Shown: one piece after another, positions 1-64,000 of the stretch | Position numbering within the stretch: the first letter of the stretch is position 1 | Layout of the letters: every line of letters starts with the position of its first letter | Source: Magnetospirillum moscoviense | GTDB lineage: Bacteria; Pseudomonadota; Alphaproteobacteria; Rhodospirillales; Magnetospirillaceae | Reading direction: 5' to 3' | Length of the DNA stretch: 64,000 bases | Assembly (NCBI RefSeq): GCF_001650635.1 | Contig: NZ_LWQU01000207.1 | Span: 1-64,000, forward strand | Position numbers and translations under genes: made by a program | The notes under the pieces: model-generated | Databases searched by the model: none | Seen by the model: the letters and a program-made list of their open reading frames with translations, nothing else | Told to the model about the DNA's origin: nothing

Positions 1-111
1 TGCCGACGCCTCGCCAAGGACTTCGAGAACCTCGCCAGAATGGCGCTGGCGTTCCTGCGCCTGGCCATGATCCGCCTCATGCTGCGCAGAATCGCAAGGC
101 ACAGGAAATAA
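1..111 (+). CDS. IS5-family transposase, C-terminal fragment (runs off window start)
   Basis: An open frame enters from the left edge and codes for 36 residues before TAA. It begins CRRLAKDFENLARMALAFL and ends in a basic helix rich in Arg and Leu. This is the usual carboxy end of IS5-group DDE transposases, where the RLAKDFE segment follows the catalytic Glu region. The catalytic residues lie outside the window, so it cannot be judged whether the element is intact. The terminal repeat follows directly. Confidence 0.72.
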   Translation, partial: CRRLAKDFENLARMALAFLRLAMIRLMLRRIARHRK

Positions 112-114
112 TAG

Positions 115-137
115 GGAACTTCGCGGACGGACTCTAA
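115..137 (+). mobile_element. Right terminal inverted repeat of the IS5-family element
   Basis: Four bases after the transposase stop comes GGGAACTTCGCGGACGGACT. Read on the other strand it starts AGTCCGTCCGCG, the style of end carried by many IS5/IS427-group elements. The left end is outside the window, so the repeat cannot be matched to its partner and the target duplication cannot be defined. Confidence 0.5.
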
Positions 138-278
138 GATCCTGGTCTAGAACTCAATCTGCCAGTGCGGGGAGCCTTCCCGCTTATAGACCGTGATGAG
201 AGCTACCCCCTTGGATGCCGGGAAGTCCCCACAAAACTCCCCGCAGCCACCTTAGCCCACACAGATTTCCCACAGCAA

Positions 279-300
279 GAAGGCCCCCGCAGGGGCCTTC
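279..300 (-). terminator. Rho-independent-type hairpin after guaA
   Basis: A 9-bp perfect stem, GAAGGCCCC/GGGGCCTTC, with a 4-base loop lies 25 bases beyond the guaA stop. On the minus strand it is followed by TTGCTGTG, only a weak T-run. It also separates guaA from the IS end. Confidence 0.5.
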
Positions 301-325
301 CGAAACCAATTAACCTATTGAAACC

Positions 326-1879
326 TCACTCCCACTCAATCGTCCCCGGCGGCTTGGACGTCACGTCATACGTCACCCGGTTGATGCCCTTGACCTCGTT
401 GATGATGCGGTTGGCGACGCGGCCGATGAAGGCCATGTCGAAGGGGTAGAAATCCGCCGTCATGCCGTCGGTCGAGGTCACCGCGCGGATGGCGCAGGCA
501 TAGTCGTATGACCGCGAATCCCCCATCACGCCGACCGTGCGCACCGGCAGCAGAACGGTGAAGGCCTGCCAGATGGCATCGTACAGACCGGCGGCGCGGA
601 TCTCTTCCAGATAGATCGCGTCGGCCTTCTTCAGGATCTCCAGCTTCTCGCGGGTGATCTCTTGACCCGGGATGCGGATGGCCAGGCCCGGGCCGGGGAA
701 GGGGTGGCGGCCGACCATGTCGTCGGGCAGGCCCAGTTCGCGGCCCAAGGCCCGCACCTCGTCCTTGAACAATTCGCGCAACGGCTCGACCAGCTTCATG
801 TTCATGCGCTCGGGCAGGCCGCCGACATTGTGGTGGCTCTTGATGGTGACGCTGGGGCCGCCGATCACGCTGACCGATTCGATGACGTCGGGGTACAGCG
901 TGCCCTGGGCCAGGAAGTCGGCGCCGCCGACCTTCTTGGCCTCGGCCTCGAACACGTCGATGAACAGGGCGCCGATGGTCTTGCGCTTGGCCTCGGGGTC
1001 GGTCATGCCGGCCAGCCGGCCCAGGAACAGCTCGGACGCGTCGCAATGGACCAGGTTGATGTTGAAGCGGTCGCGGAAGACGCTGACCACCTGTTCCGAC
1101 TCGCCCAGCCGCATCAGGCCGTGATCGACATAGACGCAGGTCAGCTGGTCGCCGATGGCTTCGTGCAGCAGCGCCGCCACCACCGAGGAATCGACGCCGC
1201 CCGACAGGCCGCAGATCACCCGGCCCTTGCCCACCTGATCGCGGATCCGCGCGATGGCCTGGGCCTTGAAGGCGGCCATGGTCCAATCGCCCAAGCAGCC
1301 GCAGACGCCGTGGGTGAAGTTCTTCAGCAATTGGGCGCCGTGCGGGGTGTGCACCACCTCGGGGTGGAACTGCACGGCATAGATATGACGCTCGTCATTG
1401 GCGATGGCGGCATAGGGCGCGCCGTCCGAGGTGCCGACCACCCGGAACCCCTCGGGCAGGCGGGTGACGCGGTCGCCGTGGCTCATCCACACCTGCTCGC
1501 GGCCGCCCTTGGCCCAGACCCCGGTGAACAAGGCGCAATCGGCGACGATATCGACATAGGCGCGGCCGAACTCGCGGTGGTCGCCCGGCTCGACCTTGCC
1601 GCCCAGCTGCTCGCACAGGGTCTGCTGGCCGTAGCAGATGCCCAGCACCGGCAGCTTGGTGTCGAACACCGCCTGAGGTGCGCGCGGGCTGCCGTCTTCC
1701 GTCACCGAGGACGGACCGCCCGACAGGATGATGCCCTTGGCGCCGAACGCCGCCAGGCTGTCGGCGGTGACCTTGTTGAACGGATGGATTTCGCAATAGA
1801 CGCCGCTTTCGCGCACCCGCCGGGCGATCAGCTGGGTAACCTGGGAGCCGAAATCGAGGATCAGGATGCGGTCGGACAT
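326..1879 (-). CDS. guaA: GMP synthase (glutamine-hydrolysing)
   Basis: Cytoplasmic enzyme of purine synthesis that amidates XMP to GMP using glutamine and ATP. The 517-residue product matches the family length of about 520. An N-terminal class I glutamine amidotransferase domain has the nucleophile in GICYGQQ (about C82) and the catalytic His in QFHPEV. It is followed by the ATP pyrophosphatase domain with PP-loop GLSGGVDSS and the C-terminal dimerisation domain ending KPPGTIEWE. The start chosen is [13 protein letters not shown]. An in-frame extension of 33 residues upstream is rich in Arg and Pro and has no counterpart in the family. The gene stands alone, with a hairpin behind it. Confidence 0.97.
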
Positions 1880-2023
1880 GGCGCGCCTTGGGCGAAGGAT
1901 TGGGAATGGGCGGACTTTAGCGATGCGGCGGGGGCGGGGCAAGCACTTGCCGGAGGTCAAGGAGGAGGCCTCCAGCATTCCCTAATGTTGCGCCGGTCGA
2001 TCAGGGCAACAAGGACGGATGTC

Positions 2024-2497
2024 ATGCGCGGATGGGTGGTGGCCGTACTGGCGGCGGCGACGCTGGCGGCCTGCTACGAGGTGCAAGGCCCGGTGGTGGA
2101 CAAGGGCGTCCGGGCGGCGGGCATCGCCGACGGCACCTGGCGGCGCACCGACGGCACCGATGTCACGCTGGCCTGGGACGAGGCGGCAGGGGCCTACCGT
2201 GTCGGCGCCGGTGGCATGGTCCGGCTGGCGCCGGCCGCCAACGGGCTGTATGTGGCCGATTATCAGGCGGAGCGCCGCATCGTGCTGCTGCTGCGGGCCA
2301 ATGCGCGCGAACTGGTGTTCCTGTTGCCGCCGGAAGCGGTGGAAAAGGGCGTGGCCGCCGGTCATGGCGCCGCCATCAAGGCCGGCCCGATCAAGCTGCT
2401 GAACGGCGAGCCCCGCGCGGTGGCCGCCACCCTGGCCGCCATGGCCGCCCGACCCGACCTGGCCGAGGCCGGCCGGTTGACGCGGGTGGGGGATTAG
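2024..2497 (+). CDS. Small predicted lipoprotein, function unknown
   Basis: A 157-residue product starts with a short lipoprotein signal peptide (MRGWVVAVLAAATLAAC) whose lipobox LAAC puts the acylated Cys at residue 17. The start is supported by AAGGAC about 8 bases upstream. The mature part is Ala-rich with a central beta-like stretch (residues about 60-100) and no motif I recognise. It is transcribed divergently from guaA. An earlier ATG at 1985 would place 13 residues ahead of the signal peptide and is less likely. Family unknown. Confidence 0.7.
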   Translation: MRGWVVAVLAAATLAACYEVQGPVVDKGVRAAGIADGTWRRTDGTDVTLAWDEAAGAYRVGAGGMVRLAPAANGLYVADYQAERRIVLLLRANARELVFLLPPEAVEKGVAAGHGAAIKAGPIKLLNGEPRAVAATLAAMAARPDLAEAGRLTRVGD

Positions 2498-2500
2498 TAG

Positions 2501-2523
2501 CCCGATCCCGGGCGGCTCAGTCG
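2501..2523. repeat. 23-bp dispersed repeat, copy 1
   Basis: The bases CCCGATCCCGGGCGGCTCAG plus TCG recur with two changes at 45638-45660. Both copies lie just after a gene end, and each is followed within about 25 bases by a GC-rich TTTTGGC-type stretch. It may be a short intergenic repeat family of this genome; a chance match is not excluded. Confidence 0.4.
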
Positions 2524-2617
2524 TTTTTGGCCGAGCGCCAAGGTCTGGCACAATACAAAGCCCGGCGGCGCTTGAGCCGGCCCGGCACGGGCTGCGCCTC
2601 GCGCCTAAATCTCGCGC

Positions 2618-3502
2618 CTAAGCCTGCTTGGCGTCGACGATGGCGCGGCGGATGGCGCGGGTCTCGGTGAAGCGCTTTTCCAGCACCTCGCCCTCGCCCC
2701 AGCGGATGGCGCGCTGCAGGGCGGTCAGGTCCTCGGTGAAGCGCTGGATCATTTCCAGCACCGCTTCCTTGTTGGACAGGAAGATGTCGCGCCACATGAT
2801 CGGATCCGAGGCGGCGATGCGGGTGAAATCGCGAAAGCCCGAGGCCGAAAACTTGATCACTTCCTGCTGCAGATGGCCTTCCAGATCGTTGGCGGTGCCG
2901 ACGATGGTATAGGCGATCAGGTGGGGCAGGTGCGAGGTGACGGCCAGCACCTGATCGTGGTGGCTGGGGTCCATGGTCTCGATCATCGAGCCCATGGCCG
3001 ACCACAAATCCGAAACCTTGGCGATCGCCTTGTCGTCGGTGCCGGGCAGCGGCGTCAGGATGCACCAGCGTCCCTCGAACAATTCGGCGAAGCCGGCGGC
3101 GGGGCCGGAATGTTCGGTGCCGGCGATGGGATGGCCGGGGACGAAATGAACGCCTTCCGGCAGGCTGGGGGTCAGGTCGCGGATCACCGCGATCTTGACC
3201 GAGCCGACATCGCTGACGATGGTGCCGGCGGCGAGGTGCGGGCCGATGGCCTGGGCCACTTTCTCGACCGCGCCGACCGGCGTGCCGATCATCACCAGAT
3301 CGGCGCCCGGGATCATCTGGGCTGGGTCGGTCGAGGCGGCATCGACGATGCCCAGCTCAAGCGCGGTCTGGCAGGCCTGGTCCGAGCTGTCCAGGGTGAC
3401 GATGCGCGCCGCCAGGCCGTGCTTGCGCACCGCCCGGGCGATCGAGGAATTGATCAGGCCGATGCCGACCAGACAGATGGTGTTGAACAGAGGCTGGCTC
3501 AT
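2618..3502 (-). CDS. tyrA: Prephenate/arogenate dehydrogenase
   Basis: Oxidative decarboxylation of prephenate or arogenate in tyrosine synthesis, with NAD(P). The 294-residue protein opens with a Rossmann dinucleotide-binding motif written GIGLINSS, where most relatives have GIGLIGSS; the third Gly is Asn. The GHPIAGTEHSG segment (about residues 123-133) and the helical C-terminal half with HLPHLIAY are typical of TyrA. It starts one base after the hisC stop, so it is co-translated with hisC and the chorismate mutase gene. NAD versus NADP and prephenate versus arogenate preference cannot be told from the sequence. Confidence 0.9.
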   Translation of the reverse strand: MSQPLFNTICLVGIGLINSSIARAVRKHGLAARIVTLDSSDQACQTALELGIVDAASTDPAQMIPGADLVMIGTPVGAVEKVAQAIGPHLAAGTIVSDVGSVKIAVIRDLTPSLPEGVHFVPGHPIAGTEHSGPAAGFAELFEGRWCILTPLPGTDDKAIAKVSDLWSAMGSMIETMDPSHHDQVLAVTSHLPHLIAYTIVGTANDLEGHLQQEVIKFSASGFRDFTRIAASDPIMWRDIFLSNKEAVLEMIQRFTEDLTALQRAIRWGEGEVLEKRFTETRAIRRAIVDAKQA

Positions 3503-3503
3503 G

Positions 3504-4601
3504 TCATTTCCACCGGGCGGTGAACTCGGCCAGGGCCTGGATCACCGCCTGATTTTCCTCGCCGGAACCGATGGTGATGCGCAGCCAGTCGGGCAGGCCA
3601 TAGCCGCCCATGGCGCGGGTGATGATGCCCTTGGCGCGCAGGAAGGCATCGGCGGCCTGGGCGTTTCTGCCCTCGGTCAGCGGGAACTGGATCAGCACGA
3701 AATTGCACACCGACGGCGTCACCGGCAGGCCCAGGCCCTTGATCTCGGACAGCATCCACGGCAGCCAGTAATCGTTATGGCTGCGGCACAGCTCCATGTA
3801 GGGGCCGTCTTCCAGCGCCGCCAGGCCGGCTTCCAGAGCCGCCGAGCCGACATTGAAGGGGTTGCGCACCCGGTTCAGCACGCCGGCGATGTCGGCCGGG
3901 CAATAGGCCCAGCCCAGGCGCAGGCCGCCCAGGGCGTAGATCTTCGAGAAGGTGCGGCACATCACGGTGTTGTTGCCGGCCTCGACCAGTTCAACCCCGG
4001 CGGAATAGTCGTTCTTGGACACGAACTCGGCATAGGCGGCGTCGATCACCAGCAAGATGTCGTCGCGCAGGCCCTTGCGCAGGCGCTTGACCTCCTCGGC
4101 CGGCAGGTAGGTGCCGGTCGGGTTGTTGGGATTGGCCAGGAAGACGATCCGGGTCTTCGGCGTGACCGCCTTCAGCAGATTGTCGACATCGGCATGCAGG
4201 TCGGTTTCCGGCGCGGTGACCGGGGTGGCGCCGCAGGCCTTAGCGGCGATGGCGTACATCAGGAAGCCGTGCGCCGAATACAGCACCTCGTCGCCCGGGC
4301 CGGCATAGGCGCGGCACAGGATGCCCAGCAACTCGTCCGAGCCGGCGCCGCAGACGATGCGCTCGGCATCGATGCCCCAGCGGGCGGCCAAGGCCTTGCG
4401 AAGGGCGGTGGCACCGCCGTCGGGATAGCGGTGGATTTCACCGGCCATCGCCTTCAACGCGGCGACCGCCTTGGGGCTTGGCCCCAGCGCGCCTTCGTTG
4501 GACGACAGCTTCATGATCCGCGAGACCCCCTCGATCGCCGATTCGCCGCCGACATAGGGGCGGATGTCCATGATACCGGGGCGGGGAGTGGGAGCGGTCA
4601 T
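3504..4601 (-). CDS. hisC: Histidinol-phosphate / aromatic aminotransferase
   Basis: PLP-dependent fold-type I aminotransferase of 365 residues. The internal aldimine lysine is K220 in RTFSKIYALGGLRLGW, and ANPNNPTG near residue 156 and the C-terminal RITIG arginine are in place. The start has AAGGAG 9 bases upstream. Position between chorismate mutase and tyrA argues that it serves the last transamination of tyrosine or phenylalanine synthesis, possibly besides histidine synthesis. This is a known arrangement in Rhodospirillales; the dual role is an inference. Confidence 0.9.
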   Translation of the reverse strand: MTAPTPRPGIMDIRPYVGGESAIEGVSRIMKLSSNEGALGPSPKAVAALKAMAGEIHRYPDGGATALRKALAARWGIDAERIVCGAGSDELLGILCRAYAGPGDEVLYSAHGFLMYAIAAKACGATPVTAPETDLHADVDNLLKAVTPKTRIVFLANPNNPTGTYLPAEEVKRLRKGLRDDILLVIDAAYAEFVSKNDYSAGVELVEAGNNTVMCRTFSKIYALGGLRLGWAYCPADIAGVLNRVRNPFNVGSAALEAGLAALEDGPYMELCRSHNDYWLPWMLSEIKGLGLPVTPSVCNFVLIQFPLTEGRNAQAADAFLRAKGIITRAMGGYGLPDWLRITIGSGEENQAVIQALAEFTARWK

Positions 4602-4647
4602 GACGGGAAACTCCTTGGGCGGATAAGGTGGCGGGTCAGGCGGCGGA

Positions 4648-5505
4648 TCAGGCGGACAGGGGCACGGGATAGCCGCCGATGACGCGGGTCGAGCGGATGG
4701 TGCCGGTATTGGCCAGCACCAGGGCGATCAGGCGGGCATCGTTCTGGGCGACGAAGCCGGTGACCTCGGCAAGATGCAGCCAGCGATCGTCGTCGCGGTG
4801 GCTGGCCAGCATCGACACGCATTCCAGCCCGACACCGGTCTGCAGCGTGCGCAGCCGGTCGCGGCTGACGTCGGGCACGGTCTCGACCACCAGAAGGGTG
4901 CGGTCGTTGCCGGTTTCCTCGGGCTCGCTGGTGGCCAGCACGAAGGCGTGCAGGGGCTCGGGATGGTCGGGCGGGATCTCGGGCATCAGCATCGGCAGGC
5001 GGCCGATGACGCGCGGCGTGTTGGTCATCTCGGACACCAGCGCCAGCCACCAATTCTCGCCGCCGGCGGCTTCGGGGGCGGCAACCACGCCAACCGAGGC
5101 CCGGGCGTTGGCCACCTCGCGCACCACGTGGCTGGACCCGGGTAGGACGTTGAGCGGCCACACCACGCCGAAATGGTCACGGGCCAGGTCGATATAGCCG
5201 GCGCCGCGCTTGGGCTGGGCGACGGCCACCGAGAACGGCCGCTGCAGCCCGACCAGCGCGCCCATGATCTCGCGCCAGATGCGGACCAGGGCCGGGCGCG
5301 GGAAGGTGCCGGAATGGCGCCCGACCAGGCGGCGGATGATTTGCGCCTCGCGGCCGGGGCGCAACGCGGCACCCGGGGTGCCGGCCTTGGCCGCGGCGAT
5401 GCGTCCGACCAGCGCCGCGCGCTCCATGACGAGGTCGTGCAGACGGTCGTCGATGGCGTCGATCTGTTGGCGCAAGGAATCGAGGGAAGCGGAATCGTCG
5501 GCCAT
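4648..5505 (-). CDS. Chorismate mutase with degenerate prephenate-dehydratase-like C-terminus
   Basis: The N-terminal 90 residues form an AroQ-type chorismate mutase: LRQQIDAIDDRLHDLVMERAAL, then RIAAAK, and a basic helix with REAQIIRRL. Residues from about 100 to 200 resemble a shrunken periplasmic-binding-like dehydratase fold, and the end (TLLVVETVPDVSRDRLRTL onward) looks like an ACT regulatory domain. The dehydratase catalytic TRF motif is not intact; NTPRVIG stands in its place. I infer mutase activity with aromatic amino-acid control but no dehydratase activity. It is the first gene of the set with hisC and tyrA. Confidence 0.82.
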   Translation of the reverse strand: MADDSASLDSLRQQIDAIDDRLHDLVMERAALVGRIAAAKAGTPGAALRPGREAQIIRRLVGRHSGTFPRPALVRIWREIMGALVGLQRPFSVAVAQPKRGAGYIDLARDHFGVVWPLNVLPGSSHVVREVANARASVGVVAAPEAAGGENWWLALVSEMTNTPRVIGRLPMLMPEIPPDHPEPLHAFVLATSEPEETGNDRTLLVVETVPDVSRDRLRTLQTGVGLECVSMLASHRDDDRWLHLAEVTGFVAQNDARLIALVLANTGTIRSTRVIGGYPVPLSA

Positions 5506-5577
5506 GGCTGATGCTGAAAAAGGGAAGGCGAAGCCGGATAGGTTTAGTGCGTCCCCCCCACGAAATCAAAGAAAACA

Positions 5578-5607
5578 TTGACAGTCAGTCCCTGCGTCCA
5601 TAGCTAG
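5578..5607 (+). promoter_or_regulatory. Possible sigma-70 promoter of metX-metW
   Basis: A perfect TTGACA (5578-5583) is followed after 17 bases by TAGCTA, a poor -10 match. Transcription would start roughly 30 bases before the chosen metX ATG. I looked for a SAM riboswitch in this leader and found no pseudoknot-like core. Confidence 0.35.
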
Positions 5608-5645
5608 ACGTGTTCTTTCGTCTGATCCTGGTTTGCCCCGCGTCC

Positions 5646-6830
5646 ATGAGTGCCGTCGAACCCCTGGGAACCTGCCCGCCGCACAACCCGCTCGGCCATA
5701 CCGTCGAGCTGGGGCGCGACCGGCCGATCCGGCTGGATTGCGGCATCGAGATGGCGCCGGTGACGGTGGCCTATCAGACCTATGGCCGGCTGAACGCCGA
5801 CAAGACCAACGCCATCTTGCTGTGCCACGCCTTGACCGGCGACCATTACGTCGCCGACCCCCACCCGATCACCGGCAAGCCGGGCTGGTGGATCGATCTG
5901 GTCGGGCCGGGCAAGGTGTTCGACACCGACCGCTATTTCCTGATCTGCTCGAACGTTTTGGGCGGCTGCATGGGCACCACCGGCCCCCGGGACATCAATC
6001 CCGCGACGGGCAAGCCGTGGGGCCAGACCTTCCCGGTCATCACCATCGGCGACATGGTCCGGGTCCAGGCCCGGCTGGTCGAATATCTGGGCATCGACGA
6101 CCTGTTTTGCGTCATCGGCGGCTCGATGGGCGGCATGCAGGTGCTGGAATGGGCGGCCAGTTATCCGGACAAGGTGTTCTCGGCCATTCCCATCGCCACG
6201 GCGGCGCGCCATTCGGCCCAGAACATCGCCTTCCACGAGGTCGGGCGCCAGGCGATCATCGCCGATCCGGACTGGATGGGCGGCAATTACCAGGAAGCCG
6301 GCCTTAGGCCCCATCGCGGCCTGGCGGTGGCGCGCATGGCGGCGCACATCACCTATCTGTCGGAAACCGCGCTGCACCGGAAGTTCGGCCGCAACCTGCA
6401 AGACCGCGATCAGGTGTCCTATGGCTTCGGCGCCGATTTCCAGGTGGAAAGTTACCTGCGCCACCAGGGCTCGACCTTCGTCGATCGCTTCGACGCCAAT
6501 TCGTACCTGTATATCACCCGGGCGATGGATTATTTCGACCTGGCGGCCGAGCGCGATGGCGTGCTGGCCAACGCCTTCAAGGGCACGCGCACCCGCTTTT
6601 GCGTGGTGTCGTTCTCGTCGGACTGGCTGTTCCCGACCCCGGAAAGCCGCGCCGTCGTCCACGCCCTGAACGCGGTGGCGGCCAATGTCAGCTTCGTCGA
6701 GGTCCAGTCCGACAAGGGCCACGACGCCTTCTTGCTGGACGAGCCCGAGTTCCACGCCACCCTGACCGGCTTCCTGGAAGGCGCGGCCGAGCATCGGGGC
6801 CTGCGGCGCAAGGGGAACAGCCAGCCATGA
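5646..6830 (+). CDS. metX: Homoserine O-acetyltransferase
   Basis: Acylates homoserine with acetyl-CoA (or succinyl-CoA in some relatives) as the first committed step of methionine synthesis. The 394-residue alpha/beta hydrolase has the nucleophile S160 in GGSMGGMQ, the family signature [12 protein letters not shown] near residue 103, and the catalytic His in DKGHDAFL near the C-terminus. Start ATG 5646 (MSAVEPLG) is preferred over an in-frame site at 5610 that adds 12 hydrophobic residues. The stop overlaps the metW start (ATGA), so the two are translationally coupled. Acyl donor cannot be assigned by eye. Confidence 0.95.
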
Positions 6831-7450
6831 TGGTGATCGCCAACGGCAATCTGCGCGTCGATCTGAAGCTGATCGCCGACATGGTCGAGCCCGGCTCGCG
6901 GGTGCTGGATGTCGGCTGTTCCGACGGCTCGCTGCTGTCGTGGCTGGGCCGGCACAAGAATGTCGACGGCCGCGGTATCGAATTGTCGATGAGCGGAGTG
7001 TCGGCGGCGGTGTCGCAGGGTCTGTCGGTGATCCAGGGCGACGCCGATACCGATCTCAAGGATTATCCCACCGGCGCCTTCGACACGGTGATCCTCAGCC
7101 AGACCCTGCAGGCGACCTATGCGCCGCGCGACGTGTTGGCCAACATGCTGCGGATCGGGCGGCGCGCCATCGTGTCCTTTCCCAATTTCGGCCATTGGCG
7201 GGTGCGCGTCGGTCTGGCGCTGGGTGGGCGCATGCCGGTGACCGACACCTTGGCCTATGAATGGTACGACACCCCCAATATCCATTTCTGCACCATCCGC
7301 GACTTCCTGGTGCTGTGCCGCGACCTGGGGATCACCGTCGAGAAGGGCATCGCCCTTGACCGCGAGGGCCGCGTGCTGCCGTTCGACGGCCAAGGCGTGC
7401 TGGCCAACCTGCTGGCCGACCAGGGCTTGTTCGTCCTTAGCCGTTCGTAA
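6827..7450 (+). CDS. metW: MetW, methionine-biosynthesis methyltransferase-fold protein
   Basis: A 207-residue protein with a class I SAM-binding fold: the glycine loop [12 protein letters not shown] lies at about residues 28-39 and ends with an acidic ERGIEL-like segment (GRGIELS). The [12 protein letters not shown] and [11 protein letters not shown] segments are typical of MetW. It nearly always sits beside metX and is needed with it for homoserine acylation in several proteobacteria. It overlaps metX by four bases and meets the next gene tail to tail, with 5 bases between stops. Confidence 0.95.
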
Positions 7451-7455
7451 TCCAA

Positions 7456-8268
7456 TCAAGCTTTCAGCTTGTAGCCGGTCGCCAGCATCCGCCAGGTCAG
7501 CAGCATCAGCCCGGCATCGACCAGGGTGACCATGACGATCCCCAGCGCGACCGAGCCGTCGGCCTGGCCGATGAAGCCGGCCCGGAAGCCGTCGATCATG
7601 TAGAAGAACGGGTTCAGCTTGGCCAGCAGTTGGAAGGTCTCGGGCAGGCGGTCGATGGAATAGAAGGTGCCCGACAGGAACGATAACGGCGTGACGATGA
7701 AATTGGTCACCGCCGCCATGTGGTCGAACTTGTCGGCCCAGATGCCGCCGATCATGCCCAGCAGCGACAGCATCAGCGATCCCATCACCGCGTGGAAGGC
7801 AATCAGACCCAGCGAGCTGATGTGGATGCGCACGAACAGCGACATCGCCGCGGTGACCACCAGGCCGACCAGCAGGCCGCGCGCGACGCCGCCCAGGGCC
7901 ACCGCCACCGTCTGCTCGATGGGAGACAAGGGCGGCATCAGCATATCGACGATGTTGCCCTGGACCTTGGCGATGATCAGCGACGACGAGGTGTTGGCGA
8001 AGGCGTTCTGCACCATCGCCATCATGATCAGGCCCGGGGCCAGGAATTCCGAGAAGGCGACGCCGTGGACGTCGGCCGCGACCCGTCCCAGGGCCAGCGA
8101 GAACACCGCCAGGAACAAAAGCGTCGTCACCACCGGGGCGGTGATGGTCTGGAAATGCACCTTCAGGAAGCGGCGGACTTCCTTGCCCAGCAGGGTGCGA
8201 AAGCCCAGCCAGTTGACGGCGCCGTAGGACCGGGGGACGGGCGGGCGGGGGATGGCGTTCTCGGTCAT
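7456..8268 (-). CDS. ABC-2 type transporter permease
   Basis: A 270-residue inner-membrane protein with about six membrane spans and the ABC-2 permease core, including the FLSGTFYSIDRLP segment at about residue 200 and NPFFYMIDGFRAGF just after it. It resembles YadH-type exporters of unknown substrate. No ATPase gene is next to it: metW lies on one side and recX on the other. The partner must be encoded elsewhere, or the permease pairs with a shared ATPase. Confidence 0.85.
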   Translation of the reverse strand: MTENAIPRPPVPRSYGAVNWLGFRTLLGKEVRRFLKVHFQTITAPVVTTLLFLAVFSLALGRVAADVHGVAFSEFLAPGLIMMAMVQNAFANTSSSLIIAKVQGNIVDMLMPPLSPIEQTVAVALGGVARGLLVGLVVTAAMSLFVRIHISSLGLIAFHAVMGSLMLSLLGMIGGIWADKFDHMAAVTNFIVTPLSFLSGTFYSIDRLPETFQLLAKLNPFFYMIDGFRAGFIGQADGSVALGIVMVTLVDAGLMLLTWRMLATGYKLKA

Positions 8269-8303
8269 GGTGTCCTGGCGAAGCTTCGGTTAGGCTTGAA
8301 AGC

Positions 8304-8855
8304 ATGGCGAAGACAAGCGTGCCCCCGCGCATCACCCCATCCTACCTGGAAAATGCCGCGTTGCATTACCTGGAACGCTTCTCGGCGTCCACCGCTTCGT
8401 TGCGCCGGGTGTTGAAGCGCAAGGTGGTGCGCTCGGTGGCCCATTGGGGCGACGATGCCGACCAGGCCCTGGCCCACATCGAGACGGTGATCGCCAAGCT
8501 GACCCAGTTGGGCTATCTGAACGATTCCGCCTATGCCGAGCAAAAGACCGGGGCGCTGCACCGGCGCGGCAAGGGCACGCGCGCTATCCGCGCCAGCCTG
8601 GCCGCCAAGGGGGTGGGCGCCGCCGATGCCGACCAGGCCCTGGCCGCCCTGGCCGAGGACCAAGCCCAGCCCGACCGTGCCGCCGCCATCACCCTGGCCA
8701 GGCGCCGCCGGCTGGGGCCGTTCCGGGTCAGCGGCCGGGCCGAGAACCGTGCCCGCGATCTGGCGGTGATGGGCCGCAACGGCTTCGATTTCGAGACCGC
8801 GCGGGCCATCATCGACGCCGCCAGCCCCGAAACCCTGACCGAGGAGGATCAATGA
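8304..8855 (+). CDS. recX: RecX-family regulator of RecA
   Basis: RecX binds the RecA filament and modulates strand exchange. The 183-residue product is basic and all helical, with the RecX repeats: ALHYLERFSASTASLRRVLKRK at the start (residues 16-37), LGYLNDSAYAEQ (about 71-82) and GAADADQALAAL. recA itself is not in this window. The stop overlaps the next ATG (ATGA). Confidence 0.85.
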   Translation: MAKTSVPPRITPSYLENAALHYLERFSASTASLRRVLKRKVVRSVAHWGDDADQALAHIETVIAKLTQLGYLNDSAYAEQKTGALHRRGKGTRAIRASLAAKGVGAADADQALAALAEDQAQPDRAAAITLARRRRLGPFRVSGRAENRARDLAVMGRNGFDFETARAIIDAASPETLTEEDQ

Positions 8856-9193
8856 GCACCACCATCTGGCACAATCCCCGCTGCAGCAAAAGCCGCGAGA
8901 CCCTGGCCCTGGTCGAGGGCAAGGGCATCGCTCCGGTCATCGTCGAATATCTGAAGACTCCGCCCAGCCCGGCCGAGTTGAAGCGGGTGTTGGGCCTGTT
9001 GGGCAAGGGGCCGCGCGACATCGTCCGCAAGAAGGAAGCGGCCGAGGCCGGCATCGATGTCGCCGGGCTTGCCGACGACGCCCTGATCGCCGCCTTGTGC
9101 GCCCATCCGGCGGCGATCGAACGCCCGATCGTCATCACCGCCACCAAGGCCGCCCTGGGGCGCCCGCCCGAGGCGGTGCTGGAAATTCTTTAA
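8852..9193 (+). CDS. arsC: ArsC/Spx-family protein (glutaredoxin-type arsenate reductase)
   Basis: A 113-residue thioredoxin-fold protein with the ArsC motif HNPRCSKSRE (catalytic Cys 11) and the C-terminal IERPIVIT segment holding the conserved Arg. GAGGAGG precedes the ATG, which overlaps the recX stop. There are no ars regulator or efflux genes nearby, so a role in arsenate resistance is only family-based. A general redox role is equally possible. Confidence 0.82.
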   Translation: MSTTIWHNPRCSKSRETLALVEGKGIAPVIVEYLKTPPSPAELKRVLGLLGKGPRDIVRKKEAAEAGIDVAGLADDALIAALCAHPAAIERPIVITATKAALGRPPEAVLEIL

Positions 9194-9195
9194 CC

Positions 9196-9690
9196 ATGAT
9201 CGAGCTGGACGACGGACCAAGCTTTCTGCCGCCCGCCGCCGAGGCGGCCCTGAAACAGGTCGGCGCCTGCTGGGGCGACGAGGCGGCGGCCGAGCGCCTG
9301 GTCCTGCAAGCGCTGGAACTGGCCCCCGACACCCTGGCCGCGCGGGTCGGCGCCTATAAGTTCTATTTCTACCGCCACCGCCTGGCCGAGGCGCTGGTTC
9401 ATGCCTGGTCCTGCCTGGACTGGGTGGCCGAACGGCTGCAGATGCCGCGCGACTGGCGCGAGGTTCAGCCCCGCCACGCCGACTTCACCGGCCTGGACCC
9501 GATGCCGCGCCTGTGGCTGCAGATCGTCATCGCCATCGGCTATTGCCAGGCCCGCCTGGGGCAGGTGGAAGACGGGCAGGAAAGCCTGGCCAAGGTGGCC
9601 CAACTGGACCCGGCCGACCGCTTCGGCGCCCGGCGGCTGTCGGACGTCATTGCACGCGGTGGTGTCGATCCCGATGAAGACGGGGATTGA
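9196..9690 (+). CDS. TPR-like protein of unknown function
   Basis: A 164-residue helical protein with paired helices spaced like tetratricopeptide repeats: ERLVLQALELAPDTLAARVGAY at residues 33-54, AEALVHAWSCLDWVAERL, and a last unit AIGYCQARLGQVEDGQES followed by LDPADRFGA. No signal peptide or membrane span is visible. The ATG lies two bases after the stop of the ArsC-like gene, so it belongs to the recX-arsC transcript. Function unknown; a protein-protein scaffold is the usual TPR role. Confidence 0.75.
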   Translation: MIELDDGPSFLPPAAEAALKQVGACWGDEAAAERLVLQALELAPDTLAARVGAYKFYFYRHRLAEALVHAWSCLDWVAERLQMPRDWREVQPRHADFTGLDPMPRLWLQIVIAIGYCQARLGQVEDGQESLAKVAQLDPADRFGARRLSDVIARGGVDPDEDGD

Positions 9691-9732
9691 GCCGGCCGCC
9701 GGCTTGGCTATGATTGGCGGCGGGAAGGCAAA

Positions 9733-10098
9733 GTGGGCGGTGCGGCCATGGTGGCGAATCTACGGTTGATGCCGGGTTACGACCCGGACTGGCGCGACAA
9801 GGTCAACGATCTGGCGATGCGCTATCGTGTCTTGGGCGGTCGCAAGGACCTGACGGCGGACGAGGCCGAGGAATTGTCCGCCTTGCGCGGCCGGATCGAC
9901 GACGCCTTGAACACCCGGTTTCGCACTACGCTGGAATATCGCGATTTCTATTTCGCCCGGGCGCGCGCGCTGCTGGAAGCCGAAGGCATCGAGATGCCGC
10001 TGCCCAACCTGCCGGCCGACGCCACCCAGGAACAGATCGACGATGTTCTGTCGGGGGTATGGGCCGCCGTCGAGGTCACCAACTCGGAAACCTTCTGA
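9733..10098 (+). CDS. Conserved small soluble protein, function unknown
   Basis: 121 residues from a GTG start with GGAAG six bases upstream; an ATG at 9748 would shorten it by five residues but has no ribosome site. The protein is helical and charged (KDLTADEAEELSALRGRI, then EYRDFYFARARALLEAEGI). A strong terminator follows 17 bases later. I do not recognise the family. Confidence 0.65.
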   Translation: MGGAAMVANLRLMPGYDPDWRDKVNDLAMRYRVLGGRKDLTADEAEELSALRGRIDDALNTRFRTTLEYRDFYFARARALLEAEGIEMPLPNLPADATQEQIDDVLSGVWAAVEVTNSETF

Positions 10099-10114
10099 CG
10101 CAAGATGGCGCACG

Positions 10115-10148
10115 AAAAAACCCGCAAGGCCAGGCCTTGCGGGTTTTT
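10115..10148. terminator. Bidirectional Rho-independent terminator
   Basis: AAAAAACCCGCAAGGCC is paired with GGCCTTGCGGGTTTTT: an 11-bp GC-rich stem with A-run and T-run on the two sides. It serves the rightward gene ending at 10098 and the leftward hup gene ending at 10170. Confidence 0.85.
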
Positions 10149-10169
10149 GCCGATCGTCGGTGACGACGA

Positions 10170-10448
10170 TTACTTGCCGTTGACGGCGTCCTTGAGGCCC
10201 TTGCCGGCCGAGAACTTCGGCTGCTTCGAGGCCGGGATCTTGATCTTCTCGCCGGTGCGGGGATTGCGGCCTTCAGAGGCCGCGCGGGTCGCGACCGAGA
10301 AGCTGCCGAAGCCCACCAGGCGCACTTCGTCGCCGCCCTTCAGGGCGGTGGTGATGGCGGCAAACACGCCGTCGACGGCCTTTTCCGAGTCGGCCTTGGT
10401 CAGGCCAGAGAGTTCGGCGACGCGCGAAACCAGGTCAGCCTTGTTCAT
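10170..10448 (-). CDS. hup: DNA-binding protein HU
   Basis: Histone-like nucleoid protein of 92 residues. MNKADLVSRVAELSGLTKAD is the standard N-terminal helix pair, and the beta-arm GRNPRTGEKIKIPASKQPKF intercalates DNA through its Pro. The longer reading frame that begins at 10637 is rejected because the HU start is invariant. The ribosome site is CAGGGGAA on the minus strand. Confidence 0.95.
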   Translation of the reverse strand: MNKADLVSRVAELSGLTKADSEKAVDGVFAAITTALKGGDEVRLVGFGSFSVATRAASEGRNPRTGEKIKIPASKQPKFSAGKGLKDAVNGK

Positions 10449-10539
10449 GGACAGTGATTCCCCTGCTGGTGATTGAAATCCGTAACTTCCCCAATGCCAG
10501 AGCCCCCGCTCCGCGTCAATGCGGAAATGACGAGAATCG

Positions 10540-12237
10540 TCACCGAAAGCCGGTTTGCACCAGCAAACGGTGAAATTCCCGCAGATGGGCCTCGGCCTTC
10601 CCGGGTTCCGGCACACTTGCAAGAAATTTTTCTTCAAATTGCGGCTGCTTCAGATGCTCGATCACCCGGGCGCGGGCCAGGTTCAACGAGCGCCCCTCGA
10701 TCAGCACGCCCGAGCCGCAGAACTTGATCAAACGGATCGCCCGCATCGCCAACGGGTCGTCGGGCTTGTCGATCTTCTCGATGACTTCTTCCGCCAGCAG
10801 ATAGGTCGCCAGCACGTCATCGACCTTGCTGCCCAGCTCGGCGCGGGTTTCTGGCGCCAGGATCTGACAGACGACCAGGGCGGCGTTCAGGCCGGCCAGG
10901 GCGGCCATCCGTTCCGGCGGCGGCAGGCGCAACGGCACCCACTTGTCGATATGCTCGGTCTCGCTGACGCGGGCGATGATCAACTCGGCCAGGGCGTCGG
11001 CCATGCCTTGCGCCAGGTTCGACTGGGCCAGGGCCAGCAGGTACTGGACCTTCAGGACCTTGTCGGACAGCAATCGCAGCATCAGGTCGATGGCCTGGCT
11101 GGCGGTGACGGTGCCCAGATGGGCGTGGATGCGGGTCACCCGGTGCAGCAGCGCCTCGGCGGCCGCACCTTGCGCCAGCACGCAACGGTGGCCGACCAGC
11201 CGATGGGCCAGGCGGGTGAACACTTCGGTTTCCTGCTTGGGTTCGTTGCGCGACAGCGGGTTGGCCCCGCCCAGCTCGCGCATGACCCGGGCCAGCAGCA
11301 CCGCCTTGGACTGGGGCAGGCTGCCCTTGGCGAACAGCGCGTTCAGGGCGGAAAATGTCGCCTCGGGGGCGAATTTGGCCGGGCTGGCCTTGCCCTCGGC
11401 CAGGTCGCACAATTGGGTCAGGGCGGCGCCCAGATTGGCCTGATAGCCCAGCAGGTCCTGGATCAACTGGGCCGACAGCAAGGTGTCGGCGATGAACAGG
11501 TCGATGAATTCCAGCGCCGTCGCCGCCTGGGGCTCGGCGGCCCAGGCCAGCAGGATGTCGATCTTGGCCTGGTACGAGCGCACGTCCAGCAGGCGGACCG
11601 CCATCAGGCTTTGGGTGGCATAGCCGGCATGCTCGCCGCCCTTGGCCACCTCGGCCATGATCTCGGCGAAAGTCTTGCACAGCGGCGGCTTCTTGGCGGC
11701 GAAGGCCCGCGCCCTGGCCAGGATGTCGTCCCACGCCTTGGACAAAAAGTCGCGCCGGGCCTTGGATTCCTCGCCGGCGGCCGCCGCCTGCAAGGTGGCG
11801 ACGCGGTCGATGGCGGAAAACAGCAGATTGCCCTTGTCGCCGAACCGCTTCAGCTCGGCCCCGGAATGCAACAGTTCGGACGGCGTCACCTGCAGCTCGT
11901 CCAGATATTTGCGCACCAGCCGGCCGATGGTCTGGCGCGCCTCGGGCAGGTAGAAGTCGCCCAGCTCGCGGCAGATCGGCGCGTCGGAAATGGCCCCTAA
12001 CGCCAGGTCCGGCCCCTGGTTCTTGACCTCGCCGGTCTTTTCCAGGACCACGGTCTCGGAATGGCTGCCGTCCAGGCGCTGCCAGTCCTTGACCACGCGG
12101 ACCGCCGCATGGTTGCCCTTTTGCAGCAGGCTTTCGGCGAAGGCCTTGGCCTGGCCCTCGTCGGCCATGAACTGGGTGACCACCCAATTCTTGTCCTCCA
12201 GGACCTGGACTTCGAACGAGACGCGGGGGTTGCTCAT
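10540..12237 (-). CDS. Large helical protein of unknown function (565 aa)
   Basis: Start MSNPRVSFEVQVLEDKNWV overlaps the stop of the Sel1 gene (ATGA), so the pair is translationally coupled. An N-terminal strand-rich segment of about 70 residues (VTQFMADEGQAKAFAESLL) is followed by a long all-helical, Leu/Ala-rich body without signal peptide or membrane spans. A family of this layout is common in Rhodospirillales genomes, but I know no function. Its position downstream of the Sel1 gene and next to flgE is the only clue. Confidence 0.75.
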   Translation of the reverse strand: MSNPRVSFEVQVLEDKNWVVTQFMADEGQAKAFAESLLQKGNHAAVRVVKDWQRLDGSHSETVVLEKTGEVKNQGPDLALGAISDAPICRELGDFYLPEARQTIGRLVRKYLDELQVTPSELLHSGAELKRFGDKGNLLFSAIDRVATLQAAAAGEESKARRDFLSKAWDDILARARAFAAKKPPLCKTFAEIMAEVAKGGEHAGYATQSLMAVRLLDVRSYQAKIDILLAWAAEPQAATALEFIDLFIADTLLSAQLIQDLLGYQANLGAALTQLCDLAEGKASPAKFAPEATFSALNALFAKGSLPQSKAVLLARVMRELGGANPLSRNEPKQETEVFTRLAHRLVGHRCVLAQGAAAEALLHRVTRIHAHLGTVTASQAIDLMLRLLSDKVLKVQYLLALAQSNLAQGMADALAELIIARVSETEHIDKWVPLRLPPPERMAALAGLNAALVVCQILAPETRAELGSKVDDVLATYLLAEEVIEKIDKPDDPLAMRAIRLIKFCGSGVLIEGRSLNLARARVIEHLKQPQFEEKFLASVPEPGKAEAHLREFHRLLVQTGFR

Positions 12238-13364
12238 CGGCCGCCCCCCGTGGCTAGGCGCTGGGCCAGGGCACGGGCCTTGGCCACCACCGCCTGGTCG
12301 TCGGAACCGGCGGCCCGGTTCAGCCAATAGGCCGCCGAGGTCGGGTCCACCGGTTGGCCGAAGCCGGCCAGCAGCATCAGGCCGTAATTCAACTGGGCCG
12401 CCGCCAGTCCCTGCTCGGCGGCCTGGCGGCACCATTCGGCCGCCTGCTCGGGGTCAGGCTGGCCGCCCACGCCTTGGCGCAGCATGTTGGACAGGTTGAA
12501 GGCGCAATCGGAATCGCCCAATTCGGCGCCCTGGCGGTAATAGGCCATGGCCTTGGCCGGATCGGCCCCGACGCCCTGGCCGGCCTCGTACAGGGTGCCC
12601 AGGGCGAACAGGGCCGCCACCTCACCATGGGCGGCGGCCTTGGCGTACCATTGCGCCGCCACCGCCGCGTCGGCCGGGCAGCCGCGTCCCGTGCGGATCA
12701 TGTTGCCCAGGTTGAACTCGGCCGGACCGTCGCCCTTGTGGGCGGCGGCCAGATACCAGCGCAGCGCTTCCTTGTCGTTCTTGCGGGTGCCCAGCCCCAG
12801 GTCATACATCACCGCCAACGAAAAGGCGCCGCGCACGTCGCCCTGGTTGGCCGCCTTGGTGTACCAGGCCACCGCTTCCACCTCGTCGGCCTCGATCCCC
12901 AGTCCCTGGCGATAGACATTGCCCAGCAGCACCTGCGCAGCCGCATTGCCGGCAGTCGCCGCCGCCCGCACCGCGTCAAGGTCGCCGACCGCTTCCAGGT
13001 CCAGCGGATCGGGGTCGGGGTCGGGCAGCCGGACCGGGGCGTCGAAGCCGCCGTCATTGGTGCCGGCCGGTTTCAATCCGTCCAGCAATTCCTCGAGGCT
13101 GGGGGCTGCGCGCCGCACCGGGGCTGCGGCCTCGGGCAGGCGGATGGTGATGTCGGCCCCGTCCTGGGCCATAAGCGCCAAGGAATGGCGGGCGCCGGCA
13201 TGGCCGCCATCGGCGGCGGCGTTCAGCCAGCCGGCCGCCTCGCGCGGGTCGCGGGGGACCTTCAGACCCAGGCGGAAGGCTTCGCCCAATTGGAAGGCGG
13301 CGGCACCATCGCCTTCCTGGGCGGCCCGGCGAAGGGCGGCGATATGATCGGGTTCCCTGGCCAT
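12234..13364 (-). CDS. Sel1-like repeat protein
   Basis: A 376-residue protein with serial SEL1 repeats of about 36 residues, recognisable by GAAAFQLGEAFRLG, AAAQVLLGNVYRQGLGI, VRGAFSLAVMYDLGLGT, GPAEFNLGNMIRTGRG, VAALFALGTLYEAGQGV, DCAFNLSNMLRQGVGG and AAAQLNYGLMLLAGFG. Sel1 proteins act as assembly scaffolds or signalling adaptors. MAREPDHIAAL was chosen as start; an upstream ATG at 13430 would run into the terminator of flgE. It has no signal peptide. Confidence 0.85.
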   Translation of the reverse strand: MAREPDHIAALRRAAQEGDGAAAFQLGEAFRLGLKVPRDPREAAGWLNAAADGGHAGARHSLALMAQDGADITIRLPEAAAPVRRAAPSLEELLDGLKPAGTNDGGFDAPVRLPDPDPDPLDLEAVGDLDAVRAAATAGNAAAQVLLGNVYRQGLGIEADEVEAVAWYTKAANQGDVRGAFSLAVMYDLGLGTRKNDKEALRWYLAAAHKGDGPAEFNLGNMIRTGRGCPADAAVAAQWYAKAAAHGEVAALFALGTLYEAGQGVGADPAKAMAYYRQGAELGDSDCAFNLSNMLRQGVGGQPDPEQAAEWCRQAAEQGLAAAQLNYGLMLLAGFGQPVDPTSAAYWLNRAAGSDDQAVVAKARALAQRLATGGGR

Positions 13365-13430
13365 GTCCGCCCCCCGGAATCGGTCGTTGCCCACACGCAC
13401 AAGGATGCCCGATCCCGCCATCGTCGCCAA

Positions 13431-13467
13431 CCAAAGAAAAGGCCGGCCCCCATTCTGGGGGCCGGCC
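13431..13467 (-). terminator. Rho-independent terminator after flgE
   Basis: An 11-bp perfect stem, GGCCGGCCCCC/GGGGGCCGGCC, with a 5-base loop is followed on the minus strand by TTTTCTTTGG. It closes the fliK-flgD-flgE transcript just before the Sel1 gene. Confidence 0.85.
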
Positions 13468-13488
13468 GCAAGGGTGCGCGAAGAAGGT

Positions 13489-15558
13489 TTAGCGCTTGAT
13501 GTTGACCAGTTCGTCCAGCATCTCGTCGGCGGTGGTGATGATCTTGGCCGCCGCCGAATAGGCGCGCTGAGTGACGATCATGGTGGTGAATTCGGTCCCG
13601 ATATCGACGGTCGAGGCTTCCAGCGAGGCCGCGTTGACCGAGCCGGCGCCGGCCGAACCGGCGGTGCGCAGCGTCGGCTCGCCGGAATTGTCGGTCGAGA
13701 TGAAGACGTTGCCGCTCAGGCTGTCCATGCCGTTGGGGTTGACGAAGGTCGCCACCGGGATCTGGAACACCGGGCGGGTCACGCCGTTGTCGAACAGGGC
13801 GGTGACGATGCCGTCGGTGCCGATCGAGACGCCGGCGAAGTTGCCGAACTTGGCGCCGTTCTGGCTCCAATAGGCCAGCTGATAGGCGCCGTTCAGCTGG
13901 GTCATGCCGTCCGACAGGTTCAAATTGCCCAGGAACACGCCGACCGAGTCGGTGCCCGACATGTCTTCCGAACCATTGGCCCAGTCGACGTCGGCATAGG
14001 CGACGTTGATTTCCTTGGGCGTGCCGTCGCCGTTGAATTCGATGGCGTCTTCCGAGGTGCCGCCGGTGATGTTGATGGCCGACACCGTGAAGGTGTCGGA
14101 ATTGGTGATGTCCTGGCCCTGCTTGGTGGCCGGGTTGCCGTCGGACAGGTCCAGGGTGTCGAGGCCGGCGACGACCAGGTCGTCGGTGGCGTCGCGCTGG
14201 CGGAAGATCATCGAGTTGGTGCCGGCCAGACGCTCGGCATAGGTGATGCCGTCGGTGGTCTTGGTATCGGCCAGGGCCGCGGTCTTGGGATCGGTCCAGC
14301 CACCCTGGGCGAACACGCCCGAGCTGCCGGTGCCGATCGAGAAGCTCATCGCGGTTTCGGAATAGATGTGGATGTCGTTGGCATTGAAGGTCGCCTTCAG
14401 CCCCAGCGAGGTGAAGCTGGAGGTGGAGTTCAGCGCCGTCACCGCCGCGGTCACCGAGGCACCGACGTTCGAGAAGGTGTAGGAGGTGCCGTCGACCACC
14501 ACTTCCAGGTCATCGGCGGCCGCGATGGCGCCGCCGGCGGCGTAGAGCGAGTTGTATTCCAGGTTGAACGCCTTGTTGACGTCGGCGGCCAGACTGTCGA
14601 CGAAAGCACCGGTATTCGCCGCCGAGGACGGGTTGGTGTACATGACGTTCGAGGTGGCGCCGTCGGTGCCGGTGTCAGTCTCGAAGGTGTAGGTCGCCCC
14701 GTTGATGGTCATGGACATCGAGCCGGTGGTCTGCGGTAGGCCGTTGAAGTCCAACCGCCCCATCGCCGAATAAATCGTGCTCGAGTCCTTCTTGAGGTGC
14801 ATGCTTTTGGCGCCTTCCGGCGGGATGCCTTCGACGTCCCAGCGGTTCTGCGCGATCTTTTCCCAGGTGAACTGCACGGTGGCGTCGCCGCCCAGGCTGT
14901 CATAGATGGTCACCGGCTGCTTGAACAGGTCGCCGACATCGGCGCCGTTGGGCAGGTTGGCGCCCATGCGCAGGTTGCGGGTCTGCGAGGCGGTGCCGCC
15001 GACTTCGTTCATGTTCAGCGGCCGCAGGTGGGTCGCCGACACGATGTTGTCGTTGATGTACGAGGTGTCGCCGCTATCGTCCTTATAGGCCTTCATGTAG
15101 ATGTCGTCGCCGACGGTGACCTTCGAGGCCTGGGTCGAATTGTCCCAGCCCATCAGGGTCCAGCCTTGCATGAACCAGCCCGACACGTTCTGCAGATAGC
15201 CTTCGCTATCGACCTTGAACGAGCCGGCGCGGGTATAGGCGAACATGTCGCCGTCTTCCGGGTGGGCGGCTTCGTTGACCACGAAGAAGCCCTGGCCGGA
15301 CAGGCCGATGTCGGTCGCCGAACTGGTCGCCTGCAGCAGGCCCTGGATGTCGACGCCGGCGCGCGGCTTCGATTGCACGCCACCGGGCGAGTAGGCGGTG
15401 AGTGACGTCTGCTTGGTCACCAGCGTCTGGAAGTTCACCTTCGTGCCCTTATAGCCGATGGTGTTGACGTTGGTGATGTTGTCGGAGATCGCGCCCATGG
15501 CCGACGACTGAGCCGCCAGACCAGACACACCCGCGAACAAAGCGCCGTACAAGCTCAT
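13489..15558 (-). CDS. flgE: Flagellar hook protein FlgE
   Basis: Subunit of the flagellar hook, exported by the flagellar type III system. Residues 1-60 carry the rod/hook signature (LFAGVSGLAAQSSAMGAISDNITNVNTIGYKG), and the C-terminal 45 residues the partner helix (NAASLEASTVDIGTEF, IITTADEMLDELVNIKR). The 689-residue length is well above the enterobacterial hook protein (about 400); the extra mass is a Thr/Ser/Asp-rich middle, residues about 250-530, which would form enlarged surface domains. AGGAGGG lies 5 bases before the ATG. Last gene of the fliK-flgD-flgE set. Confidence 0.95.
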   Translation of the reverse strand: MSLYGALFAGVSGLAAQSSAMGAISDNITNVNTIGYKGTKVNFQTLVTKQTSLTAYSPGGVQSKPRAGVDIQGLLQATSSATDIGLSGQGFFVVNEAAHPEDGDMFAYTRAGSFKVDSEGYLQNVSGWFMQGWTLMGWDNSTQASKVTVGDDIYMKAYKDDSGDTSYINDNIVSATHLRPLNMNEVGGTASQTRNLRMGANLPNGADVGDLFKQPVTIYDSLGGDATVQFTWEKIAQNRWDVEGIPPEGAKSMHLKKDSSTIYSAMGRLDFNGLPQTTGSMSMTINGATYTFETDTGTDGATSNVMYTNPSSAANTGAFVDSLAADVNKAFNLEYNSLYAAGGAIAAADDLEVVVDGTSYTFSNVGASVTAAVTALNSTSSFTSLGLKATFNANDIHIYSETAMSFSIGTGSSGVFAQGGWTDPKTAALADTKTTDGITYAERLAGTNSMIFRQRDATDDLVVAGLDTLDLSDGNPATKQGQDITNSDTFTVSAINITGGTSEDAIEFNGDGTPKEINVAYADVDWANGSEDMSGTDSVGVFLGNLNLSDGMTQLNGAYQLAYWSQNGAKFGNFAGVSIGTDGIVTALFDNGVTRPVFQIPVATFVNPNGMDSLSGNVFISTDNSGEPTLRTAGSAGAGSVNAASLEASTVDIGTEFTTMIVTQRAYSAAAKIITTADEMLDELVNIKR

Positions 15559-15583
15559 GGTACCCTCCTAATCCCGGCCAGTC

Positions 15584-16261
15584 TTATTGAAGGCTGGCGG
15601 TGTCGCGCACGGTCAGCACCTTGTCGATGGTGGTGACCACCTTGCCCATGGCAAGGAGCGTTTCTTTGCTATCCGAGGCAACGTCGGTGACCTTGCCGTA
15701 AACCGTGATGGCGCTGTCCAGCGACTCGCCTTCGCCGTTCATCGCCACCACCTGCACGGTGTAGGCGCCGTCGGTCAGCTTGTTGCCGTTGGTGTCGCGA
15801 CCATCCCAGCTCGCCTCGTGGCGGCCCGAGGTGGTCTCGGCCGGCAGGTTGGCGACAACCTTGCCCGAGGCGTCCTTGATGACCACCGCGGCGCTGCGGG
15901 CTTCCTCGCCCAGGGTGTAGCTGAAGTTGGCCTTGCCGTCCTGCAGCGGAACCTGGCTGCTCTCGGTCTCGATGGTCTGGCCGATATAGGCGATGGCCTG
16001 GGCCTTCAAATTGACCTGGCCGACACCGATCAGCTTTTCCAGATTGGTGTTGGCTGCGATCTGCTGCTCGACGTTGGCGAACTGGACCAACTGGTTGGTG
16101 AACTCGTTCGAGTCCATCGGCGACAGCGGGTCCTGGTTCTTCAACTGGACGGTCAGCATGGTCAGGAAGGTGTCGAAATTCTCGGCCAGCTTCTTGCCGG
16201 ATGCCAGCGACTTGCTGGTGTCGGCGGCGGCTGTGCCGGTGGTGTCGATGGCGGTGGTCAT
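15584..16261 (-). CDS. flgD: Flagellar hook cap/scaffold protein FlgD
   Basis: FlgD caps the growing hook. The 225-residue protein has the N-terminal FlgD motif FLTMLTVQLKNQDPLSPMDS and NEFTNQLVQFANVEQ (residues about 32-67), then the FLG/Tudor-like beta domain with GRHEASWDGRDTNGN and LTDGAYTVQVVA. AAGGAGC precedes the start. It lies between fliK (11 bases upstream) and flgE (25 bases downstream). Confidence 0.95.
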   Translation of the reverse strand: MTTAIDTTGTAAADTSKSLASGKKLAENFDTFLTMLTVQLKNQDPLSPMDSNEFTNQLVQFANVEQQIAANTNLEKLIGVGQVNLKAQAIAYIGQTIETESSQVPLQDGKANFSYTLGEEARSAAVVIKDASGKVVANLPAETTSGRHEASWDGRDTNGNKLTDGAYTVQVVAMNGEGESLDSAITVYGKVTDVASDSKETLLAMGKVVTTIDKVLTVRDTASLQ

Positions 16262-16272
16262 CGGGGTGCTCC

Positions 16273-17895
16273 TTAGACCTGGATGTCGACGCCGGAACGG
16301 TTGCCGGCGAAGCGCCCTTGCGCCTGCTGCGCGGCGCCCGAGGCGGTGGCGTCGATTCCGGTGGGGGCGCCCTGGCGGCGGCCGCGGCCGCGACCCTGGG
16401 CATTACCTTCCTGGGCGCTCTGCTGCGAGCCTTCGCGCAGGTTGAAGGTCAGCGAGCCCGCCTCGGTCTTGTAACCGGCGTCCTCGAGAGCCTTTTCCAA
16501 CCCGCGGGAGTCCTTTTGCAGGATGGCCAGGGTTTCCTTGTTGTCGGCGGTGACGGTGCCCGAGACGCGGCCGTCCTGGGCCAGGTCCAGCTTGACCTCG
16601 ATGGCGCCCATCTCGACCGGCTTCAGCTGGATCTTGATGGTGTCGACACCGTCCTTGGCCTGCTTGGCGATCTGCACGTTGACCTGATCCATCACCTGCT
16701 GCTGCAATTGCTGCTGCTGGCGCGGCGCATGGGGGGCCTGCGGGGCCTGGGCCTTCGAGGTGGCCTGGGTGCCGGCCGGGCCGTTCAGGCCGGCGACGGC
16801 CTGGCCCGATTGCTGGCCCTGCGGGGCCTGCGGCTGGTTTGAGGCTTCGATCTGGGCGGCCAGGGCGGCGATGAAGGGCTTGGCCTCGGCGGCCTTGCCC
16901 TGGGCGGCCAACGCATTGTCCAGCGCCGGATTGGCGGCGATCTGCTGGCCGGCATTGTTGGTGCCCTGGCCCGAGGCGCCGTTGTTGCCGGCTGGGGTCT
17001 GGGCCAAGGCCAGCTGTTCCGGGGTCAGGCCGACATCCTGGGCCATCAACAGGTCCAGCGACGAAGCGGCATCGGTGGTGGCGGCGGCGGTCTGGACCTG
17101 GACCTTGACGGCGACGCGGGCGGCCGTGCCGGCCAGCATGTCGGCCAGTTGGTCGGCCTGGTCCTGGGCGGCCTGGTCGATCGACACATCCTCGGCGCCG
17201 TCCTTGGCCTTGCTCTTGCCGGTCTTGGCGGCGGTCGCGGCCAGGGCGGCAAATTCTGCCTGGCCGGCGGCATCGGCGTCGGACTGGGCGGTATCGTCGG
17301 TGTCGGCGGCGGCGTTGTTGACGATCGGGCCGGTCAGGTCGGCATCATCGTCTTGCACCACCACCTGGGCGGCGGCGGCCACTTCGACCTCTTCGACGTC
17401 CACGACGTCCTGAGCCACCGGCTGGATCGCCACGGCGACCACCGGGGCCTCGATGACATCGACGGTCTCGGTCTCGACCGCGACGACCTCTTCCGGGGCG
17501 GCCTGGGTCAGATCGTCGTCGGCGCTGGTGTCGAGCTTGGCCTGCTCTTCCGGGGCCGGGGCGGTGTCGGCCTTGGCTTCCGGCTTGGTGGTGGTCGGCT
17601 CGGGGCGGCTTGAAGCCTCGGCTTCCTTGCGGGGCGCCGGGCGGCTGGCTTCCTTGGGCGCGGGCCGTTCGGCCTTTTCCGGGGCCTTGGCCGGGCGGGC
17701 CTCGGGGGCCGGACGGTCGAAGCTGGCCTTCATGGCGCTTTCGGCGTTGGGCTGCGTCGCCGCGACCGAATAACGGCCACCCGACGATTGCAGGGCGGCG
17801 GCGAAGGCGTCGGCGGCGGTCTGGGCCTTGGAACCCGAGGCAGGGGTCATATTGGCCTGGTCGAACGCGCGCTTGTTGATCGAATATACCGTCAT
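16273..17895 (-). CDS. fliK: Flagellar hook-length control protein FliK
   Basis: FliK measures hook length and switches export specificity. The 540-residue product has a low-complexity Ala/Pro/Gln/Glu-rich body and the conserved C-terminal Flg_hook domain (IQLKPVEMGAIEVKLDL, then ILQKDSRGLEKALEDAGY and LTFNLREG). MTVYSINKRAF is taken as start because GGGGAACC sits upstream and a sigma-54 promoter ends about 40 bases before it. The longer frame starting at 17964 would cross that promoter. Confidence 0.92.
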   Translation of the reverse strand: MTVYSINKRAFDQANMTPASGSKAQTAADAFAAALQSSGGRYSVAATQPNAESAMKASFDRPAPEARPAKAPEKAERPAPKEASRPAPRKEAEASSRPEPTTTKPEAKADTAPAPEEQAKLDTSADDDLTQAAPEEVVAVETETVDVIEAPVVAVAIQPVAQDVVDVEEVEVAAAAQVVVQDDDADLTGPIVNNAAADTDDTAQSDADAAGQAEFAALAATAAKTGKSKAKDGAEDVSIDQAAQDQADQLADMLAGTAARVAVKVQVQTAAATTDAASSLDLLMAQDVGLTPEQLALAQTPAGNNGASGQGTNNAGQQIAANPALDNALAAQGKAAEAKPFIAALAAQIEASNQPQAPQGQQSGQAVAGLNGPAGTQATSKAQAPQAPHAPRQQQQLQQQVMDQVNVQIAKQAKDGVDTIKIQLKPVEMGAIEVKLDLAQDGRVSGTVTADNKETLAILQKDSRGLEKALEDAGYKTEAGSLTFNLREGSQQSAQEGNAQGRGRGRRQGAPTGIDATASGAAQQAQGRFAGNRSGVDIQV

Positions 17896-17937
17896 GGTCC
17901 GGTTCCCCGTAAATGGAGCCTTTGGCAGCATTTCCGG

Positions 17938-17953
17938 AGCAATAGGCGTGCCA
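17938..17953 (-). promoter_or_regulatory. Sigma-54 (RpoN) promoter of fliK-flgD-flgE
   Basis: On the minus strand TGGCACG-CCTA-TTGCT matches the -24/-12 consensus TGGCAC-N5-TTGCA with correct spacing. The start point would be near 17927, 32 bases before the fliK ATG. Sigma-54 control of mid-to-late flagellar genes with an FlbD-type activator is established in other alphaproteobacteria. No activator site was identified in 17954-18170, where nothing else was found. Confidence 0.8.
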
Positions 17954-18170
17954 GACCATGCCAATTGACCTAGTGCGCGGAAATATCACGATAAAAAATT
18001 TCACGAGCCGCCGTTGGCATGGCGCCGACCGGGAAAATCTTGCCGGGAGGGGGCAGGGATTGCCGGGTGCGTCGTTGAACCGCCCCTCTGCCTAAGCGCG
18101 GCCATCCGGCCGCTTGGCCGCTCGCTCAACGCTCGCCGGAGCCGTACGCCGCCAATGGGCGGCATGCGGC

Positions 18171-18431
18171 TCAATCCGGATCGGACTCGTCGTCCTTGGC
18201 CATGTTCATGATGCCGACGCCCATGCCGACGCTGCCGAAGGTGACGAACAGGCCGAAGAAGAACAGCACCAGGACCAGGATCGGATGGCTGGACGACAGC
18301 GCCAGCGTGCGCAGATGGCCCAGGTCGATGGCCAGGGTGCCGATGCCGAAGGCGGCTCCGGCGGCCAGTCCATAGACCAGATGGGTGGCCAGGTAGGTCA
18401 GGGCTTCCTTCGCCTTGCGATCAAGCGGCAT
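18171..18431 (-). CDS. Small two-span membrane protein, function unknown
   Basis: 86 residues from MPLDRKAKEALTYLATHLVYG. Two hydrophobic helices are evident: LVYGLAAGAAFGIGTLAI (about residues 18-35) and PILVLVLFFFGLFVTFG (about 50-66), and the tail is acidic (AKDDESDPD). The frame is open further upstream into the repeat region, but that part reads as repeat-derived sequence. The family is unknown to me. Confidence 0.6.
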   Translation of the reverse strand: MPLDRKAKEALTYLATHLVYGLAAGAAFGIGTLAIDLGHLRTLALSSSHPILVLVLFFFGLFVTFGSVGMGVGIMNMAKDDESDPD

Positions 18432-18451
18432 GGCATGGTCCTTATCGCCCG

Positions 18452-18693
18452 CGGGGAAAAGTCCCTCGGCTTCGCCTCGGTGTACTTTTCCCCGAACCTT
18501 GTTCGGCGAACCCGTGCTCAAGCAAGCTTTCCGCGCGGGTTCCGTCATTTTCCCGCCATGAAGCGAGCCTTGCTCGTTTCATGGCGGCAAGAGAAATAAC
18601 GCGAAAAATAGGCGCAGGGCCGCCCCAAGCCTGTTTTTCTCACCATGAATCAACGTGAGAAAGTACACCGAGCGAAGCGAGGGACTTTCTTAC
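18452..18693. repeat. Cluster of palindromic intergenic repeats
   Basis: Four hairpins fill this gap. At 18452-18494 arms CGGGGAAAAGT/ACTTTTCCCCG enclose a Ser-codon-like CTCGGCTTCGCCTCGG. At 18492-18506 is CCGAAC/GTTCGG. At 18553-18587 arms of about 15 bp include CCGCCATGAA/TTCATGGCGG. At 18655-18693 GAGAAAGT/ACTTTCTT encloses ACCGAGCGAAGCGAGGG. The last is close to the reverse complement of the core of the first (AAAGTACACCGAG...GGGACTTT). This looks like a REP/BIME-type array rather than coding DNA. Confidence 0.65.
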
Positions 18694-18701
18694 GGGTGAT
18701 C

Positions 18702-19688
18702 TCACACCCATTCGCGCAGGATGGCCACCAGGGGGATGTCGGCGGGCGGCATCGGCATCTCGCCCATGCGCGCGGGCCGCACCCATTTCAGTCCCTGGCC
18801 TTCCTTGGCGATCGGGCTTCCTTTCCATGTGCGCACGGCATAGAGCGGCATCAACAGGTGGAAGGTGTCGTAATCGTAGGACGCGAAGGCCAAGGGCGCC
18901 AGACAGCTCTCGCCGACGTCGATTCCCAGCTCTTCGTGCAGTTCGCGGATCAGGGCGGCTTCCGGGGTTTCGCCGTCATGGACCTTGCCGCCGGGGAATT
19001 CCCATAGGCCGGCCATCATCTTGCCGGGCGGCCGGCTGGCCATCAGCACCCGGCCGTCGGTGTCGATCAGCGCGGCCGCCGCGACCAGCAGCATCGGCCG
19101 TGCCGCGTGGGTGGCCTTCCACTGGTCGGCGGTCAAGGCGAAGCGGGGCGACACCACCGAGCACCCGCGCGAGGCCACGGCGCATTGGCTGTGGCCGTCG
19201 GGCAGGAAGCCGGCCTTGCCCAGGACGGTCTTGGACGCCGGATTGTCGGGATGGACCATCGCCCACAGCCGGGCGATACCCAGATCGGCGAACAGGTGGC
19301 GGATCAGCCGGCGCAACGCCTCGGTGGCGTAACCCTGACCCCAGGCCTCGCGGGCGACCCAATAGCCCAATTCGGCCGAACCGTCGGGGTCCATGGTGAA
19401 GCCGATGGCGCCGATCACCTGTTTGTCGGTGGTCCGCTCCAGCGCCAGGCCGGCGCCCTGGCCCAATTGGCGGCGCTGTTCCTGCAGCAAGATGAAGGCG
19501 TGGGCGTCGGTCTCGTGATAGGGATGCGGGATGTTGGCGGTGTATTTCGCCATGTCCCAATCGTCAAGTACCGCCGCCAGCCGGGGCGCGTCGGTATGGG
19601 TGAACGGGCGCAGGCGCAGCCGGGCGGTGGCCAGCGCCGTGCCGGCCCACACCGTCCCGGCCGACCAGCAGCCCGCTTCCTCGGTCAC
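18702..19688 (-). CDS. GNAT acetyltransferase - MutT (Nudix) fusion protein
   Basis: One 328-residue chain combines two enzymes. Residues about 20-180 are a GNAT N-acetyltransferase of the RimJ/RimL type (RLRLRPF at the start, then [20 protein letters not shown] for acetyl-CoA binding, and [16 protein letters not shown]). Residues about 195-328 are a MutT-like pyrophosphohydrolase with a full Nudix box ([18 protein letters not shown] then HEELGI) and the [18 protein letters not shown] entry. It likely cleans oxidised dNTPs; the acetylation target is unknown. The GTG start overlaps the argJ stop (GTGA). Confidence 0.88.
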
Positions 19689-20917
19689 GTCCGGTATGAC
19701 CCGTTGATGTCGATATAGGCGTGGGTCAGGTCACAGGTCCACACCGTGGCCTTCGACCGGCCGACGCCCACGTCGGTCTCGATGACGATGTGGCTGCCCT
19801 TCATGTGGGCGGTCACCGGAGCCTCGTCATAGCCGGGCACCACCTCGCCGTCATGGGCGACCTCGATTCCACCGATACGGATCGACAGCTTGTCGCGATC
19901 GGCCTTTTCGCCCGACTTGCCGACGGCCATCACCACCCGGCCCCAATTGGCGTCCTCGCCGGCGATGGCGGTCTTGACCAGCGGCGAGTTGGCGATGGAC
20001 AGCGCGATGCGCTTGGCCGCGCGCGTGCTGGCGGCGCCGGTCACCGTGACCTCGACGAACTTGGTCGCCCCTTCGCCGTCCTTGACCACCTGGTGGGCCA
20101 GATCCTTCAGCAGGTCGAACAGCTTGGCGCGGAAGTCCTTGAGGCGCGGGTCGGCCGGATCGGTCACCGGGGCGTGCTTGGCCTGGCCGGTGGCGAACAG
20201 CATAAGCGTGTCCGAGGTCGAGGTGTCGCTATCGACCGTGATGGCGTTGAACGAGCCCTCGACCCCCTTGGACAGCAGGGTCTGCAGCAGGTCGGCCGGC
20301 AGGGCGGCGTCGGTGAAGACATAGGACAGCATGGTCGCCATGTCCGGCGCGATCATGCCGGCGCCCTTGGCGAAGCCGTTGATGGTGACGGTGATTCCGT
20401 CGATGCGGGCGGTGCGGGTGGCGCCCTTGGGGAAGGTGTCGGTGGTCATGATGGCCCGCGCCGCTTCGGCCCAGCAATCGTCGGCCAGCTTGGGCTTCAC
20501 CTGATCCAGGACGGCGGTGATCTTGTCGTCGGGCAAGGTCACGCCGATGGTGCCGGTCGAGGCGACGAACACCTCGTTCTCGGCGCAGCCGAAGGTCTTG
20601 ACCGCGCCGGCGACGGTGCGTTCGACCGAGGCGATGCCGGCCTTGCCGGTGAAGGCGTTGGCATTGCCGGAATTGACGATCAGCACCCGCGCGCGGCCGC
20701 CGATCTGGGCCTGGCGGCACCAATCGACCGGGGCCGAGCGGGTCAGCGACCGTGTATAGACCCCGGCCACCGCGGTGCCCGGCGCCATTTCGACCACCAA
20801 CAGGTCGGTGCGGCCCTGATAGCGGATGCCGCAGGCATGGCTCGCCAGACGGATGCCGGCCAGCGGAGGCAGGCTGGGAAACTGGGCGGGAGCCAGCGGC
20901 GAAACGGCGTCGGACAC
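19685..20917 (-). CDS. argJ: Bifunctional ornithine acetyltransferase / N-acetylglutamate synthase
   Basis: Recycles the acetyl group from N-acetylornithine to glutamate in arginine synthesis. 410 residues, normal for the family. Autocleavage occurs between Ala and Thr of the conserved [14 protein letters not shown], giving the catalytic N-terminal Thr of the beta chain. Other landmarks are [11 protein letters not shown] and [11 protein letters not shown], and the C-terminus ends INGSYRT. GTG at 20917 is taken as start because AGGAG lies 7-11 bases upstream and the longer frame reads into the neighbouring gene. Confidence 0.95.
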
Positions 20918-20933
20918 GGTGGCTTCTCCTATC

Positions 20934-21767
20934 CTACTTCTTGGCGGGCGGGTTGGCTTCCAGCGGCTGGCCGTCCGGGGTGAACAGCTTGACCTTGGCC
21001 TTGCCCCGCATGTCGGCGACCATCTTCTGGGCGGTTTCCTCGGCCAGTTGCTCGCGGATGGCCGGGGCGGCCTGTTCCAGCGACGGCGCGCCGGCCATGC
21101 GGCGGTCATCGACCTTGATGACGTGCCAGCCGAATTGGCTTTTCACCGGGGCGGCCGACAGTTCACCCGGCTTCATGGCGAAGGCGGCATCGGCGAATTC
21201 CTTGACCATCTCGTCCTTGGTGAAGAAGCCGAGATCGCCGCCATTGGTCTTGGCCGACGGGTCCTTGGACTTGGCCTTGGCGGTTTCGGTGAAGTCGGCG
21301 CCCTTTTTCAGGTCGGCCAGCACTGCCTTGGCGGCATCCTCGCCCTCGGTCAGGATGTGGCGGGCACGAACTTCCTCTTCCGGCTTGAACTCGGCGAGGT
21401 AGCGGTCATAGGCCTGCTTGACCGCGCCGTCGGTGATGGCGGCCTTCAGCTTGCGGTTCATCCACGCCTTGACCAGCAATTGGGATTCCAGCTCCTTCAG
21501 GGCCTGGCGGACCTGGGGGTCCTTCTCCAGGCCGTCCTTGCGTGCCTGCTCGGCGACAAGATAATTGTTGACCGTCATGTCCAGAAGCACAGGATAGGGA
21601 GCTTGGGCCGCCATCTGCGGCGGCAGCGAGCGCTGATAGGCGACGACGTCGCTGGTATGCAGCTTGGCCCCATTGATTTCGGCCACCACGGCCTCCTTGT
21701 CGGCGGCGGCGGCCAGACCCGGAACACACAGGCTCAGGACAAACAGGCGGGCAAAAGTGGTCTTCAT
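20934..21767 (-). CDS. Exported parvulin-type peptidyl-prolyl isomerase
   Basis: A periplasmic foldase of 277 residues. A signal peptide ([23 protein letters not shown]) is followed by an N-terminal chaperone-like helical region. The parvulin domain (about residues 130-220) contains [40 protein letters not shown] and [14 protein letters not shown]. It resembles PrsA/PpiD-type and SurA-like isomerases of alphaproteobacteria. AAGGAAG precedes the ATG. It is 16 bases upstream of argJ. Confidence 0.9.
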
Positions 21768-21906
21768 GTTCGAACTTCCTTGCGAAACGGACGGCAACGG
21801 CCGGCGACAGGGCGGTTGAACCACAGAAACACTCCCTCGCACAAGAGGGGGGCGCGCGCTCGGTGTGGTATGCTATGCTTATGGTTGCAAAAGTGATGGC
21901 CGATTC

Positions 21907-23202
21907 ATGACCGATCCGATAAGGAAAAGCCTATCGCTGGCGGTATTGCTGGCGCTGATCTACGCGGTCTTTGGCGTGCTGTGGGTGGTGTCGTCCGACA
22001 CCATCCTGGCGCTGATGGTCAGCGACCCCGCGCGCATGACCCTGATCCAGACCTGGAAGGGCTGGCTGTTCGTCGCCATCAGCTCGGGATTGATTCTGGC
22101 GGTCGGCAACCGGTTGTTGCGTGCCGTCGAGGAATCCGAAGGCCGCTATCGGCTGATGTTCGACGGCAATCCCGAAGCGATGTTGCTCTATGACCCGGTG
22201 ACCGCCCTGGTGGTCGAGGTCAATCCGGCATTCGGCCGCTTGTTCGGCTATGGCGTCGACGAGATGCGGGGAACCCCGGTCAACACCTTGTTGCCGCTGT
22301 CCGAGCGCGAGCGATTTTCCCGCGAGGTCGAGCGGTTGCGCGAATCGTCGTCGGACGAATCGATCTGGCAGGTGGTGCGCAAGGACGGTTCGTTGTTCGA
22401 GGTGGCCTCGCACGGGCAGGGGGTCTTCATCAAAGGCCGTCTGTTGCGGCTGGTCCGCATCTCGGACGTCACCGCCCGTCTGCGTTCCGAGCGGGAGCTG
22501 ATCCGCGCCCTGGGCGAAGTCGCCGCCGGCAACGACCGCCTGCGCGAGTTGGGCCATGCGGTGTCGCACGACCTGCAAGAGCCGCTGCGTCAGGTCAGCA
22601 GTTTCGTCCAATTGCTCGACCGCCGCTATTCCGAGCGTCTGGACGACGAGGCCCGGCAATTCATCGCCTACGCCGTCGAGGGTGTGAAGCGGCTGAAAAG
22701 CCTGATCGGCGATTTCGAGCGGTTCGTCGAGCCGTCGTCGACGATCCGCCAGACCGTGTCGGTTCGAACCGTGGTCGATCAGACCATCCGGGATTTGCGG
22801 CTGTTGGTCGATCGTGCCGCCGCCGATATCCAGATCGGGGATCTGCCGGTGATCCAGGCCGATCCCGGCAAGTTGGCGGTGATCTTCCATGCCCTTTTGG
22901 AAAACGCCCTCAAGTTTCGCGCCGGCGACAGGCCGTGTCGCATCAGCGTTTCCGCCGAACAGGGCGAGGCCGAATACATCTTCCGCGTCACCGACAACGG
23001 GATCGGCGTCGAAGCCGGCCTGGGCGAGGACATCTTCGCCTTGTTCCGCCGCCTGCACACCCGCGACCGCATTCCCGGCAACGGCAGCGGGCTGGCCCTG
23101 GCCCGCAAACTGACCGAGGCGTTGGGCGGACGAATCTGGGCCGATCCGGCGGTTGGCGGCGGTTCGGTGTTTTCCTTCACCATTCCGCGGGTGCCGGCCT
23201 AG
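21907..23202 (+). CDS. Membrane-bound PAS sensor histidine kinase
   Basis: 431 residues with two N-terminal membrane helices (about 8-29 and 51-70) and a PAS domain (about 78-190, YRLMFDGNPEAMLLYDP). The HisKA dimerisation domain carries the phospho-acceptor H221 in AVSHDLQEPLRQV, followed by HATPase_c with LLENALKFRAG (N-box), DNGIGVEAGLGEDIFALFRRLH and GNGSGLALARK. The SHDLQEPLR version is typical of phytochrome-like kinases. No response regulator gene is adjacent, so the partner is unknown. An in-frame GTG at 21865 would add 14 residues. Confidence 0.9.
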   Translation: MTDPIRKSLSLAVLLALIYAVFGVLWVVSSDTILALMVSDPARMTLIQTWKGWLFVAISSGLILAVGNRLLRAVEESEGRYRLMFDGNPEAMLLYDPVTALVVEVNPAFGRLFGYGVDEMRGTPVNTLLPLSERERFSREVERLRESSSDESIWQVVRKDGSLFEVASHGQGVFIKGRLLRLVRISDVTARLRSERELIRALGEVAAGNDRLRELGHAVSHDLQEPLRQVSSFVQLLDRRYSERLDDEARQFIAYAVEGVKRLKSLIGDFERFVEPSSTIRQTVSVRTVVDQTIRDLRLLVDRAAADIQIGDLPVIQADPGKLAVIFHALLENALKFRAGDRPCRISVSAEQGEAEYIFRVTDNGIGVEAGLGEDIFALFRRLHTRDRIPGNGSGLALARKLTEALGGRIWADPAVGGGSVFSFTIPRVPA

Positions 23203-23317
23203 TTCCAACGAACTACGTCACAGAAGCCCTACAAGCAAAAGGGTTGAAAGCGGCCTTGCCGCTATGCCTTTGCGCCCTGGCTCCGGCCTGCGGCGGGGGC
23301 TAGTCTGATGAATACGA

Positions 23318-23352
23318 AAGGCGCCCCCATCCGGGAGGCGCCTTCATTTTTA
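23318..23352 (+). terminator. Hairpin with T-run between the kinase gene and a small ORF
   Basis: An 8-bp stem, AAGGCGCC/GGCGCCTT, extended by CCC/GGG, is followed by CATTTTTAA. It fits a terminator for the kinase gene 116 bases upstream. It also ends only 23 bases before the next start codon, so a role as leader structure of that ORF is possible. Confidence 0.6.
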
Positions 23353-23374
23353 AGAATAAGAAAGGAGGCGGACA

Positions 23375-23566
23375 ATGAACATGCAATCCGTCCGCTGTGG
23401 TTGGCAAATTGGCAAGGGGGGCGAGAACGACCTCGAGGGACTGCACGACATTTTGGTATGCGCCAGCCGGCGTGGCTGCGGCGACTGCGTCGATTGCAGC
23501 GAGAAAGCGTTGGAAATGGTGCTGCGGGCGTCGCGCAAGCCCGCCGCACCGTCGGAGAAAGGTTAG
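23375..23566 (+). CDS. Small cysteine-rich protein, function unknown
   Basis: A 63-residue ORF that general gene calls may miss. AAGGAGG stands 7 bases before the ATG, one of the best ribosome sites in the window. The protein has five Cys, four of them in CASRRGCGDCVDC (about residues 29-41), a spacing able to bind metal, plus one at residue 8. The tail is basic. It is not a known zinc ribbon that I can name. The end overlaps the stop of the convergent exported protein by 4 bases. Confidence 0.6.
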   Translation: MNMQSVRCGWQIGKGGENDLEGLHDILVCASRRGCGDCVDCSEKALEMVLRASRKPAAPSEKG

Positions 23567-24165
23567 TTCCGGCCGCTCATCTGGCCGAATTGTTTGGTGA
23601 ATTCTTCGCGGACCGACAGGGCGACCGCGTCCCAGAGATTGGGGGGGATGGTTCCGGCACTTTGCCCGCCCATGCCCGTCAGCCCTTGCGCGCAGACCCA
23701 ATCCGGGCTCACCGTGTGGCCGAACAGGTCATTCCTGGCCAGCGCCTTCATTCCCGCATCGCCGAATTCCTGCGCATGGGTGTTGCCATAGCGCGCCACC
23801 ACCGCCGCCTGGCGGGCCAGGCCGCCGACGGCGCGCTTGGCAGAGCGGTCCTGGCAGCGTCCGGCATCGTAATGGCCGCGCAACAGGGCGATCGCATACC
23901 ATTCCAGCGCGTCCTGGGTCCGCCCGGCCGCCAGCAGCCGCCGTGAAAGATCGAACAGGAACCCCGACGACACCAGGCGCTGGTGGGCCAGGGTCCAGTC
24001 GATCACCTGGGCATCCTGGGCTGGGCCCATGCGTGCGACTTGGCCGTACAGGTCGGCCTGTTTCAGCCAGTCGGTCGGCGGCGGTACCGGCAAGGGCTGC
24101 TCGGCGGCAAGGGCGGCTGGCCCGGCCAGCAGGAAAAGTGCGACGGCAAGGCGGGCAATACGCAT
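23563..24165 (-). CDS. Exported protein of unknown function
   Basis: 200 residues with a clear signal peptide (MRIARLAVALFLLAGPAALAA) and a mature helical part containing a TPR/Sel1-like unit, AAGRTQDALEWYAIALLRGHYDAGRC. It starts 19 bases after the alpha/beta hydrolase stop and is probably co-transcribed with it. Periplasmic by prediction. Confidence 0.7.
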   Translation of the reverse strand: MRIARLAVALFLLAGPAALAAEQPLPVPPPTDWLKQADLYGQVARMGPAQDAQVIDWTLAHQRLVSSGFLFDLSRRLLAAGRTQDALEWYAIALLRGHYDAGRCQDRSAKRAVGGLARQAAVVARYGNTHAQEFGDAGMKALARNDLFGHTVSPDWVCAQGLTGMGGQSAGTIPPNLWDAVALSVREEFTKQFGQMSGRN

Positions 24166-24184
24166 CGGCTGGTCCTTGGGCTGG

Positions 24185-25213
24185 TCAGAACCGCTCGGCC
24201 AGGAAGGACTGCACGGCGCTGAACAATTGGCGGCGATTCTTTTCCATCAACAGGCTGTGGGTTCCCTCGCCGACCAGGATGTAGCGCCGCTGCGGCGCGC
24301 TGGTCAGCAAGGCGAACACCGACAACCCCATGTCGGGCGGCGTTTCCACATCCCATTCGCCCTGGATCACCAAGGTCGGCACCGAGACGCGGCCCGGCTC
24401 CCACATCGGCTTTCCGGCGGACCAGAACCGATAGAAATCGGCAACCGGCCCATTGGGAACCCGCAAGGCTCCGGGCAGCGGGTCCACCTCCTCCAGGGCG
24501 TTCAGCCAGGCCTTGCCGACCGCCTCGGGGATCAGGTCCCGCCGCTCCTTTTCTGGCGCCGATTGCCGCCACCTTTCCTTGACGGTGGACAAGGAGACGT
24601 CGCGCCACGCCCCCAAATTGTCCGGCGCCCCCGCAGGCGGCGGGGTGTCGGACAGCCATTGCGGCGAATACAGCACCAGCCGGTCGACCTTGGCCCCGGC
24701 CCGTACCGTATAGGACCCGGCCAGGGTGGCGCCCCACGACCAGCCGACCAGCACCAGCTTGTCCAGGCCCCGGCGCGACAGGATGTACTCGACCGCCTTA
24801 TCGACGTCGCGCAGCGCCATCTGGGTGTCGATCGCCGGCGGGTTGGCCTCGGCCGGCTGGTCGAAGCTGGGCGGGCGGGTGGATTTGCCGTAGCCGCGGA
24901 TGTCCAGGGCATAGACGTCATAGCCGCGCTGGGCCAGGAAATCCATCCAGCTACCGTTTTCCAGCGGCACGTCGAAGGTGGCGCCGCCGGGGAAGGTGGC
25001 GCCGTGCAGGAACAACACGGTGCGGTCGGCCTGATGCGGCGCGTAATAATCGGCGGGATGCTTGTTGCGCAGCGCCAGGCGGATGCCGTCGTCGCGGGCG
25101 TCGAAGCCCAGTTCTTCCGTCACCAGCGACGACAGCGGCAACAGGGTCTGGGCGGCAACCGGGCGCGCCAGGGCGGCCAAGGCCAGAATTGCGACGAAGA
25201 CGCGAACCAACAT
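24185..25213 (-). CDS. Exported alpha/beta hydrolase
   Basis: A 342-residue protein with signal peptide MLVRVFVAILALAALARPVAA and an alpha/beta hydrolase core. The segment VLFLHGATFPGG gives the oxyanion region and LVGWSWGATLAG holds the nucleophile Ser. VIQGEWDVETPPDMG carries the acidic residue and GEGTHSLLMEKN the catalytic His. Substrate unknown. GGAGGAAG precedes the ATG; the longer frame adds 17 residues ahead of the signal peptide. It lies 68 bases downstream of queC. Confidence 0.82.
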   Translation of the reverse strand: MLVRVFVAILALAALARPVAAQTLLPLSSLVTEELGFDARDDGIRLALRNKHPADYYAPHQADRTVLFLHGATFPGGATFDVPLENGSWMDFLAQRGYDVYALDIRGYGKSTRPPSFDQPAEANPPAIDTQMALRDVDKAVEYILSRRGLDKLVLVGWSWGATLAGSYTVRAGAKVDRLVLYSPQWLSDTPPPAGAPDNLGAWRDVSLSTVKERWRQSAPEKERRDLIPEAVGKAWLNALEEVDPLPGALRVPNGPVADFYRFWSAGKPMWEPGRVSVPTLVIQGEWDVETPPDMGLSVFALLTSAPQRRYILVGEGTHSLLMEKNRRQLFSAVQSFLAERF

Positions 25214-25281
25214 CTGGGCTTCCTCCCGGGGCGACCACGCCGGCATGATGGGCGAGGCGGCCATGCCCCGTCAATCCAGGG

Positions 25282-25968
25282 TCAGTCCGTATAGCTGGTG
25301 GGGTCGGGAATACCGGCCTGTTCAAAGCCCTTGCGGCGCAGCCGGCAGGAATCGCAGCGGCCGCAGGCGCGGCCCTGGTGGTCGGGGTCGTAGCAGGACG
25401 ACGTCAGGGCGTAATCGACCCCCAGTTCGACCCCCTTGGCGATGATCTGGGCCTTGGTCAGATCGATCAACGGGGTGTGGATGGTCAGCTTGTGGCCTTC
25501 CACCCCGGCCTTGGTCGCCAGGTTGGCCATGCGCTCGAAGGCGGCGACATATTCCGGGCGGCAATCGGGATAGCCGGAATAATCGACGGCGTTGACGCCG
25601 ACGAAGATGTCGAAGGCTTCCAGCACCTCGGCCCAGGCCAGGGCGAAGGACAGCATGATGGTGTTGCGCGCCGGCACATAGGTCACCGGGATGCCGCCGG
25701 CGATGGCCGCGTCGTCGCGGTCCTTGGGCACGTCGATGTCGGCGGTCAACGCCGAGCCGCCGAAGGCGCGCAGGTCGATCTCGGCGACCCGGTGGCGTGC
25801 CGCGCCCAGGGCGGCGGCGACCCGGGCGGCGGCGGCCAGCTCGACCGCGTGGCGCTGGCCATAACGAAACGACAGCGCCCAGCATTCGAAGCCGGCCTTC
25901 TGGGCCATGGCCAGCACGGTGGCGGAATCCAGCCCGCCCGACAGCAAGACGACGGCGCGCCGTGTCAT
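25282..25968 (-). CDS. queC: 7-cyano-7-deazaguanine synthase
   Basis: Converts carboxy-deazaguanine to preQ0 with ammonia and ATP in queuosine synthesis. 228 residues, with PP-loop [12 protein letters not shown] at the N-terminus and the zinc site near the C-terminus: TSSCYDPD then [24 protein letters not shown] and [14 protein letters not shown] are family signatures. It starts 3 bases after the panD stop. Other queuosine genes are not in the window. Confidence 0.95.
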
Positions 25969-25971
25969 CGG

Positions 25972-26511
25972 TTACAGCGAGAAATGCGACTGCACGAAGG
26001 CGTCGATCTCGGCCTCGGCCCAGCCCTTGGCTGCCAGGTCGGCGCGCACGGCGGCGACGTCGATGTTGGGCCAGGTGTGGCAGCTGTCCACCGTGTGCTT
26101 GTCGGCGTCCATGATGCGGAAATCGTAAGGCCGGCTTTCGCTTTGGAAGACGTCGTAATACAGCACCTGATCGACGGCGTTGTCCGGCAGGTAGGTCAGG
26201 ATGCGCGGCTTCAGGGTGTAAAGCTCTTCCGGGCCCTTGATGAACTCGGTGGCGGCGATGATCACCTCGTCGCCGGTCTGGCAGGTGCGGGCGGCGGCGC
26301 CGTTCAGGATGCAGCAGCGCGAACCCGGCTGGCCGAAGATCACGTAGGTCGACAGCCGGGCCCCGGAATTCTTGTTCCAGATATCGACGAATTCCATGGG
26401 ATAGATGCCGGCCAGCGCGCACTGCTCGGGATCCAGGGTGATGGAACCGTGATAGTTCAGGTCGGCGCTGGTGACGCGGATACCGTGCAGCTTGGCACGA
26501 ATGACCTTCAT
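25972..26511 (-). CDS. panD: Aspartate 1-decarboxylase with C-terminal extension
   Basis: Makes beta-alanine for pantothenate. The proenzyme self-cleaves before the Ser of YHGS (S23) to form the pyruvoyl group; K7 of AKLHG matches the catalytic Lys. The core ends at about residue 125, as in the classical enzyme (about 126 residues). Here the chain continues to 179, with [19 protein letters not shown] then a helical [19 protein letters not shown]. Tandem ATGs at 26514 and 26511 are both possible starts. It is followed at once by queC, an unusual pairing. Confidence 0.9.
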
Positions 26512-26690
26512 CATGACAAAAATCCCAAGGAAAAGTGCGGCGGTCGTTGCGGGGGAGATAGCGTCTCGGGCACAGGAAAGCAACTCAATCTTGAGCGCTG
26601 GCCTCGGGTAAAACAATTCTATTGATTTCACAGGGCGCGAGACTCAGTATCTCGGGGTTGATTCCACCCTGGACCCACGAGATATCGGTT

Positions 26691-27380
26691 ATGGACGCCC
26701 AGAAGCTTGCCAAGGTGCTGGCGCTGGCCGCCTCGGACAACGATTCCGAGGCGCTGCACGCGTTGCGGACGGCCAAGCGCCTGCTGGAAAGCCAGGGGGC
26801 CGATTTCGTCGAACTGGCGCGCCGCGTCGCCGATCCCAAGGGCGGCACCGCCGAGGCGCTGGAAGACGCGGTGTTCGACTTGCGCAACGAGGTGCGCCGC
26901 CTGCGGGCCGAGAACGAGCGCCTGCGCCAGATCGGCCCCGGCACAGCGCAGCCCGAATCCAAGGCCGAGCCGCAAGGCTTCCAGGACGCCGCGCGCGAGG
27001 CCGCCGCCGGCATCCGCCTCAGGGCCGAACTGGCCCGGATGACGGAAGAGCTTGAAGTCGCCCGCACCGAGATGCTGCGCCTGAAATCCCACGAGGCGAC
27101 CATGCACGACCAGTTCCGCGAGGCGCTGGCCGAGGCCGGCAAGTTGGGCGTGCGCCTGTCCGAGGCGGAAAGCCGGCGCATGCGCCTCGAGGCCGAGAAC
27201 CGTCGCTTGTCGCACGCCAACCATGCCCTGAAGGTCGAGCTGGACGAGTTGCTGGCCCAGCGCCACCATGCCGCCGCCCAACTGGTCGCCCACGAAGTCC
27301 GCCAGGAGCTGGAAGGCAAGAAGCCGCGCAAGACCCGCTCGAAGCTGAAGGATTCCGCCGGCCAGTACGCCCTGTTGTAG
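26691..27380 (+). CDS. DUF2786-like coiled-coil protein
   Basis: 229 residues. The first 45 (LAKVLALAASDNDSEALHAL) resemble the DUF2786 helical repeat. The rest is a long coiled coil with heptads (LRNEVRRLRAENERLRQ, ELEVARTEMLRL, AENRRLSHANHALKVELDEL), ending in a Lys/Arg-rich tail. No membrane span. The stop codon TAG is formed exactly at the border of the MITE-like element; the sequence beyond the element would give the same stop, so the protein was not shortened by the insertion. Function unknown. Confidence 0.75.
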   Translation: MDAQKLAKVLALAASDNDSEALHALRTAKRLLESQGADFVELARRVADPKGGTAEALEDAVFDLRNEVRRLRAENERLRQIGPGTAQPESKAEPQGFQDAAREAAAGIRLRAELARMTEELEVARTEMLRLKSHEATMHDQFREALAEAGKLGVRLSEAESRRMRLEAENRRLSHANHALKVELDELLAQRHHAAAQLVAHEVRQELEGKKPRKTRSKLKDSAGQYALL

Positions 27381-27643
27381 GGTCCAAACTCAGTTAGGGC
27401 ATGGAGTGCGCCGTGACGAATTTGCTTTCCTGGCAGGAAGAGCGCGCTGCGCGATGCGGCGCATCGCGCAAGCGGTCTGACGCCCCGGGAGAGCAAATTC
27501 GTCCGGCCCGGAGGGTTGGGTTTCCAAGGGCGCCCTGGTTCGTTGTCGCCGCTCGGCGATGCGCCGCATCGCCATCGCGTCGCCGCCTGCCATTGCGCCC
27601 TTGGAAACCCAACGCACTCCATGCCCTAATTGAGTTTGGACCC
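27380..27643. mobile_element. MITE-like multi-hairpin element, 264 bp, TA-flanked
   Basis: Terminal inverted repeats of 31 bp (27380-27410 and 27613-27643) begin GGGTCCAAACTCA and differ at one position. TA lies directly outside both ends (27378-27379 and 27644-27645). Inside are two further perfect inverted repeats: 12 bp (27415-27426 with 27492-27503, GACGAATTTGCT) and 19 bp (27515-27533 with 27595-27613, GTTGGGTTTCCAAGGGCGC). Each hairpin tip holds a smaller palindrome around GCGATGCGGCGCATCGC. There is no transposase gene. TA target and small size fit an IS630/Tc1-mariner-type non-autonomous element, as for Correia elements. Confidence 0.8.
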
Positions 27644-27651
27644 TAGGGATC

Positions 27652-28803
27652 ATGGAATCCCGACCCAGCCTGTGGATGCGTCTGGCCGCCGCCTGCCGGA
27701 CCGAGCTTGGCCATCTGACCATGATCCACCCCACCGACCGGCCGTGGGAATTGCCGGTCGGCGCCGCCATCGCCATCGGCCTGCCCTTGTTCATCGGCGC
27801 CTTCTTCGACCGGCTGGATTTCGGTCTGGCCTCGTCGCTGGGCGGATTGTGCTTCATGTATCTGCCGGCGACGGCCTTGTCGCATCGGATGGTGATGCAG
27901 ATGGCCTGCGCCTTCGGCCTGATCGCCTGCTACGCCCTGGGGGTGATGAGCCAGTTCGTGCCATTGATGGCGGTGCCGGTGCTGACCTTCTCAGCCATCC
28001 TGGTCACCATGGTCTGCCGGTTCTACGGGGTCGGCATGCCCGGCAGCCTGTTCTTCGTGATGGTCGCGGCCATCGGCGCCGATCTGCCGGTCACCGTGCT
28101 GGAGGTGCCGGCCCGTGTCGGCCTGGTGGCCATGGGGGCGGTGCTGGCCTGCCTGATCGGCTTTCTTTACAGCATCCACGTCCTGCGCCGCCGGGCGCCG
28201 CAACAGCCGCCGCCGCCGACCGCCTCGTTCGATTTCGTGGTGTTCGATTCGGTGGTGATCGGACTGTGCGTCGGGTTGTCGACGGCCGTGGCCAAGGGAC
28301 TGGGCGCCGAGCAGGCCTATTGGGTGCCGGTCAGCTGCCTGGCGGTGATCCAGGGCGCATCGTTGCGGGCGGTGTGGACCAAGAAGCTGCAGCGCATCCT
28401 GGGGACCTTGGCCGGCCTGCTGCTGACCTGGGGCCTGTTCCTGCTGCCGCTGGGGCCGTGGACCATCGCGCTGACCATGACCGTCCTGATCTTGGTCATC
28501 GAGACCATGGTGGTCCGCCATTACGGCCTTGCCGTCATGTTCATCACGCCGCTGACCATCCTGCTGGCCGAGGCCACCACCATGGGGCAAGGCCCGGCGG
28601 CGGATTTGATGCAGGCGCGGCTGTTCGACACCGTGCTGGGCTCGTTCGTCGGATTGCTGGGCGGCATCGCCCTGCACAGCCCGCGCTTTCGCGGGGCCGC
28701 AGGCGGTGCGATGCGGCGTTTGATCCCGGCCCGCTTTCGCGGCGGATCAGCGCCTGAGCCAGCGACGGATGCGGGCGCGGACCTCGCGGCCCGAGGGGAA
28801 TAG
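27652..28803 (+). CDS. FUSC-family inner-membrane transporter
   Basis: 383 residues with two blocks of about five membrane helices separated by a short cytoplasmic Pro-rich stretch (RRRAPQQPPPP). The second block has the FUSC signature AYWVPVSCLAVIQGASLRAVWTKKLQRILGT (residues about 223-253). Members such as AaeB export aromatic acids; the substrate here is unknown. The ATG lies 8 bases beyond the mobile element, so its promoter must lie within or before that element. The last 57 bases overlap the antiporter gene on the other strand. Confidence 0.82.
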   Translation: MESRPSLWMRLAAACRTELGHLTMIHPTDRPWELPVGAAIAIGLPLFIGAFFDRLDFGLASSLGGLCFMYLPATALSHRMVMQMACAFGLIACYALGVMSQFVPLMAVPVLTFSAILVTMVCRFYGVGMPGSLFFVMVAAIGADLPVTVLEVPARVGLVAMGAVLACLIGFLYSIHVLRRRAPQQPPPPTASFDFVVFDSVVIGLCVGLSTAVAKGLGAEQAYWVPVSCLAVIQGASLRAVWTKKLQRILGTLAGLLLTWGLFLLPLGPWTIALTMTVLILVIETMVVRHYGLAVMFITPLTILLAEATTMGQGPAADLMQARLFDTVLGSFVGLLGGIALHSPRFRGAAGGAMRRLIPARFRGGSAPEPATDAGADLAARGE

Positions 28804-30537
28804 CGGCAGTTTCGGCTTGTCGATCTCGGTCGGCTCGGTGGCCAGGCCGATCTCGGTGATGGCATCGTGAGGACCCAGCGCGCGCACGATCAGTTCCACC
28901 TCGCCCAGGCCGACGCGGTCGCCGATGCCGGGATAGCTGCCCAGGGTCTCGCGCATCCACTGCGCCACGGTGACGTCTTGCGAATCGGGCGGCATGGCCA
29001 GCCCGTACAGCAGGCCCAGATCCGACATGCGGGCGTGCGGGTCGATGGGGAAGTCGCCGAAGAACTGGCGGTCGGCCTCGGCGGCGTCGGCATGGCTGGC
29101 AAACAGGCGGTCCAACTGGGACAGGCGTTCGGGACGGGCGAACAGCCACACCAGATCGCCCGGCTTCAAGGCGTGCATCGACGCCCCAAGGAAGGAATGG
29201 CCGTCGCGCACTACCAGTGACGGGCGCGCCCAGCTGGGCAGCTTGTGGCCGCGCGCCACCAGCGAATCGGGGACGATGCGGTACGACACCAATTCGTGGC
29301 GGGTGCCGGGGATTTCCAGCTCGACGCGCTCGACCGGGCCGATCCGGCGCGGCACCACCTGGCCCAGCCAGCGGGCCACCGGGGCGATGGTCCAGCCCTG
29401 CAGGGCCAGCGAGACCAGCACCACCATGAAGGTGACGTTGAAGAACAGCCGGCCGTTCTCCATGCCCGCCACCATCGGCAGGATCGACAGCAGGATCGAC
29501 ACCGCTCCGCGCAGGCCGATCCAGGCGACGAAGGCGGTTTCGTTGCGGTTCATGCGAAAGGGCAGCAAGCCGACCCACACCGCCACCGGGCGGGCGACGA
29601 ACATCAGCACGAAGGCCACGCCCAGGCTGGGCAGGATCAGCGGCGGGAATTGCGACGGCGTCGCCAACAGGCCCAGCGCCAGGAACATGGCGATCTGCGC
29701 CAGCCACGAGGCGGCGTCCTGGAAGCGGCGCATGGTGTCGGGGGCCGCCAGGCGGGCATTGCCGGCCAGCAGGCCGGCCACATAGACGGCCAGGAAGCCC
29801 GAGCCGCCGATCAGGGCGGTGGCGGCCATCAGCATCAGCGCCATCGACAGGGCGGCGACCGGCAACAGGCCGCGCTCGATGCCCAAGCGGTTGACGGCGG
29901 CGATGATCAGAGTGCCGCCGCCCAGGCCGGCGATCAGCCCGATCACCACTTCCATGGCCAGGTGGCCCAGAATGAAGGTGACCAGATCGTCGCCGCCGCC
30001 GCCGGTCAGGACCCGGATCATGACGATGGTCAGGAAGATGGCCATGGGGTCGTTCGAGCCCGATTCCACTTCCAGGATCGAACGCACACGGTCGCGCACA
30101 TGGATGCCGCCGACGCGCAGCAGGAAGAACACCGCCGCCGCGTCGGTCGAGGCGACGATGGCGCCCAGCAGCAATCCCTGCGGCCAATCCAGCCCCAGCA
30201 GGTAATGGCCGGGCACCGCCACCAGGGCGGCGGTCAGCACCACGCCGACCGAGGCCAGCGACAACGAGGGCAGCGCCGCCTGGCGCACGCTTTTAAAAGG
30301 GGTATGGAAGCCGGCGTCGAACAGCACGATGGCCAGCGCCACGGTGCCGATGGCATAGGCGGTGCCGACATCGTCGAAGCGGATGCCGCCCAGCCCGTCC
30401 TCGCCGGCCAGCAGGCCGACGGCCAGGAACACCAACAGCAGCGGCGCGCCGACCCGAAAGGACAGCAGGCTGGAAAAGATGGAAAGGGTCACCAGACCCG
30501 AAAGAACCAGCAAGGTGATGTTCAGACTTTCGATCAC
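28747..30537 (-). CDS. nhaP2: K+/H+ antiporter, NhaP2/CvrA type
   Basis: 596 residues with a CPA1-type Na+/H+ exchanger domain of 12-13 helices (residues 1-390; EVESGSNDPMAIFLT carries the ion-binding Asn-Asp pair). A TrkA-C regulatory domain (about 400-480, YRIVPDSLVARGHKLPSWARP) and a C-terminal CorC-like module follow. Such antiporters export K+ and balance cytoplasmic pH and osmolarity. GTG start with AAAGGAG upstream. Its 3' end overlaps the FUSC gene antisense. Confidence 0.92.
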   Translation of the reverse strand: MIESLNITLLVLSGLVTLSIFSSLLSFRVGAPLLLVFLAVGLLAGEDGLGGIRFDDVGTAYAIGTVALAIVLFDAGFHTPFKSVRQAALPSLSLASVGVVLTAALVAVPGHYLLGLDWPQGLLLGAIVASTDAAAVFFLLRVGGIHVRDRVRSILEVESGSNDPMAIFLTIVMIRVLTGGGGDDLVTFILGHLAMEVVIGLIAGLGGGTLIIAAVNRLGIERGLLPVAALSMALMLMAATALIGGSGFLAVYVAGLLAGNARLAAPDTMRRFQDAASWLAQIAMFLALGLLATPSQFPPLILPSLGVAFVLMFVARPVAVWVGLLPFRMNRNETAFVAWIGLRGAVSILLSILPMVAGMENGRLFFNVTFMVVLVSLALQGWTIAPVARWLGQVVPRRIGPVERVELEIPGTRHELVSYRIVPDSLVARGHKLPSWARPSLVVRDGHSFLGASMHALKPGDLVWLFARPERLSQLDRLFASHADAAEADRQFFGDFPIDPHARMSDLGLLYGLAMPPDSQDVTVAQWMRETLGSYPGIGDRVGLGEVELIVRALGPHDAITEIGLATEPTEIDKPKLPLFPSGREVRARIRRWLRR

Positions 30538-30591
30538 CCGGTTTGGCTCCTTTGGCCGAGGTCGATGCCTCCCTCTTTTACCAGCTTACGG

Positions 30592-31089
30592 TCACTTGTG
30601 ATAGAAACCGGCCCCGATCACGTGGTCGCCGACCTGGACGACATACGAGGTCTTGTTCTCCAGCTTGCCGGTGGTCGGGTTCTTCCACAGATAATCGACC
30701 GTGGCGGTGCCGTCGCGCTTGGCCTTCTTGACGATTTCCTGCACCACCTTCAGGCCGGCGGCATCGGTCATCTCCCAGGCGTTCTGGCCGGTGCGTTCCG
30801 GCCGGTAGCCGGTGGCCCGGTAGACCCCCTTCTTGTCGAAGGCGAACAAATAAAGCTCGCCCCGGATCCACTTGCCGGCCGGGGCGTTGAAATCGGCAAA
30901 GGCCTTGTCGGGGCCGACCGCCTTGATATGGGCGATGCCTTCCTCGACCAGGGCCTTGGCCTGCTCGAAGCTGTGGCGCGGAGCCTCGGCCTTGGCCGGT
31001 TCGGGCACCAGGTCGGCGGCAAAGGCGGGGGCACCGCCCAGAACCGCCGCTCCGACCGCAAACACCGCCAGAATCTTAACGAAAGCCAT
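30592..31089 (-). CDS. Periplasmic single Cache-domain protein
   Basis: 165 residues: signal peptide MAFVKILAVFAVGAAVLGGAPAFA, then a single Cache domain (about residues 40-160) with AKALVEEGIAHIKAVG, ELYLFAFDKKGVYRATGY, VDYLWKNPTTGKLENKTSYV and a final GAGFYHK. Stand-alone Cache proteins bind small organic ligands in the periplasm and may hand them to receptors. No receptor is adjacent. Lies 54 bases upstream of nothing but the antiporter start on the same strand, so read-through is possible. Confidence 0.82.
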   Translation of the reverse strand: MAFVKILAVFAVGAAVLGGAPAFAADLVPEPAKAEAPRHSFEQAKALVEEGIAHIKAVGPDKAFADFNAPAGKWIRGELYLFAFDKKGVYRATGYRPERTGQNAWEMTDAAGLKVVQEIVKKAKRDGTATVDYLWKNPTTGKLENKTSYVVQVGDHVIGAGFYHK

Positions 31090-31152
31090 CACCCACACTC
31101 CCCGTAACGAAAAAACTTGCCCAATTCTAATATACCCTTTGCTGCACTGCAA

Positions 31153-32016
31153 TCACCCGACGCCATTGGCCTTCAGCCAGGCCTGCAACTGTATCCAGCC
31201 ATCCTTGGCCGGCTCGGCCCGATAGCTGGGGCGGTAATCGGCGTGGAAGGCGTGGGGGGCGCCGTCATAGACCTTGATCTCGGTCTTGACCTTGGCCGCC
31301 TTCAGGGCGGCGCGCATCTTCTCGACCGAGTCCAGCGAGATGCCCTGGTCGGCGCCGCCGTAAAGTCCCAGCACCGGGGCCTTGATTTCGGCGGCGATAT
31401 CGACCGGATGCTTCGGGCTGTTGGCCGAGGGATCGCCGACCAGACGGCCATACCACGCCACGCCGGCCTTGAGGGAGGGATTGTGGGCGGCGTACAGCCA
31501 GACGATGCGGCCGCCCCAGCAAAAGCCGGTGATGGCCAGCTTCCTGGGGTCGCCGCCGGCGCTTTTGGCGGCCCAGGCGGCGACGGAATCCAGGTCGGCC
31601 AGCACCTGCTCGTCGGGAACCGAGGCGACGATGGTCTTCAACAGGGTCGGGATGTCGGTGATCTTCGAGGGATCGCCCTGGCGGACGTAAAGCTCGGGGG
31701 CGACGGCCAGATAGCCCAGCTTGGCCAGGCGGCGGCAGACGTCGCGGATATGTTCGTGCACGCCGAAGATTTCCTGCACCACCATCACCGTGGGCAGCGG
31801 GCCGGTGGCCTTGGCCGGGCGCGCCGCATAGGCCGGCAGCGAACGGTCGCGGGCCGGGATCAGCACGTCGGCCGTCTCCAGGCCGGCGGTGTCGGTGACG
31901 ATGGCCTCGGCCCGGGCCGGCCCGGCGGCAAGCGCGAAGCCGGTGGCGGCCAGGGCGGTGCCGACGAAACCGCGACGGCTGAAATCGGGATTAAGACTCT
32001 TCAGATCGGCCAGCAT
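31153..32016 (-). CDS. Tat-exported dienelactone hydrolase family protein
   Basis: 287 residues. A twin-arginine signal ([19 protein letters not shown], residues about 9-27) is followed by a dienelactone hydrolase fold. The Cys nucleophile sits in GFCWGG, the acidic residue in YGGADQGI and the His in [34 protein letters not shown] is the usual N-terminal strand-helix. MLADLKSL was chosen because GGGAGGA lies upstream. The physiological ester or lactone substrate is unknown. Confidence 0.88.
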
Positions 32017-32178
32017 GCGGACATCCTCCCCAGGATTGAATTGTTCCGACCAGTGTGAACTGGTTATGGGCGGCTGAAAAGGCAAGTCGGCATCGCTTGA
32101 CCTTTGTCAGGTCGGGGCCGGTTCATTCGCAGTAGGCTTTCGCGCGAAACCCGGAAGGCCCCCCTGGAAGGACCCCCC

Positions 32179-32622
32179 ATGTCTCGCACTGCCCTTGCCC
32201 TAGCCTTTGCCGTTTTTGCCGCCGGTTCCGCCGCCGCCGCCGACTTCACCTGCCCCAGCATGGCCGATATCGTCCAGGTGGGCTCGTGCCCGACTGAACC
32301 TGAGATGCGCTGGGGATTTTCCGGCTATTGCGCCGACAATGCCCGCATGTACGACAAGGACGGCAAGGACATCTGCACCGACATCGAGCGCTACAAAGAG
32401 GCCAAGAACGTCTCGCTATGGGAAGCCGGCCCGTTCCAGGGCTATCTGTCCTGCACCGCCCCGCCAGAATCCCTGAAGGCGGCCAAGCTGGACGATATCG
32501 GCGTCGGCAAGGCCGGGGCGATCACCCGCGTCGTCTGCCGCTATGAAGGCGGCCACGAAATGGTGATGCGCACCCGCGCGCCGTGCACCCGCGACGGCGA
32601 CAAGGCCGTCTGCGGGGATTGA
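32179..32622 (+). CDS. Exported cysteine-rich protein, function unknown
   Basis: 147 residues with signal peptide MSRTALALAFAVFAAGSAAAA. The mature part has eight Cys (in CPSM, GSCP, YCAD, DICT, LSCT, VVCR, APCT and AVCG), enough for four disulfides, suggesting a compact periplasmic or secreted domain. GGAAGGA lies about 11 bases before the ATG. I do not recognise the family. It ends 3 bases before the convergent phoX stop. Confidence 0.65.
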   Translation: MSRTALALAFAVFAAGSAAAADFTCPSMADIVQVGSCPTEPEMRWGFSGYCADNARMYDKDGKDICTDIERYKEAKNVSLWEAGPFQGYLSCTAPPESLKAAKLDDIGVGKAGAITRVVCRYEGGHEMVMRTRAPCTRDGDKAVCGD

Positions 32623-32625
32623 TGG

Positions 32626-34512
32626 TCAAGAACCGACCGGGCCGCCATCATCCTTGGTGATGGCGACGATGGCCGGCCGGGGCGGCAGGTCGGGCCGGAA
32701 ATCCGGCCAGCGGGTCGATGGCCGGTCGAAGGTGGAATCCTTGTCCTCGCCGGGATGCTGGACGGCGACGAACAGGGTGCGGTTGTCGGGGGTGAAGGCC
32801 GGGCCGCACATCTCGGCGTCGCGCGGAACGCCATAGAAGAACTTGACCAGCGACCGGCCGGGGCCATCGACATCGCAGGCATACATGCCGTCGGGGATGG
32901 CGTTCTTGCGCTGGTTCGATCCCTGGTCGGTCGATATCCACAGCCGGCCGCGATTGTCGAAGGTGCAGTTGTCCGGAGCCGACAGCCAGGCGCCGTACTT
33001 GTCGGTGGCCGGGTGATAGGTGGCGCCGTCGGCGCGCTGGCCGGCCAGGAACAGGATTTCCCAGCGGAAGCGCTCGGCATCGTGGCGGCCGATCCGGCCC
33101 TTGCCGGCGCCGGGCGGGGTCAGTTCCAGCACATGGCCATGGCGGTTGTCGGCGCGGGGATTGGCCCCGTTCACCTGCTCGGGCTTTCGCTGGCTGTTGT
33201 TGGTCAGCATGACGTAGACGCGGCCGTTGGCCGGATTGGTCTCGACATCCTCGGGCCGGTCCATGGGGGTGGCGCCGACCAGATCGGCGGCGCGGCGCGC
33301 GTCGATCAGCACATCGGCCTGGCTGGCGAAGCCGTTGGCGGCGGTCAGCTTGCCCTGGCCCCACACCAGCGGCAGCCAGGTCATGGTGCCGTCCTTGTCG
33401 AAGCGGGCCACCGAAAGCGTGCCGTGATCCAGCAGGCCGACATTGGCGCGGCGGTTCTTGCGGTCGATGGGGTCGCGGCTGACGAAGCGGTACAGGTACT
33501 CGAACATCTCGTCATCGCCGGAATAGACCACGACGCGGCCGTCGGCCAGGGTCACGCAGGTCGCCGCCTCGTGCTTGAAGCGGCCCAGCGCGGTGCGCTT
33601 GACCGGGACCGAGGTGGGGTCGTAGGGGTCGAACTCGACCACCCAGCCGAAACGGTTGGGCTCGTTCGGTTCCTTCTCGATGTCGAAGCGGTCGTGGAAG
33701 CGCGACCAGGCATAGCGGCTTTTGCCCTTGATCCCCAGACGGATGTGGTTGACCGATTCGGGGGTCTTCTTGGGGTCGCCCGAGAAATAGGTGTCGAAAT
33801 TCTCCTCGGCGATCAGCACGGTGCCCCAAGGCGTGACGCCGCCGGCGCAGTTGTTGAGGGTGCCGATCACCGTCCGGCCCGACGGGTCGGCCTTGGTCTT
33901 CAGTCGGTCATGGCCGGCGGCGGGGCCGGACATCTGGAATTCGGTGGTCAGGGCCGACAGGCGCCGGGCGAACGGGCTGGCGGCGACCACCTGCCAGCTT
34001 TGCCCGTTCTTCCTGACCTCGATCACCGAGTGGCCATGGGCGGCGATCTCGACATCGACCTGCTCGCGGCACAGTTTCTCGGTCTTGTCCTTCAAGGTCA
34101 GGCCGGGAAACATCAACTCGGCGTTGGTGTATTCGTGGTTGACGCACAGCAGTCCGTGTTCCGACGCCAACGAACCCACCGGCAGCGGCATGAAGGCGAC
34201 GAAATCGTTGTTGTAGCCGAACTGGCGATCCTGGGCGGCAGCACTTTGCGCGAAGACGTCGAAGGCGGGCGCATCGACCGCGACGCCGTCGCCCCAGCGG
34301 ATCAGCACCTGGGCCTGATGGCCGGCGGCGACCCGGTGGGTGTCGGCGATGGTGTGCTCGGGCTGGCGGAAGGCCAGGCTGGAGGGGTCGGAAGCGCCTT
34401 CCTTGGCTGCCGAGGCCTGGCCGGGCAGGGCGGCCACGGCGCCGGCGGCGGCCGAGGCGGCAAGGATTTGGCGGCGGCTCAGCACGATCTCGGTCGAATC
34501 CAGGCGGCGCAT
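32626..34512 (-). CDS. phoX: PhoX-family phosphatase, Tat-exported
   Basis: 628 residues. A twin-arginine signal (VLSRRQILAASAAAGAVAAL) leads a PhoX/DUF839 beta-propeller protein with LCVNHEYTNAELM, GTLNNCAGGVTPWGTVLIAEENF, YSGDDEMFEYLYRFVSRD, FNPVWGQGK-like and STDQGSNQ landmarks. Relatives are calcium/iron-dependent alkaline phosphatases or phytase-like proteins. ATG 34512 is placed 6 bases after GAGGAG; a TTG immediately ahead is less likely. Fourth gene after creA, the unknown 562-aa gene and rubredoxin. No Pho-box was sought successfully. Confidence 0.88.
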   Translation of the reverse strand: MRRLDSTEIVLSRRQILAASAAAGAVAALPGQASAAKEGASDPSSLAFRQPEHTIADTHRVAAGHQAQVLIRWGDGVAVDAPAFDVFAQSAAAQDRQFGYNNDFVAFMPLPVGSLASEHGLLCVNHEYTNAELMFPGLTLKDKTEKLCREQVDVEIAAHGHSVIEVRKNGQSWQVVAASPFARRLSALTTEFQMSGPAAGHDRLKTKADPSGRTVIGTLNNCAGGVTPWGTVLIAEENFDTYFSGDPKKTPESVNHIRLGIKGKSRYAWSRFHDRFDIEKEPNEPNRFGWVVEFDPYDPTSVPVKRTALGRFKHEAATCVTLADGRVVVYSGDDEMFEYLYRFVSRDPIDRKNRRANVGLLDHGTLSVARFDKDGTMTWLPLVWGQGKLTAANGFASQADVLIDARRAADLVGATPMDRPEDVETNPANGRVYVMLTNNSQRKPEQVNGANPRADNRHGHVLELTPPGAGKGRIGRHDAERFRWEILFLAGQRADGATYHPATDKYGAWLSAPDNCTFDNRGRLWISTDQGSNQRKNAIPDGMYACDVDGPGRSLVKFFYGVPRDAEMCGPAFTPDNRTLFVAVQHPGEDKDSTFDRPSTRWPDFRPDLPPRPAIVAITKDDGGPVGS

Positions 34513-34522
34513 CAAGAACTCC

Positions 34523-34711
34523 TCAATGGAAGAAATAATCGCGGTCAGCCCCGCAGGACGGGCAGCTCCAGTCGGGGGGCAGGCGTTCGAACGCGGTCAG
34601 TGGTGGAATGCGTCGGGTCGGATCGCCCTCGGCCGGGGCGTAGACCCAGCCGCAACGATTGCACACCCACAGCGCCAAGCTTCCATCCGCCTCGGTGGCG
34701 GGTTGCCCCAT
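34523..34711 (-). CDS. Rubredoxin
   Basis: 62-residue iron-sulfur electron carrier. The four iron ligands are in WVCNRCGWVY and WSCPSCGADRDYF. The spacer between the pairs (PAEGDPTRRIPPLTAFERLPPD) has the standard length. An ATG at 34711 is preferred to a GTG one codon earlier. Its redox partner is not obvious; it sits between a protein of unknown function and phoX. Confidence 0.93.
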   Translation of the reverse strand: MGQPATEADGSLALWVCNRCGWVYAPAEGDPTRRIPPLTAFERLPPDWSCPSCGADRDYFFH

Positions 34712-34783
34712 CACCTGTGTCTCCGCGCAGGCCCCAGTCTCGCGGGGACTTTACGAATCCCGCCGGCCTGCGCGGGTGAAGGT

Positions 34784-36472
34784 TCAGTGAAGCTTGTGCA
34801 GGCGCAGCCGGGCCAGGATCGGTGCGTACTGGGCCTGGATGGACTGGGTGGCCCCCTCGAGATTGGGCTCGGCCGAGGTCAGCACCCGATAAAGCGTGTG
34901 GCCGATCCCGGAAAAGACCGGCTCGTCCAGGTCGCCGGCGAAGGTGACCGGGAAGGTGCGCAGCACGGTCAGGCCGGCTTCCAGGCTGTCGCCGAAGCGG
35001 GTCTTGGACATGGTGGTCCACACCTGGAACAAGGCGGTGACCGCCTGGGTCAAGGTGGCCTCGTCATAGCGGCGCTTCAGCACCTCGCGCAATTGGAACA
35101 CCAGCTCGGTCGGCCGGCGCCCGATCTCGGCCGGCAGGAACGGCCGGCGCGAGGCCAGCGCGCTGTTGTCGCGCGCCTCGCCGATGCAGACGTCGTAAAG
35201 CTCCTTGAAGCCGAAGGCGTGATCGTTGGTGCCGCCCAGGAACAGCAGCAGGATCAGGGCGTCGGACAGATAATTGGCATAGGTCTCGTCCAGCGCCTTC
35301 AGTCGCTCGAACAGATAGGCCCGGGTGGTTTCCTTGTGACCGGCCAGGGCGACGATCTCGCGGGCGGTGTGGGCGAAGGCCTTGGCGTCGAATTCCAGCA
35401 AGATGCGCAGGAACTGGAAGTCGCAACCGGGCGGCAGTTCCAGCCCGGCCTCGCCGGCCAGATCGGAAAAGCGCGCCAGCAGGGTCAGCGCCTCGCGCTC
35501 GGATTCCTCGAGTTCGGTCGAGGCCCGCAGCCGCACCTTCATGCGCTGGCTGACCGTCTGCTTGCCCAGGCGGAACGACACCCCCAGCACGGTGACGACC
35601 CGCGGCTTCGAGACCGGGATATTGACCTCCTCGAATTCGGGGCCGCCGGTCGCGGGCGTGCTTGCCGCCTCGATCTTGGCCTCGGCCTGGCGGTGCTGGG
35701 CGGCCAGCTTGCCCAGGCGCTCGATCAGAATCTTCCAGATCGTCGGGCGCTTTTCGGTCAGGAAGGCGTCCAAGAGCTTCGGGCTGACCAGGGTCTGGGC
35801 GTCGGCGGTGCGGTAGACGTGACGTTCCAGCGGCGCGCGACAGGCCGGGATCAGCACTTCGGTCAGGAAGCGCCGGGCCACCGGGGCGAAATCCGGCTCG
35901 AACAGGAAGAAAGTGCGTTCGTGGCTATAGGCCACCGAGGGGAACGGGGTCGTCGGCAGCCGGAAGATGCCCAGGCGGCGTTCCAGGACATCGGCGATCC
36001 AGGCGGCGACCAGGGATTCGGCATCGGCGAAGTCATAGGGCGGCGGCGGCGGGGCGGCCATCGCCACCTGTTCTTGCGCCTCTTCCAGCAGCTCGATCTC
36101 GATGCCGTCCAGGTCGGGCAGGTCGTCGTCGTCGGCCGGCAAGGTCTCGCCGCGGTCGGCGGCGCGGCGGGCCTGGCCGGGGGCGACGGCGTCGTGCAGG
36201 GACTGCCAGGCCTTGGCGATCTCGGGCCGCTTGGCGATCACCACCGCCAGCACGCCGCGCGCCAGCATGACCTGATCGGGCCAGTCGCGGCCGGCCAGGC
36301 CGGTGATGAAGCTGTCTTGCACCTGGGCGCGAAATTCGGCATCGCCGGCCCGGCGAAGCAGTGAGCGCATCACCTCGGCCATGAAGGCGATCAACTGGGC
36401 CTGGTCGGTGACGCCTTTCAGCTTGGCGCACAGATCGTGCAGCAGACGTTGCTGGTCGATCGGCAGGGCCAT
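34784..36472 (-). CDS. 562-residue protein of unknown function
   Basis: A soluble protein, mostly helical, with a Pro-run and acidic segment near residues 110-150 (ADDDDLPDLDGIEIELLEEAQEQ then PPPPPYDF). The conserved-looking centre contains SVAYSHERTFFLFEPDFAPVARRFL, and a FLGGTNDHAFGFKELYDVC stretch lies near residue 420. There is no signal peptide or membrane span. It begins 5 bases after the creA stop, so it is probably co-transcribed with creA and rubredoxin. I cannot assign a family. Confidence 0.75.
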   Translation of the reverse strand: MALPIDQQRLLHDLCAKLKGVTDQAQLIAFMAEVMRSLLRRAGDAEFRAQVQDSFITGLAGRDWPDQVMLARGVLAVVIAKRPEIAKAWQSLHDAVAPGQARRAADRGETLPADDDDLPDLDGIEIELLEEAQEQVAMAAPPPPPYDFADAESLVAAWIADVLERRLGIFRLPTTPFPSVAYSHERTFFLFEPDFAPVARRFLTEVLIPACRAPLERHVYRTADAQTLVSPKLLDAFLTEKRPTIWKILIERLGKLAAQHRQAEAKIEAASTPATGGPEFEEVNIPVSKPRVVTVLGVSFRLGKQTVSQRMKVRLRASTELEESEREALTLLARFSDLAGEAGLELPPGCDFQFLRILLEFDAKAFAHTAREIVALAGHKETTRAYLFERLKALDETYANYLSDALILLLFLGGTNDHAFGFKELYDVCIGEARDNSALASRRPFLPAEIGRRPTELVFQLREVLKRRYDEATLTQAVTALFQVWTTMSKTRFGDSLEAGLTVLRTFPVTFAGDLDEPVFSGIGHTLYRVLTSAEPNLEGATQSIQAQYAPILARLRLHKLH

Positions 36473-36477
36473 GGGCG

Positions 36478-36936
36478 TCAGCCTCCCTGTCCGGGCGGCA
36501 CCGGCACCACCGAAATGGAATTCTTGGGCGAGCCCTCGATGATGCGGTCGGAATAGACCAGATAGACCAGGACGTTGCGCTCCTTGTCATGGAAGCGCAC
36601 CACCTGAATGGTCTTGAACAGCAACGAGGTGTCCTTCTCGAACACTGTCTCGCCTTCCTTGAACTTCGCCTTGAAGGCCATGGGGCCGACCTGGCGGCAG
36701 GCGATCGAGGCGTCGGACGGGTCCTCGGCGACGCCCAGCCCGCCGCTGACGCCGCCCTTCTTGGCCCGCGACAGATAACAGGTGACGCCGCTGATCTTGG
36801 GGTCGTCGAACGCTTCGACCACGATCTTGTCGTTGGGGCCCAGCATCTTGAACACCGTCGACACCGAGCCGATCTCCTCGGCCTTGGCGGGGCCGGCGAT
36901 CAGGGCCAGGAATGCAACAAGGGCGATCCACTTCAT
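36478..36936 (-). CDS. creA: CreA family periplasmic protein
   Basis: 152 residues: signal peptide [19 protein letters not shown], then the CreA fold with [27 protein letters not shown] near the start, [25 protein letters not shown] and [31 protein letters not shown]. Function is unknown throughout the family. First gene of a leftward set with the 562-aa protein, rubredoxin and phoX. Confidence 0.92.
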
Positions 36937-37033
36937 CAGTGACTCCGGCGCGTGTGCGCATAATTGAATAAAATTGCAGCGTTCGCGGGCACCAGATCAA
37001 ATATAGGATAAGGAAATGGGGCGCGAAAGGGGC

Positions 37034-37047
37034 TTGATCGGGCTCAA
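37034..37047. promoter_or_regulatory. Possible FNR/CRP-type binding site
   Basis: TTGAT-CGGG-CTCAA matches the FNR consensus TTGAT-N4-ATCAA at nine of ten defined bases. It lies 62 bases before the ATG of the FmdE-like gene and about 100 bases before the creA start on the other strand. A match of this quality can occur by chance in a window of this size. Confidence 0.35.
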
Positions 37048-37109
37048 TGTTATGGCGCGTGGTTTTGTGGTCGTTTGTCGGTCTCTCGTCACCCCAGGAC
37101 CCCGATGTC

Positions 37110-37718
37110 ATGAAACTGCCGGATTTCTTCGACCAGGCCCCCCGCATCACCGTCTACGACCCGCTGGCCGCCTTTGTGGGGGCGCCGGCAGACGGATGCT
37201 TCACCTATGGCTACGGCGATGCCGTGCGACTGGCCGGGCATTCCTGTCCCACCGTTGCCGGGGCCTGGCTGATGACGCGCGCGGCCTTGGTCGCCCTATG
37301 GCCGGGCCAGATCCCTAAGCGCGGCGCCATTCAGGTCTTGTTGCCTGAGGCGCAGCACGAAGGGGTGGCCGGGGTGATCGCCGCTGTGGCCGGCCTGGTG
37401 ACCGGTGCCGCCGGCCCGGGCGGCTTCAAGGGCATCGCCGGGCGGTTCTCCCGTCTGGACCTGCTGGCCTTCGATACGCCGGTGCCGGCCACGCTGGGAT
37501 TTCGTCGCACCGACAGCGGGGCTGGCGTGGCGGCACGGTATCGACCGGAATTGGTGCCAGCCGATCCGATGATGCGTGGCCACCTGCAGGCCTTGTTGTC
37601 CGGGGATGGCGACGATCGGTCGGGGGCGGCCTTCGCCGAATTGTGGCAAGACCGCGTGCGCAGGATTCTGCTCGACCATGCCGACGATCCCGAACTGATC
37701 GCGTTGGCTCCCTTCTAG
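37110..37718 (+). CDS. FmdE-like protein
   Basis: 202 residues with the FmdE-type entry FTYGYGDAVRLAGHSCPTVAGAWLMTRAAL (residues about 32-61), where His and Cys of GHSCP are the family's metal-binding pair. FmdE domains occur in molybdenum/tungsten formylmethanofuran dehydrogenases and in stand-alone proteins of unknown task. The C-terminal zinc finger of longer family members is absent. It is monocistronic. Confidence 0.68.
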   Translation: MKLPDFFDQAPRITVYDPLAAFVGAPADGCFTYGYGDAVRLAGHSCPTVAGAWLMTRAALVALWPGQIPKRGAIQVLLPEAQHEGVAGVIAAVAGLVTGAAGPGGFKGIAGRFSRLDLLAFDTPVPATLGFRRTDSGAGVAARYRPELVPADPMMRGHLQALLSGDGDDRSGAAFAELWQDRVRRILLDHADDPELIALAPF

Positions 37719-37776
37719 CCGGCCGAGAAATCTGCTAGAACGCGCCTTTCGGGTTAAGAACAAGGCGGTTCGTGGT

Positions 37777-38166
37777 ATGTCCGTATTGGTTCCGGTGTCG
37801 TGGGGCGAGGTGATCGACAAGATCACCATTCTGGAAATCAAGGCCGAGCGCCTGACCGACGCGGGCAAGCTTGCCAACGTCAACAAGGAGCTGGACGAGC
37901 TGGTGGCCGTGCGTGAGCGCGAGTTCCCGGGTCATGCCGGCCTGGCGGCGCTGGCCGCCGAGCTGAAGGCCATCAACGAGAAGCTGTGGGTGATCGAGGA
38001 CGACATCCGCGATTGCGAGCGCGCCAAGGATTTCGGCCAGACCTTCGTCGAACTGGCCCGCGCCGTCTATTTCACCAATGACGAACGCGCCTTGGTCAAG
38101 CGCAAGGTCAACGACCTGCTGGGCTCGGCCCTGGTCGAGGAAAAGTCCTACGCCCCCTATGCCTGA
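37777..38166 (+). CDS. DUF6165-type protein linked to glycosyltransferases
   Basis: 129 residues, charged and helical: VPVSWGEVIDKITILEIKAERL (residues 6-27), then NVNKELDELVAVRE, INEKLWVIEDDIRDCERAKDFG and VYFTNDERALVKRKVND. Proteins like this commonly sit beside GT9 or LPS/polysaccharide transferase genes, as here; the job is unknown. The first GT9 gene starts 13 bases later. Confidence 0.72.
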   Translation: MSVLVPVSWGEVIDKITILEIKAERLTDAGKLANVNKELDELVAVREREFPGHAGLAALAAELKAINEKLWVIEDDIRDCERAKDFGQTFVELARAVYFTNDERALVKRKVNDLLGSALVEEKSYAPYA

Positions 38167-38179
38167 CGGAGTGTGACGG

Positions 38180-39289
38180 GTGCGCGCCCATCGCCTGCTT
38201 GATCCGCTGCTGAAGCTGGAACTGTCGCTGAAGCGTCGCGATAGCAAGGCCAATGGCGTGCTGCTGATCAGTGCCGGCGGGCTGGGCGACACCGTCTTGC
38301 TGGCGGTGGTTCTGCCGCGTTTCCTGGCGTTGGCCCAACCGGGCGAACCGGTAACGGTGCTGCTGCGGTCCGATGCCGCCCGGATGGGCTTTGTCATGCC
38401 GCCGGGGGTTCGGGTCAAGGCGGTGGATTTCAAGCGCCTGCGCGACATCGGCTATCGCCGCCGCATTTTCGGCGAGCTGCACGCCGCCCATTACCGGCTG
38501 GTGATCCACACCGACTATCTGCGTCATCCCGACCTGGATGAGGCGCTGGTCGAGGCCTGCGCTGCAAGGGAAGCGGTGGCGATGGAGCCTCGGCCGTCGG
38601 ACAAGCACGGCGAGCGGCTGGCCGCCAATCGCTGTCTTTATTCCCGCCTGTACGCGTCCGGACCGCCCAAGACCGACAAGGTGGTGCGCTGGTCGGCCTT
38701 CGCCGATTTCCTGACCGGCAAGCATTTCGATCCGCCGGTGGTCCATCTGGGCCAGTTCGAAAGCCGCGAGCTTCTGCCGGCCGCCACCGTGCTGTTCCAG
38801 CCGTTCTCGGCGGTCAAGGCCAAGCAAAGCCCGCCGGAAGTCTGGAAGCTGATTGCCGCCCGTCTGCCGCATGGCTGGCAGGTGCGGCTGGCCGGCCACC
38901 CGTCGGACCTGGAAAAGAACCCCGAATTCAAGGCCCTGCTGGACCTGCCCAACGTCAGTTTCGAAGGCGCGCCGTTCGACCGCCTGGCCGCCCTGATCCG
39001 CGGCTGCCGCATGGTGGTCAGCGTCGATACCGCCTGCATGCATCTGGCGGTGGCCTTGGGCGCGCCGACCCTGTGCCTGGCCTCGGCCGCCTATGTCGGC
39101 GAGATCGTCCCCTACGCCGCCCAGGTCACGCCGGCCAACATGCATGTGCTTTATGCCCCGGTGGAGTGCCAGGGCTGCCTGGGCAACTGCTATTTCCCGC
39201 TGGAGGACGGCATGTATCCGTGCGTCGCCGCGCTTGACCTCGACACGGTGCTGGGCGCCGTCGACGACATCATCGCCAGGGGCTGCTGA
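38180..39289 (+). CDS. Glycosyltransferase family 9 (heptosyltransferase-like) protein 1
   Basis: 369 residues with a GT-B fold of the heptosyltransferase family: LLISAGGLGDTVLLAVVLPRFLAL (about residues 28-51), LFQPFSAVKAKQSPPEVW in the middle, and the nucleotide-sugar segment SVDTACMHLAVALGAPTLCLA (about 279-299). Five Cys cluster at the end (CQGCLGNC, then YPCVAAL), as in the second copy. GTG start with GGAG 8 bases upstream. Likely acts on LPS or capsule sugars; donor and acceptor unknown. Confidence 0.82.
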   Translation: MRAHRLLDPLLKLELSLKRRDSKANGVLLISAGGLGDTVLLAVVLPRFLALAQPGEPVTVLLRSDAARMGFVMPPGVRVKAVDFKRLRDIGYRRRIFGELHAAHYRLVIHTDYLRHPDLDEALVEACAAREAVAMEPRPSDKHGERLAANRCLYSRLYASGPPKTDKVVRWSAFADFLTGKHFDPPVVHLGQFESRELLPAATVLFQPFSAVKAKQSPPEVWKLIAARLPHGWQVRLAGHPSDLEKNPEFKALLDLPNVSFEGAPFDRLAALIRGCRMVVSVDTACMHLAVALGAPTLCLASAAYVGEIVPYAAQVTPANMHVLYAPVECQGCLGNCYFPLEDGMYPCVAALDLDTVLGAVDDIIARGC

Positions 39290-40455
39290 TGGGGCTGCTG
39301 TCGAGCTTGTTCCCGCGCGGCATGCGCCGGCGGTGGTGGCTGTTTCGCCCCATCGACGCCCTGGTCGCCCTGACGCCGGCCCCCAAGGCCCGCAAGGGCG
39401 TGGTGGTGGTGCGGATGGACGGCATCGGCGACATGGTGATGTATCGCCGCGCCCTGGAACATTTGCCGGCTTTGCTGGGGGTGGCCAAGTCCGACATCAC
39501 GGTCCTGGGCTGCCATTCGTGGAAGGGCCTGGGGCCCGAGGTGTTCGCCGGCTTCAATCTGGTCACCATCGACGAACACGCCTTCGAAAAGAAATGGTGG
39601 TACCGCGCCAAGATCGCCCTGTGGGTCCGCCGCCAGGGCTTCCAGACCGCGATCTGCGACATGTTCATGCGCAAGGTCCTGACCGCCGATTCGCTGGTGT
39701 GGATGAGCCGCGCCCCCCAGCGCATCGTCTGCCAGCCCTTCATCACCGACCGCACGCGGGCGGAATATGGCTGGTACCTCGACCGTGCCACCCGGGTCAT
39801 CGACACCGGCCCCTATCCGACCCATGAAGGCCTGCGCCATTTCACCTTCCTGTCGGAACTGGCCGGGCGGACCATGGCCCCCGAGGTGCCGGCCATTCCG
39901 TGGCGCGACCACGAGCCCAAGCTGCCCGAGGGCGGGCCCTATGTGGTGATGAATTTCGGCTCGAACGAGCCGGGAAGGCGCTGGCCGTTCGGGCAATTCC
40001 TCGACGTCGCCAGGCGCTGCCTGGATGCGGGCCTCAGGGTGGTGTTCGTCGGAGCTGGCCAGGAAGCCTTCGCCAAGCCGCTGATCGCCCAACTGAACCA
40101 TCCGGGGGTGATCGACACCATCGGCGCGCTGAAGCTGGGCGAGTTGGTCGATGTCTTGAAGCACGCCGCCTGCGTGGTCACCAACGACACCGGACCCGGC
40201 CATCTGGCCCTGGGCGTGGGGGCGCCGACCATTCTGATCGCTGGCGGCGGCCATTTCGGCTGCTTCGTGCCGTACCCGGACGAAATCAGCCCGCCCAACA
40301 CCCGCTTCCTGGCCCACGAGATGGAGTGCTATCACTGCCTGTGGCGTTGCCCCAAGCGGGCCAGTGACCAGGATGCCTTTCCGTGCGTCGCCGAAGTCAC
40401 GCCGGATCGGGTATGGCAGGCGGTCGAGGAGCTGACTCTTACGCCCCGGTCATGA
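39289..40455 (+). CDS. Glycosyltransferase family 9 (heptosyltransferase-like) protein 2
   Basis: 388 residues, start overlapping the previous stop (TGATG). N-terminal VVVVRMDGIGDMVMYRRAL and C-terminal TNDTGPGHLALGVGAPTILIAGGGHFG match GT9. A Cys-containing end (MECYHCLWRCPKRA, FPCVAEV) parallels that of the first gene, suggesting tandem origin and perhaps a metal or disulfide. Its last 17 bases overlap the end of the EAL gene on the other strand. Confidence 0.83.
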   Translation: MGLLSSLFPRGMRRRWWLFRPIDALVALTPAPKARKGVVVVRMDGIGDMVMYRRALEHLPALLGVAKSDITVLGCHSWKGLGPEVFAGFNLVTIDEHAFEKKWWYRAKIALWVRRQGFQTAICDMFMRKVLTADSLVWMSRAPQRIVCQPFITDRTRAEYGWYLDRATRVIDTGPYPTHEGLRHFTFLSELAGRTMAPEVPAIPWRDHEPKLPEGGPYVVMNFGSNEPGRRWPFGQFLDVARRCLDAGLRVVFVGAGQEAFAKPLIAQLNHPGVIDTIGALKLGELVDVLKHAACVVTNDTGPGHLALGVGAPTILIAGGGHFGCFVPYPDEISPPNTRFLAHEMECYHCLWRCPKRASDQDAFPCVAEVTPDRVWQAVEELTLTPRS

Positions 40456-42082
40456 AGCGGTCGGCGAAGACATAGGGGTCGAATTCCGGCTTGCCGAAAT
40501 AATAGCCCTGGCCGAAATCGACGCCGCATTGATAGACCCGGCCGGCCATGCGCTTGTCTTCCACCATCTCGGCCGCCGTGCGCACCCCCATCGAGGCGCA
40601 CATGCGGGCCATCGAAGCCAACAGGTCCGAGCCCTTCTGGCTGGCCGCCGCCCGCTTGATCACCGGGCCGTCGAACTTGACCACGTCGATATCCAGCGCG
40701 TTCAGATAGTCGAAGCTGGCCGCGCCCGAGCCGAAATCGTCCAGGCAGAAGCGGAAGCCCAGGTTGCGGAAGCTTTGGATGACGTTGTTGACCTCGGTCA
40801 GATGGTCGATCCGCACCGATTCGGTCAGTTCGAACATCAGCTTGCGCGGCTGGATGCCCGACCGGCGCAGCAGCATGCGCAAATCTTCGACGAAGCGCGG
40901 GTTCGACAGCGATTGGCCCGACAGGTTGATGGCCACCGACGGCATCAAGCCGCGCTTGGCCACCATTTCGCCGATGGTGCGGATGGTGGTATCGACCACC
41001 GCCAGATCCAGCTCGTGGACGATGCCCACTTCCTCGGCCAGGCAGAACAGGTGATAGGGCGAGGTTCCGGGCTTGGCGTCGCGATAGCGGGTCAGCGCCT
41101 CGAAATGGTGGATGCGCTCGACCCTAAGATCGCAGATCGGCATGAAGGCCATGTCGAAATCGCGCCCGGCCACCACACGGCGGATGAAAGCGACGTTCTC
41201 GATGGTGTCGGACACCATGCCGGTCAGCACCTGCGAGATGCTTTTCTTCTTGTCCAGATGGCCTTCTTCCGAGAAGCGGCGGATGGTGTGGGCGATGGCC
41301 TTGGCGACCTGATGCTCGGCCAGGCCGGCGCCATCGGCGTCCAGGGTCTGTCCGGTGGTCTTGACATCGCCGTTGAACAGCCGCTTGGCCGCGTCGGAAA
41401 TCATCGACGACACTTCCTCGGGATCGACGTCGTCGCGATGCAGATACGAGAAGCTGTCGTCCGAGATGCGCCCGGCGGTGCCGCCGCCCAGCGAATGCTT
41501 TGCCAGAATGTCGCCGACGGTGTTCATCACCTCGCGCCGCTCGCTGGTGCCCAGCGCGGTGGTCATCTCGGCGAAGTTCTCGACCTTGATGACGGTGATC
41601 TGCGGCCGGCCGCCGGCCCGTTTGAAGGCCAAGGCCCGTTCGGCCGCCTGCGAGGCGAACGAGGCCTCGTCCAGAAGGCCGGTCTCGTCGTCGCGCTTCA
41701 ACTGGGTTTCCGACAGGCGCTCGGCTTGCAGTGCCGGCTCGACCTTCAGGGCCAGGAAGAAATGGTTGTCGAAATCGGGAACCCGATAGCCGGCCATCGC
41801 CACGTTGGGGCGCCGGGTGCCGACACCGGACAGGCGCACCACCACGTCGTCGATACGGCCTTGCGCCCGGGCCGCGTCCAGCATTTCGGCCGCCAGGGCG
41901 CGATCCGGCTCGGCGACCAGGTCCAGGAATGATTTGTGCCGCAATTGATCCGGCCCCAGGCCCAGCAGGAACTGGGTGGCGCCGGCGGCGAAGACGACGT
42001 CGTGCTCGTCGTCCAACTCCAGCAAGATATCGGCGCGGCAAAAGGCCAGGGCGACGAAGCGGTCGCGCTCACGATCGGCCAT
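40439..42082 (-). CDS. PAS - degenerate GGDEF - EAL cyclic-di-GMP phosphodiesterase
   Basis: 547 residues. A PAS-like N-terminus (about 15-115) is followed by a GGDEF-like fold whose active-site loop reads GRISDDSFSYL (about 204-214), so cyclase activity is not expected. A full EAL domain (about 300-540) has the signature FEALTRYRD (E328), NLSGQ (N386), FELTES (E418), LDDFGSG (D448, D449), VKFDG (K469) and AEMVE (E505). These metal and base residues suggest active hydrolysis of cyclic-di-GMP. The input is probably sensed by PAS. It is monocistronic. Confidence 0.9.
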   Translation of the reverse strand: MADRERDRFVALAFCRADILLELDDEHDVVFAAGATQFLLGLGPDQLRHKSFLDLVAEPDRALAAEMLDAARAQGRIDDVVVRLSGVGTRRPNVAMAGYRVPDFDNHFFLALKVEPALQAERLSETQLKRDDETGLLDEASFASQAAERALAFKRAGGRPQITVIKVENFAEMTTALGTSERREVMNTVGDILAKHSLGGGTAGRISDDSFSYLHRDDVDPEEVSSMISDAAKRLFNGDVKTTGQTLDADGAGLAEHQVAKAIAHTIRRFSEEGHLDKKKSISQVLTGMVSDTIENVAFIRRVVAGRDFDMAFMPICDLRVERIHHFEALTRYRDAKPGTSPYHLFCLAEEVGIVHELDLAVVDTTIRTIGEMVAKRGLMPSVAINLSGQSLSNPRFVEDLRMLLRRSGIQPRKLMFELTESVRIDHLTEVNNVIQSFRNLGFRFCLDDFGSGAASFDYLNALDIDVVKFDGPVIKRAAASQKGSDLLASMARMCASMGVRTAAEMVEDKRMAGRVYQCGVDFGQGYYFGKPEFDPYVFADRFMTGA

Positions 42083-42150
42083 GATGAGGAAGCATCCTTA
42101 AGGAATAAGTGACGTTCCCATCATGACCGCTGCCGTGAGTCCGCGCAACC

Positions 42151-43254
42151 CTAACCGCGGGCGAACACCGCCTTCAGGGCGGCGCCGATCTCGCCTTCCT
42201 CCATGTACTTCAGGCCCCACACACCGCCGAAGATCACCGAGCCCAGCGCGATCAGCGAGGTGATCGACAAGGTGCTCATGCCGGTCAGGCCCTGGCCGAT
42301 GGTGCAGCCCATGCTGAGCACGCCGCCGACGCCCATCATGGCGGCGCCGATCAGGTGGCGGCCCATGTCCTCGGTGCCGGCGAAGGCCTCGAAGGCGAAG
42401 GTCTTGCTGGCGATCGCCGCCAGGAACGAGCCGACGATCACGCCGCCGACCGCGGCGATGCCGAAATTGATGGTCGAGCCGGTGAAGGTCATCAGGTACT
42501 GCATGGTATCGCCGATGGGGGCGACGAAGGTGAAGCTGGCGATGGCGGTGGGCTCGAACTCGTCGTTGCCCAGGACGCCGGTCACCCACCAGCCGGCCAC
42601 GATCAGCAGGCCGATGACCAGGCCGCCGAACAGGTCTGCCGGGCTGGAACGGAACTCGCCATCCTTCAGGCAGAACACCAACAGGCCGCCGCCGATCACC
42701 GCCACCGTGCCCCACTGGGCGACGGAAGCCGGGATGCCGATCATCGCCAGCAGCGCCGGAATGCCCTGGTTGGCCGCCTTGCCGGCCACGGCAATGGCGG
42801 TCGTCGCATCCATCTGGACGCGGGCGAGGCCGATGAAGCCCTTCAGCGTCATATAGGCGAACAGCGCGATGACCATGAAGGTGACCAGGCTTTTCAGGTT
42901 GCCGGCGCCCAGGCGGACCAGGGTCTTGTTGCCGCAGCCGCCGGCCATGGTCATGCCGAAACCGAACAGCAGGCCGCCGATGACGGCGCCGGCCCAGCCG
43001 ATGGCGCCCTGCAGATAGATGCTTTTGGACAGGTCGATCATGCCGGCCGATTGCATCGCCTGAGTGCCGATCAGGCCGACGGCCAGGGCCAGCATCCACG
43101 AGCGGAAACGCTTCCAATCGCCCATGAAGACGATGTCGGACAGCGCACCCATGGTGCAGAAATGGGTACGGTTGGCGACAGCGCCGAAAATCAGGCCGGT
43201 GATGAAGGCACCCAGGCCGACAATGGTGGAAATTGGAAGTTCGCTCACGGTCAT
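42151..43254 (-). CDS. YeeE/TsuA-like sulfur-compound transporter
   Basis: 367 residues with about nine or ten hydrophobic helices and the three Cys positions used by TsuA for thiosulfate passage: C33 in HFCTMGA, C107 in AGGCGNK and C317 in MGCTIGQG. Family members import thiosulfate or related sulfur species. It is divergent from dsrE2 and within 1.2 kb of tusA, which supports import of sulfur feeding the Dsr pathway. GGGAGGA precedes the start. Confidence 0.87.
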   Translation of the reverse strand: MTVSELPISTIVGLGAFITGLIFGAVANRTHFCTMGALSDIVFMGDWKRFRSWMLALAVGLIGTQAMQSAGMIDLSKSIYLQGAIGWAGAVIGGLLFGFGMTMAGGCGNKTLVRLGAGNLKSLVTFMVIALFAYMTLKGFIGLARVQMDATTAIAVAGKAANQGIPALLAMIGIPASVAQWGTVAVIGGGLLVFCLKDGEFRSSPADLFGGLVIGLLIVAGWWVTGVLGNDEFEPTAIASFTFVAPIGDTMQYLMTFTGSTINFGIAAVGGVIVGSFLAAIASKTFAFEAFAGTEDMGRHLIGAAMMGVGGVLSMGCTIGQGLTGMSTLSITSLIALGSVIFGGVWGLKYMEEGEIGAALKAVFARG

Positions 43255-43467
43255 CCTCCCTGGATGGATGTCTGGTCCGTCGCTTCGTTGGCGAAGGTGC
43301 TTGGCGGCGGGACCGAACCCATATATATTTCTTCAGTCTAAATTAGCATCGACCCGAGTGTCCGCACAAGCGGGCAAGTGGGGCGATTTTCGTCCCTCCC
43401 CGAAAACTGTCTTGGGGAAAACTTTCAGGCGTAGGCAAAGGCTACTACCCGGCCCCCATGACGGTGG

Positions 43468-43493
43468 TTGCATATTAGCAAAATCTGATGCAA
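43468..43493. promoter_or_regulatory. Possible operator between tsuA-like gene and dsrE2
   Basis: TTGCAT and ATGCAA form an inverted repeat with 14 bases between, 23 bases before the dsrE2 ATG. The rest of the 261-base divergent gap holds an AT-rich stretch (ATATATATTT near 43322) but no clear promoter. The gap is the natural place for a sulfide- or sulfane-responsive repressor site; the assignment is tentative. Confidence 0.3.
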
Positions 43494-43515
43494 TCATGTC
43501 AATGGAGTTCGAGTG

Positions 43516-44004
43516 ATGGCCGAAACCGGCAAGTCGATGTCGATCATCGTCACCAAGGGGACGCTTGATTGGGCCTATCCGCCGCTGATCCTGGCCAGTA
43601 CGGCCGTAGCGATGGATCTGAACGTCACGCTGTTCTTCACGTTCTATGGGTTGACGCTGTTGAAGAAGAAGCTGGATCTCAAGGTGACGACGCTGGGCAA
43701 CGAGGCGATGGAGATGCCGATGATGGGCATGCACATGGCCATGCCCAACCTGTTGGCCGCCATGCCCGGCGCTCCCGGCCTGACCACCATGATGATGAAG
43801 GACCTGATCAAGAAGAAGGGCGTCGCCAGCATCGAAGAATTGCGCGATGCCTGCCAGGAAGCCGGCGTGCGGATGATCGCCTGCCAGATGACCATGGACC
43901 TGTTCGAGTACCAGCCTTCCGACTTGATCGACGGCATCGAGTATGCCGGAGCGGCCACCTATATCGAGACGGCAACCCAGTGCGACATCAATCTGTTCAT
44001 CTAG
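43516..44004 (+). CDS. dsrE2: DsrE2 sulfurtransferase-like protein
   Basis: 162 residues of the DsrE/DsrF/DsrH fold: MSIIVTKGTLDWAYPPLILASTAVAMDLNVTLFFTFYGL (from residue 8), a Met-rich loop (MEMPMMGMHMAMPNLLAAM) and the end AACQMTMDLF-like (IACQMTMDLFEY) with a conserved Cys. DsrE2 commonly lies with rhodanese and tusA genes in sulfur oxidisers and moves sulfane sulfur. Start ATG 43516 has GGAG 8 bases upstream; a GTG directly before is possible. No rhodanese gene is adjacent. Confidence 0.87.
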   Translation: MAETGKSMSIIVTKGTLDWAYPPLILASTAVAMDLNVTLFFTFYGLTLLKKKLDLKVTTLGNEAMEMPMMGMHMAMPNLLAAMPGAPGLTTMMMKDLIKKKGVASIEELRDACQEAGVRMIACQMTMDLFEYQPSDLIDGIEYAGAATYIETATQCDINLFI

Positions 44005-44318
44005 GCGCCCCCGAGCCGGCCTTCCTGAGCGACCGGACCGGCACCGGTCCGCTGGCCCGCCTGTTCGGGCTGTGCAATTCCGAGCAGGCGCGTGAATACG
44101 CGCCCGAGAAACGCTCGATCCGCATCCATGGCCATTCCACCACCATCCGCCTCGAGCGTGCCTTCTGGTCGGTGCTGGAGGAAATGGCCCGGGACGAGGG
44201 CGTCACCGCCAACGCCCTAATTGCCCGCGTACATGATCATTGTCTTATCAACAACGATAAGAATCTGGCATCATGTCTGCGGGTTGTTTGCCTGAAATAC
44301 ATCAATCTCGTCGCGTAA
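43980..44318 (+). CDS. Ribbon-helix-helix domain protein, start uncertain
   Basis: The frame carries EKRSIRIHGHSTTIRLERAFW and VLEEMARDEGVTANALIARV, the RHH_4-type domain of many alphaproteobacteria. No ATG is found before it; the best candidate is GTG 43980, inside the end of dsrE2 (25-base overlap), giving 112 residues. The tail after LIARVHDHC is unlike the usual ending (typically a short WLRV-like segment with a Ser/Arg tail), so the 3' part may be decayed. It could regulate its neighbours, but that is not shown. Confidence 0.55.
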   Translation: MRHQSVHLGAPEPAFLSDRTGTGPLARLFGLCNSEQAREYAPEKRSIRIHGHSTTIRLERAFWSVLEEMARDEGVTANALIARVHDHCLINNDKNLASCLRVVCLKYINLVA

Positions 44319-44364
44319 GCGGTGCGCGGCCTGAGGAAACCAACTTAGAAGGGGAGTATCTGTT

Positions 44365-44589
44365 ATGAGCACGGTTCTCGACGTCAAGGGCCTCAACTGC
44401 CCGCTGCCGATCCTGCGCACCAAGAAGGCCATTAAGGACATCGCGGTGGGCTCGGTCCTGGAAGTGATCGCCACCGATCCCGGTTCGGTCAAGGACATGG
44501 AAGCCTTCTGCAAGCAGACCGGCAATGTTCTGCTCGAGACCAAGGATGCCGGCGGCACCTATACCTTCAAGATCGAACGCAAGGCGTAA
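44365..44589 (+). CDS. tusA: TusA-family sulfur carrier
   Basis: 74 residues with the CPLP motif (C12 in GLNCPLPIL) that carries persulfide sulfur, and the betaalpha-betaalpha-beta-beta layout VLDVKGLNCPLPILRTKKAI / VLEVIATDPGSVKDMEAFC. GGGGAG lies 9 bases upstream. In sulfur oxidisers TusA passes sulfur between a rhodanese or DsrE2 and DsrEFH; the neighbouring dsrE2 supports that role here. Confidence 0.93.
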   Translation: MSTVLDVKGLNCPLPILRTKKAIKDIAVGSVLEVIATDPGSVKDMEAFCKQTGNVLLETKDAGGTYTFKIERKA

Positions 44590-44596
44590 GCCTGTC

Positions 44597-44956
44597 GTGA
44601 GGCGAGCCCTCGCCGCGCTGGTGGCGGTCCTGGTGTCGTTGGGCGCCGGGACCGCCCTTGCCGCCGAGCTGGTGATGGTCGAATCCGAGGGCTGTCCGTT
44701 CTGCGTGCGCTGGCACCGCGAGATCGGCCCGATTTATCCCAAGACCGAAGAAGGAATCCGGGCGCCGTTGCGCCGGGTGTCGTTGCGCGCCTTGCCGGCC
44801 GATCTTCGCTCGGTCAAGAACCTGCGCTATGCCCCCACCTTCCTGGTCATGCAATGTGGCCGCGAAGCCGGGCGCATCGTCGGCTATGGCGGCGACGATT
44901 TTTTCTGGGGCGAATTGTCCGCCATACTGCGAAACTTGAAGTCCAAGAGCTGTTAG
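44597..44956 (+). CDS. SoxS-like periplasmic thioredoxin
   Basis: 119 residues: signal peptide VRRALAALVAVLVSLGAGTALA from a GTG start, then thioredoxin motif ESEGCPFCVRWHREIGPIY (C33, C36). It resembles SoxS of sox clusters, which keeps the SoxY sulfur carrier active. No sox genes are seen in the window, so the target here may be another exported sulfur protein. The start lies 7 bases after the tusA stop. Confidence 0.8.
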   Translation: MRRALAALVAVLVSLGAGTALAAELVMVESEGCPFCVRWHREIGPIYPKTEEGIRAPLRRVSLRALPADLRSVKNLRYAPTFLVMQCGREAGRIVGYGGDDFFWGELSAILRNLKSKSC

Positions 44957-44957
44957 C

Positions 44958-44980
44958 GTGATGCGCGAAACGTGCATCAC
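44958..44980. repeat. 23-bp inverted repeat, copy 1 of a matched pair
   Basis: GTGATGC-N9-GCATCAC, a 10-bp stem (one G-T pair) around AAA. It begins 1 base after the stop of the thioredoxin gene. Arms and spacing are the same as in copy 2 at 45044; only the inner bases differ, and they differ in a way that keeps pairing. Confidence 0.7.
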
Positions 44981-45043
44981 GCCAGCCGCCATTGCGGCGG
45001 CGGCCAAGGGCGCGGATGCGCCCGCTAAGGCAGAGGGCTTATA

Positions 45044-45066
45044 GTGATGCAGATGTTCTGCATCAC
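45044..45066. promoter_or_regulatory. 23-bp inverted repeat, copy 2; possible operator
   Basis: GTGATGC-N9-GCATCAC with perfect 10-bp arms around TGT, 23 bases before the next ATG. A TATAGT box (45040-45045) overlaps its left edge, so bound protein would cover the start of transcription. It may also act as an RNA hairpin. Confidence 0.55.
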
Positions 45067-45089
45067 GATCTAAACGGGAGGGACATACC

Positions 45090-45587
45090 ATGCGTAAGAT
45101 GCTGCTGGCCGCTTTGGTGGCCTGTGCCCCGCTGGCCCCTGCGGCCCATGCCGCCGAGGGTACCTTCAGCCAGACGATGCTGACTCCCGAGGTGGCGCTG
45201 AAGGCCGCCCAGGCGGCGCTGGAAAGCTGCCGCAAGAATGGCTGGCAGGCGGCGATCGCGGTGGTCGATCGCGGCGGCAACGTCCAGGCGCTGTTGCGCG
45301 ACCGTTATGCCGGCCCGCATACGCCGGGTGTGGCCACCGGCAAGGCGTGGACGGCGGTCAGCTTCCGCACCAACACCACCGAACTGGTCGGCATGACCGG
45401 GCCGGGCATGCCGCAGGCCGGCCTGCGCAATGTGCCGGGTGCCACCATCCTGGGCGGCGGGCTGAAGATCGAATCGGCCGGCTCGATCGTCGCCGGCATC
45501 GGTGTCTCGGGCGCGCCGGGCGGCGACGCCGACGATGTCTGCGCCAAGGCCGGCATCAAGGCCATCGAGGACGCGCTGAACTTCTGA
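45090..45587 (+). CDS. Exported GlcG/HbpS family protein
   Basis: 165 residues: signal peptide MRKMLLAALVACAPLAPAAHA, then the HbpS/GlcG fold with ALKAAQAALESCRKNGWQAAIAVVDRGGNVQALLRDR, TPGVATGKAWTAVSF and GGGLKIESAGSIVAGIGVSGAPGGDADD. Family members bind haem or act as extracytoplasmic sensors or as subunits of glycolate-type systems. GGGAGG precedes the ATG. The stop codon is the first part of a 16-bp terminator stem. Confidence 0.85.
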   Translation: MRKMLLAALVACAPLAPAAHAAEGTFSQTMLTPEVALKAAQAALESCRKNGWQAAIAVVDRGGNVQALLRDRYAGPHTPGVATGKAWTAVSFRTNTTELVGMTGPGMPQAGLRNVPGATILGGGLKIESAGSIVAGIGVSGAPGGDADDVCAKAGIKAIEDALNF

Positions 45588-45619
45588 TCCGTCGGCCGGC
45601 GTTGCCGGCCGACGGATCA
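45585..45619 (+). terminator. Perfect 16-bp hairpin overlapping a stop codon
   Basis: TGATCCGTCGGCCGGC/GCCGGCCGACGGATCA with a 3-base loop. TGA of the HbpS-like gene is its first triplet. The T-run (CTTTT) comes 9 bases later, so it may work as terminator or as mRNA 3'-end protector. Confidence 0.65.
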
Positions 45620-45637
45620 GAGTCTGCTTTTGGCGCG

Positions 45638-45660
45638 CCCGGTCCCGGGCGGCTCAGTTG
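45638..45660. repeat. 23-bp dispersed repeat, copy 2
   Basis: CCCGGTCCCGGGCGGCTCAG plus TTG, matching 2501-2523 at 21 of 23 positions. It lies in the gap between the HbpS-like gene and the end of the aldolase/dehydrogenase gene. Confidence 0.4.
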
Positions 45661-45688
45661 CCGCTCGGGCTTTTGGCGCGAAGCGCGA

Positions 45689-47743
45689 TTACCTCAGGCT
45701 GGCCTCGATATTGCCGCCATCGACCGTGACGGTGCAGGCGGTGGTCTTGGTGGCGCGCGCCAACCAGACGAAGGCGTCGGCGACGTCTTCCGCCGTGACT
45801 TCGCAGCCCAGCAGGTTGCCGGCCATGTAGTCCTTTTCCGTGACGCCGCGGGCCTTGGAACGGGCCGCGATCATCTCGGGCGTCAGCAGGCCCGAACGGA
45901 TGCGGTCGGCATTGACCGCGTTCGAGCGGATGCCGTCGCCGCCATGGTCCAGGGCGTATTGTTTCATCAGGAACAAGGTCGCCGCCTTGGGCATGCCGTA
46001 GGGGCCGAAATTCTTGCCCGGGTTCAGCGCCTGCTTCGAGGTGTTGAACAGCAGGCAGCCGCCGGTCCCTTGCGCCTTCATCACCGCCACCGCCGCCTGG
46101 GCGACGCTTTGGTGGGCGAAGAAATTCAATTCGAAGCTTTGCCGCACCACCGAATCGTCGACGATGCCGACCTGGCCCTGCCAGGCGGCGCCGGCATTGG
46201 ACACCACGATGTCGATGCCGCCGAAATGGGCGGCCACCGCCGCGAACGCCGCCTTGACCGAAGCCGGATCGGTGACGTCGCAGGCCAAGCCCAGGGCCTT
46301 GCCGCCGACCTGGCGGGCGGTGTCCTTGGCGGCGGCTTCGTTGCGGTCCAGCACCGCCACTTCGCAGCCTTCCTTGGCAAAGGCGCGGGCGGCGGCGGCG
46401 CCGATGCCCGAACCACCGCCGGTGATCACCGCCACCTGGCGGGCCAGCGCCTTCTCGGCGCCCTTGCCCAGCTTGGCCTGTTCCAGGCTCCAATATTCGC
46501 AATCGAACATGTCGGCTTCGGTCACCGGGCTGTAGGTGCCGATGGCCTCGGCGTCGGTGACGCTTTCCACGGTATTGACGGCGATGTCGGCGGCGATCAT
46601 CGCGTCCTTCTTGCTGGCACCCACGCCGAACAGGCCCAGCCCCGGCACCAGGACGACGCGGGGCATCGGGTCCAGCTCGGTCTTGGCCGGATGGAAGCGT
46701 TCGTTGTTGCGGGTGAAATAATCGTGATACAGCGCCTCGAAGGCGCCGATGGCGGTCTTGGCGCCTTGCGTCCATTCGTCCAGCTTGCCGGCCTCGGGGG
46801 CGGGCAGCACCACCGGCCAGTTCTTGGTGCGGATGGTGTGGTCGGGGGTGACCACGCCGACCTGGGAATAGCGCTCGACATCCTTGCCATCGACATAATT
46901 GCGGATGGCGTCCGAGGTGCGGAAATCCAGCACCCAGCGCTTATAGGCGCCGTCGCCCTGGTCCAGCGACAGCAAGCCGCGCAGGATCGGCGCCACTTCG
47001 GCGACGCTTGCGGTCTTGGCCGGCAGCTTGGCCGGCACGAACACCGTCTTGCGGTTCTTCTTCAGGCGGTCCTCGGCCAGGGTGACCATCTCGATCATCA
47101 GCTCATAGGCCGAACGCGCGCTGTCACCAAAAGTGAAGATGCCGTGCTTCAAAAGGATCAGGCCCTCGACGGTGGGGTCCTGCTCGAACACTTCCGCCGC
47201 CTTCTTGGCCAGGGCGAAGCCGGGCATGATATAGGGGACATAGCCCATGCGCTTGCCGTACAGGGCGCGGCACTGTTCCTCGCCGTCGGGCTGGTCGGTG
47301 ACCGACAGCACGGCGGTCGAGTGGGTGTGGTCGATGAACTTATGCGGCAGGAAGGCGTGCAGCAGGGTCTCGACCGAAGGGTTGGGGCTGGTCTGGTCCA
47401 TCAGGTTGGCGCGCTGATAATTGACCATGTCCTCGTCGGACAGCTTGTCCAACCGGCGCAGCCTCAACAAAGGGTCCATGCGCACGGCGGGCAGGCCGGC
47501 CGGCTCGATGTTGCCCATGTCCCAGCCCGAGCCCTTGACGCACAGCACGTCGACGCTTTCGCCCAACAGGTCGGTGGCGCGGGTCTTGACCGAGGTGTTG
47601 CCGCCGCCATGCAGGACCAGGCGAGGATCACCGCCCAGCAGCCGGGTGGTGTAGACGCGTAAGGCCACATCTTCGTTGTGGCCCTGGTCCTTGTACTTGG
47701 CGACGAAGGCTTGGGCGTCGGAATCGGACCACAGGGACTTCAT
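45689..47743 (-). CDS. Bifunctional class II aldolase / short-chain dehydrogenase
   Basis: 684 residues. The aldolase half (1-420) has HGGGNTS (H45) and the zinc-binding FIDHTHS (H139, H141) and LLKHGIF (H200), typical of RhaD/FucA-type enzymes that cleave 1-phospho-ketoses to DHAP and an aldehyde. The SDR half (about 435-684) has ITGGGSGIGAAAARAFA, NAG, S569 and YGMPK (Y582, K586). Databases name such fusions rhamnulose-1-phosphate aldolase/lactaldehyde dehydrogenase. It starts 9 bases after the mtnA stop, and no rhamnose genes are near, so 5-methylthio- or 5-deoxyribulose-1-phosphate is the more likely substrate (inference). Confidence 0.88.
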   Translation of the reverse strand: MKSLWSDSDAQAFVAKYKDQGHNEDVALRVYTTRLLGGDPRLVLHGGGNTSVKTRATDLLGESVDVLCVKGSGWDMGNIEPAGLPAVRMDPLLRLRRLDKLSDEDMVNYQRANLMDQTSPNPSVETLLHAFLPHKFIDHTHSTAVLSVTDQPDGEEQCRALYGKRMGYVPYIMPGFALAKKAAEVFEQDPTVEGLILLKHGIFTFGDSARSAYELMIEMVTLAEDRLKKNRKTVFVPAKLPAKTASVAEVAPILRGLLSLDQGDGAYKRWVLDFRTSDAIRNYVDGKDVERYSQVGVVTPDHTIRTKNWPVVLPAPEAGKLDEWTQGAKTAIGAFEALYHDYFTRNNERFHPAKTELDPMPRVVLVPGLGLFGVGASKKDAMIAADIAVNTVESVTDAEAIGTYSPVTEADMFDCEYWSLEQAKLGKGAEKALARQVAVITGGGSGIGAAAARAFAKEGCEVAVLDRNEAAAKDTARQVGGKALGLACDVTDPASVKAAFAAVAAHFGGIDIVVSNAGAAWQGQVGIVDDSVVRQSFELNFFAHQSVAQAAVAVMKAQGTGGCLLFNTSKQALNPGKNFGPYGMPKAATLFLMKQYALDHGGDGIRSNAVNADRIRSGLLTPEMIAARSKARGVTEKDYMAGNLLGCEVTAEDVADAFVWLARATKTTACTVTVDGGNIEASLR

Positions 47744-47752
47744 CGGGTGACC

Positions 47753-48853
47753 TCACGCATGTTCGGGAAACAGGGTGGCCAGCCCCTCGGGACTGGCGGG
47801 GCAGACGCCCCGTTCGGTGATCAGGCCGGTGACCAGGCGGGCCGGGGTGACGTCGAAGCCCCAATTGCCGGCCGGGCTGCCGTCGGGGGTCACCTGCACG
47901 GTGACGATGGCGCCGTCGGCATTCTTGCCGGTCATGTGGGTCTGTTCGGTGACGTCGCGTTCCTCGATGGGGATTTCTTTCACCCCGTCGGCGACTGTCC
48001 AGTCGATGGTCGGGCTGGGCAGGGCCACATAGAACGGCACGTTGTTGTCCTTGGCGGCCAGCGCCTTCAGATAGGTGCCGATCTTGTTGCAGACGTCGCC
48101 CAGCCGGGTGGTGCGGTCGGTGCCGACGATGCACAGATCGACCATGCCATGCTGCATCAGATGGCCGCCGGTATTGTCGGCGATCACCGTGTGCGGCACG
48201 CCGTGCCAGTTCAATTCGCGCGCGGTCAAGGACGCACCCTGGTTGCGCGGCCGGGTCTCATCGACCCACACATGCACCGGGATGCCGGCATCGAACGCCT
48301 TATAGACCGGGGCCAGCGCGGTGCCCCAATCGACGGTGGCCAGCCAGCCGGCATTGCAATGGGTCAAAACGTTGACTTGGGTCGCGCCGCGGGCCTTGGC
48401 CTGGTCCCAGGCGGCCTTGATCAGTTTCGCGCCGTTGTCGCCGATGGCGGAATTGATGGCGACGTCCTCGTCGGCGATCTCGGCCGCGCGCTGCCAGGCG
48501 ACGGCGACGCGATCGGATTCGGGGATGCCGCCCAGCGCCTTGATCATCTCGTCCAGCGCCCATTTCAGGTTGATGGCGGTCGGACGGGTCGAGTGCAGAA
48601 CGTTATAGGACACCGTCAGCGCCAGGTCGGACGGGTTGGCCTTGGCGGCCAGCGCCATGCCATAGGCGGCGGTGGCGCCGATCAAGGGGGCACCCCGGAC
48701 CAGCATCGCCTTGATGGCGTGCGCCGCGTCGGCCAGCGTTTCCAGCCGGACGGTGACGAATTCGTGGGGCAGGCGGGTCTGGTCGATGATCTCGACCGCT
48801 TGACCATCGGCGGCGGGCCAGATGGTGCGGGTGGGGGTGCCGTTGATCTTCAT
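47753..48853 (-). CDS. mtnA: S-methyl-5-thioribose-1-phosphate isomerase
   Basis: Isomerises methylthioribose-1-phosphate to the ribulose form in salvage of methylthioadenosine. 366 residues, with the catalytic pair C166 ([18 protein letters not shown]) and D246 ([18 protein letters not shown]), plus [13 protein letters not shown] and [13 protein letters not shown]. Start [12 protein letters not shown]; the very long open frame upstream is antisense to secA and not coding. Related eIF2B-like proteins are excluded by the intact catalytic pair. Forms a two-gene operon with the aldolase/dehydrogenase. It is divergent from secA. Confidence 0.95.
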
Positions 48854-49036
48854 CGCTTCTGTGTCTTCGATCCTGCCGGAAAGGGACGGTCGGGCGCGCA
48901 CCTTAAGGGATGGCGCCCGGCCGTGCAACGTCCCCCGACGTTGACAGGCCCCCGTTAGGCCTCTATCTCTTGCCGGTCGCACCAAGGCCCGGCGCCCCGG
49001 GGCCGTCCCGCCGTCTTGAATACCGAGGTACCGCCC

Positions 49037-51763
49037 ATGTTTGGCGCCATTGCCCGCCGCCTTTTTGGAACCGCCAACGACCGCATCGTCAAGGGTCTGA
49101 AGAAGAAGGTGGACGCGATCAACGCGCTCGAGCCGCAAATGGCGGCCTTGTCCGACCAGGACCTGCGCGCCAAGACCGACGAATTCCGTGCCCGCCTGGC
49201 CGACGGCACCGACCTGGACGATCTGCTGGAAGAAGCCTTCGCCACCGTGCGCGAGGCCGCCAAGCGGACCCTGGGCCAGCGCCATTTCGACGTCCAGCTG
49301 ATGGGCGGCATGGTGCTGCACATGGGCAAGATCGCCGAGATGCGCACCGGTGAAGGCAAGACCCTGGTGGCCACGCTGCCGGTCTATCTGAACGCCATTT
49401 CCGGTGCCGGCGTCCATGTGGTCACCGTCAACGATTACCTGGCGAGCCGCGACGCCGAATGGATGGGCCAGGTCTACAAATTCCTGGGCCTGACCGTCGG
49501 CTGCATTCATCACGGCCTGGACGACGAGCAGCGGCGCGAGGCCTATGGCTGCGACGTCACCTACGGCACCAACAACGAGCTGGGCTTCGACTATCTGCGC
49601 GACAACATGAAGTTCCGGCTGGAGGAAATGGTCCACCGGCCGTTCAACTACGCCATCGTCGACGAGGTCGATTCGATCCTGATCGACGAGGCCCGCACGC
49701 CGCTGATCATCTCGGGCCCGACCGAGGACAATTCCGAACTGTACCGTTTCGTCGATCGCCTGATCCCCGAACTGGGCGAGGCCGACTTCGAGAAGGACGA
49801 GAAGACCCGCGCCGTGACCCTGACCGAAGTGGGCACCGAGCGGATCGAGGAATTGCTGATCGGCGCCGGCCTGTTGAAGGAAGGCGGCAACCTTTACGAC
49901 ATTCAGAATGTCAGCCTGGTCCATCACGTCAACCAGGCCCTGAAGGCGCACAAGCTGTTCACCCGCGATGTCGATTACATCGTCAAGGACGGCAAGGTGA
50001 TGATCATCGACGAGTTCACCGGCCGCATGATGGAAGGCAGGCGCTTCTCGGAAGGCCTGCACCAGGCGCTGGAGGCCAAGGAAGACGTCACCATCCAGAA
50101 CGAGAACCAGACCCTGGCCTCGATCACCTTCCAGAACCTGTTCCGGCTCTATCCGAAACTGTCGGGCATGACCGGCACGGCGATGACCGAGGCCGGCGAG
50201 TTCCAGGAGATCTATAATCTCGAAGTCGTCGATATGCCGACCAACATGCCGGTCAGCCGCGTCGATGCCGACGATGAGGTCTATCGCACCGCCCGCGAGA
50301 AGTACGAAGCCATCGTCACGCTGATCGAGGAATGCCGCGAACGTAAGCAGCCGGTGCTGGTCGGCACCACCTCGATCGAGAAGTCGGAATTGCTGTCCGA
50401 CATGCTGAAAAAGAAGAAGATCCCCCACCAGGTGCTGAACGCCCGCCACCACGAGCAGGAGGCGAGCATCGTCGCCCAGGCCGGCGTGCCCGGCGCGGTG
50501 ACCATCGCCACCAACATGGCCGGCCGCGGCACCGACATCCAGCTGGGCGGCAATGTCGATATGCGCATCCGCCTGGAACTGGCCGACATCACCGATGAGG
50601 CCGAGCGGGCCAAGCGCATCCAGACCATCAAGGACGAAGTCGCGGCCGGCAAGGCCGAGGCGCTGGCGGCCGGCGGCCTGTACGTGGTCGGCACCGAACG
50701 CCACGAATCGCGCCGCATCGACAATCAGCTGCGCGGCCGTTCGGGTCGCCAGGGCGATCCCGGCGGCTCGAAGTTCTTCCTGTCGCTGGAAGACGACCTG
50801 ATGCGCATCTTCGGCTCGCAGCGCATGGACGGCATGCTGCAGAAGCTGGGTCTGAAGGATGGCGAGGCGATCATCCATCCGTGGATCAACAAGGCCCTGG
50901 AAAAGGCCCAGCAGAAGGTCGAGGCCCGTAATTTCGACGTTCGCAAGAACCTGTTGAAGTTCGACGACGTCATGAACGACCAGCGCAAGGTCATCTATGA
51001 GCAGCGCAAGGAGTTGATGCAGGTCGATGACGTCTCGGACGAGATCGTCGGCATGCGCCACGAGGTCATCGACGAGATGGTCGGCCGCTGCATCCCCGAG
51101 CGCGCCTATGCCGAGGAATGGAACACCGCGCTGTTGCACGAAGAGGTGCTGCGCGTCTTCAACCTGGACCTGCCGGTGGTCGAGTGGGCCAAGGAAGAAG
51201 GCATCGCCGACCAGGAGATCAAGGCCCGCATCACCGACCATGCCGATCGCAAGATGGCGGCCAAGGCGGCCGAATACGGCCCCGACATCATGCGCATGGT
51301 GGAAAAAAGCCTGCTGCTGCAGATCCTCGACCAGTCGTGGAAGGAGCACCTGCTGCAGCTGGATCATCTGCGCCAGGGCATCGGTCTGCGCGCCTATGGC
51401 CAGCGCGACCCCTTGAACGAATACAAGCGCGAAGCCTTCAACCTGTTCGAAACCCTGCTGAACGACCTGCGCGAGCGCGTCACCAGCGTCCTGGCCCATG
51501 TCGAGCTGAGGGTCGGCCCCAACGAGAACGATGTCCAGGAAGCCCTGACGCCGGCCCCGCGCGAGATGCATGAAAGCCGCATCGACCCGGCCTTCGGCCG
51601 CGACCCGGAATCCGATGCCGCCGTCATGGCCGGGCCGCCCCAGCAGGTGCGCAAGCAGGTGGCGGTGGCCGGCGATCCCTCGACCTGGGGCGACACGCCG
51701 CGCAATGCGCCCTGCCCGTGCGGATCGGGCAAGAAGTACAAGCATTGCCACGGGGCGGTGTGA
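49037..51763 (+). CDS. secA: Protein translocase ATPase SecA
   Basis: Motor that pushes preproteins through SecYEG. 908 residues with Walker [12 protein letters not shown] (about 104-114), [45 protein letters not shown] and the helical scaffold with [20 protein letters not shown]. The C-terminal zinc-binding linker [14 protein letters not shown], which contacts SecB and lipids, is complete. Start ATG 49037 follows GAGGT; a TTG at 49016 is less likely. Single gene, divergent from mtnA. Confidence 0.97.
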
Positions 51764-51770
51764 CCGGGGC

Positions 51771-52004
51771 TTAACGTTCGGGCCCGGCCCACTCGCCCAG
51801 CAGGCGGGCGAGCTCGCGGGCGGTCTTCTCGTCCAGATCGATGATGGTGAAGCGCGCGCGGCCTTCCTTGATGCGCATCTTCAGCATGCGCAGGCCGCTT
51901 TCATGGTCGATCGCCGACAGGCTGATCTCGCGGCTCCACGGCGCTTCCAGCGTCGCGATGGGGGTGGCGGTCTCGGTGGCGAATTCGGGGGCGTCGGTGG
52001 TCAT
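51771..52004 (-). CDS. Small conserved protein of unknown function
   Basis: 77 residues: an N-terminal disordered part ([17 protein letters not shown]) then a compact alpha/beta unit, [43 protein letters not shown]. It is the last gene after the dioxygenase on the same strand, separated by 14 bases. I cannot name the family with certainty. Confidence 0.7.
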
Positions 52005-52018
52005 GTTGTCCTCTGGGC

Positions 52019-52951
52019 TCAAGTCCCGCTGATCCTGTCGTGATAGCGCGCCCGGTACAAGAGCCGTGGATGGGCGGGATCGTCCTTGAACGGCTCGCGG
52101 GTGTGCAAGACGTTGTTGCTGACCAGGCCCCAGCCGCTTTCCAGGCGGGCCTGGAACAAGGTGGGGGCGGGGCCGTCGAGATGGCGGCGGATGGCGGCGG
52201 CCGCCGCCTGGACCTCGGGATCGGCATGCCACTCGATCGAGCGGGTCCGCGCGGTATAGCGCATCTGCAGGCGGCCCTGTTCCACGAAGAAGACCGGGCC
52301 GCCCATGGCCGGCCGCGTCATGCCTTCGTCCTCGTTGGGCGGAATGGTCATGGCGTCGGGTCGCATCAGGGCCGCCACCAGGGCCGGGTCCTCGTCGCGC
52401 AACGCGATATACAAGGCCTCGGGGTCCATCAGCTTGTTGGCGCCGCCCTCGGCCGCCGGCCGGGCGCAATATAGCAGCAGGCCGCGCACCCGGTGGGATG
52501 GGGCGTTGTAATAGCCGTCGGTGTGCCAGGCGATGGGCCGCTCGGTATAGGGGATGTAGCGCGACCGGGTTCCGTCACGGTGCACCGCCAGCGGGGTGAT
52601 GCCGTCATCGTCGGCCAGGTGGTTGCCGTCCAGCGATTCCAGGCCCAGGGTTCGGCCCAGGGCGCGCAGCGCATTCTTGTCGTCGCGGTCGGGCGGGACC
52701 GACTTTTCGACCGTCACCGCCATGTTGCAGGCGGCCACCAGCGCCACCAGCTTGGCGTGCTCGGATGGGGTGGGCTTGGCGATGTCGCCGACCTCGACCA
52801 GCAGGTCCTCGACCCGGTCTGGTGCCGATTCCAGGCGCGAATCCCGCCACTTTTGATACGCACCCTTGTTGGAAAGATCAAATTGAGGGGCGAGAGAAAG
52901 CGCAGAATTCTGCTGCTCTTGGGCCGTTATTGGAATCATTTTACCTCGCAT
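52019..52951 (-). CDS. TauD/TfdA-family Fe(II)/2-oxoglutarate dioxygenase-like protein
   Basis: 310 residues. The iron ligands are HTDG (in IAWHTDGYYNAP) and the distal His in NNVLHTREPF; the Arg for 2-oxoglutarate is in LYRARYH. Relatives oxidise taurine, other sulfonates or trimethyllysine; some are of unknown substrate. Position directly beside dsrA, divergent, suggests a link with sulfur compounds, but this is inference. Start MRGKM has AAGG 8 bases upstream; MIPITAQ (52939) is the alternative. Confidence 0.78.
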   Translation of the reverse strand: MRGKMIPITAQEQQNSALSLAPQFDLSNKGAYQKWRDSRLESAPDRVEDLLVEVGDIAKPTPSEHAKLVALVAACNMAVTVEKSVPPDRDDKNALRALGRTLGLESLDGNHLADDDGITPLAVHRDGTRSRYIPYTERPIAWHTDGYYNAPSHRVRGLLLYCARPAAEGGANKLMDPEALYIALRDEDPALVAALMRPDAMTIPPNEDEGMTRPAMGGPVFFVEQGRLQMRYTARTRSIEWHADPEVQAAAAAIRRHLDGPAPTLFQARLESGWGLVSNNVLHTREPFKDDPAHPRLLYRARYHDRISGT

Positions 52952-52995
52952 TTCAGCGCCTTCTGAACGAATTGCCGTTGGATGAAAGAATCCGC

Positions 52996-53025
52996 TTGGA
53001 ACGGGCTGCTGCACAATATTATAAT
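52996..53025 (+). promoter_or_regulatory. Candidate sigma-70 promoter of the dsr operon
   Basis: TTGGAA, an 18-base spacer and a perfect TATAAT (53020-53025) lie in the only AT-rich stretch upstream of dsrA. It overlaps the 5' side of the divergent dioxygenase gene. Transcripts would carry a leader of about 190 bases, in which only a short GGGCCA/TGGCCC hairpin (53039-53060) was noticed. Confidence 0.5.
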
Positions 53026-53221
53026 CAATTAATGTAAAGGGCCACCCACGAGAATGGCCCGATCAAGGGACGGTTCCAAGGTCTGCGAAAGCGACACCTG
53101 GACATAAGTGTATGAATGCGATGAACCCCGCACCGGGTGGGCCGGCGGCGGGAGCAGGATGAGGGATGCGCGGCGTGCGCGACCTCGCCTAGGACTAATG
53201 ACGGTCAGGGAGATGAGGACT

Positions 53222-54472
53222 ATGTCGAAGAAGATGCCCGAGACCCCGCTTCTGGATCAGCTGGAAAGCGGTCCGTGGCCGAGCTTCGTGACCGGCCTGA
53301 AGCGGCTGGCCACCGACGAGGGCAAGCCCTATGCCGACTACATGAAGAGCTTGCTGGGTCAGCTCGAAAAGAGCTACGTGACCCGCAAGGGCTACTGGAA
53401 GGGCGGCACGGTCGGTGTGTTCGGTTATGGCGCCGGTGTCATCCCGCGCTTCTCGGAAGTCGCCGACCAGTTCCCGGAATCCTCGGAGTTCCATACGCTG
53501 CGCATCATGCCGGCGCCGGGCTTCTTCTACGACACCAAGACGCTGCGTCAGATGTGCGACATCTGGGCCGAGCACGGCTCGGGCCTGATCGCCCTGCACG
53601 GCCAGTCGGGTGACATCATGCTGCAGGGTGCCCGCACCGACCAGGTGCAGCCGGCCTGGGACAAGATCAACGAGATGGGCTTCGACATGGGCGGCGCTGG
53701 CGCCGGCGTGCGTACCGCCGCCTCGTGCATCGGTCCGGCCCGCTGCGAGCAGGCCTGCTACGACACCCTGAAAGCGCACCGCGTTATCATCAATGACTTC
53801 ACCGACGACATTCACCGGCCCAGCCTGCCCTACAAGATGAAGTTCAAGTTCTCGGGCTGCGCCAACGACTGCGCCAACGCCACCCAGCGTGCCGATGTCG
53901 CCATCCTCGGCACCTGGCGCGACGACATGGTCGTCAACCAGGAAGAGGTCAAGGCCAAGGTCAAGCATCTGGGGCGCAAGGAATTCATCAATCAGGTGAT
54001 CCGCATGTGCCCGACCCAGGCGCTGGCGCTCAACGACGACGACACCTTGGACGTCGACAACAAGAGCTGCGTGCGCTGCATGCATTGCATCAACGTCTGC
54101 ACCAAGGCGCTGAAGCCCGGCAAGGATCGTGGCATCTGCATCCTGGTCGGCGGCAAGCGCACGCTGAAGATCGGCGACCTGTTCGGCTCGGTGGTGATCC
54201 CCTTCATGAAGCTGGAAAACGACGAGGATTACGAGAAGCTCGTCGAACTGGCCCACAACATCCTGGATTTCTTCGCCGAGAACGCCCTGGAACACGAGCG
54301 CACCGGCGAGATGATCGAGCGCATCGGCCTGGTCAATTTCCTGGAAGGCCTGGGTCTCGACCTGGACGTCAACATGATCGCCCAACCGCGCACCAATTCG
54401 TACATCCGCACCGACGGGTGGGACGACGAAGTGCGCAAGTGGAACGATCGTAAGACCGCCGCGGCCGAGTAA
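53222..54472 (+). CDS. dsrA: Dissimilatory sulfite reductase alpha subunit, oxidative type
   Basis: Catalyses release of sulfite from DsrC-bound sulfur in the alpha2beta2 reverse reductase. 416 residues. The sirohaem/4Fe-4S ligands are C169 and C175 (CIGPARC) with C213 and C217 (SGCANDC). An inserted ferredoxin domain has C263 and C283-C286-C289-C293 (CVRCMHCINVC). GAGGA lies 2-6 bases before the ATG; two other in-frame ATGs (53198, 53213) would add up to eight residues. First gene of dsrABEFHCMKLJOP. Confidence 0.97.
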   Translation: MSKKMPETPLLDQLESGPWPSFVTGLKRLATDEGKPYADYMKSLLGQLEKSYVTRKGYWKGGTVGVFGYGAGVIPRFSEVADQFPESSEFHTLRIMPAPGFFYDTKTLRQMCDIWAEHGSGLIALHGQSGDIMLQGARTDQVQPAWDKINEMGFDMGGAGAGVRTAASCIGPARCEQACYDTLKAHRVIINDFTDDIHRPSLPYKMKFKFSGCANDCANATQRADVAILGTWRDDMVVNQEEVKAKVKHLGRKEFINQVIRMCPTQALALNDDDTLDVDNKSCVRCMHCINVCTKALKPGKDRGICILVGGKRTLKIGDLFGSVVIPFMKLENDEDYEKLVELAHNILDFFAENALEHERTGEMIERIGLVNFLEGLGLDLDVNMIAQPRTNSYIRTDGWDDEVRKWNDRKTAAAE

Positions 54473-54510
54473 TCGGGACAACCAATTCAGAAATAGAGGG
54501 AGCTAGGACG

Positions 54511-55581
54511 ATGAGCCAGTTGCGCCGTCCCGACGAATGTGGTGTGCCCGAGGCCACCCAGTTTATGCATCCGGTCCTGAAGAAGAATTATGGACAGTGG
54601 GCCTATCACGACCGGCCCCGCCCGGGCGTTCTGCGCCACGTGTCCAATTCCGGCGAACAGGTGTTCACCGTCAAGGCCGGCACCCAGCGCCAGATGGACG
54701 TCTATACCATCCGCAATCTGTGCGACATCGCCGACCAGTTCTGCGACGGCTATATCCGCTTCACCATCCGTTCGGCGGTCGAGTTCATGACCCCCGACGA
54801 AGCCAAGGTGCAGCCGCTGATCGACGCCCTGGAAAAGGCCGGCTATCCGGTCGGCGGCACCGGCAACTCGGTGGGCTTCATCAGCCACACCCAGGGCTGG
54901 CTGCACTGCGACATCCCCGGCACCGACGCCTCGGGCGTGGTCAAGTCGCTGATGGACGAGTTGTCGGAAGAGTTCCGCAACGAAGAGATGCCCAACCGCG
55001 TCAAGATCACCACCAGCTGCTGCCAGATCAATTGCGGCGGCCAGGGTGACATCGCCATCAACATCCAGCACACCAAGCCGCCGGTGATCAACCACGACCT
55101 GGTGGCCGGCGTCTGCGAGCGTCCGGCGGTCATCGCCCGCTGCCCGGTGGCGGCCATCCGGCCGGCCCTGGTCAACGGCAAGCCGACCCTGGAAGTCGAC
55201 GAAAAGAAGTGCGTGTGCTGCGGCGCCTGCTATCCGCCGTGCCCGCCCATGCAGATCAACGATCCGCAAAACTCGAAGATCGCCATCTGGGTCGGCGGCA
55301 AGCATTCCTCGACCCGCTCGAAGCCGATGTTCCACAAGCTGGTCGCCGCCGGCATCCCGAACAACGCGCCCCGCTGGCCGGAAGCCGCCGAGATCGTCAA
55401 GTCGATCCTGGGCGCCTACAAGAAGGACGCCCGGGCCTGGGAACGCATGGGCGAGTGGATCGAGCGCATCGGTTGGCCGCGCTTCTTCGAACTGACCGGT
55501 CTGCCGTTCACCAAGTACCATGTGGATAGCTGGCGCGGTGGTCGTTCGAACCTGAACCAGTCCGCCCATCTGCACTTCTAG
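54511..55581 (+). CDS. dsrB: Dissimilatory sulfite reductase beta subunit
   Basis: Partner of DsrA. 356 residues, with the cluster/sirohaem segment TTSCCQINCGGQGD (C170, C171, C175) and a ferredoxin domain with C211 and C234-C237-C240-C244 (CVCCGACYPPC). The gap to dsrA is 38 bases with AGGGAGC as ribosome site. The end has the DsrB-typical RFFELTGLPFTKYHVD. Confidence 0.97.
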   Translation: MSQLRRPDECGVPEATQFMHPVLKKNYGQWAYHDRPRPGVLRHVSNSGEQVFTVKAGTQRQMDVYTIRNLCDIADQFCDGYIRFTIRSAVEFMTPDEAKVQPLIDALEKAGYPVGGTGNSVGFISHTQGWLHCDIPGTDASGVVKSLMDELSEEFRNEEMPNRVKITTSCCQINCGGQGDIAINIQHTKPPVINHDLVAGVCERPAVIARCPVAAIRPALVNGKPTLEVDEKKCVCCGACYPPCPPMQINDPQNSKIAIWVGGKHSSTRSKPMFHKLVAAGIPNNAPRWPEAAEIVKSILGAYKKDARAWERMGEWIERIGWPRFFELTGLPFTKYHVDSWRGGRSNLNQSAHLHF

Positions 55582-55599
55582 GCTTGGGGAAGAAAGCAC

Positions 55600-55959
55600 A
55601 TGAAGTTCGGCATTTTGGTCAACGAAGGCCCTTACAACCATCAGGCTTCGGACTCCGCTTACCAGTTCGCCAAGGCGGCGCTGGAAAAGGGTCACGAGAT
55701 CTTCCGGGTCTTCTTCTATTACGACGGCGTCTTGAACGCGACGAAGCATTCCGAGCCGCCGTCGGATGACCGCAACGTGATCAAGAACTGGCAGAAGCTG
55801 GCCGAGGATCACAAGGTCGATCTGGTCGTCTGCGTCGCCGCCGGCTTGCGCCGCGGCATCGTCGAGAGCAGCCTGGCCCCGGGTTTCCGTATTTCGGGCC
55901 TGGGTCAGCTGATCGAGTCGGGCATTCAGTGTGACCGTATGGTCACCTTCGGCGATTAA
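55600..55959 (+). CDS. dsrE: Sulfurtransferase complex subunit DsrE
   Basis: 119 residues. The persulfide-carrying Cys is C78 in VVCVAAGLRRGI, the same position as in Allochromatium vinosum DsrE. With DsrF and DsrH it forms a hexamer that accepts sulfur from TusA and passes it to DsrC. Its presence marks the oxidative direction of the pathway. Confidence 0.96.
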   Translation: MKFGILVNEGPYNHQASDSAYQFAKAALEKGHEIFRVFFYYDGVLNATKHSEPPSDDRNVIKNWQKLAEDHKVDLVVCVAAGLRRGIVESSLAPGFRISGLGQLIESGIQCDRMVTFGD

Positions 55960-55971
55960 GGGAGGCCTAAG

Positions 55972-56355
55972 ATGGAAGAGGATTTCGAGGGCGGAATCGT
56001 CAAGAAGTTCATGTATGTGAACCGCAAGGCCCCCTATGGCACCGTCTATGCGCTGGAAGTGCTGGAAATGGTGCTGATTTCGGCGGCCTTCGACCAGGAT
56101 GTGCATGTCGCGTTCCTGGATGACGGCATCTACCAGATCAAGAAGGGCCAGGACACCAAGGAACTTGGCCACAAGAACTTCTCGCCGACCTATCGGGCGC
56201 TGGAAGGCTATGACATCGAGAAGCTGTATGTCGAACAGGAAAGCCTGGACGAACGCGGCCTGACCGAAGCCGACCTTCTGGTTCCCGTCGAGGTCATCAG
56301 CCGCGCCGAAATGGCCAAGCTGATGGGCGAGATGGACGTGATCCTGACCGCGTAA
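55972..56355 (+). CDS. dsrF: Sulfurtransferase complex subunit DsrF
   Basis: 127 residues of the DsrE/F fold (KFMYVNRKAPYGTVYALEVLEMVLISAAF, VAFLDDGIYQI). The whole protein lacks cysteine, so it is structural within the DsrEFH hexamer. GGGAGG precedes the ATG; the gap to dsrE is 12 bases. Confidence 0.95.
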   Translation: MEEDFEGGIVKKFMYVNRKAPYGTVYALEVLEMVLISAAFDQDVHVAFLDDGIYQIKKGQDTKELGHKNFSPTYRALEGYDIEKLYVEQESLDERGLTEADLLVPVEVISRAEMAKLMGEMDVILTA

Positions 56356-56368
56356 AGGGGCAAATCCG

Positions 56369-56677
56369 ATGAGCATTCTGCACACCGTCAACAAGAGCCC
56401 CTTCGAGCGTTCGAACCTGGATAGCTGCCTGAAGCACGCCAATCAGGGCGATTCGGTGCTGTTGCTGGAAGACGCCGTGGTCGCCGCCATCGCCGGCACC
56501 GCCTTCGCCGCCCGTCTGACCGACGCGGCCAAGATGGTCAAGCTGTGCGTGCTGGGCGCCGATCTCAAGGCGCGTGGGCTTGATCCGGCCAAGGTCATCG
56601 ACGGCGTCGCCGTTGTCGATTACGCCGCCTTCGTCGACATGGCCGCCGCCAACAACGCGGTCCATGCCTGGTTATAA
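56369..56677 (+). CDS. dsrH: Sulfurtransferase complex subunit DsrH
   Basis: 102 residues; conserved C20 in SNLDSCLKHA, also present in TusB proteins. SILHTVNKSPFE and DSVLLLEDAV are family landmarks. Third component of DsrEFH, 13 bases after dsrF. Confidence 0.95.
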   Translation: MSILHTVNKSPFERSNLDSCLKHANQGDSVLLLEDAVVAAIAGTAFAARLTDAAKMVKLCVLGADLKARGLDPAKVIDGVAVVDYAAFVDMAAANNAVHAWL

Positions 56678-56713
56678 TCTCGGGGTACCCAAATAAATAG
56701 GGAGAGTGGAGAC

Positions 56714-57046
56714 ATGGCTTATTCTGTTTCGGGCAAGAGCATCGAGGCCGATGAAGAGGGTTACCTGGTTGACATCAACCAGTGGAACGAAGAGCTGGCC
56801 GATCTGATCGCCAAGGACGAGGGCATCACCATGAGCCCCGAGCATTGGGAAGTCGTCAACTTCCTGCGCGAATATTATGCCGAGTACCAGATTGCTCCGG
56901 CCGTGCGCGTGCTCACCAAGGCCATCGCCAAGAAGATGGGCCCGGAAAAGGGCAGCAACAAGTACCTGTACGAGCTGTTCCCGTACGGCCCCGGCAAGCA
57001 GGCGTGCAAGATCGCCGGTCTGCCCAAGCCGACCGGCTGCGTCTAA
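56714..57046 (+). CDS. dsrC: Sulfur carrier protein DsrC
   Basis: 110 residues. The mobile C-terminal arm holds both functional cysteines, C98 (KQACKIAG) and penultimate C109 (PTGCV), so this is true DsrC and not the one-Cys TusE form. DsrC carries the sulfur atom as a trisulfide or persulfide between DsrEFH, DsrAB and DsrMKJOP. GGGAGAGTGG precedes the ATG. Confidence 0.97.
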
Positions 57047-57058
57047 GGTTTTCGTTGG

Positions 57059-57123
57059 CGTCGCCCCCGCGCAAGCGGGGGCCCAGTTTGAAGCTGGATG
57101 TCCGCGCTCGCGCGGACATGACG
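57059..57123. repeat. Palindromic repeat in the dsrC-dsrM gap
   Basis: Two hairpins, GCCCCCGC/GCGGGGGC (57063-57082) and ATGTCCGCG/CGCGGACAT (57098-57119), are bracketed by CGTC and GACG. The layout copies the extragenic palindromes frequent in alphaproteobacterial genomes (CCCGCG..CGCGGG, GGATGTCCGCG). In the transcript it would stabilise the upstream dsrC message or cut expression of the genes after it. Confidence 0.65.
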
Positions 57124-57170
57124 GGACTTTGCGTGCGTGAAGGGACTGCTTCGGCGGGAGCGAGGAAGAC

Positions 57171-57899
57171 GTGACAACCCTATTCGCCATCCTGTTCTAC
57201 ACGGCCTTTGCCGTGCTGCTGGCCGGCCTGGGCTTCAAGATCGCCCAGTTCGCCCGCACGCCCGCGCCGTTGAAGATCCCCACCACCCCCGGGCCGATCA
57301 CCACCCCCGGAATCGCCTTCCGTCTGGGACGCGAGGCGGTGCTGTTCGAAAGCCTGTTCAAGTCCAACAAGCCCTTGTGGATCTTCGCCATCATCTTCCA
57401 CTTCGGCCTGTTCGTGGTGCTGGCCCGTCACTTGCGCTATTTCCAGGAACCGGTGTGGTTTTGGGTCGGTCTGGTCCAGCCGTTCGGCCTGTATGCCGGC
57501 CTGGCGATGGTCGCCGGCCTGGGCCTGCTGTTGCTCCGCCGTTTCGTGATCGACCGCGTCGTCTATGTCACCAGCCCGTCCGACATCTTGATGCTGCTGC
57601 TGCTGCTGGGCATCGGGATTACCGGCCTGGGCATGACCACGCTGGCCCATACGGACATCATCGCGGTCAAGGCGTTCTTCCTGGGGCTGATGCGCTTTTC
57701 CATCCAGCCGCTGCCGACTGATCCCGCCTTGCTGGTGCATCTGGCGCTGGTGGCGGTTCTGATGATCGTCTTCCCGTTCTCGAAGCTTTTGCATGCGCCC
57801 GGACTGTTCTTCAGCCCGACCCGCAATCAGAAAGACGACCCGCGCGAGCGCCGCCATTTGTCCGACTGGGCGGCTAAGCTTGAAGCGGGAAGGAACTGA
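57171..57899 (+). CDS. dsrM: DsrM, membrane b-type cytochrome subunit
   Basis: 242 residues from a GTG start with GAGGAAG upstream. About five or six membrane helices of the NarI fold, with His residues for haem b (FHFGLFVVLARHLRYF, LHAPGLFF). DsrM exchanges electrons between the quinone pool and DsrK. Ends 3 bases before dsrK. Confidence 0.94.
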   Translation: MTTLFAILFYTAFAVLLAGLGFKIAQFARTPAPLKIPTTPGPITTPGIAFRLGREAVLFESLFKSNKPLWIFAIIFHFGLFVVLARHLRYFQEPVWFWVGLVQPFGLYAGLAMVAGLGLLLLRRFVIDRVVYVTSPSDILMLLLLLGIGITGLGMTTLAHTDIIAVKAFFLGLMRFSIQPLPTDPALLVHLALVAVLMIVFPFSKLLHAPGLFFSPTRNQKDDPRERRHLSDWAAKLEAGRN

Positions 57900-57902
57900 C
57901 CC

Positions 57903-59414
57903 ATGGCCGATATCGACGTTCCTGTCCTGGGTGATCCCGCCGAGCGCGAGATTCCGGCGATCCATCCCGGTGCGATGGCCGGCTCGAAGCCCTATGTCGC
58001 CCAAGCCGTCCACCAGGAGCCCCTGGGCTTCGCCGGCGAACTGCCCGAGGATTGGCAGGCCAAGGCGCTGGGCCGCATGGGCGACCTGCTGGGCCGCTAC
58101 CGCTCGCTGCAGGTGTTCATGGACATCTGCGTCAAGTGCGGCGCCTGCACCGACAAGTGCCATTACTTCATCGGCACCGGCGACCCCAAGAACATGCCGG
58201 TGGCCCGTCAGGACCTGTTCCGCTCGGTCTATCGCCGCTATTTCACTCCGGCCGGCCGCGCCCTGGGGGCCATCGGCCTGGGCAGCCTGGTCGGCGCCAA
58301 GGAATTCACCCGCGAGCTGCTGGACGAGTGGTTCAACTACTTCCACCAGTGCTCGCAGTGCCGGCGCTGTTCGGTGTTCTGCCCCTACGGCATCGATACC
58401 GCCGAGGTGTCGATGGCCGCGCGCGACGTGATGAACCACATCGGCATGGGCCATAAGTACGCCAACGAGATCATCGGCAAGGTCCACAAGATCGGCAACA
58501 ATCTGGGCCTGCCGGCTCCGGCCTTGCTCGATACGCTGGAAGGGCTGGAAGAGGACGTCAAGGACGAGACCGGCCAGGACGTCAAGTTCCCGATCGATGT
58601 CGAGGGCGCCGAGGTCCTGCTGGTCACCCCCTCGGCCGACTTCTTCGCCGAGCCGCATGTTTTGGGCCTGATCGGCTATGCCAAGGTGTTCCATGCCGCG
58701 GGCATTTCGTGGACCTTGTCCACCAAGGCCTCGGAAGCCGGCAATTTCGGCATGTTCATCGGCAATTACGAGCAGATGCGCAAGATTTCCATGCGTATCC
58801 GCGAGGCGGCCCAGGAACTGAAGGTCAAGCGCATCGTCTTCGGCGAGTGCGGCCATGCCTGGCGCGTCGCCTATTCCTTCCTCAACACCCTGGCCGGCCC
58901 GTGGGACTTCCTGGACCCGCGCTATCCGGTGCCGCAGCACATCCTGGAAGTCACCGACGGGCTGATCAAGAAGGGCGGCATCAAGCTCGACAAGTCCGGC
59001 AATGACGGCATGGTGCTGACCGTGCACGATTCGTGCAACGTGGCGCGTGCCAGCCGGATGGGCGATTGTCCCGGCGGCCAGTTCACCATTCCGCGCGACG
59101 TCATCAAGGCCAGCGTGCCGAAATTCGTCGACATGCATCCCGACACCACCCACGAGAAGACCTTCTGCTGTGGCGGCGGTGGCGGCTTGCTGACCGACGA
59201 GTTGCTGGATTTGCGCGTCAAGGGCGCCAAGCCCCGCATGGAAGCCCTGAAGGACGTGATCGACCGCGAAGGCGTCACCCACATGGCCGCCATGTGCGCG
59301 ATCTGCAAGGCCCAGTTTACCAAGATCCTGCCGATTTACGGCTACGACAGAGAGATGGTGGTTTCGGTTCACCAGCTGGTGAGCAATTCCATCCTTCTCG
59401 GCAACAACGATTAA
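57903..59414 (+). CDS. dsrK: DsrK, HdrD-like iron-sulfur catalytic subunit
   Basis: 503 residues. N-terminal CVKCGACTDKC and CSQCRRCSVFCPYGID bind two 4Fe-4S clusters. Two CCG-like regions follow (GECGHAWR, then FCCGGGGGLL), the site of a noncubane cluster that handles the DsrC disulfide or trisulfide. Cytoplasmic face of the DsrMKJOP complex. Confidence 0.95.
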   Translation: MADIDVPVLGDPAEREIPAIHPGAMAGSKPYVAQAVHQEPLGFAGELPEDWQAKALGRMGDLLGRYRSLQVFMDICVKCGACTDKCHYFIGTGDPKNMPVARQDLFRSVYRRYFTPAGRALGAIGLGSLVGAKEFTRELLDEWFNYFHQCSQCRRCSVFCPYGIDTAEVSMAARDVMNHIGMGHKYANEIIGKVHKIGNNLGLPAPALLDTLEGLEEDVKDETGQDVKFPIDVEGAEVLLVTPSADFFAEPHVLGLIGYAKVFHAAGISWTLSTKASEAGNFGMFIGNYEQMRKISMRIREAAQELKVKRIVFGECGHAWRVAYSFLNTLAGPWDFLDPRYPVPQHILEVTDGLIKKGGIKLDKSGNDGMVLTVHDSCNVARASRMGDCPGGQFTIPRDVIKASVPKFVDMHPDTTHEKTFCCGGGGGLLTDELLDLRVKGAKPRMEALKDVIDREGVTHMAAMCAICKAQFTKILPIYGYDREMVVSVHQLVSNSILLGNND

Positions 59415-59436
59415 GATAAGTTCAAGGGAGACCACC

Positions 59437-61389
59437 ATGGCTAAGACCACCGCCAAGGCCATCACCGAGGGCAAGAATTACCGCCGTTACAAAGACGGCG
59501 ATTACGAGCCGTCGGCCTGGCAGGACGAGATCTTCAAGGCCGGATGGTCGCACAAGTGCCCGACCTACGTGCTGCGCACGCCGCCCTGCTCGGGCTCGTG
59601 CCCGTCGGGTCACGACATCCGCGGCTGGCTGGACATCGTGCGCGGCATCGAAAAGCCCGCCGAGGGCCAGAGCTGGCAGGAATACGCCTTCCGCCGCATG
59701 ACCGAGGCCAACCCGTTCCCGTCGGTGATGGGCCGCGTCTGCCCGGCGCCCTGCGAGCAGGGCTGCAATCGCAACATGGTGGAAGAGCACGTCGGCATCA
59801 ATTCGGTCGAGCATTTCGTCGGCGATTGGGCCATCGAAAACAACATGACCTTCGCCAAGCCGGATCATGAAACCGGCAAGAAGATCGCCGTCATCGGCGG
59901 CGGCCCGGCCGGCCTGTCGGCGGCCTACCAGCTGCGCAAGAAGGGCCACGCGGTCACCTTGTTCGAGGACAAGCCGGAACTGGGCGGCTTCATGCGCTAT
60001 GGCATTCCCGGCTACCGCACGCCGCGCGACAAGCTGGACGCCGAGATCAAGCGCATCATCGACACCGGCATCACCGTCAAGACCAATTGCCGTGTCGGCC
60101 GTGATCTCAAGGTTGCCGACCTCGAGCGCGATTTCGACGCCATCTTCTGGGGCGTCGGCACCCATGCCGGCCGCGGCCTGCCGCTCCCCGGCTGGGCCGA
60201 TACGCCCAATTGCGTCTCGGGCGTCGCCTTCCTGAAGGCCTTCAACGAGGGGCGTCTGCAGGCCGTCACCGGCCGCATCATCGTCGTCGGCGGTGGCGAC
60301 ACCTCGATCGACGTCGCCTCGGTGGCCCGTCGCCTGGGCCACATCAAGGAAGTGTCGAGCCAGGACCGCATCGAGCACATCATCCTGGGCCAGACCGCCC
60401 ACGACGTCGCCGCCACCGCCCAGCGCGAGGGCTGCACCACCACGCTGACCAGCCTGTTCCCGGTCGAGAAGATGATGGCGGCCGAGCGCGAGGTGGAAGA
60501 CGCCAAGCGTGAAGGCATCGACATCAAGGGCGGCGTGATGCCCCTCGAGGTGCTGAAGGGTGCCGACGGCCGCGCCACCGGCCTCAAGATGTGCAAGTGC
60601 ACCATGAACGGCATGGTCCCCGAGCCCATCGCCGGCACCGAATTCATCGTCGAAGGCGACCTGATCGTCGCCGCCATCGGCCAGAAGGGCGATCTGGTCG
60701 ATCTGCCGGAAATGGACAATGGCAACGGCTTCATCAATGCCGACAAGACCATGCGGGTGCCGGGCAAGCCGAAGCATTTCGTCGGTGGCGACGTGGTCCG
60801 TCCGCATCTGTTGACCACCGCCGTCGGCCATGGCCGCATCGCCGCCGCCTCGATCGAGGACTTCCTGGAATCGGGCGAGATAGCCAAGCGTCCCAAGGTC
60901 GATGTTCACCAGTTCAACCTGCTGAACAAGCTGCGCGAGACCAACCTGAGCCCCGAACCCTATGACGGCACCGCCACCCGGGGCACCTCGACCGCCAAGT
61001 TCGCCGTCCACAATTTCGAGGACCGCGCTTCGGCCGAGATCATCCCGCACGACCAGCTGTTCCTGGGCCACTTCACCCAGGTCGCGCGCAACCACCGCGA
61101 CGAGGTGCATATCGGCGCCGACGAGGTGATCGGCAATTTCGCCGAGCGTCTGATGCCGCTGTCGGAAAAGACCGTCGTCGATGAGGCCAAGCGCTGCATG
61201 TCGTGCGGCCTGTGCTTCGAGTGCGACAATTGCGTGGTGTTCTGCCCGCAGGGCGCGGTCAGCCGCGTCTCGAAGAAGGAACGCACCACCGGTCGCTATG
61301 TGGAAACCGATTACTCGAAGTGCATCGGTTGCCATATCTGCTTCGACGTGTGCCCGACCGGGTACATCCAGATGGGCCTGGGCGAGTAA
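59437..61389 (+). CDS. dsrL: DsrL, NAD(P)H-linked iron-sulfur flavoprotein
   Basis: 650 residues related to GltB-small-subunit-type oxidoreductases: N-terminal cluster motif (CPAPCEQGCN), FAD site IGGGPAGLSAAYQLRK, pyridine-nucleotide site VVGGGDTSIDVASVARRLG, and a C-terminal pair of ferredoxin motifs (CMSCGLCFECDNCVVFCP and CIGCHICFDVCPTGY). In A. vinosum DsrL is required for sulfur oxidation and moves electrons from DsrAB to NAD+. DsrL subtype was not determined. Confidence 0.95.
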   Translation: MAKTTAKAITEGKNYRRYKDGDYEPSAWQDEIFKAGWSHKCPTYVLRTPPCSGSCPSGHDIRGWLDIVRGIEKPAEGQSWQEYAFRRMTEANPFPSVMGRVCPAPCEQGCNRNMVEEHVGINSVEHFVGDWAIENNMTFAKPDHETGKKIAVIGGGPAGLSAAYQLRKKGHAVTLFEDKPELGGFMRYGIPGYRTPRDKLDAEIKRIIDTGITVKTNCRVGRDLKVADLERDFDAIFWGVGTHAGRGLPLPGWADTPNCVSGVAFLKAFNEGRLQAVTGRIIVVGGGDTSIDVASVARRLGHIKEVSSQDRIEHIILGQTAHDVAATAQREGCTTTLTSLFPVEKMMAAEREVEDAKREGIDIKGGVMPLEVLKGADGRATGLKMCKCTMNGMVPEPIAGTEFIVEGDLIVAAIGQKGDLVDLPEMDNGNGFINADKTMRVPGKPKHFVGGDVVRPHLLTTAVGHGRIAAASIEDFLESGEIAKRPKVDVHQFNLLNKLRETNLSPEPYDGTATRGTSTAKFAVHNFEDRASAEIIPHDQLFLGHFTQVARNHRDEVHIGADEVIGNFAERLMPLSEKTVVDEAKRCMSCGLCFECDNCVVFCPQGAVSRVSKKERTTGRYVETDYSKCIGCHICFDVCPTGYIQMGLGE

Positions 61390-61401
61390 GGATCGACGGC
61401 C

Positions 61402-61785
61402 ATGCGCGCTTGGGTGCTGTCATTGCTGATGGGGTTGGTCTGGCTGACCGGTCAGGCCTGGGCGGGCGATATTTCGCCCGTCATCCCCAAGGCGCAAGGG
61501 GCCTGCGTCGATGAGCCGCAGGCCATGCGACGCCATCATTTCGACTATCTGAAGCACCAGCGCGACGACACGCTGCGGTCGGGCATCCGGGGCGCCAAGT
61601 ATTCCTTGAAGGAATGCGTGTCGTGCCATGCCCTGCGCGGCCATGACGGCAAGGCGGTCCCGGTCAATGCCGAGGGCCAGTTCTGCCAGTCGTGCCATTC
61701 CTATGCCGCGGTGTCGATCGATTGCTTCACCTGCCACGCCACCGTGCCGGACAAGGCGCCGAAAACGGCCGGAGTGACCCAATGA
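61402..61785 (+). CDS. dsrJ: DsrJ, triheme cytochrome c
   Basis: 127 residues with an uncleaved or cleaved N-terminal signal (MRAWVLSLLMGLVWLTGQAWA) and exactly three haem c motifs: CVSCH, CQSCH and CFTCH. Periplasmic subunit of DsrMKJOP; one haem in the A. vinosum protein has His/Cys ligation. The stop overlaps the dsrO start (ATGA). Confidence 0.95.
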   Translation: MRAWVLSLLMGLVWLTGQAWAGDISPVIPKAQGACVDEPQAMRRHHFDYLKHQRDDTLRSGIRGAKYSLKECVSCHALRGHDGKAVPVNAEGQFCQSCHSYAAVSIDCFTCHATVPDKAPKTAGVTQ

Positions 61786-62507
61786 CCGAGACCACTCGCC
61801 GTGACCTGCTGAAGGGAGCCGCCGGGGCCGTCGTCCTGGCCCCCGGCCTGACCCTGATCGCTGCAAAGGCCCAGGCCCGCGCCCCTGGTTCCGCCGCCAG
61901 CGCCGCCAACCGCTTCGGGCTGCTGATCGACACCGGGAAGTGCGATTCCGGCTGCACCGCCTGCGTCGATGCCTGCAAGACCGAGATGGGGCTGACCGGC
62001 CACGACCGTCCGGCCACCGACGTCCAATATATCCGCAAGGTCAACGTCAAGGACCCGGCCACCGGTGCGGCTCATTCGGTGCCGGTGATGTGCCAGCATT
62101 GCGCCAAGCCGCCTTGCGTCGATGTCTGCCCGACCGGGGCCAGCATGAAGCGGGCCGACGGCATCGTTTTGGTCGATCGCCACATCTGCATCGGCTGTCG
62201 CTATTGCATGATGGCCTGCCCCTACAAGGCGCGTTCGTTCGCCCACGAGGACCAAACCAATCAGCGCGAAGCCAATCCGCGCGGCAAGGGCTGCGTCGAG
62301 GCCTGCACGCTGTGCGCCCACCGCATCGATGCCGGGGCCAAGCCGGCCTGCGTCGAGGCCTGCGCAGCCACCGGCAAGGCGGCGATCCTGTTCGGCGATC
62401 TGGCCGACCCCAATTCCGAATTGTCCCGCCGCGTCGCGGCCGAGGCCAGCACCCGCATCCGCGCCGATCTGGGCACCGGTCCGGCCGTGCGCTATCAGGG
62501 GATCTGA
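61782..62507 (+). CDS. dsrO: DsrO, Tat-exported iron-sulfur protein
   Basis: 241 residues: twin-arginine signal TRRDLLKGAAGAVVLAPGL, then 4Fe-4S motifs CDSGCTACVDAC, CQHCAKPPCVDVCPTGA, CIGCRYCMMACPYKA and CTLCAHRI...CVEACA, i.e. the four-cluster pattern of HmeA/DmsB-like proteins. Periplasmic electron carrier between DsrJ and DsrP. Confidence 0.95.
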   Translation: MTETTRRDLLKGAAGAVVLAPGLTLIAAKAQARAPGSAASAANRFGLLIDTGKCDSGCTACVDACKTEMGLTGHDRPATDVQYIRKVNVKDPATGAAHSVPVMCQHCAKPPCVDVCPTGASMKRADGIVLVDRHICIGCRYCMMACPYKARSFAHEDQTNQREANPRGKGCVEACTLCAHRIDAGAKPACVEACAATGKAAILFGDLADPNSELSRRVAAEASTRIRADLGTGPAVRYQGI

Positions 62508-62509
62508 CC

Positions 62510-63688
62510 ATGAAGCGCATCACCTTCCGGGAACTGACCCCGATGACCACCGGCTGGCTGGCCCTGATGGGCGCCCTGCTGGTCGTGGCCGCCATCGCCG
62601 GCGCCGCCGTGCTGTACATGGAACATCAGGGCCATTGGGTCACCGGCATGACCAACCAGGTCGTCTGGGGCACGCCGCACGTCTTCGCCATCTTCCTGAT
62701 CGTCGCCGCCTCGGGGGCGTTGAACGTCGCCTCGATCGGCTCGGTGTTCGGGCGCGAGCCCTATCAGCCGCTGGGCCGGCTGTCGGGCCTGTTGGCCATC
62801 GCCCTGCTGGCCGGCGGCCTGGCGGTGCTGGTGCTTGATCTCGGTCGGCCCGACCGGCTGATCGTCGCCATGACCCACTTCAATTTCAAATCCATCTTCG
62901 CCTGGAACGTCATTCTGTATTCCGGCTTCTTCGCCATCGTCGGCGCCTATCTGTGGACGATGATGGATTGGAAGATGAAGGGCTATTACAAGGGCGCCGC
63001 CGTCACCGCCTTCGTCTGGCGCCTGGTGCTGACCACCGGTACCGGCTCGATCTTCGGCTTCCTGATGGCCCGCGACGCCTATAATTCGGCGGTGATGGCG
63101 CCGTTGTTCATCGCCATGTCCTTCGCCTTCGGCCTGGCCGCCTTCATCCTGGTGGTGATGGGCGCCTATGCGGGAAGCGGCCGGCCGGTGGCGCCCGAGT
63201 TGGTGACCCGCATGGGCCGGCTGCTCGGCCTGTTCTGCGCCGCCAATCTGTATTTCGTCGCGGTCCAGCATCTGACCGCCCTGTACATGGCCGACCGCGG
63301 CGCGGTGGAAGCCTTCATCCTGGCCGATGGCGGCATCTACACCCTGCTGTTCTGGGGCGTTCAGGTCGCCCTGGGCGGGCTGGTGCCGATGGCCATCTTG
63401 TTCTCGAAGAACGCCACCCGCTGCACCGTGCGTTTCGCCGCCATCCTGGTGATGATCGGCGGCTTCGCCCAGGTCTATGTCATCCTGATCGGCGGTCAGG
63501 CCTTCCCGTTGAACCTGTTCCCGGGGATGGAGGTGTCGTCCTCGTTCCAGGATGGGGTGGTCGGGACCTATGCCCCCAGCCTGCCCGAAGTGCTGCTGGG
63601 CATCGGCGGTTTCGCCGTCGCCGGCCTGATCACCTTGGTCGGCGCCACCTTCCTGCGCATCCTGCCGGACAGCCTGGCGGCCGACTAA
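62510..63688 (+). CDS. dsrP: DsrP, NrfD-type membrane subunit
   Basis: 392 residues, about ten membrane helices, NrfD/PsrC fold (GTPHVFAIFLIVAASGALNVASIGSVF, LVLDLGRPDRLIVAMTHFNFKSIFAWN). Second quinone-interacting subunit of DsrMKJOP. Two bases separate it from dsrO. Last dsr gene here. Confidence 0.95.
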   Translation: MKRITFRELTPMTTGWLALMGALLVVAAIAGAAVLYMEHQGHWVTGMTNQVVWGTPHVFAIFLIVAASGALNVASIGSVFGREPYQPLGRLSGLLAIALLAGGLAVLVLDLGRPDRLIVAMTHFNFKSIFAWNVILYSGFFAIVGAYLWTMMDWKMKGYYKGAAVTAFVWRLVLTTGTGSIFGFLMARDAYNSAVMAPLFIAMSFAFGLAAFILVVMGAYAGSGRPVAPELVTRMGRLLGLFCAANLYFVAVQHLTALYMADRGAVEAFILADGGIYTLLFWGVQVALGGLVPMAILFSKNATRCTVRFAAILVMIGGFAQVYVILIGGQAFPLNLFPGMEVSSSFQDGVVGTYAPSLPEVLLGIGGFAVAGLITLVGATFLRILPDSLAAD

Positions 63689-63712
63689 GCATCCAGAAAA
63701 TCCATCGTGCCG

Positions 63713-63744
63713 ACGGCGCGGGCCAAGGGTCCCGCGCCGTTTGC
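63713..63744 (+). terminator. Hairpin after the dsr operon
   Basis: A 10-bp perfect stem, ACGGCGCGGG/CCCGCGCCGT, with an 8-base loop lies 24 bases after the dsrP stop. Only TTTG-like bases follow (TTGCATG), so termination strength is uncertain. Confidence 0.55.
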
Positions 63745-63870
63745 ATGTGTGCACAATTTTACTCAAATTAATATTGGTTGTGTAGTAAATATACCAACAA
63801 CACCATTTGTTGTAGTCCCATCGCGCCTGGGTTATATTTTGTTCAAGAGTTCCTCGTTGGGACAAAAGCC
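63745..63870. other. AT-rich intergenic stretch after the dsr operon
   Basis: This 126-base gap is far richer in A and T than its surroundings (TTTTACTCAAATTAATATTGG, then GTAGTAAATATACC). It holds a short inverted repeat, CAACAA/TTGTTG, with 6 bases between. It is a likely promoter region for the gene that begins at 63871; no clear -35/-10 pair stands out. dsrN, dsrR and dsrS do not follow here. Confidence 0.4.
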
Positions 63871-64000
63871 ATGGGTACCCCAGTCTGCGCTCCGATCCTG
63901 CCAACGGCCGACCCGATCGAAACCGTGCGCACTTTGTTACGTCACGACATCGCCGCCATCTTGCACAAGAACCTGCCGGCCCTGAAGCTGGTGGCCGAGG
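63871..64000 (+). CDS. Start of an unidentified gene (runs off window end)
   Basis: From ATG 63871 the frame stays open for 43 codons to the window edge: MGTPVCAPILPTADPIETV, then RTLLRHDIAAILHKNLPAL. Base composition returns to the coding type of the window, with G or C at most third positions. The upstream GGGACAAAAG is a weak ribosome site. Too short to identify. Confidence 0.5.
   Translation, partial: MGTPVCAPILPTADPIETVRTLLRHDIAAILHKNLPALKLVAE

Follow-up and report, generated by a model that had tools for sequence, protein, structure and literature searches.

Results

A folded, TA-flanked repeat upstream of a FUSC gene

The stretch of DNA analyzed here (the window) comprises 64,000 nucleotides of the Magnetospirillum moscoviense contig NZ_LWQU01000207.1. 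At 27378 to 27645 it carries a 268-base, TA-flanked repeat, a real feature that lies far beyond chance; the 264 bp given in a first-pass annotation of this DNA is that length minus both TA. Upstream lies an ORF (26622 to 27380, + strand) without a match in Pfam or NCBIfam, whose TAG stop codon is formed by the first three bases of the element. Downstream lies a FUSC_2-domain gene (27652 to 28803, + strand), whose ATG at 27652 is separated from the element by six bases; the element had been correctly placed between a stop and a start codon, but with the second distance given as eight bases. Two ORFs overlapping the element had no Pfam match. A consensus search of 27150 to 27800 found no terminator and no promoter, sigma-70-like promoters being the type looked for, and the earlier suggestion that the FUSC gene relies on a promoter within or across the element gained no support from it.

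The terminal arms (27378 to 27410, + strand, and 27613 to 27645, − strand) are 33 nt long rather than 31 bp, are 97% complementary with the single mismatch already recorded, and have TA at each outer edge. Inside them lie two inverted repeats, one with 19-nt arms at 27415 to 27433 and 27485 to 27503 (89%) and the other with 24-nt arms at 27515 to 27538 and 27590 to 27613 (92%). These contain, respectively, the perfect runs of 12 and 19 nt described in the first-pass annotation, and the similar palindromic hairpin tips, GCGATGCGGCGCATCGC and GCGATGCGCCGCATCGC, were likewise confirmed. Absent from that reading are the kinship of the two hairpins, which are versions of a single unit of about 97 nt in opposite orientations, and the wide recurrence of this layout. 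Unit 1 (27412 to 27506, + strand) is made up of a stem, the loop AGGA/GACG, an inner stem, and the tip GCGATGCGGCGCATCGC; unit 2 (27517 to 27611, − strand), its inverted relative, has a stem, the loop AGGC/AACG, an inner stem, and a tip, and the two are 75 to 77% identical to each other. They are separated by a spacer (27507 to 27516) with a small hairpin, CCCGGAGGG.

Folding of the element as DNA gave −115.5 kcal/mol (z −15), and folding of its two strands as RNA gave z scores of −18.3 and −16.0; in each case, none of 200 shuffles was as low. At the gathering score, the units of the window and of 12 other loci match no Rfam 15 family: the three matches within 27200 to 27800 reached 14.8 to 20.4 bits, all under their thresholds of 37 to 62, and no family exceeded its threshold at any unit of the other loci.

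Copies in the same and related genomes

The window element has the terminal inverted repeats, short length, and absence of genes that mark a MITE. It occurs once in its own genome (207 contigs), and its ends are found at no other place in these contigs, where no end-sharing partner was seen, which counts against mobilization. Across 55 Magnetospirillaceae genomes (its own included), 14 gave matches, so the second copies that the first-pass annotation had proposed to look for do exist. Seven full copies with 85 to 86% identity are dispersed in Magnetospirillum sp. UT-4 (G029, Alphaproteobacteria), and full-length copies with 76 to 79% identity are present in G025, G026, and G028. Among the weak matches from other genera, those in G004, G007, G008, and G013 gave clover folds with different stems and ends, those in G040 and G047 gave a larger related fold, and the short ones in G009, G011, and G036 were read by eye as probable chance matches. 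Truncated copies of the element also persist. Four G025 contigs (C72, C203, C256, and C380) show a clover-type end at base 122 from the contig start, and the shared position is a sign of several copies broken by assembly.

UT-4 also contains a second type of MITE (L026, 1484 to 1924; contig 9, 78366 to 78806) with the same IS5-like ends and a different two-hairpin core (GCGATGACATTAGGTCGG...). One clover copy is nested in the end of this second element; without it, a single TA remains, and the interrupted repeat matches its counterpart at the opposite end in 22 of 23 positions. Together with the copies in further genomes, this nested insertion upholds the first-pass view of a mobile, MITE-like element with nested hairpins. 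An empty site with a single TA, as the same annotation proposed to look for, was not found for the window's own copy: in the four relatives with a FUSC gene, the upstream protein was not within about 1.5 kb of it. In Variovorax paradoxus 2u118, a clover is 89.9% identical to the one at L195 over 90% of it, and strain SPNA7 (NZ_CP138514.1; L369, 501 to 553) has at the same site a 53-bp remnant consisting of the ends with the core missing. No clean empty site was found in the Variovorax comparison or at the window site.

The 97-nt unit in other taxa

An alignment of 20 units showed at least one pair-keeping change on both sides for 27 of 33 pairs. The covariance model built from these units (R1) found 24 of the 55 family genomes at an E value of ≤1e-3 and, at ≤1e-4, at least 132 of 317 genomes of the order, from 61 of 115 genera. 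A control model (R2), built from the reversed letters of these 20 units and applied to the order as a counterpart to R1, found 0 of 317, although its prefilter gave fewer candidates (3035 versus 8431 in genome G000; 13 per genome were scored). Generic GC-rich hairpins are rejected as the sole cause of the R1 matches on the strength of these two counts.

A model from 86 diverse units (R3) extended the search at an E value of ≤1e-5 to at least 55 of 385 genomes of the class and at least 42 of 398 of the phylum, 27 of the latter outside Alphaproteobacteria; the counts for order, class, and phylum are lower bounds, since only 10 to 13 candidates per genome were scored. Within the window element, R3 scored unit 1 at 91.9 bits (E = 2e-23) and unit 2 at 83 bits (E = 6.1e-21), its training set including one unit of this copy. 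Among 20 loci from outside the class, 19 of them inspected by eye, all had at least one unit and 8 had a facing +/− pair (E ≤ 0.01).

An exact pattern scan of genome contigs returned 101 stretches. Of the 80 matches listed, 56 were titled Lachnospiraceae, Clostridia, Roseburia, or unclassified bacterium, and the other 24 belonged to Acidobacteriota/Acidobacteria, Hydrogenimonas, Magnetospirillum, other Alphaproteobacteria, and two uncultured bacteria; since many of these records are metagenome assemblies, single taxon assignments may be wrong. When R3 was applied to 35 of the listed matches, it recovered all 35 at an E value of ≤1e-3. The unit extends to other Alphaproteobacteria and to further Pseudomonadota, and it occurs in records of Lachnospiraceae (Bacillota), Acidobacteriota, and Hydrogenimonas (Campylobacterota). 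Each Lachnospiraceae copy inspected has one unit, mostly within ends such as TAGTACTCCATCC. No match was found for the window element in plasmids and phages, for the L093 and Lachnospiraceae elements in plasmids, or for the exact pattern in viral contigs.

The layout of the whole element recurs as well. Two units lie 5 to 30 nt apart in 76 distinct cases, with the model placing a + unit before a − unit in 75; the exception, L198, has two − matches. The spacer is often CCCTTCGGG or CCCGAAGGG, and its mini-hairpin has at least 3 pairs in 67 of 76 cases compared with 58% in shuffles, which by pairing alone is weakly above chance. In the 66 elements with both ends placed, a set that leaves out contig-cut loci, partial copies, unclear or other ends (e.g., L019, L055, L105, L133, L134, L147, L153, L154, and L160), and L164 onward, the length is 263 to 281 bp in 61, with a median of 270. 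The terminal repeats vary from genus to genus.

Two loop letters mostly change together in a covarying fold

Stem sequences vary across the 86 units yet remain paired: 86.9% of cells are paired, compared with 55.7% when shuffled and 38 to 42% when slid, and the covariation score is 0.747, compared with 0.198 and 0.136 to 0.189, respectively. The letters that are kept sit in the loops, namely AGG on the 5′ side and ACG on the 3′ side, with C or A following AGG and A or G preceding ACG. This loop pair is C.A in 47 of the 86 units, A.G in 34, and another combination in 5.

A further search that fixed AGG and ACG and left the two neighboring letters free yielded 114 units less than 80% alike, in loci originally found by models or patterns containing these loop letters, with C.A in 62, A.G in 48, and others in 4. 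Where units at least 65% alike differ in the loop pair, the difference extends to both letters in 127 of 146 comparisons. When loci obtained with a pattern in which C and A were specified are set aside, the pair is C.A in 51, A.G in 46, and another in 4 of 101 units, and both letters differ in 99 of 118 comparisons. These comparisons are not independent, however; with single linkage at 70%, both loop states occur in 4 of 58 clusters, which amounts to about four observed instances of the switch.

Ends shared with IS5 elements in two genomes and sites that are mostly YTAR

In G025, an 852-bp element contains ORFs with matches to transpos_IS5_3 (NCBIfam) and to PF13340 and PF01609 (Pfam). One of its ends, TAGGGTCCGTACTCAATTA, has the same sequence as the terminal 19 bp of the UT-4 clovers, and the opposite end has 3 mismatches over 19 positions. 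Against the first of these IS ends, the IS5-type-like left end of the window element has 3 mismatches in the outer 19 bp, and the right end has 2. In G047, an element with a PF13340-type transposase has the end TAGGCCGTAAACTCATAAA, with one mismatch to the clover end over 19 positions. The comparison was limited to placeable IS5 ends, since in most other IS5 loci it was not possible to place both, and in five further genomes (G013, G264, G269, G274, and G292) the placeable ends do not match clover ends, which counts against an IS5 reading. Among 40 loci with IS5 domains (of which L107 and L116 overlap), 39 contain no unit at an E value of ≤1. At L338, with an IS5 orfA match at 535 to 750 and clover units at 819 to 1016, an IS5 end adjoins a clover cut at CTAG; the junction was read on one side and suggests that the IS was inserted into this clover.

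The first base is T at 103 of 132 ends, and in 95 of these 103 the TA is preceded by C or T, which gives YTAR. A single longest open frame of at least 100 codons enters the element at 76 of the 132 ends (5 have ties and 51 have none). In 44 of these 76 open frames, which are not called genes, the stop is supplied by the terminal triplet of the element (TAG where intact), while the other two frames account for 12 and 20. As most copies start with TAG, insertion at the TA of a stop codon preserves the stop of the gene.

Discussion

The repeat in the window looks like one copy of a little-noticed clover-leaf family present in several bacterial groups. We consider it probable that the element is a non-autonomous, IS5-mobilized transposon with a conserved folded core. 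Computation supports this with copies in many genomes, covariation in the stems, covariation of two loop letters, and ends matching those of IS5 elements in two genomes, whereas mobilization itself is inferred from the sequences.

In the mechanism we propose, a non-autonomous transposon of about 270 bp would have its ends used in trans by IS5-family transposases, which would insert it at YTAR with TA on each side. Between the ends sit the two units of about 97 nt; as these are inverted relative to each other, both strands start with a unit in the same orientation. This unit would be kept as a folded strand, with a long stem, the loop AGG[C/A]/[A/G]ACG, a short stem, a second loop, and a palindromic tip, while the stem sequence turns over and pairing is retained. 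Such a core may promote movement or spread of the element, its likeliest form being a hairpin of single-stranded DNA that is recognized via its unpaired bases. There are precedents for such recognition. Integron attC sites have stems that are free to vary and are recognized as a folded strand by unpaired bases, and the hairpins of REP/IS200 systems are likewise recognized in single-stranded form through unpaired bases. The clover unit shares the variable stems of attC, and recognition of a folded strand would, by this analogy, be a further likeness.

We lean toward a core that acts as a folded DNA strand, for which RNA is the main rival. The unit could instead be a structured RNA active on transcription, through transcript stability, anti-polarity, or the binding of RNA polymerase or ribosomes, with the transposon ends as its vehicle. 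The mismatches speak partly for this: G.T outnumbers A.C by 113 to 34 in 135 units and by 134 to 29 in 35 single-unit Lachnospiraceae/Clostridia copies, which are related to each other, and one position in the tip has G.U as its most frequent standard pair. The concerted change of the two loop letters would also suit an RNA. By region, however, the G.T excess in the 86 units lies near the loop (68 versus 9) and in the tip (32 versus 16) and is missing from the outer stem (9 versus 15). Nor do the neighboring genes show a preferred orientation: at 24 Lachnospiraceae/Clostridia sites that have two ORFs nearby, neighbors reading in a common direction run with the unit in 8 cases and against it in 11, the remaining 5 being opposed, and 4 further sites lie within an ORF. 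Considering also that no Rfam family reaches its threshold, we find an RNA function rather unlikely, and a sense RNA acting on neighboring genes is less likely than a role as folded DNA.

A further alternative is that clovers are ordinary MITEs with a functionless core, whose stems are kept perfect by template switching during replication as one arm is copied onto the other. The lack of wobble bias among outer-stem mismatches agrees with this, as does the persistence of truncated copies and of the 53-bp ends-only remnant. Arm-to-arm copying could keep Watson-Crick stems, however, but would not produce the C.A/A.G pairing, and we therefore read this interchange as evidence that a folded strand is under selection. 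The conservation across phyla of loop letters that are not complementary, the narrow length range of 61 of 66 elements, and the empty reversed control also weigh against copying, which we regard as improbable. Least credible of all is the kinship with IS630 hinted at in the first-pass annotation, that is, a MITE of the IS630/Tc1-mariner type. The TA flanks would fit, as IS630 elements likewise use TA, but the sites are YTAR rather than any TA, and both elements with matching ends carry the IS5-type domain PF13340, the one in G025 being IS5 by NCBIfam. On the evidence of these IS5-domain elements, the kind that the comparison covered, an IS630 origin is disfavored.

The usual view of MITEs is that each arises by deletion from a single insertion sequence within a single species and does not last long. 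In the gene-free clovers, length, layout, and loop letters persist from one order or phylum to another, whereas ends and stems have been exchanged. If this picture is true, a folded nucleic acid has a selected function, so far unrecognized, in how mobile DNA spreads. Somewhat against the odds, in our estimate, the folded core could be an old gene-free parasite that has spread through several phyla by swapping ends to fit the IS5-type transposase of each host, its non-Watson-Crick loop being recognized by a widely shared protein. The covariance model could be used to annotate many unexplained intergenic repeats.

Searches of an open-access library returned no title or abstract that describes the clover family; subscription papers and preprints lay outside this scope, and thus members from single species may well be in print. 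REPINs are not known to carry IS-type terminal repeats. REPINs, or REP doublets with RAYT, have two inverted palindromic units that are dispersed, as in clovers, and a supplementary legend names a "clover" alternative fold (PMC3116915). Set against that description, clovers differ in their IS-type terminal repeats (33-bp IS5-like ends in the window element), their YTAR sites, and their units of about 97 nt with two internal loops (PMC3116915). With prokaryotic MITEs, as outlined in the accessible part of a review, they share general traits, being short, non-autonomous, intergenic, and strongly folded, with terminal inverted repeats and direct repeats (PMC10969869). That part of the review holds no case in which, as in clovers, a core fold and its loop letters are conserved across phyla while the terminal repeats change (PMC10969869). 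Coxiella QMITE1 and QMITE2 are described as palindromic MITEs of about 400 and 190 bp, and QMITE2 has matches of 83 to 100 nt in Alphaproteobacteria, with repeats of 7 to 9 bp, a conserved stem, and a divergent tip (PMC5896051). As far as this description goes, the lengths, the QMITE2 repeats, and the pattern of stem and tip set the clovers apart (PMC5896051), though the two groups may still be related. Of the IS5-family elements (NCBIfam transpos_IS5_3), the one in G025 shares 19 of 19 terminal bp with the UT-4 copies and one in G047 shares 18 of 19 with the clover end there, but, unlike clovers, these elements carry transposase ORFs, and 1 of 40 IS loci contains a unit.

Several loci depart from the common layout. 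At L019 (G028, contig 9), the clover core is that of the window's genus, but the ends around it, CTGTCCCCATAAATTCCA, are quite different, as if ends had been exchanged inside one genus. Clover ends that lack a TAG or TAA start (e.g., ATACCA...) occur at L105, L134, L153, L154, and L228 and are possibly used by another group of transposases. At L009, L011, L069, L070, and L092, the partner unit is divergent, with a CAAGTC.CG motif replacing AGGC and a different tip (e.g., GGCAAGGCTGGCTGCCTTGCC).
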